From positions 1-21,441 of IMG/VR virus record IMGVR_UViG_3300009703_001672: a DNA stretch of 21,441 nt. One strand, given 5' to 3'. Under the pieces are notes generated by a model. The model was not told the DNA's origin, ran no database searches, and saw only the letters and a program-made list of their open reading frames with translations. Position numbers and translations under genes: made by a program. Numbering within the stretch: the first letter of the stretch is position 1; each line of letters opens with the position of its first letter. This document shows, piece after piece, positions 1 to 21,441 of this stretch. Source of the stretch: a virus.

Positions 1-2
1 CT

Positions 3-473
3 GGAGATACTAAGGGAGTAAGTAAGCAATTCTCCCCTGTACCCTATAATGTGAGTTTTGAATTATTTGTAATGGTAAAGAATTCGGATGATGGTATACA
101 GATCATTGAGCAAATATTGCCGACATTCTCTCCTTCATATACAATGACGATAAAAGATTCGTCGGAACTAAAAAATAGTCAGGATGTACCTATTGTACTA
201 GATTCAGTAAGTTATGAGGATTCGTATGAGGGGGATTTTGCAACAAGAAGAGCTATAGTATATACCCTGAGTTTTACAGCCTCTGTACAATTATATGGCC
301 CTGTTACATCGCAAGGTATTATTAAGAAAGTTGATACCTCAATGTATGCTGATGTACCCGTCAACTCACCAAATAGAAAACAAACATACTCAGTCGAACC
401 AGATCCCGTAACCGCCACAGAGAACGATGATTTTGGATTCACTGATTCTTGGAGTAATTGGGAAGATGCATAA
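3..473 (+). CDS. gp15: T4 gp15-like tail sheath stabiliser/completion protein, 5' truncated
   Basis: The reading frame is open to the window's left edge (first full codon at base 3), so this is the C-terminal part of a longer protein; the GTG at 51 is internal, not a start. In T4, gp15 caps the head-proximal end of the contractile tail and joins it to the head. The match rests on remembered T4 gp15 features: a segment ending in the motif IIEQILP followed by F-P-Y/F (T4 has IVEQILPYFQP), then a strand with VPIVLDSV and E/D-GD-RR, then YTLSFTASVQLYGPV (T4 has WSLTFEVNGWMYPPV). About 157 residues are visible; T4 gp15 is about 270. The tail ends in an acidic, aromatic stretch (DDFGFTDSWSNWEDA). 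Its position just ahead of the terminase genes matches the T4 order 15-16-17, apart from the inserted fibre gene. Confidence 0.85.
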   Translation, partial: GDTKGVSKQFSPVPYNVSFELFVMVKNSDDGIQIIEQILPTFSPSYTMTIKDSSELKNSQDVPIVLDSVSYEDSYEGDFATRRAIVYTLSFTASVQLYGPVTSQGIIKKVDTSMYADVPVNSPNRKQTYSVEPDPVTATENDDFGFTDSWSNWEDA

Positions 474-476
474 CAA

Positions 477-492
477 GCTAAAGCGCTAAAGC
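477..492 (+). repeat. tandem 8-bp direct repeat GCTAAAGC x2
   Basis: Two perfect head-to-tail copies of GCTAAAGC lie between the gp15 stop (471-473) and the next start (509). They sit just upstream of the purine-rich AAGGAAGAAG ribosome binding site. The function is unknown. A comparable 9-bp tandem repeat follows the large terminase gene. Confidence 0.6.
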
Positions 493-508
493 GTAAAAGG
501 AAGAAGAA

Positions 509-2284
509 ATGGCATTAACAAAAGTAAAAAATTCAAACCTAGAGGATGCAGATTTAGTTGCTCTGGCGGGTAATGATGGATCCGCTTTAACTGGTGTAGT
601 TAAAACCGGTGATATCGGAACGACTGTTCAGGCATATGATGCTACCATCATGGTTGATGCAGATATCGGAACGACTGTTCAGGCATATGATGCTACCATC
701 ATGGTTGATGCAGATATCGGAACGACTGTTCAGGCATATGACGCAGACCTGACAACTCTCGCAACCAATGGCATTGGCACATCAGCTAATCAGATTGTTC
801 AACTCAATGGGTCGGCAGAATTGCCAGCAGTATCGGGTGCTAACCTGACTAACCTACCCGCATCTGGCGGCACTATCACAGCAACAGCATCAGGTGCTTT
901 GGCTAATGGTGATAAGGTTATATTGAATACGGATGGTACTGTTAGTGTTATCGTAGGTACTGCGGAGGGTGCAGGCACTGCGGCTGTGTTTGAAAGTGGT
1001 GATACACCCTATATCTCAGCTACATTTGATTCTAACTCAAATAAAATAGTAATAGCTTATAAGGATGATCTAAACTCTGGCTACGGCACAGCAGTAGTTG
1101 GCACAGTATCTGGAACAAGTATTAGCTTCGGAACTCCAGTAGTATTTGAAAGTGCTAATTCAATCAATATCTCAGCAACATTCGATTCTAACTCAAATAA
1201 AATAGTAATAGCTTATAAGGATGGTGGAAACTCCTACTACGGTACAGCCGTAGTTGGAACAGTTTCAGGAACAAGTATCAGCTTCGGTACTCCAGTTTCA
1301 TTAAGTCTGTATTCAAACTATATCTCAGCTACATTTGATTCAAACTCAAATAAAGTTGTAATCGCTTATGCGGATGCTGGAATCAATATGTACGGTACAG
1401 CAGTGGTTGGTACAGTATCTGGAACAAGTATTAGCTTCGGAACTCCAGTAGTGTTTGAGAGTGCTGGTACAGACTATAACTCACCTACATTTGATTCAAA
1501 CTCAAATAAAGTAGTTATCGCTTATAGGGATATTTTGAACTCTAACTACGGTACTGCCGTAGTAGGTACAGTCTCAGGGACATCAATTAGTTTTGGTACT
1601 GCGGTTGTATTTGAAAGTGCTCAGGTAAGTTATCCCTCAGCTACATTTGATTCTAACTCAAATAAAATAGTTCTCGTTTATAGGGATGATGGAAACTATG
1701 ACTACGGCACAGCAGTAGTTGGTACAGTCTCAGGAACATCAATCAGTTTTGGTACTCCCGTGGTCTTTGAGAGTGCTCTTTCAAACTGGAACTCAGCTAC
1801 ATTCGATTCAAACTATAATAAAGTTATAATTGCTTATCATGATGGTGGAAACTCCTACTACGGTACAGCCGTAGTTGGAACAGTTTCAGGAACAAGTATC
1901 AGCTTCGGTACTCCAGTGGTATTTGAAAGTGCTGGTACAGACTATATCTCAGCAACATTCGATTCTAATTCAAATAAAGTAGTCATTGCTTATAGGGATG
2001 GTGGGAACTTAAGCTCTTACTACGGTACAGGCATCGTCTACAGCCTTGCCAGCACAACTCTAACTGACACAAACTTCATTGGTATCTCAGATGCAGCTTA
2101 CTCTAATACAGCGACAGCGACAATCCAGACAGAAGGTGCAACAGATGATGCTCAGGTAGGTCTAACAATAGGCACTGAGTATTATGTGCAAAACGATGGA
2201 ACGCTAGGTACTACTGCAGGCTCTTTCACTGTCAAAGCAGGTATAGCCCTCTCAGCAACTAAACTACTTATTAGAAGAACATAG
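509..2284 (+). CDS. tail fibre / receptor-binding protein with a predicted seven-bladed beta-propeller
   Basis: 591 residues in three parts. Residues 1-155 carry a threefold 17-residue repeat (DIGTTVQAYDATIMVDA) and a linker like those of marine phage tail-fibre proteins. Residues about 158-510 are seven repeats of roughly 50 residues, each with ATFDSNSNK-(V/I)VIAY-x-D and YGTAVVGTVSGTSISFGTP followed by VVFESA. Seven such all-beta repeats suggest a seven-bladed propeller. Residues about 517-591 form a C-terminal module (FIGISDAAYS, EYYVQNDGTL, AGIALSATKLL) seen at the ends of many marine phage structural proteins. The frameworks are almost identical, while the loops after FESA and inside AY-D..N..YG differ between repeats, as expected for a binding surface. 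No signal peptide is seen. The start ATG follows AAGGAAGAAG. The likely role is host recognition, inferred from architecture and from insertion between gp15 and the terminase. Confidence 0.78.
   Translation: MALTKVKNSNLEDADLVALAGNDGSALTGVVKTGDIGTTVQAYDATIMVDADIGTTVQAYDATIMVDADIGTTVQAYDADLTTLATNGIGTSANQIVQLNGSAELPAVSGANLTNLPASGGTITATASGALANGDKVILNTDGTVSVIVGTAEGAGTAAVFESGDTPYISATFDSNSNKIVIAYKDDLNSGYGTAVVGTVSGTSISFGTPVVFESANSINISATFDSNSNKIVIAYKDGGNSYYGTAVVGTVSGTSISFGTPVSLSLYSNYISATFDSNSNKVVIAYADAGINMYGTAVVGTVSGTSISFGTPVVFESAGTDYNSPTFDSNSNKVVIAYRDILNSNYGTAVVGTVSGTSISFGTAVVFESAQVSYPSATFDSNSNKIVLVYRDDGNYDYGTAVVGTVSGTSISFGTPVVFESALSNWNSATFDSNYNKVIIAYHDGGNSYYGTAVVGTVSGTSISFGTPVVFESAGTDYISATFDSNSNKVVIAYRDGGNLSSYYGTGIVYSLASTTLTDTNFIGISDAAYSNTATATIQTEGATDDAQVGLTIGTEYYVQNDGTLGTTAGSFTVKAGIALSATKLLIRRT
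611..745 (+). repeat. 51-bp tandem repeat in the fibre gene
   Basis: Copies start at 611, 662 and 713 (period 51 bp, 17 codons). The first two are essentially identical at the DNA level. The third diverges after about 30 bases, where DATIMV becomes DADLTT. Near-perfect DNA identity implies recent duplication or ongoing homogenisation. Confidence 0.9.
983..2035 (+). repeat. seven ~150-bp repeats encoding propeller blades
   Basis: Seven in-frame units of about 150 bp share long stretches of DNA identity, such as the ACATTYGATTC...AACTCAAATAAA core and the segment encoding GTVSGTSISFGTP. Differences cluster in two short windows per unit. The pattern suits expansion or contraction and loop shuffling by recombination. 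Confidence 0.85.
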
Positions 2285-2329
2285 TAAACATTTCAAACCC
2301 AGTTTATCCAGAGAAACCATAATATCTAC

Positions 2330-2704
2330 ATGAAACTCGATGAAACTTTTAATATAGAGCCCCAAGTCTTAACAACCTACGAGAAGCAAGAGGTTGTTAA
2401 GTCGGATTCTATGGAAGTCGACATTAAGAATGATTATGACTATGCTCGAGAAAATTATTATAATTTAATTGAGAATGGTAATGTAGCACTCGAGGATCTA
2501 ATAGAACTCGCTAAGCAGAGCGAGCATCCTCGAGCATATGAAGTTGTGGGTCAATTGATTAAAACCCTTGGGGATACTACCTCTCATATCTCCACGCTTC
2601 ACGAAAAGCAAATGAAGCTCAATGCCTCTAAACCAGAAAAAGTAACTAACAATAATCTTTTTGTGGGGTCGGCTACTGATCTCCTGGATTTGATTAAAAA
2701 GTGA
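2330..2704 (+). CDS. gp16: T4 gp16-like small terminase subunit
   Basis: 124 residues. The small terminase recognises phage DNA and stimulates the gp17 motor during headful packaging. The family is recognised by the central helical block (DYDYARENYYNLIENG, then ALEDLIELAKQ, then HPRAYEVVGQLIKT) and by the C-terminal NLFVGSATDLLDLIKK, both typical of gp16 in T4-like phages of cyanobacteria and pelagic bacteria. The length is a little below T4 gp16 (about 164). The acidic N-terminus is of unknown role. The ribosome binding site is weak (AGAGAAACC). It lies just ahead of a small inserted gene and gp17, as in T4 apart from the insertion. Confidence 0.87.
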   Translation: MKLDETFNIEPQVLTTYEKQEVVKSDSMEVDIKNDYDYARENYYNLIENGNVALEDLIELAKQSEHPRAYEVVGQLIKTLGDTTSHISTLHEKQMKLNASKPEKVTNNNLFVGSATDLLDLIKK

Positions 2705-2705
2705 T

Positions 2706-2981
2706 ATGTACCATTATTATATTATTAAAGTTCGAAACTCTCTTATTAAAGTTGGTATAACTAAGAATTTATCACAAAGACTTAAAGCGTATAGGACAGC
2801 AGACCCATTACTTGTATACTATAAAACGTATGATTTGGAAATGGATAAAAAGACTATTTTATTTAAAGAGCGTGAAATATTGTCGGAGCTTAGGAGGTGG
2901 TATACATGTCGATCAGAAACCATTGAATCGGATAACCCCCGTGCTATAGAAATGATAGTTGATGGTATAATATATGAGTGA
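2706..2981 (+). CDS. small GIY-YIG / T5orf172 (MUG113)-type protein
   Basis: 91 residues. The N-terminal YHYYIIKV strand, then KVGITKNLSQRLKAYR (V16-G17-I18, conserved Arg25), FKEREILSEL (Glu55/Glu57) and RRWYTCRSE follow the layout of the minimal GIY-YIG nuclease fold of the T5orf172/MUG113 families. Glu in the ERE helix could be the catalytic acid; this is inference from fold pattern. It begins one base after the gp16 stop and overlaps gp17 by 8 bases, so it is probably translated by coupling; no ribosome binding site is obvious. No DNA-binding domain follows the fold, unlike typical Seg-type homing endonucleases. It could be a degenerate homing element, a packaging-related nuclease or a structural remnant. 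Confidence 0.68.
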   Translation: MYHYYIIKVRNSLIKVGITKNLSQRLKAYRTADPLLVYYKTYDLEMDKKTILFKEREILSELRRWYTCRSETIESDNPRAIEMIVDGIIYE

Positions 2982-4524
2982 TCCATACCTAAATAACCCC
3001 TTTCTAACAAAGAGGTTAAGTACACATTCCTACACTGAAGAACAAATCATCGAGTTCAAGAAATGTGCAGAGGATATACATTATTTTGCAGAAAATTATT
3101 TCACCATAGTTCATATCGATCGTGGTAAAATTAAAATCCCCCTTTACGATTATCAAAAGAAATTATTAAAACAGTTTGAGAAAGAGCGCTTTAATATAGT
3201 TACTCAATCTAGGCAGTCAGGTAAAACAACTACAACGACTGTATTTGTTCTTCATTACATACTGTTCAATAAAGATAAAACGGTTGCCATCCTTGCTAAT
3301 AAGGGAGATACTTCACAAGAAATTCTTGCTCGAATTCAACTTGCATTTGAACTCATTCCGAATTGGCTCAAACCCAATGTTGTTGAGTGGAATAAAAGAA
3401 CTGTTGAATTTGAGAATGGTTGTCGAATTATGGCAAGAGCCACATCGTCTTCCTCTATTCGTGGTCAGAGTGTTGCATGCTTAATAATCGACGAAGCAGC
3501 ATTTGTAGAGAGGTGGGATGAATTTTATAAATCTACTTATCCTACAATCGCCAGCGGTAAAGAAAGTAAGGTTATATTAGTATCAACGGTCAATAAACTC
3601 AATCACTTCAATGCCATCCGGGTTAAGGCAGAGCGTGGGGAGAATGAATTTGTGCCATTTGAGGTAAAATGGGATGATGTTCCCGAAAGAGATGAGGCAT
3701 GGAAAGATCAAACCATTGCCAACACATCCCTCGAAGATTTTATGCAGGAGCATGAGAATGTTGCTCTTGGTTCGTCAAATACGTTAATATCGTCTTGGGT
3801 ACTTAGAAATATTATTACGACAGAACCAATTGAAATAGTTGATTGTGTCAGATACTTTGATAAACCTATTACGGGGAATAAGTATATAATAACGGTAGAT
3901 ACTTCTCACGGGAAGGGGCTCGATTATTCTGTCTCCACTGTATTCGATATTACACAATACCCCATTAAACAGGTTGCAGTATTTCGAGATAATAAAACCT
4001 CCTCCAAGGTATATACAAGGATTATTCATAATCTTGGAATACAGTATAATAATGCTCACATCTTAGTGGAATCAAATGATATTGGTCATACCGTAGTTAA
4101 TGAATTAAATTATGAATACGAATATGAAAATTTAATATCGGAAAAAACTAGTAATGAAAAATATGCTCTAGGGGTTCGTACAACAAAATCAACCAAGCGT
4201 ATAGGTTGTTCTATATTATCGGATTTAATTGCAAATAATAAACTTATTATACAAGATGAAAATACGGTAATGGAACTTTCCAATTTCGTCTCCCGTGGAT
4301 CATCATATGAGGCAGAAAGAGGTACAACTGATGATATTGTCATGACCCTTGTTATGCTTGCATGGTATACTACAATAGAAAATTTTGAATATTTGAGTTC
4401 TATAAATATAGATGATCTTTATCAAGAAAAATATACAGAGATAGATGATATTATACCCCCCATTATGACTACAGAAGAGCCCACCGGATACTATGAAGCT
4501 GGTGATTATTGGGTTAAACCTTAA
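2974..4524 (+). CDS. gp17: T4 gp17-like large terminase (packaging ATPase-nuclease)
   Basis: 516 residues. Gp17 docks on the portal, pumps DNA into the prohead by ATP hydrolysis and cuts the concatemer. The ATPase domain has Walker A SRQSGKTT (79-86), Walker B CLIIDEAAF (D173, E174) and coupling motif VSTVN (204-206). The RNase H-like nuclease domain shows three acidic positions: D309 in IITVDTSHG, E366 in ILVESNDIG and D453/D454 in TTDDIVMTL. The segment QEHENVALGSSNTLIS between the domains is typical of T4-type TerL. Length is slightly short of T4 (610). The ATG lies inside the end of the preceding gene (8-base overlap), suggesting coupled translation. The portal gene follows directly rather than sheath and tube genes. 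Confidence 0.97.
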   Translation: MSDPYLNNPFLTKRLSTHSYTEEQIIEFKKCAEDIHYFAENYFTIVHIDRGKIKIPLYDYQKKLLKQFEKERFNIVTQSRQSGKTTTTTVFVLHYILFNKDKTVAILANKGDTSQEILARIQLAFELIPNWLKPNVVEWNKRTVEFENGCRIMARATSSSSIRGQSVACLIIDEAAFVERWDEFYKSTYPTIASGKESKVILVSTVNKLNHFNAIRVKAERGENEFVPFEVKWDDVPERDEAWKDQTIANTSLEDFMQEHENVALGSSNTLISSWVLRNIITTEPIEIVDCVRYFDKPITGNKYIITVDTSHGKGLDYSVSTVFDITQYPIKQVAVFRDNKTSSKVYTRIIHNLGIQYNNAHILVESNDIGHTVVNELNYEYEYENLISEKTSNEKYALGVRTTKSTKRIGCSILSDLIANNKLIIQDENTVMELSNFVSRGSSYEAERGTTDDIVMTLVMLAWYTTIENFEYLSSINIDDLYQEKYTEIDDIIPPIMTTEEPTGYYEAGDYWVKP

Positions 4525-4526
4525 GA

Positions 4527-4551
4527 ACTTTAAGCACTTTAAGCACTTTAG
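4527..4551 (+). repeat. 9-bp tandem repeat ACTTTAAGC, 2.8 copies
   Basis: Copies start at 4527, 4536 and 4545, the last truncated to ACTTTAG. They lie immediately after the gp17 stop and before the late-type promoter of gp20. The role is unknown. It marks the spot where T4 carries genes 18 and 19. Confidence 0.65.
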
Positions 4552-4562
4552 AAATAATATAT

Positions 4563-4570
4563 TATAAATA
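4563..4570 (+). promoter_or_regulatory. T4-type late promoter TATAAATA before the portal gene
   Basis: This is an exact match to the TATAAATA box recognised by gp55-family late sigma factors, one of which is encoded in this window. Only five bases separate it from the portal ATG (4576), so initiation 6-7 bases downstream would start the RNA at or near the start codon. No Shine-Dalgarno sequence is present before that ATG. Confidence 0.65.
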
Positions 4571-4575
4571 CCTAT

Positions 4576-6060
4576 ATGGCAGAAAAAAATAGTTTATTCG
4601 GATTTTCGTTTAAGAAAAAGAAAAAAGAGAACGAAAGTTTCATAGTACCTTCGTCGGACGATGGTGCCTTAGATATTGGTATTTCCGGATTTTTCGGATC
4701 TGCCATTAATGCTAAGCCCGATACCGCGGCTACCGAAAACGGATTAATAGAACAATACAGAAATTTAACTTTTGTTGCAGAGGTTGATCAAGCAGTAGAA
4801 GATATTATTAATGAAGCTATTATTTCCGATTCTAGTACTTCACAATCTGTGAGTATATCGGTTGTTGATCCAGATTATTCGGACGAAGTAAAAAAATTAA
4901 TAAATGATGAGTTTGATACTGTTCTAAGACTCATGAATTTTAATGCTCAGGGACATGAAATATTCCGAAATTGGTATATAGATGGAAGAATATATTATCA
5001 TAAGATAATAGATCACAAATCTTCGAAGAAGGGATTATTAGAATTAAGATCCATTAATCCGACTGAGATTAAAAAAGTTAGAGAAGTATCTAAGGAATTA
5101 GATCCAGTTTCTCGAGTTGAAATTATTAAGGGTGTTGAAGAGTATTATGTATTCGGAGATGGTCACAATCAATTAAAGATTTCGCCAGATGCAATATGCT
5201 ATGCATCATCCGGTCTCATTGATAGATCCAGTGGTATGGTTTTGAGTCATCTTCACAAGGCTATTAGACCAGCAAATCAGTTAAGAATGACCGAAAATGC
5301 ACAGGTCATATACAGACTTGCACGTGCTCCAGAGAGAAGAATATTTTATATCGATGTTGGTAATATGCCAAAAGCTAAGGCAGAGCAACATCTCAAAGAT
5401 ATAATGGATCGCTACCGAAATAAAATGGTATATGATGCCAATACTGGTGCACTGACTAACTCTACCGATCAAATGAGTATGATGGAGGATTTTTGGCTTC
5501 CTCGTCGCGAAGGTAATAAAGGTACAGAAATCACTACACTCCCGGCAGGAACTAATCTTGCTGATATTGATGATTTAATTTACTTTCAAAAGAAATTATT
5601 TAAATCTCTTAATGTACCGGTTTCGCGACTAGATTCGGAGTCTACATATACATTTGGTTCGGGATCTGAAGTTACGAGAGATGAGGTTAAATTCTCTAAG
5701 TTTATATCCAAACTTCGTAGGAAATTTACTGCAACATTTGATGATCTTCTTCGTACACAGCTTCTTCTTAAGGGTGTTATTACTGAAGCTGAATGGGATA
5801 AATTGAAAGAAGTATTAATTTACAATTTCAGTGAAGATAATTACTACGCAGAATTAAAAGATTCTGAAATCTTGAAGGAGCGTATATCAACCCTCGAATC
5901 ATTGGAACCTTATGTCGGAAAATACTACTCAAATGATTATGTGAGGAAAGTAATTCTCAAACAGACGGATGAGGAAGTATTAGATATAAATGATAAGATA
6001 AAAGAAGAAGAAAAGGATCCTATGTATCAGGAACCAGAAGAAGATGAAGATAACTATTAA
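4576..6060 (+). CDS. gp20: T4 gp20-like portal vertex protein
   Basis: 494 residues. The portal is a dodecameric ring at one capsid vertex: it nucleates prohead assembly, is the channel for DNA and the seat for terminase and neck. Recognised by ENGLIEQYRNLTFVAEVDQAVEDIINEAI near the N-terminus, YRNKMVYDANTG and MMEDFWLPRREGNKGTEI in the middle, and SRLDSESTYTFG then the helical RDEVKFSKFISKLRRKF toward the C-terminus, all hallmarks of T4-type portals. The N-terminus is lysine-rich and the C-terminus very acidic. Length is near the T4 value of 524. Translation probably starts without a ribosome binding site. It is followed by the core peptide and protease genes, the normal T4 order. Confidence 0.96.
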   Translation: MAEKNSLFGFSFKKKKKENESFIVPSSDDGALDIGISGFFGSAINAKPDTAATENGLIEQYRNLTFVAEVDQAVEDIINEAIISDSSTSQSVSISVVDPDYSDEVKKLINDEFDTVLRLMNFNAQGHEIFRNWYIDGRIYYHKIIDHKSSKKGLLELRSINPTEIKKVREVSKELDPVSRVEIIKGVEEYYVFGDGHNQLKISPDAICYASSGLIDRSSGMVLSHLHKAIRPANQLRMTENAQVIYRLARAPERRIFYIDVGNMPKAKAEQHLKDIMDRYRNKMVYDANTGALTNSTDQMSMMEDFWLPRREGNKGTEITTLPAGTNLADIDDLIYFQKKLFKSLNVPVSRLDSESTYTFGSGSEVTRDEVKFSKFISKLRRKFTATFDDLLRTQLLLKGVITEAEWDKLKEVLIYNFSEDNYYAELKDSEILKERISTLESLEPYVGKYYSNDYVRKVILKQTDEEVLDINDKIKEEEKDPMYQEPEEDEDNY

Positions 6061-6078
6061 CCAATGGGAAATTAAAAA

Positions 6079-6228
6079 GTGGAATTAATTGATAAAATTA
6101 AAACAGATAATTTAGTTGCAGCGAAAACAACGTTCAAAGACATAATGTCAGATAAAGTTATAGATAAACTAGAGCAAATGAAAAAAGATATTGGTTCTAA
6201 TTTATATAAAAATCGGGAAGAAAAATGA
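6079..6228 (+). CDS. small prohead core protein, gp67/gp68-like
   Basis: A 49-residue frame starting with GTG at 6079, preceded by GGGAA eight bases upstream and bounded by an in-frame TAA at 6073. It ends with TGA overlapping the protease ATG (ATGA, 6225-6228). The product begins MELIDKIKTDNLVAAKTTF and continues with KDIMSDKVIDKLEQMKK, a charged amphipathic helical peptide. Position between portal and protease is where T4 has core genes 67 and 68, and short proteins of the form MELI-KIK-...-FKDIM-KV are found there in related phages. The likely role is in the internal scaffold degraded by gp21. No catalytic motif is present. Gene identity rests on position plus the helical, charged character. 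Confidence 0.66.
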   Translation: MELIDKIKTDNLVAAKTTFKDIMSDKVIDKLEQMKKDIGSNLYKNREEK

Positions 6229-6851
6229 AACTCATAACAGAACTTCTAGATCATGATTTAAATATATTAACAGAGGGTAAGGGTAAAACCCTTCATATTG
6301 AGGGAGTGTTTCTTCAATCTTCTGTGAAAAATAGAAATGGTCGAATATATCCAAAAGAGATAATGTCTCGAGAAGTTCGACGTTTCATCAATGAAGAAAT
6401 TAAGAATAAAAGAAGTATTGGGGAATTAAATCATCCACCAAATCCAACACTTAATCCAGAGAGAGCTTCACATTTAATTACATCTCTTCAAGAGTCAGGC
6501 AACGATTACATAGGTAAAGCAAAAATCCTAGATACCCCAATGGGTAATATTGTTCGTGGACTACTTGAGGGTGGAGTTAAACTAGGTGTATCTTCCCGTG
6601 GATTAGGATCACTAACCAAAAAAGGTGGTGCATCTGTAGTTGGGAATGACTTTAAATTAAGTACAATTGATATTGTAGCCGATCCATCGGCACCTTCTGC
6701 GTTTGTCGAGGGAATAATGGAAAACGCAGAATGGGTTTATGATGATGTCCTTGGATATCAGAGTATTCGGAATTCTATTAGGGAAACACCTTCTAAGCAT
6801 CTCGAAGAAAAGAAATTAGAAGTGTTTAGTAATTTTATAAATAAATTATAA
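6225..6851 (+). CDS. gp21: T4 gp21-like prohead core protease
   Basis: 208 residues, close to T4 gp21 (212). This serine protease sits in the prohead core, activates on assembly and cleaves scaffold, core peptides and capsid protein so that the head can mature. The herpes-assemblin-like fold is recognised by NRNGRIYPKEIM (37-47), GELNHPPNPTLNPERASH (catalytic His70), GVSSRGLGSL (nucleophile Ser123 or Ser124) and STIDIVADPSAPSAF (conserved acidic region 149-153). It starts with a four-base overlap to the core peptide. A non-coding stretch with a late promoter follows before the scaffold gene. Confidence 0.95.
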   Translation: MKLITELLDHDLNILTEGKGKTLHIEGVFLQSSVKNRNGRIYPKEIMSREVRRFINEEIKNKRSIGELNHPPNPTLNPERASHLITSLQESGNDYIGKAKILDTPMGNIVRGLLEGGVKLGVSSRGLGSLTKKGGASVVGNDFKLSTIDIVADPSAPSAFVEGIMENAEWVYDDVLGYQSIRNSIRETPSKHLEEKKLEVFSNFINKL

Positions 6852-6861
6852 TTAAATTTTT

Positions 6862-6869
6862 TATAAATA
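6862..6869 (+). promoter_or_regulatory. T4-type late promoter TATAAATA before the scaffold gene
   Basis: Exact TATAAATA in the 54-base AT-rich gap between the protease and scaffold genes. An RNA starting about 6876 would have a roughly 30-base leader ending in the strong Shine-Dalgarno AGGAGA before ATG 6906. This is a normal late promoter for scaffold and capsid expression. Confidence 0.78.
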
Positions 6870-6905
6870 ATTATACATATTATATGTTTACATTAGGAGA
6901 AAACA

Positions 6906-7835
6906 ATGGATCAAGCTAAAATTGATGATCTTGAGTTAGAAATAACTGAAGAAGAAGTCGTCGAGGCAGCCGAAGAAATTGTGGAAGAACTTGTTTCTGA
7001 GGATGAGGAATTATCCGAAAAGAAAAAAGTAAAAGAAGAAGAAATCGAAATCAAAGCTGACGATGATGAAGATGATGACGATGATTCTGAAGTTGAAGAA
7101 AAAAAGAAACCCGTAAAAGAGGATAAAGTTGATATGTCTGCTGATGTAGATGCTCTTCTCGAGGGTGAGGATTTTTCTGACGATTTCAAACTTAAAGCTA
7201 CCACAATCTTTGAAGCGGCAATTGGTGCTAAATTAGCATCAGAAAAAACTTTACTAGAAGAAAAATTTCAGACTAAGTTGGATGAAGCTACTCAAGAAAT
7301 TGAAGAAACTTTGTCTGACAAAATTGATCAATACTTAAATTATGTTGTCGAAGAGTGGGCGAAGGATAATGCTATTGCATTAGAGCACGGTATTCGTTCT
7401 GAAATATCTGAACAATTCTTAAATGGTATGCGCGATTTATTCGTTGAGAATTTTATCGACATTCCAGAAGAAAAACTTTCTATTGTTGAAAGTCAATTTG
7501 ACGAAATTGAAGAACTAACTACTGCATTGAACGATGTAGAAAAAGAAAAAGTTGCTCTTTTCGCTCAGGTTAACGAAGCAAAGAAAGATCGAATTCTTTT
7601 AAGTTTATCTGAAGACCTTGCGGTCACAGAAACAGAAAAATTTAAAGAACTTGCTGAAAATGTAGATTTTGAATCAAGTGAACTATATGAAAAGAAACTC
7701 ATCATTATTAAGGAAAAATATTTCCCTAAAGATGAAAAGGTGTCTAATATTGAAGAAGCTATTCCTTCAACTGTTACACCCGATTTGAGTAATAATATGG
7801 CTGCCTATGCGGCGGCAATTTCAAAAAATAAATAA
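6906..7835 (+). CDS. gp22: T4 gp22-like prohead scaffold protein
   Basis: 309 residues. The scaffold forms the internal core around which the capsid shell assembles and is later degraded by gp21. The first 85 residues are extremely acidic with lysine patches (runs of E and D around 40-70), followed by a long alpha-helical part with DLFVENFIDIPEEKLSIVE and a coiled coil (LTTALNDVEKEKVALFAQV), which match gp22 of T4-like phages. The C-terminus YAAAISKNK resembles the ends of related scaffolds. The strong ribosome binding site AGGAGA and dedicated late promoter fit the high level needed. It sits 20 bases before the capsid gene, so the two are likely co-transcribed. Confidence 0.92.
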   Translation: MDQAKIDDLELEITEEEVVEAAEEIVEELVSEDEELSEKKKVKEEEIEIKADDDEDDDDDSEVEEKKKPVKEDKVDMSADVDALLEGEDFSDDFKLKATTIFEAAIGAKLASEKTLLEEKFQTKLDEATQEIEETLSDKIDQYLNYVVEEWAKDNAIALEHGIRSEISEQFLNGMRDLFVENFIDIPEEKLSIVESQFDEIEELTTALNDVEKEKVALFAQVNEAKKDRILLSLSEDLAVTETEKFKELAENVDFESSELYEKKLIIIKEKYFPKDEKVSNIEEAIPSTVTPDLSNNMAAYAAAISKNK

Positions 7836-7855
7836 TCCATACGAGGAGAAACACA

Positions 7856-9097
7856 ATGTTCCAAACAGAACAATTGAATGAAAAATGGCAGCCAGTTCTT
7901 GAGCATGCTGATCTTCCTGAGATCAAAGACTCTTACAAGCGTGCAGTCACTACAGTCATTCTAGAAAACCAAGAAAAAGCGTTTCGCGAAGATACCAACC
8001 TTCAAGAAGCAGCTCCAGCTAACGCAACTGGTGCTAATGTTGCTAACTGGGATCCAGTCCTAATTTCTTTAGTAAGACGTGCAATGCCTTCATTGATTGC
8101 ATATGATGTTGCTGGTGTACAACCAATGACTGGTCCTACTGGTCTTATCTTCGCTATGAAGTCAAGATATACAACTCAAAGTGGTACAGAAGCACTATTC
8201 GGTGAGGCTGATTCAGATTTCGCAGGTGCTGGTACACATGCTGGTACTGATCCGTCTGTATTAAATGATGCTTCACCAGGTACATTTACTGGTGGTACTG
8301 GTATGGCTACTGCTACAGGTGAAGCCCTTGGTGATGCTAGCGGTAACTATTTTCCAGAAATGGCATTCTCAATCGAGTCTACTAGCGTAACTGCTAAAAC
8401 CCGTGCATTGAAAGCTGAATACACTATGGAATTAGCACACGATCTAAAAGCTGTACACGGTCTTGATGCTGAATCAGAATTGGCTAATATCTTATCTCAA
8501 GAAATTCTTGGAGAGATTAACCGTGAAATGGTTCGTACAGTTTATGTAAATGCTGTTGAAGGTTCACAAGATGCTGCAACTGCTGGTACTATTGTTGCTG
8601 CTGATTTAGATGGTCGTTGGTCTGTTGAGAAATACAAAGGCTTAATGTTCTGGATCGAAAAAGAAGCTAATAAAATTGCTATCGATACTCGTCGTGGTAA
8701 AGGTAACATTCTTATCTGTTCTAGCAACATAGCATCTGCATTAGCTATGGTTGGTAATCTTGATTTTGGTGGCGTTTCCGGTAATCTATCTGGTAATGTT
8801 GATCCAAGCGGTAATACTTTTGTTGGAACTCTAAATGGTTCTATCAAAGTTTTCGTTGATCCGTATGCAACTGGCACTGATTACTTTGTAGTTGGTTATA
8901 AAGGTGCATCTCAATATGATGCTGGTATGTTCTATTGCCCATATGTTCCATTACAAATGGTTAAAGCTGTTGGCGAACAAACATTCCAACCTAAAATTGC
9001 ATTCAAAACTCGTTACGGTATGGTAGATAATCCATTCGTTACAGGTGGTGCAAATAATAACGTCTACTATCGTAGAACTAAAGTTACTGCTATCTAA
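7856..9097 (+). CDS. gp23: T4 gp23-like major capsid protein
   Basis: 413 residues forming the hexamers of the head. Family hallmarks are NWDPVLISLVRRAMPSLIAYDVAGVQPMTGPTG (65-97, matching the T4 motif RRAIPNLIAFDICGVQPM), a middle with KAEYTMELAHDLKAVHGLD, LSQEILGEINREMV, and a C-terminal KTRYGMV-NPFV. An N-terminal delta piece ends in NLQE (48-51), which fits the (L/I)xE rule for gp21 cleavage and would give a mature protein starting at Ala52. Shorter than T4 gp23 (521), as usual in marine relatives. The ribosome binding site is GAGGAG. Codon use is more regular than in neighbours, consistent with high expression. An intrinsic terminator follows. Confidence 0.97.
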   Translation: MFQTEQLNEKWQPVLEHADLPEIKDSYKRAVTTVILENQEKAFREDTNLQEAAPANATGANVANWDPVLISLVRRAMPSLIAYDVAGVQPMTGPTGLIFAMKSRYTTQSGTEALFGEADSDFAGAGTHAGTDPSVLNDASPGTFTGGTGMATATGEALGDASGNYFPEMAFSIESTSVTAKTRALKAEYTMELAHDLKAVHGLDAESELANILSQEILGEINREMVRTVYVNAVEGSQDAATAGTIVAADLDGRWSVEKYKGLMFWIEKEANKIAIDTRRGKGNILICSSNIASALAMVGNLDFGGVSGNLSGNVDPSGNTFVGTLNGSIKVFVDPYATGTDYFVVGYKGASQYDAGMFYCPYVPLQMVKAVGEQTFQPKIAFKTRYGMVDNPFVTGGANNNVYYRRTKVTAI

Positions 9098-9121
9098 TCC
9101 TAGATACAATAATTTGAAATG

Positions 9122-9151
9122 GGGGGTACAATTTGTACCCCCTTTTTTTTT
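9122..9151 (+). terminator. strong intrinsic terminator after the capsid gene
   Basis: A perfect nine-base-pair stem (9122-9130 with 9134-9142, GGGGGTACA/TGTACCCCC) with a three-base loop ATT, followed by nine T residues (9143-9151). It ends the structural operon on the plus strand. The next gene's ATG (9152) begins directly after the T-tract. Confidence 0.95.
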
Positions 9152-10162
9152 ATGATTTCGGTGGTCAAGCGTTTAATTATTTACATATTGGCATTATTAA
9201 TACTTATGACAGGGGTGGCGACTATTTACAATTATTCTAGAGTTTTAAATCCAATTCCAAAAGCACATAAAAATACAAATTCTGCATTTCTCACGAACAC
9301 TATTTTTATTGCTTCTGACGGTTATCAACACCCACTTAGAATATGGGAATCCAGGTCATCAAGACACAAAGCAATTCTTGTATGCCTTCACGGTTTCAAT
9401 GATTATTCCTCATCATTCGGAACACTCGGCAAATATCTTGCTAAATATGATATTAAAACCATAGCCTATGATCAAAGAGGGTTTGGTGGTACAAATTCTC
9501 GAGGTTATTGGGATGGTGGAGCAGTAATGGCTGATGATTTATTTTCATTGGTTACTCTCCTAAAATCTCAAGAAGAAGATGTACCAATATTCGTACTCGG
9601 CAACTCTATGGGCGGCGGAGTAGTTCTCAAAACACTTTCATCAACCGATCTAGAGGTCAACGGTGCAATTTTAGTTGCTCCGGCGGTAAGAGGTAGGGCA
9701 GTTATGTCGTGGTTTCAAAGGGTGACTCTTTGGATTGCTGCACATACTATTCCGTGGGTTCAAATAGGTGGTGGAGCTTCTATCGCTGGTAGAACAATTA
9801 CCCCATCTGATAATATTCCCATGCTAAGATCTATGCGGCAAGATCCAATGATCATTAAAAAAACAGTTATCGCAACCGCTTGGGGATTAGTTAATTTAAT
9901 GGATGATGTTCTTCTCGGATCGACCGCCTTAGATACCAACACACTTCTCCTATATGGAGAGAAAGATGAAGTAATTCCACCCTATGCTATGAATAAATGG
10001 GTCGATTCGCTTCAAAATAAATCCACGCTTAAAAAGATTACATATGATAACGGTTATCACATGCTTCTTCATGATCTTCAGGCTAAAAACGTACTTTCTG
10101 ATATAAACCTGTGGATTCACAACACCCTAGACCCTAAAAATAGGAGGGAATTTGAAATTTGA
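9152..10162 (+). CDS. membrane-anchored alpha/beta hydrolase (Hydrolase_4, lysophospholipase/monoacylglycerol-lipase type)
   Basis: 336 residues from ATG 9152. An in-frame ATG at 9119 lies upstream of the terminator hairpin and is rejected as the start. Residues 7-27 form one hydrophobic helix with preceding Lys/Arg, an N-terminal anchor. The hydrolase core shows the oxyanion region CLHGFND (78-84), the YDQRGFGGT strand (106-114), nucleophile elbow GNSMGG (Ser152), acid Asp272 in LYGEKDEVIP and His303 in NGYHMLLHD. The triad is therefore complete. Such enzymes hydrolyse carboxyl esters, often mono-acyl lipids; the substrate here is not predictable. A role in altering host membrane lipids or helping lysis is inference. 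No promoter or ribosome binding site is visible, so expression probably depends on terminator read-through. It looks like a bacterial gene acquired by the phage. Confidence 0.86.
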   Translation: MISVVKRLIIYILALLILMTGVATIYNYSRVLNPIPKAHKNTNSAFLTNTIFIASDGYQHPLRIWESRSSRHKAILVCLHGFNDYSSSFGTLGKYLAKYDIKTIAYDQRGFGGTNSRGYWDGGAVMADDLFSLVTLLKSQEEDVPIFVLGNSMGGGVVLKTLSSTDLEVNGAILVAPAVRGRAVMSWFQRVTLWIAAHTIPWVQIGGGASIAGRTITPSDNIPMLRSMRQDPMIIKKTVIATAWGLVNLMDDVLLGSTALDTNTLLLYGEKDEVIPPYAMNKWVDSLQNKSTLKKITYDNGYHMLLHDLQAKNVLSDINLWIHNTLDPKNRREFEI

Positions 10163-10163
10163 G

Positions 10164-10192
10164 TTTACAACTACATGAAAATGTATTATAAT
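10164..10192 (+). promoter_or_regulatory. early-type promoter TTTACA-N17-TATAAT
   Basis: The -35 TTTACA is at 10164-10169, the spacer is exactly 17, and the -10 TATAAT is at 10187-10192. It begins two bases after the hydrolase stop and reads into the small-protein/pyrD pair. It is one of five copies of the same architecture; GTTTAC resembles the -35 of T4 early promoters. Confidence 0.85.
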
Positions 10193-10218
10193 ATAATTTT
10201 ACCTGCAGGATAAATATT

Positions 10219-10557
10219 ATGAAAAAACGAAATAAAGCACTATTAACAGTCGGCGCATTAGCATCCGTTTATTTAGTTGGTAACACTATCCAAAAAAATA
10301 CTGATATATCAGCGACTAGTATGCTCGAACTCGTAAGTCCACAAACCTGGACGGATAGACCAGAACAATTATTTGGCATTAAAGAAATAGATAAAACCCT
10401 GTCAACCCAATTTTACACAGGGAAGGGAGAATTTGGTTGCGGTGCCACACATCATGTAGGTGGTGGTTGCGGTGCTAACCATCTCCCCAAAGAAGAATAC
10501 AACAATCTCCCATCAGAACATAACCCAGGAAATAAACTAAATGAAAAGCGGAAATAA
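10219..10557 (+). CDS. small exported or membrane-anchored protein with paired GCGA/His motifs, unknown function
   Basis: 112 residues, not recognised. The N-terminus is KKRNK followed by a hydrophobic stretch (residues 8-22, LLTVGALASVYLVG), which could be a signal peptide or anchor. The middle is polar. At about 74-91 there is a glycine-rich segment with two related units, GCGATHH and GCGANH, giving two Cys and three His in 18 residues, which suggests metal or haem binding or a disulfide; this is inference. The C-terminus is charged. The ribosome binding site GCAGGA lies eight bases before the ATG and the gene has its own early-type promoter. Its last 17 bases overlap the start of pyrD, suggesting the two act or are expressed together. 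Confidence 0.6.
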   Translation: MKKRNKALLTVGALASVYLVGNTIQKNTDISATSMLELVSPQTWTDRPEQLFGIKEIDKTLSTQFYTGKGEFGCGATHHVGGGCGANHLPKEEYNNLPSEHNPGNKLNEKRK

Positions 10558-11719
10558 ATATAAGATACAAAGGAATGTTTATAAATTTTTATTGAGACCT
10601 ATATTATTTAAGCTCTGTCCAGAGACAGCACATGATGTAGTCAAGAATATTATGGTATCTCTTCAAAAGATACCAGGCTCAAGATCTCTGCTGAAATTCC
10701 TATATCGCTATGATAATCCCGTGTTATCTCAAACCGTAGGCGGTGTTCACTACAGCAATCCTCTCTTAATTTCCGCTGGATTTGATAAGTATGGAGTACT
10801 CCCCTCTGTTATCAAAGATCTCGGATTTTCTGGTATTGAACTTGGTTCATTCTCGAAACATATGCATCCCGGAAATCCACCGGTTCGACTATGGAGAGCA
10901 GTTAAATCCCAATCAATTAACGTATGGTATGGTCTGAATAATTCTGGTTCTCAGCATGTACGAGATACCATTGCACCATCTTGGAAGTCTGTTCCGGGGG
11001 TATGTGGTGTATCTGTATCCGCAACAAATGGTATTTCTGGTTCGGATGAGGCGATTGAGGATTTAACAACCTCATACAAGAGACTTGCACCATTCGGTGA
11101 TTATACAACCATAAACCTATCTTGCCCAAATCTCGGGGTAGCTAATCCATTTTTTAATATGGATAATCTGGGAGAATTATTACTGAAGTTAAGATCACTG
11201 CGAGAATTACTGGGTCTCGAGAATGTACCCCTATATTGCAAAATCGGACCAGATCATACAGACGACGAAATTCGTGAAATGATTGATGTTATGGTTGAAT
11301 ATGGTATAAACGGTATACTTACTTGTAACCTTACAACTAAGAGATCCTTGGTTCCAGAGGATGATATAACCACACACGTTTTTCATAAAGGTAAACTTGA
11401 AAAAAGAGTTATGCCCTACGATAAAGGTGGTATGAGCGGTCACGTTCTTAGACCTATGACCAACCATATAATTAGAATGTGTGCTCAACACATTAAAGAT
11501 TCTGACTACGATTTCATAGTTGTGGGTATTGGTGGTTGTGATACCCCAGAGGACGCATATCATAAAATACGGAATGGTGCAACATTAATACATCTTATCA
11601 CCGGCATGATCTTTCATGGTCCACAAATTTCTGCAGAAATTAATATGGGACTCGCTGAACTTCTTGAACGTGATGGGTACACCAATATATCTCAAGCGAT
11701 TGGAGTTGATCTTGATTGA
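10541..11719 (+). CDS. pyrD: dihydroorotate dehydrogenase, class-2-like, with an atypical catalytic motif
   Basis: 392 residues. DHODH oxidises dihydroorotate to orotate in pyrimidine synthesis using FMN. The N-terminal helix pair YKFLLRPILFKLCPETAHD (14-32) is the membrane/quinone-tunnel segment of class 2 enzymes, so electrons would go to quinone at the inner membrane. FMN and substrate motifs are present: SAGFDK (78-83), GLNNSG (131-136), CKIGPD, GMSG and VVGIGGCDTPEDAYHKI, with LITGMIFHGP near the end. The base motif reads NLSCPNLG (192-199) with Cys195, whereas class 2 enzymes normally have Ser there (NxSSPNT) and class 1 have Cys. The gene overlaps its upstream neighbour by 17 bases and has AGGA before the ATG. 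A late-type promoter for another gene follows the stop. Confidence 0.9.
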   Translation: MKSGNKYKIQRNVYKFLLRPILFKLCPETAHDVVKNIMVSLQKIPGSRSLLKFLYRYDNPVLSQTVGGVHYSNPLLISAGFDKYGVLPSVIKDLGFSGIELGSFSKHMHPGNPPVRLWRAVKSQSINVWYGLNNSGSQHVRDTIAPSWKSVPGVCGVSVSATNGISGSDEAIEDLTTSYKRLAPFGDYTTINLSCPNLGVANPFFNMDNLGELLLKLRSLRELLGLENVPLYCKIGPDHTDDEIREMIDVMVEYGINGILTCNLTTKRSLVPEDDITTHVFHKGKLEKRVMPYDKGGMSGHVLRPMTNHIIRMCAQHIKDSDYDFIVVGIGGCDTPEDAYHKIRNGATLIHLITGMIFHGPQISAEINMGLAELLERDGYTNISQAIGVDLD

Positions 11720-11720
11720 A

Positions 11721-11728
11721 TATAAATA
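11721..11728 (+). promoter_or_regulatory. T4-type late promoter TATAAATA
   Basis: Exact TATAAATA starting two bases after the pyrD stop and 28 bases before the next ATG (11757). The expected RNA would have a leader of about 20 bases. It gives independent late expression to the virion gene that follows. Confidence 0.75.
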
Positions 11729-11756
11729 TTATTCTCTATCTTAATTCGGTATTGCC

Positions 11757-12224
11757 ATGAATCCTTATAATAATTCACATTTTAAATTTGTAAATAAATC
11801 ATTTCCCCGAGTAGAATTCTCTTGTACTGAGATGTCGATTCCGTCTATATCGATGGAAGCTACCCCTCAAATCACTAGATTCAGTGATGTCAAACACCCC
11901 GGTGATAAATTGGTATTTTCACCGTTATCATTAACCTTTCTTGTTGATGAGGATTTGTTAAATTATGTTGAGATCTCTGATTGGTTGGTGAGGATAAGAG
12001 ACACTGAATACGAAAAAATTGATGAAGCAATATCAGATTCAAAGCTCTTAATACATAATTCTTCCCATAAATTGGTGGGGACTTACACATTTAAGGATTC
12101 ATTTCCAACTAGTCTTAGTTCCCTCGAATTAACTTCAACGGATTCCGGTGTAATATTTCCAACTGCTACAGTAGATTTCGATTACACTTCGTTCCATTTT
12201 GAGAGAGCTAATAGTACTGAATAG
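11757..12224 (+). CDS. T4-like virion protein, tail-tube-type fold
   Basis: 155 residues. Features are an N-terminal FKFV-K-FPRVEFSCTEMSIPSIS, a central PGDKLVFSPLSLTFLVDEDLLNYVEISDWL, and a C-terminal strand pair ending VDFDYTSFHFER. This is the pattern of a family of short structural proteins found in many T4-like marine phages. The sequence order (strand, P-G-K-L-F, LTFLVDEDL-NY-EI-WL helix) resembles the tail-tube fold of gp19 and the tube-initiator proteins. The exact T4 counterpart could not be assigned, so the tube-like role is inference. The late TATAAATA upstream supports a virion role. No clear ribosome binding site is seen. It is oddly placed between a metabolic gene and recombination genes. 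Confidence 0.72.
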   Translation: MNPYNNSHFKFVNKSFPRVEFSCTEMSIPSISMEATPQITRFSDVKHPGDKLVFSPLSLTFLVDEDLLNYVEISDWLVRIRDTEYEKIDEAISDSKLLIHNSSHKLVGTYTFKDSFPTSLSSLELTSTDSGVIFPTATVDFDYTSFHFERANSTE

Positions 12225-12253
12225 TTTACAATTCGCTAGAAATGTAGTATAAT
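12225..12253 (+). promoter_or_regulatory. early-type promoter TTTACA-N17-TATAAT for uvsY-uvsW
   Basis: -35 at 12225-12230, 17-base spacer, -10 at 12248-12253. The uvsY ATG is at 12260, six bases after the -10, so the RNA would start at about the start codon. Confidence 0.85.
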
Positions 12254-12259
12254 GCTTCA

Positions 12260-12655
12260 ATGGACCTAGATAAAATTGATGTAACTAAACTTACTATAGA
12301 ATCAGCGGAGACACCTTTAATATACTCGAAGTACATGAATCAATACAATGAGATTCTTGCTAAACTTAAGTGGTATGGGATGGAATATGATGTCCTTTAC
12401 CTAGATAAATGGAAATATTTCCTCGGGAAAGCTGATCCCGACGTTTATTTAAAATCCCCTCTCCCTGAAAAGATATTAAAATCCGACGTTTCCTTGTATA
12501 TTTCAGGTGATCCTGATGTCATAGAACTTAAGAAAAAAATGATATCTCTTGAAATACAGGAGAAAGACCTTGAGAAAAAATTAAAAGAAATCGGAGCAAG
12601 GTCTTTCCATATTAGAAATATAATTGAGTGGGAAAAGTTTCAGGCGGGGAATTAG
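12260..12655 (+). CDS. uvsY: UvsY-like recombination mediator
   Basis: 131 residues (T4 UvsY has 137). UvsY loads the UvsX recombinase onto single-stranded DNA covered with gp32 and so drives recombination-dependent replication. The assignment rests on TPLIYSKYMNQYNEILAKL near the N-terminus (T4 has NVMLYSKWLNKHSSIKKEM) and the C-terminal RSFHIRNIIEWEKFQAGN (T4 ends GFAIKHIQDMRAFEAGK), with a charged coiled-coil region between. It lies directly ahead of uvsW, as in T4. The only possible in-frame start near the 5' end is ATG 12260, since TAG lies at 12245. No Shine-Dalgarno sequence is present and the promoter -10 is six bases upstream. Confidence 0.87.
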   Translation: MDLDKIDVTKLTIESAETPLIYSKYMNQYNEILAKLKWYGMEYDVLYLDKWKYFLGKADPDVYLKSPLPEKILKSDVSLYISGDPDVIELKKKMISLEIQEKDLEKKLKEIGARSFHIRNIIEWEKFQAGN

Positions 12656-14124
12656 TGGATTATATAACAAATAACAAATCTGATATAACAATTACCAAGA
12701 AGAATGATATCTTCGTATCTATATCGACCGATAAAGGTATAGCTCAAGAATTGTCCGACCATTTTACCTTCGAAGTTCCTGGCGCAAAGTTCATGCCAGC
12801 GTATAAAACTAGAGCATGGGATGGTAAAATAAGGCTCTTTAATCTCAAGACATCTCTTATCTATTATGGTCTTAAATTTGAGGTGGTTAGGTTTGCTGAT
12901 ACTAGAGGTTATACATTCTCTATATTTGACGAATCTGGGAATACTGATAAGGGTGATGTCACCGAATTCATAAAGGCTTTGAACATTCCTCTCGAGTTAA
13001 GAGATTATCAAACTGAAGCTATACACCATTCAATAAAACAAAATAGATCTCTTCTAGTAAGTCCTACTGCATCTGGTAAATCATTAATCATTTACTGTCT
13101 AATTCGATATTATCTTCTTAAACAACCAGAAAAGATTCTACTTCTGGTACCTACAATATCACTTGTATCACAAATGTTTAAAGATTTCGGTGACTATGGG
13201 TTTCATTCAGAGACGAATTGTCACATGATAACAGGAGGGAAAAATAAGGATTCTTGGCAGAGAATATATATTTCAACATGGCAATCTGTATACAAAGAAA
13301 AGAGATCATACTTTGAGAAATTCGGTGTCATATTCGTTGATGAGGCTCATCTAGCTAAAGCAGCATCACTCAAGTCTATAATGGAAAAACTTCCGAACTG
13401 TAAATACAGATTCGGATTAACGGGAACTCTTGATGGAACCGAGTCTAATAAATTAGTTCTCTCTGGATTATTTGATGTTCCAAAGAAGGTTGTATCCACC
13501 AAGGAATTAATGGATGCTGGTACAATATCAAAACTTAAAATCAATTCCCTCATCCTAAATCATTCTGTCTCTGATAAGAAGATAGCCACTCGAGTTAAAA
13601 CTTATCAAGAGGAATGTGATTATCTTGTTCTTAATGCTACACGAAATCAATTTATTTCCCGTCTTGCTACAAGCCTTGCGGGAAATACGCTTGTTCTGTT
13701 TCAGTACGTTGAGAAACACGGTATTCCCTTGACCAAGCAAATCAAAGCGATGACCACAAAGAATGTCAGATATATTTCTGGTATGGTTAAAGCCGAAGAA
13801 AGAGAAGAAACCAGAGATGTTACAGAATCTAATGATGATGTTATAATTGTAGCATCATACCAAACATATTCAACTGGTATCAATATCAAGAACCTTCATA
13901 ATATTATCCTTGCATTTCCAACTAAATCCCAAGTGAGAGTCCTACAGTCTATTGGTCGTGGTCTTCGTCTTCACGATTCTAAAGATAAGTGTAATGTATA
14001 TGACATAGCCGATGATATTAGGAAGGGAAAAAAGAAAAACTATACCCTCAACCATTTCTATGCTCGCTACAACATATACAATGAAGCAGAGTTTGATGTT
14101 TCAACAGAGATTATCAACCTATAG
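12655..14124 (+). CDS. uvsW: UvsW-like DNA/RNA helicase
   Basis: 489 residues from GTG 12655, which shares one base with the uvsY stop and is preceded by GGCGGGGA; the ATG at 12628 inside uvsY is less likely. UvsW is a superfamily 2 helicase that unwinds R-loops and branched DNA and helps the switch from origin to recombination-dependent replication. The N-terminal DNA-binding domain shows FEVPGAKFMPAY and WDGKIRLFN (39-63). The helicase motifs are YQTEAIHHS (Q-like), Walker A SPTASGKS (136-143), DEAH box VIFVDEAH (225-232), FGLTGTLDG, motif V SYQTYSTGINI and motif VI QSIGRGLRLH. Length is close to T4 UvsW (503). It is co-transcribed with uvsY. Confidence 0.94.
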   Translation: MDYITNNKSDITITKKNDIFVSISTDKGIAQELSDHFTFEVPGAKFMPAYKTRAWDGKIRLFNLKTSLIYYGLKFEVVRFADTRGYTFSIFDESGNTDKGDVTEFIKALNIPLELRDYQTEAIHHSIKQNRSLLVSPTASGKSLIIYCLIRYYLLKQPEKILLLVPTISLVSQMFKDFGDYGFHSETNCHMITGGKNKDSWQRIYISTWQSVYKEKRSYFEKFGVIFVDEAHLAKAASLKSIMEKLPNCKYRFGLTGTLDGTESNKLVLSGLFDVPKKVVSTKELMDAGTISKLKINSLILNHSVSDKKIATRVKTYQEECDYLVLNATRNQFISRLATSLAGNTLVLFQYVEKHGIPLTKQIKAMTTKNVRYISGMVKAEEREETRDVTESNDDVIIVASYQTYSTGINIKNLHNIILAFPTKSQVRVLQSIGRGLRLHDSKDKCNVYDIADDIRKGKKKNYTLNHFYARYNIYNEAEFDVSTEIINL

Positions 14125-14153
14125 TTTACAACATCAAACTAATGTGATATAAT
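14125..14153 (+). promoter_or_regulatory. early-type promoter TTTACA-N17-TATAAT upstream of the RNA candidate
   Basis: -35 at 14125-14130, 17-base spacer, -10 at 14148-14153, starting right after the uvsW stop. Initiation at about 14160 would make an RNA with no open reading frame before the next promoter at 14379. Confidence 0.85.
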
Positions 14154-14159
14154 ATTAAA

Positions 14160-14370
14160 CAAGTACATAAAAATTATAGCAACCGTCTGAGTCGAAAGCT
14201 ATCGGGTTGTAAAGGCTACCATCGAAACCTTTGTTTTGATGCATCCATTCACTGAGTCCGTACAAGCAAAACGTGATAGAGTAACCGGATCGGGGCGTTG
14301 ATATGAGTCCACTAAGGATTCCTGAATAGACAGGAACAAGGTCAGTAGGAATCGTAACCTGCCCTTAAAA
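14160..14370 (+). ncRNA. candidate structured non-coding RNA between uvsW and gp55
   Basis: About 210 bases between two early-type promoters, with no usable plus-strand reading frame. Base composition is unlike its surroundings: I count 82 G+C in 14181-14360 (46%), while adjacent spacers and gp55 are far more AT-rich. Helices seen by eye are a perfect eight-pair hairpin 14220-14227/14234-14241 with loop CCTTTG, a six-pair hairpin TTCCTG/CAGGAA at 14319-14324/14331-14336, and a competing seven-pair helix GATTCCT/AGGAATC at 14317-14323/14347-14353. ATAGC/GCTAT (14176-14180/14198-14202) and CAACC/GGTTG (14180-14184/14205-14209) are also possible. It does not match tRNA, tmRNA, RNase P or 6S RNA signatures I know. 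It could be a trans-acting RNA or a leader regulating gp55. The minus strand of the same stretch is also open for 69 codons but has no start codon near its beginning. Confidence 0.55.
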
Positions 14371-14378
14371 TAATAGTA

Positions 14379-14407
14379 TTTACAATTAATGAAAAATAGG
14401 TTATAAT
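14379..14407 (+). promoter_or_regulatory. early-type promoter TTTACA-N17-TATAAT for the gp55-mdh run
   Basis: -35 at 14379-14384, 17-base spacer, -10 at 14402-14407, followed by AAAGGA and the gp55 ATG at 14436. No other strong promoter or terminator is visible until after the malate dehydrogenase gene, so this is the probable promoter of the eight-gene run. Confidence 0.87.
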
Positions 14408-14435
14408 ATAATCTTAAGATAAAGGAAAAAATATA

Positions 14436-14912
14436 ATGCCAAAAGTCAAAGATAAAGCAGTTCATTATGTCGACAATAAAGAATTTCTAGAGGAAATGAT
14501 TGAATATAGGATCTCTTACCAGGATTATCTAGATAAGGATCTAGAAAGAAGACCTACTATATCAGATAAGGCTGCAGTCTGTTTTATGAAGATAGCAAAG
14601 AATCTAGCAACTAAACCTAATTTCCGGAACTATACTTATAAGGATGAAATGATACTAGATGGAATAGAAAATTGTATAGCATATGCCCATAATTTTAATC
14701 CAGAAAAATCAAGTAATCCATTTTCTTATTTTACCCAAATAATATATTATGCCTTTATTCGTAGGATCCAAAAGGAAAATAAGCAACGAGATGTTAAAAG
14801 AGGTTTAATTCATAGATCCGATATATCGCAACTTTTTGACATAGACGTATCTAATACTAATACCGAACTTCAAGAATATTATAATGAAATACTAAAGGAT
14901 TATTTTCAATGA
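14436..14912 (+). CDS. gp55: gp55-like late-transcription sigma factor
   Basis: 158 residues (T4 gp55 has 185). Gp55 is a divergent sigma-70-family factor that directs host RNA polymerase to TATAAATA late promoters, together with the sliding clamp. The region-2-like core is recognised by FMKIAKNLATKPNFRNYTYKDEMI, then LDGIENCIAYAHNFNPEKSSNPFSYFTQIIYYAFIRRI, a pattern conserved in gp55 of T4-like phages. The N-terminus (YVDNKEFLEEMIEYR) is also typical. Three TATAAATA boxes in this window are its likely targets. It has an early-type promoter, a ribosome binding site AAAGGA, and a four-base ATGA overlap with the gp47 gene. Confidence 0.92.
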   Translation: MPKVKDKAVHYVDNKEFLEEMIEYRISYQDYLDKDLERRPTISDKAAVCFMKIAKNLATKPNFRNYTYKDEMILDGIENCIAYAHNFNPEKSSNPFSYFTQIIYYAFIRRIQKENKQRDVKRGLIHRSDISQLFDIDVSNTNTELQEYYNEILKDYFQ

Positions 14913-15961
14913 AGATTGCTTGTATAACCGATCAACATTTCGGCGCCAGAAATGATAGTATACATTTTTCAGAGTATTTCCAGAAATTTTATGATAACGT
15001 TTTCTTCCCTTACTTGAAGGAAAATAATATATCAACAGTAATTGATCTTGGTGATACATTTGATCATAGAAAGTATATTAATTATAATATATTTAATCTT
15101 ACTAAGAAAATGTGGTTTGATAAATTAAGGACAAATGATATATCGCTTCATTGTATAGTAGGTAATCATTCAACTTATTTTAAAAATACCAATACAATTA
15201 ATTCAATAGATTTATTGACAGAACTTTATCCTAATGTAACATCTTATTCAGAAGTTGAAGAGGTTAATATTGGTGGACTCGATATGCTTTTTGTTCCATG
15301 GATTAATCCTCAGAATTCTAAATCTTCTCTCGAGACTATTGATCAAACTAGATCTAAAATAGGATTTGGTCATCTCGAGGTTAATGGGTTTTATTTAAAC
15401 TCACAAATAGTTGCTAGATCTGGCTTAAGTCCTTCTGTGTTCTCTCATTTCGATGCTATGTATTCCGGTCATTTCCATAAAAAATCTGATAATTCTACCA
15501 TATATTATCTTGGTACACCTTACCAGATTAATTGGTCTGATTATGGTGAGACTAAAGGTTTTCATGTATTTGACACTGAAACATTAGAAATGGAGTTCAT
15601 TGCCAATCCATATACAATTCTCGAAAAGATATATTACGATGATTCCAAAATTGACTATGAGACGGTAGATGTAGGTGAATACGACTCTAAGATCATTAAA
15701 TTGGTTGTAATCAATAAAAAAGATCTATATAAATTTGACAGATTCCTCTCAAAGATGTATAATGATATTAACGTCATAGATCTTAAAATTATAGAATCAA
15801 ACGATCTAGATTCTGGAATAGTTGATGAAGTTGATTCAAGTGATGATACATCTTCCCTGATTTCCAAGTACATAGAATCTATTTCGATAAGTGGTATTGA
15901 GAATGATGATCTCTCAAATAGAATGCATGAATTATATGTTGAGGCAAGTGATATAGAATGA
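14909..15961 (+). CDS. gp47: gp47-like recombination nuclease subunit (Mre11/SbcD type)
   Basis: 350 residues (T4 gp47 has 339). With gp46 it resects DNA ends for recombination-dependent replication and host DNA breakdown. Metallophosphoesterase motifs are all present: DQHFG (Asp8, His10), DLGDTFDHR (Asp49), GNHS (Asn86, His87), GFGHLEVNG (His155) and SGHFHK (His188, His190). The C-terminal part is acidic and would contact gp46. ATGA overlaps on both sides (14909-14912 and 15958-15961) show translational coupling with gp55 and gp46. Confidence 0.96.
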   Translation: MKIACITDQHFGARNDSIHFSEYFQKFYDNVFFPYLKENNISTVIDLGDTFDHRKYINYNIFNLTKKMWFDKLRTNDISLHCIVGNHSTYFKNTNTINSIDLLTELYPNVTSYSEVEEVNIGGLDMLFVPWINPQNSKSSLETIDQTRSKIGFGHLEVNGFYLNSQIVARSGLSPSVFSHFDAMYSGHFHKKSDNSTIYYLGTPYQINWSDYGETKGFHVFDTETLEMEFIANPYTILEKIYYDDSKIDYETVDVGEYDSKIIKLVVINKKDLYKFDRFLSKMYNDINVIDLKIIESNDLDSGIVDEVDSSDDTSSLISKYIESISISGIENDDLSNRMHELYVEASDIE

Positions 15962-17664
15962 TTAAATTTAAACGAATAAAATGGAAAAATTTATTATCCA
16001 CAGGTAATGAGTTCCAAGAGATTGATTTTGAAGCTCATCATAGAACCATGATCATCGGTAAAAATGGTCATGGTAAATCTACATTGATTGATGCTCTTAC
16101 GTTTGGTCTGTATGGTAAACCATTTAGATCTGTTAGGAAAGACAACCTCGTTAACTCTATTAACAAAAAAGATCTTGAGGTACATATTCGATTTGATGTT
16201 GGTAATTCAGAATATAATATCATTCGCGCCATAAAACCTAACAAGTTTGAAATCTACAAGGATTCCATTCTTATAAATCAAGATGCTAAGGTTAGGGATT
16301 ATCAAAAGTTCCTTGAACGGAATATCCTTAAAATGAATTATCAGGCATTTACGCAGGTTGTTGTTCTTGGTTCAAGTTCTTATGTTCCGTTCATGAGACT
16401 TTCAACATCCAGAAGAAGAGAGGTTGTTGAAGAATTATTGGATATTAAAATATTCAGTCTCATGAATTTACTTCTCAAGATTAACATTCGTAAAACTCTC
16501 GAGGATCATAAAGAACTCAGTAATGCTGTTAATCTTCTCGAAGAAACGATTAAAATGAACGTTCTTTCTCTCAAATCGTTGAAAAGACGTGCCAAGGTTA
16601 ATGATGATAAAAATAACAAGCGAATTAGGGATAACAATTCCAGAATTGAGGAATTGAATTATGATATTCAGAGACTCGAGTCCGTCAATTCGAGTCTTCA
16701 TGGTGCTATTGGTAATGTGGTGGATGTACAAAACCATGGGAAAAAACTCTCCATTCTTCATGGTCAACTTAAAAGCAAATTAAAGTCTGTTGATAAATCT
16801 ATAGATTTTTATTCTGATAATGATTCTTGTCCCGAATGTGAACAGGATATCAGTAGAACATTTAAAGATTTTATGTTTACAACTCAAGGAAATTTGAAGG
16901 ACGAAATCTCCACCGCTTTAAATGAATTATCAGGTAGGTTGAAAACGACACAAGCTAAACTCGATAATATCATATCCCTTGATATGGATGTAATACATAA
17001 TGAATCCCTTATCAAAACAAATAATGCAATGATACAGTCCCTCATGTCAAATAATTCAGAGATTGAAAGGGATATATCAATTGATAAGAATGGAAATACT
17101 GAAATTTCTGAATTAAAAGAATCAATAAAGTCTAAGAGGGAAACTCTTATCAAAATTGAAGATAAATTAGAAACGACTATTCAAGATAAAGAATATATGT
17201 CTGTAATGAAGAATCTTCTTTCAGATGAGGGGGTCAAGGCTTCTATCATTAAGAAGTATGTGCCTCTAATAAATAAAACAATAAATAGTTATCTATCTAG
17301 TATGGAATTTCATGCTAGGTTCGAACTTGATGAGGAATTTAATGAATCTATCTTTTCGAGATACATAGATAAGTTTAATTATGATAATTTTTCAGAGGGA
17401 GAAAAACAAAGAATTGATCTTGCATTACTATTCACTTGGCGTAAGATTGCTAAAATGAAAAATTCAGGGAATACCAATCTTCTGATAATAGATGAAATAT
17501 TCGATTCTTCTCTTGATGATAATGGTACCGAAGAGTTTATGAAAATTCTTTATACATTAGAAAATGAAAATGTATTCGTCATATCTCATAAAAATCATAT
17601 GGCAGAAAGGTTCGACGAAGTAATAAAATTTAAAAAAACTGGTAACTTTAGTAGGAGAGTATAA
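15958..17664 (+). CDS. gp46: gp46-like recombination nuclease subunit (Rad50/SbcC type)
   Basis: 568 residues (T4 gp46 has 560). This is the ATPase partner of gp47. Walker A is GKNGHGKS (34-41). Two coiled-coil arms flank a zinc hook CPEC (Cys291, Cys294) that dimerises such proteins. The ABC signature is FSEGEKQ (478-484), Walker B LLIIDEIFD (508-516), and the switch histidine VISHKNH (His544). All expected parts are present in order and the length is normal. The gene is coupled to gp47 by ATGA, and the next gene starts one base after its stop. Confidence 0.97.
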   Translation: MIKFKRIKWKNLLSTGNEFQEIDFEAHHRTMIIGKNGHGKSTLIDALTFGLYGKPFRSVRKDNLVNSINKKDLEVHIRFDVGNSEYNIIRAIKPNKFEIYKDSILINQDAKVRDYQKFLERNILKMNYQAFTQVVVLGSSSYVPFMRLSTSRRREVVEELLDIKIFSLMNLLLKINIRKTLEDHKELSNAVNLLEETIKMNVLSLKSLKRRAKVNDDKNNKRIRDNNSRIEELNYDIQRLESVNSSLHGAIGNVVDVQNHGKKLSILHGQLKSKLKSVDKSIDFYSDNDSCPECEQDISRTFKDFMFTTQGNLKDEISTALNELSGRLKTTQAKLDNIISLDMDVIHNESLIKTNNAMIQSLMSNNSEIERDISIDKNGNTEISELKESIKSKRETLIKIEDKLETTIQDKEYMSVMKNLLSDEGVKASIIKKYVPLINKTINSYLSSMEFHARFELDEEFNESIFSRYIDKFNYDNFSEGEKQRIDLALLFTWRKIAKMKNSGNTNLLIIDEIFDSSLDDNGTEEFMKILYTLENENVFVISHKNHMAERFDEVIKFKKTGNFSRRV

Positions 17665-17665
17665 G

Positions 17666-17875
17666 TTGATATACGAGTATGTTGCATATGGAATTGTTAT
17701 TGCTTTAGCGGTAAAATTTTCTTATTCCGCAGGAGCTAAGGCGGGATTAGAGTTCGGGGTGAATTATTGTTTAGATAATCTACATGAACTAAATATCATT
17801 GATTTCAAAGTCGACAAAGACGGTAACGAAATTATAGTGAGGGTTGTTAATAATGGAAAAAATAATAAAGGTTAA
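17666..17875 (+). CDS. small membrane protein downstream of gp46, unknown function
   Basis: 69 residues starting with TTG at 17666, chosen because GTAGGAGAG lies just upstream and it follows the gp46 stop by one base. The N-terminus (YEYVAYGIVIALAVKFSYSAGAKAG) forms one hydrophobic helix followed by a glycine/alanine-rich turn. The rest is a short soluble domain (FKVDKDGNEIIVRVVN) that looks like a beta hairpin. It is not assigned to a named family. It overlaps the pyrophosphatase gene by 23 bases, so it probably shares translation with it. Confidence 0.7.
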   Translation: MIYEYVAYGIVIALAVKFSYSAGAKAGLEFGVNYCLDNLHELNIIDFKVDKDGNEIIVRVVNNGKNNKG

Positions 17876-18344
17876 AATTGAAATACCTATGGCATCAGAC
17901 CCCATTAAATATGAGGTCGATCAAGAAACTGGAGATATTTGTTTAGATAGATTTCTCGATACCGCAATGTATTACCCGACCAATTATGGGTTTATGCCGG
18001 GTACATTAGCTCCAGATGGAGATCCACTTGATATATTAGTCCTGAGTCCATATCCCCTGTTATCGGGGTGTGTTGCTAGATGTAGGGTCCTAGGAGTTTT
18101 AAGAATGGTTGATGAGGAAGGTGAGGATCATAAGATTTTGACGGTACCAACTGGAGATTATTATGCTGATTATAACGATCTCGAAGATGTTCCGAGGAGA
18201 TTACTATCATGCATTAGACATTTTTTTGAACATTATAAAGATTTAGATCATGATAAATGGGTTAATGTTATTGGTTGGGAAGATGGTGACTCCGCAAGAA
18301 AAGTAATTAAAAAATATGATAATATAAATCCTTATACAAAATGA
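17853..18344 (+). CDS. ppa: family I inorganic pyrophosphatase
   Basis: 163 residues from ATG 17853, preceded by GAGGG; TTG 17844 in the same frame is less likely. The enzyme splits pyrophosphate into two phosphates in the cytoplasm, using Mg, and so drives DNA, RNA and aminoacyl-tRNA synthesis. Active-site elements of bacterial PPases are intact: KYEVD (Lys and Glu), LDRF (Arg), MYYPTNYGF (two Tyr), the signature DGDPLDILVL (three Asp), DEEGEDHK (Asp, Asp, Lys) and HYKDLD (Tyr, Lys). Length is near E. coli Ppa (176). It is embedded between replication genes and dehydrogenase genes in one transcription unit. In a phage the benefit is likely faster nucleic-acid synthesis and phosphate recovery. 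Confidence 0.96.
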   Translation: MEKIIKVKIEIPMASDPIKYEVDQETGDICLDRFLDTAMYYPTNYGFMPGTLAPDGDPLDILVLSPYPLLSGCVARCRVLGVLRMVDEEGEDHKILTVPTGDYYADYNDLEDVPRRLLSCIRHFFEHYKDLDHDKWVNVIGWEDGDSARKVIKKYDNINPYTK

Positions 18345-18356
18345 TAGGGGAAAAGT

Positions 18357-18728
18357 ATGATACTATATGATGATACAGTCGATGAATTTAATAAATCCAC
18401 ATTTGAAACTATAACTCCTTGGATATGTGAACGATTAGGAATACCAGATGAGATAGATATATGTTTTTTTATTGGCGATCTGTCTAATAAATCTGACGTA
18501 GCAGAAGGACCACTTCGAGGATATACAATATGTGATCCTTCAAATAGAGGTTACTATGATATCTACATTGATAATGATATGCATAGGAATACAATAATTT
18601 CCACCATAATACATGAGATGGTTCATGTATATCAATATATAAATTATAGAGACCTCGATGAAGAGTATGCATATTCCTCTGAATATGTATTATATTACGA
18701 TTTTATGATTGAGCTTAACGAGGTGTAA
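18357..18728 (+). CDS. small HExxH zinc-metallopeptidase-like protein
   Basis: 123 residues with ribosome binding site AGGGG. The key feature is TIIHEMVHVYQY: His86, Glu87 and His90 form an HExxH zinc site. It is followed by DEEYAY (Glu102/Glu103), which could give a third ligand as in gluzincin-like or SprT-like minimal peptidases. The upstream strand GYYDIYIDNDMHRNTIISTIIHE is typical of an active-site edge strand and helix. No signal peptide is seen, so it is probably cytoplasmic. The substrate is unknown. It sits 12 bases after ppa and one base before the alanine dehydrogenase gene, so it belongs to the same operon. Proteolysis itself has not been established from sequence. Confidence 0.68.
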   Translation: MILYDDTVDEFNKSTFETITPWICERLGIPDEIDICFFIGDLSNKSDVAEGPLRGYTICDPSNRGYYDIYIDNDMHRNTIISTIIHEMVHVYQYINYRDLDEEYAYSSEYVLYYDFMIELNEV

Positions 18729-18729
18729 A

Positions 18730-19815
18730 ATGAAAATCGGTTTAATTAAAGAGATAAAGGATAATGAAAATAGAGTAGCAATTACCCCAGATGGGGTTCG
18801 TGCATTAGTTAATGTTGGTCATTCGGTATGTGTAACATTTGAAGCGGGAGTTGGTTCTGGTTATTCGGATGATGATTACATAGCAGCTGGTGGGGTTATA
18901 TGCCATGACTTTTATGCATGGGATTCGGATCTTGTAGTTAAGGTTAAAGAACCACTCGAAGAAGAATACAAATATTTCAATGGGCAAATATTATTCACTT
19001 ATCTTCATCTAGCTGGTGTAGATAAAAATCTCACACTCAAATTATTGAGCACAAATACCACCGCCATAGCATATGAATCTGTTGCGGATGAGCATGGAAA
19101 TCTTCCTCTCCTATCGCCAATGTCAGCAATTGCTGGTAATATGGCTATTACCATTGGTTCTTATTATCTTCGATATGCGGGGGATCTCAGAGGTTCTGGA
19201 GTACAACTTGGAGATATTAATGGTAATACCTCCGGTAATGTAGTTGTTGTTGGGGATGGGGTTGTTGGAAGACATGCTGCTAAAATGGCTTCGGGTATGG
19301 GTTCTAATGTCACGCTTATTGGTCTCGATGTCGAATGCCAAAAATATTTCGGTCATGGAAGTGGTGTGATATATAGAAAATCAACTAAAGAAAATTTAGA
19401 GCATTACATTAAAGATGCCGATTTAGTTGTTGGTGCAGTTTCAATCCCCGGAATGAAAACTCCGGTTGTTGTCACAGAAGATATGGTAAGGTCTATGAGA
19501 AAGGGGTCTGTTATTGTTGACGTTTCTATAGACCAAGGTGGATGTATCGAAACTTCACGTATGAGAACTCACAAGCACCCAATTTATTCTAAACACGGTG
19601 TCATTCATTATTGTGTATCTAATATGCCTGGTACATATCCAAGGTCTGCTACGGATATATTAACTGAATCGACATTACCATATATAACAAGGTTAGCTAG
19701 TTCTGATATTGATAAATTAGATTCAAATTTTAAAAAGGGGGTTTATGTGCATAGTGGTAAAATAACTAATTTAAATGTTGCGGAATCATTGGGCTTGGTG
19801 GAATATTATGAGTAA
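18730..19815 (+). CDS. ald: alanine dehydrogenase (NAD-dependent)
   Basis: 361 residues from ATG 18730, chosen because GAGGTG lies just before it; TTG 18709 is inside the preceding gene. Ald reversibly converts L-alanine, NAD and water into pyruvate, ammonia and NADH. Hallmarks are KEIKDNENRVAITP (7-20, Arg15), VKVKEP (Lys73), TYLHLAG (His93), the Rossmann motif VVVVGDGVVG (171-180), IVDVSIDQGGCIETSR (Asp268), and HYCVSNMPGTYPRSAT. All catalytic residues known from bacterial Ald are in place and length is near the usual 370. The NAD loop reads GDG rather than GGG. It overlaps mdh by eight bases. I know of no common phage role for it, so it is a strong candidate for an acquired metabolic gene. 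Confidence 0.95.
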   Translation: MKIGLIKEIKDNENRVAITPDGVRALVNVGHSVCVTFEAGVGSGYSDDDYIAAGGVICHDFYAWDSDLVVKVKEPLEEEYKYFNGQILFTYLHLAGVDKNLTLKLLSTNTTAIAYESVADEHGNLPLLSPMSAIAGNMAITIGSYYLRYAGDLRGSGVQLGDINGNTSGNVVVVGDGVVGRHAAKMASGMGSNVTLIGLDVECQKYFGHGSGVIYRKSTKENLEHYIKDADLVVGAVSIPGMKTPVVVTEDMVRSMRKGSVIVDVSIDQGGCIETSRMRTHKHPIYSKHGVIHYCVSNMPGTYPRSATDILTESTLPYITRLASSDIDKLDSNFKKGVYVHSGKITNLNVAESLGLVEYYE

Positions 19816-20785
19816 ATCAGTTAACATATCAATTACCGGTGCTGCTGGTAGAATCGGATATGCTTTAGTGTTTCGCTTGGCTAATGGGGATTTATTTGGA
19901 GAAGATGTAAAGGTTAATCTTAAACTCCTAGAAGTTCCATCGGCAATGAAAACCTTACACGGTATACAAATGGAATTGGATGATTGTAATTTTCCGACAT
20001 TAGGGAATGTAGTTATCACAGATGAACCAGAAGTCGCATTTGGTGATGCTGAATATGTGTTCATGATGGGGGCTAAACCCAGACTAAGGGGAATGGAACG
20101 ATCCGACCTCCTACAAGATAATGCAAAGATATTTGCTTCTCATGGACGTATTCTCGGTAAAGTTGCATCGAAAGGTGTTAAGGTATTAATTGCGGGTAAT
20201 CCAAGCAATACCAATACCCTCGTAGCTTTATCTAATGCAGTTGGATTAAATTCTACCAATTTTACTGGAATGATGCAACTCGATGTTAATCGTGCTAAGA
20301 CTATTGTATCTAAATATTGTGGAGCTCCTCACACCGCAATTAACGATCTCATAATATGGGGTAATCATTCCCCCACATTATATCCCGATTTAAATCATGC
20401 CCAAGTAAAAGGATTTAAGGCAATGGATCTTATTGAGAACGATTGGTATGTTAAGGATTATATACCTGCGGTACAAAATAGAGGTGCTTCTGTCATTGAA
20501 TGGCTTGGCGCTTCGTCTGCAGCCTCTGCCGCTAATGCTGCAATTCAACAAATGAAAATCTGGTCGGGTAAGGGCGGTTCACAACTCTGGGAATCAATGG
20601 CGGTGTTATCATCAGGACAGTATGGTATTGAGTCTGATTTAATATTTTCATTTCCTATCTATCATGCAAGAGGTAAACTCTTTGTTGTTGATGATCTAGA
20701 TATTAATGAATATTCCGAGTCCATGATAAGATTGACTGAGGCTGAGTTAATATCTGAGAGAGATGAAATTAGGCATTTACTATAG
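19808..20785 (+). CDS. mdh: malate dehydrogenase (cytosolic/Thermus-type, NAD-dependent)
   Basis: 325 residues from ATG 19808; an in-frame upstream ATG at 19775 inside ald is rejected as it adds a non-homologous tail. The enzyme interconverts malate and oxaloacetate with NAD. Motifs match the dimeric cytosolic-type MDH family: TGAAGRIGYAL (10-20), Glu42 at the end of strand 2 favouring NAD, GAKPRLRGMER (Arg92, Arg98), GNPSNTNT, LDVNRA (Asp159, Arg162), and WGNHSPT (His187). GASSAASAANAAI and the C-terminal ERDEIRHLL are also family features. Length is near the normal 327. The usual PRGPGMER loop reads PRLRGMER here, which could affect substrate closure. It is the last gene of the operon; a new promoter follows. 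Confidence 0.95.
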   Translation: MSKSVNISITGAAGRIGYALVFRLANGDLFGEDVKVNLKLLEVPSAMKTLHGIQMELDDCNFPTLGNVVITDEPEVAFGDAEYVFMMGAKPRLRGMERSDLLQDNAKIFASHGRILGKVASKGVKVLIAGNPSNTNTLVALSNAVGLNSTNFTGMMQLDVNRAKTIVSKYCGAPHTAINDLIIWGNHSPTLYPDLNHAQVKGFKAMDLIENDWYVKDYIPAVQNRGASVIEWLGASSAASAANAAIQQMKIWSGKGGSQLWESMAVLSSGQYGIESDLIFSFPIYHARGKLFVVDDLDINEYSESMIRLTEAELISERDEIRHLL

Positions 20786-20832
20786 GAGGAAAGAGATTAT
20801 TATCATTCTTGTGGTAAAAAATAAAATAAATG

Positions 20833-20861
20833 TTTACAACCTATGGAAAGTATGGTATAAT
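20833..20861 (+). promoter_or_regulatory. early-type promoter TTTACA-N17-TATAAT after mdh
   Basis: -35 at 20833-20838, 17-base spacer, -10 at 20856-20861. AAGAGG (20877-20882) and GTG 20890 follow, so it drives the amidotransferase fragment and, if contiguous, the porin. Confidence 0.85.
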
Positions 20862-20889
20862 ATATTAACAATTAATAAGAGGTTATATT

Positions 20890-20961
20890 GTGAGTAGATG
20901 GTGTGGAATTATAGGATATTTCGATTATTATTCGAATTCAAATGAATTTATTGATTTATAG
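20890..20961 (+). pseudogene. truncated class II glutamine amidotransferase N-terminus (asnB/glmS type)
   Basis: 23 codons from GTG 20890 to TAG 20959-20961: MSRWCGIIGYFDYYSNSNEF, then IDL. CGIIGYF is the N-terminal nucleophile motif of class II glutamine amidotransferases such as asparagine synthetase B and GlmS, where Cys normally directly follows Met; here three residues lie between. It has a proper promoter and ribosome binding site (AAGAGG, seven-base spacing), so it looks like a real gene start cut short. Everything downstream of the family motif is missing. The following porin ATG (20971) is in the same frame. Either the gene was disrupted by recombination or the assembly joins two molecules near 20940-20970. 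Confidence 0.55.
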
Positions 20962-20970
20962 GGGTATAGT

Positions 20971-21441
20971 ATGTCAAAGCAAATAACACGTGTAGTGAGT
21001 CTAATTGTACTCGGCGTTGCGGCTGTTTTAGGAAGTACGCAAGCTGTGGCAGTGGATCAGGATTTACTTAAAATATTACGTGAAAATAGAGCGATTACGC
21101 AAAAACAATTTGAGCAGCTCACTGAAAAGAAAGGGACATCCGATGCTTCTGTGATCAGTGCCGTGAAAGACACCCAGTATAAGATTTCAACGGGTAAGAA
21201 AGGAATAAGTATTAAATCAACCGATGGCGCCTATGCCTTTGGTGTCGGTGGCCGTGTGCAAACCGATGTGAGTTTCTTTTTTCCAAACAGTGAAGCGGGC
21301 AACGGTATGGAAACACGGCGGGTTCGTTTGAAAGGTTACGGAAAACTAGCGCACGATTGGAAGTACAAGGCTGAAATTGATTTTTCTGAATATAAAAAAA
21401 TTGACTTAACCGACGGCTGGCTAGCTTATACGGGTTTTGAC
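20971..21441 (+). CDS. OprP/OprO-type outer-membrane porin, 3' truncated by the window
   Basis: 157 residues are visible and the frame is open to the end. There is a clear signal peptide (residues 1-27, KQITR then a hydrophobic core, ending TQAVA before VDQD), then a short helical segment (LLKILRENRAITQKQFEQLTEK) of the kind seen at the N-terminus of phosphate-selective porin O/P proteins, then the first barrel strands: AYAFGVGGRVQTDVSFF, METRRVRLKGYGKLAHDWKYKAEIDF and KIDLTDGWLAYTGF. These proteins form trimeric channels for phosphate or polyphosphate in Gram-negative outer membranes. I count 203 G+C in 471 bases (43%), against 53 in 210 (25%) just upstream. The ribosome binding site is GGGG six bases before the ATG. 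It may be a captured host gene or host DNA joined in assembly. Confidence 0.8.
   Translation, partial: MSKQITRVVSLIVLGVAAVLGSTQAVAVDQDLLKILRENRAITQKQFEQLTEKKGTSDASVISAVKDTQYKISTGKKGISIKSTDGAYAFGVGGRVQTDVSFFFPNSEAGNGMETRRVRLKGYGKLAHDWKYKAEIDFSEYKKIDLTDGWLAYTGFD

Follow-up and report, generated by a model that had tools for sequence, protein, structure and literature searches.

A structured RNA with a pseudoknotted 3' core and either of two 5' domains in marine T4-like phages

INTRODUCTION

The HDV ribozyme has the strand order of a nested double pseudoknot around a three-way junction, and in PK1 of flaviviral xrRNAs a strand before a three-way junction pairs into the junction. The GOLLD and ROOL RNAs are several hundred nt long (659 nt in a ROOL example and >800 nt in many GOLLD RNAs) and often lie near tRNA islands; in GOLLD the 3' part is conserved and the 5' part less so (PMC12286853). 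Structured RNAs are also found in Melnitz-like marine phages, which carry a tmRNA/glutamine riboswitch (PMC9004378).

Here, we describe an RNA gene at positions 14160-14370 of a 21,441-nt stretch of viral DNA (IMG/VR record IMGVR_UViG_3300009703_001672; hereafter, the window), between uvsW and gp55 of a marine T4-like virus. In the subset of the literature available under open licence, we found no paper describing an RNA at this locus. Earlier new classes of structured noncoding RNA (ncRNA) tended to reveal new biology.

THE LOCUS AND ITS PROMOTERS

The features of the locus, in window coordinates, are as follows.

12628-14124, plus strand: uvsW helicase gene, usually next upstream (Pfam UvsW_N PF21241, 5e-16; synteny)
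14125-14153, plus strand: sigma70-type promoter of the RNA (TTTACA 14125-14130, 17-nt spacer, TATAAT 14148-14153)
14160-14371, plus strand: whole type-A structured RNA (matches to models R1 and R2; both ends putative)
14379-14407, plus strand: second sigma70-type promoter, behind the RNA, driving gp55 (TTTACA 14379-14384, 17-nt spacer, TATAAT 14402-14407)
14436-14912, plus strand: gene for the late sigma factor gp55, usually next downstream (54% identity to HTVC008M gp55; synteny)

An initial annotation had placed twin TTTACA-N17-TATAAT promoters at 14125 and 14379, and both are present at those positions with a spacing of 17. It had also seen no usable plus-strand reading frame between them and an elevated G+C content, and both observations hold: the longest stop-free run is 36 codons, and positions 14180-14368 are 46.0% G+C against 35.8% for the window, a value reached in 59 of 2126 sliding 189-nt windows. 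An 88-codon frame on the minus strand was considered as a gene and rejected, being disrupted in most relatives; its 88-aa product has no Pfam match.

When is this promoter likely to be used? The window holds six copies of TT[TG]ACA-N16-18-TATAAT on the plus strand and none on the minus strand, some of them directly before genes such as uvsY (12225) and gp55 (14379), and T4-late-type boxes (TATAAATA) occur at 4401, 4563, 6836, 6862, and 11721, on the plus strand only and near structural genes. Since the RNA carries the sigma70-type element and the late boxes accompany structural genes, its promoter would be of the early/middle class. A TATAAT-like -10 box precedes nearly all of 41 inspected copies of the RNA (TATACT in L177 and L232), mostly together with a recognizable TTGACA/TTTACA-like -35 element; about eight type-B copies (defined below) also show a late box, TATAAATA, no more than about 16 bases from their first helix, H1, in the form CATAAATA in L190 and L201. 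Transcription of the RNA in the window probably starts at about 14160. An intrinsic terminator was looked for downstream of the RNA in the window and none was found, so the 3' end given here is an estimate.

Elsewhere in the window lie genes for a dihydroorotate-dehydrogenase-like protein (10541-11719), inorganic pyrophosphatase (17844-18344), alanine dehydrogenase (18709-19815), and a malate/lactate dehydrogenase (19775-20785), a metabolic set that is uncommon for a T4-like phage; a search of GTDB with the malate dehydrogenase as a clue to the host returned nothing. A long open reading frame (ORF) of repeated units at 509-2284 (VVFESA...YISATFDSNSNKIVIAYKD...GTAVVGTVSGTSISFGTP) likely encodes a fibre or adhesin-like structural protein.

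RELATIVES OF THE RNA

A gp55 search of viral contigs gave a matching stretch upstream of gp55 in L002-L020, with the RNA of L018 and L019 lying elsewhere. A pattern from the most conserved loop of the RNA, CGTCTGAGTCNNAAGCTATCGG, retrieved 24 contigs, and this type-A pattern had no match in GTDB genomes. One phage, L013/L126, retained the 3' half of the RNA with a different 5' half; a pattern from that 5' half led to L168, and a motif from L168 led to 44 contigs. The RNA is present in all 44, and its 3' core is the same wherever the contig end permits. A 3'-core pattern added 14 further contigs. Candidates L106-L125, from a loose type-A motif search, were discarded as chance matches.

In total, the RNA is present in at least 82 IMG/VR contigs, 26 with the type-A 5' domain found in the window and 56 with that of type B, a count that includes duplicates of one phage population and is a lower bound because the searches used exact patterns. 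Contigs of 50-124 kb hold a single match apiece, apart from one with a second match of only 13 bits. In L015, conservation of the RNA exceeds that of third codon positions in gp55: L015 and the window are 77.5% identical in the RNA over aligned bases (omitting 64 gap columns, mostly inserted hairpins), and only 40% identical at third codon positions of gp55.

Direct blastn of the window or of the type-B RNA against phage records, cultured phages included, gave AT-rich noise or nothing. Neither covariance model (R1 or R2, described below) matches HTVC008M or AG-345-L05, and R2 has no match in Melnitz, Mosig, P-TIM40, BUCT-ZZ01, or S-CREM2, in a search that contained no positive control.

COVARIATION AND FOLDED STRUCTURE

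Single-sequence folding of the window is unremarkable (z, -1.04; 35 of 200 shuffles equally stable), with nothing significant on either strand, and on the window alone the claim of a structured RNA would thus be weak. Covariation among relatives decisively establishes that the structure is more than chance. The comparison of uvsW-gp55 homologues that the initial annotation had called for is strongly positive, and the elements supported in type A, all on the plus strand and in window coordinates, are as follows.

P1, 14180-14185 (CAACCG) with 14203-14209 (CGGGTTG): both sides changed in 3 of 6 pairs
P2, 14214-14246: GG 14214-14215 with CC 14245-14246, plus a hairpin of 14220-14228 with 14233-14241
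P3, 14249-14276: hairpin TCAC with GTGA, both sides changed in 2 of 4 pairs
P6, 14288-14291 (GATC) with 14340-14343 (GGTC): pseudoknot, 100% of cells paired in both types
P4, 14293-14296 (GGGC) with 14307-14310 (GTCC): covariation among relatives
P5, 14313-14317 (TAAGG) with 14363-14367 (CCTTA): covarying, for example GC in 21 and AU in 19 at pair 82-161
P5a, 14319-14336: hairpin TTCCTG with CAGGAA, loop AAUNNA, covariation among relatives
P5b, 14345-14362: hairpin GTAGG with CCTGC, loop ending CGUAA, both sides changed in 4 of 5 pairs

In 17 type-A sequences (alignment A4), 97.3% of the cells of these eight elements are standard pairs; both sides changed in 24 of 44 pairs, with 79 such cells against 19.8 in shuffles, and slid controls pair only 31-49% of cells, with 1-6 pairs changed on both sides. 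The corresponding analysis of 30 type-B sequences (A3; H1-H4, P6, P4, P5, P5a, and P5b) gives 98.6% of cells paired and both sides changed in 27 of 47 pairs (compensated cells number 224, against 63 in shuffles; 2-7 pairs changed on both sides in slid controls). For the 3' core that the two types share (A6; 40 distinct sequences), 99.3% of cells are paired and 13 of 20 pairs changed on both sides. The shuffles do not take account of relatedness; the slid controls preserve relatedness and yet collapse. The models agree across types: the type-A model R1 scores 242 bits at window positions 14170-14376 and detects the type-B contig L168 at 2e-11, and the independent type-B model R2 finds window positions 14151-14371 with an E value of 1.2e-15.

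P1 encloses a near-invariant loop, UCUGAGUC-NN-AAGCUAU. A pseudoknot between CUGAGUC of this loop and GRNUCGG was rejected, since no pair changed on both sides and the variation is explained by P6. In P2, both sides changed in 5 of the 9 hairpin pairs and the GG/CC pairs are invariant; the hairpin at 14220-14241 described by the initial annotation as a perfect eight-pair one is therefore real, and actually has nine pairs, one of them G-U. P6 joins the strand before P4 to one that lies between P5a and P5b, within P5, which closes the 3' three-way junction. Its outer two pairs vary as GC/UA/AU/GU and GC/AU/CG/GU with no broken cells, and 36 of 40 sequences have U-G as the standing pair at one of its positions, which points to an RNA rather than a DNA structure. 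Peripheral hairpin insertions are usual for structured RNAs; P4 bears an apparently covarying one in L015, L017, L018, and L092, and further hairpins are inserted in the P5b loop of L015, L019, and L177.

TWO 5' DOMAINS ON A COMMON CORE

The pseudoknotted core (P6, P4, P5, P5a, and P5b) is joined to either of two 5' domains that look unlike each other in their outer parts, type A (P1-P2, as in the window) and type B (H1-H3), and homology between these 5' domains could not be shown. The P3 loop, GUACAA, resembles by eye the loop of the type-B hairpin H4, so homology of the two types may reach back to P3/H4.

Can the domains move between phages? In the gp47 tree, types A and B fall into two separate clades, and from this distribution the RNA would be either old and often lost, or exchanged. 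L126 belongs to the type-A clade by gp47, and its RNA combines a 5' domain of type B, which shares 85% identity with that of L232, with a core that is nearly type A (a handful of differences from L009, read against the printed sequences). This chimera suggests exchange of RNA domains between the types. A small ORF (MKQIVTGNTPEW...) lies between uvsW and the recombinant RNA in L013/L126.

GENOME PLACEMENT

Mapping by tblastn with annotated HTVC008M proteins and those of the window places the RNA between uvsW and gp55 in most contigs. It is elsewhere in eight contigs, and in four of these (two distinct sequences) the RNA and its neighbours are clearly on opposite strands. The relocated copies include the following.

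L090/L093, opposite strand: RNA flanked by the major capsid gene (MCP) and a neighbour (L097 is a member of the L090 sequence group)
L092: RNA near the tail sheath gene
L176: RNA near nrdB, flanked by genes of the opposite strand
L230/L222: RNA likewise away from the uvsW-gp55 site
L232: RNA with the capsid gene on one side and a gp3-like gene on the other

These positions, some opposite in strand, imply that the RNA is not simply a gp55 leader.

Several other features of these neighbourhoods were recorded. In L092, a tRNA-Met gene of the opposite strand (L092:9147-9223) is some 150 bases away from the relocated RNA, and an HNH-like-looking ORF, seen by eye and matching no family, lies past the 3' end of the same RNA; HNH-like neighbours were considered as the cause of relocation in L092 and L230 and set aside as weak, with Pfam matches below threshold only. 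Repeats with a unit of about 60 bases (GCATAATAGATACCAATAG-ATTAATCC) lie downstream of the relocated RNA of L019. In two type-A relatives, translations from genes inserted between uvsW and the RNA include thiolase and FadB look-alikes (L088:6919-10200, reversed-strand listing) and a holo-ACP synthase look-alike (L018:2633-3034). The distance from the RNA to gp55 is several hundred bases in type B, and in L168 this space holds a gene for a SET-domain protein (L168:2031-2378; Pfam SET, 1.4e-10).

A PHAGE Sm-LIKE PROTEIN NEXT TO TYPE B

In type B, uvsW and the RNA are separated by a gene for a small protein of phrog_527, which resembles Pfam Sm_like, at a sub-threshold level, and PDB 3by7, a solved Sm-like protein (E value, 1.1e-4). 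Of the 53 loci on the type-B list, the gene was found in 47, upstream of the RNA in the listed cases. No copy was found next to type-A RNAs, and two type-A contigs encode it elsewhere in the genome. HTVC008M and Melnitz have the gene and no match to the RNA models; an exclusive partnership with the RNA was therefore rejected, and the protein is a candidate partner only.

DISCUSSION

The observations outlined above support the initial proposal of a discrete structured RNA with its own promoter, through covariation and the promoter itself; its length of ~210 nt is an extrapolation. We think it probable that this is a stand-alone gene for a trans-acting, protein-bound RNA with a constant core and an exchangeable 5' domain, operating earlier in infection. 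The bolder proposal is that it represents an undescribed class of trans-acting phage RNA, with that core and those exchangeable 5' domains, which would belong to a sizeable group of uncultured marine T4-like phages and would work within a phage ribonucleoprotein on host transcription, translation, or defence; this we regard as evenly balanced.

In the mechanism that we posit, a sigma70-type promoter of the early/middle class would yield a transcript of ~210 nt, as judged from promoter and structure, and the transcript would fold into the constant 3' core with the P6 pseudoknot demonstrated by covariation, preceded by a 5' domain of type A or B. We infer action in trans from the other genome positions of the RNA, some on the opposite strand. 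Most likely, the RNA would be part of a protein complex in the earlier part of infection, with the core as a binding platform and the 5' domain as an exchangeable specificity part; the Sm-like protein is one candidate for the partner.

What else might the RNA be? It could serve in host takeover or counter-defence, as a decoy or inhibitor of host RNA polymerase, the ribosome, a nuclease, or a defence protein. The sigma70-type promoter, which suggests early or middle synthesis, would fit such a role, and a 5' domain that can be exchanged would be of use in an arms race; against this, defence-gene models had no match on a few neighbouring proteins, and the core is more conserved than expected of a decoy. 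On balance, we consider this role unlikely, although a serious contender. We place a comparably low probability on the idea that the RNA is specifically the partner of the phage Sm-like protein, for which the adjacency in most type-B loci, the likeness to Sm_like (below the cut-off) and 3by7, and the two type-A contigs encoding the gene all speak, but which has to accommodate HTVC008M and Melnitz, with the gene and no RNA match, and the absence of the gene beside type-A RNAs.

A cis-acting leader, a riboswitch or attenuator tuning gp55 translation or transcription, is a less probable reading still. The RNA does adjoin gp55 in most contigs, and because no second promoter was seen by eye between RNA and gp55 in L015 and L020, the RNA could belong to the gp55 mRNA there. 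However, the window and most near relatives have a separate gp55 promoter downstream of the RNA (found by eye in L003-L014, L017, and L018), the spacing in type B, with the intervening gene of L168, detaches the RNA from gp55, and the copies far from gp55, those of L090 and L176 opposite in strand to their neighbours, mean that the RNA is not always in cis. The initial annotation had also envisaged a switch between two mutually exclusive helices; the alternative, GATTCC 14317-14322 with GGAATC 14348-14353, is present in the window but is not conserved (it is absent, for example, from L010, L012, and L007). Of the two functions then suggested, the switchable gp55 leader is therefore disfavoured, and the trans-acting RNA is the one that we favour, given the loci of L090, L092, L176, L230, and L232.

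Self-cleavage or some other catalysis seems very improbable. The argument for it is that many unpaired bases are invariant and that the strand order of the 3' core, P6-P5-P5a-P6'-P5b-P5', covariation included, is that of the HDV ribozyme. In the phage RNA, however, the 3' strand of P5b (14358-14362) abuts the 3' strand of P5 (14363-14367), so that J4/2 is absent and there would be no place for a catalytic C; P6 has just 4 pairs, one of them U-G, against about 7 in P1 of HDV, which begins at the cleavage site; the P4 hairpin and the 5' domain are additional; and no Rfam ribozyme matches. Finally, chance or a DNA-level feature such as an origin or packaging signal, for which the single-sequence z of only -1.0 might speak, is in effect refuted by covariation that includes G-U pairs, by the slid controls, and by the one-directional promoter before the inspected copies.

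The RNA would be new at the level of the RNA class, with no Rfam family and no occurrence found in the cultured phage genomes searched. Within marine virus collections it occurs in two clades of T4-like phages, and ncRNAs with a pseudoknot, two subtypes, one match per genome, and a fixed place have rarely been found in lytic phages. With the covariance models and coordinates given, metatranscriptomes and structural probing can test the RNA at once.

COMPARISON WITH KNOWN RNAs

Rfam 15 gave no family match for the window, as the initial annotation had asked to be checked, nor did Rfam for L020, L013, L168, and seven further type-B contigs, the best sub-threshold hits being on the other strand or far under the cut-off; ARAGORN found no tRNA or tmRNA at the RNA, for which a tRNA-like acceptor and T arm and a tag frame would be expected. 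Together with the covarying structure, these results agree with the earlier view that the RNA is not a tRNA, tmRNA, 6S RNA, or RNase P RNA. 6S RNA forms a single long, irregular hairpin with paired ends and a bubble at its centre, whereas the phage RNA is a chain of hairpins with a pseudoknotted junction; RNase P RNA would be expected to show CR-I to CR-V around its P4 and an Rfam match, and the phage RNA shows neither. The Sm-like relative of 3by7, although its gene adjoins type-B RNAs, is itself a protein and occurs without the RNA as well.

The RNA of Melnitz is similar in being a structured RNA of related Kyanoviridae of marine bacteria; the phage RNA described here differs in having no tRNA-like domain and no ARAGORN or Rfam match, and the Melnitz genome has no R2 match. 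As in flaviviral xrRNAs, a strand ahead of a three-way junction pairs into the junction, but no second pseudoknot was found, there is an extra P4 hairpin, the context is a phage, and Rfam gives no hit. GOLLD and ROOL are likewise encoded by phages or prophages, with an elaborate, covarying, pseudoknotted structure and, in GOLLD, a conserved 3' and less conserved 5' part; the RNA described here, in contrast, is ~200-270 nt long, short of the >500 nt expected of a member, is mostly fixed at uvsW-gp55, has another structure, and leaves their Rfam models unmatched. By this comparison, GOLLD would be the described RNA nearest to it in kind.
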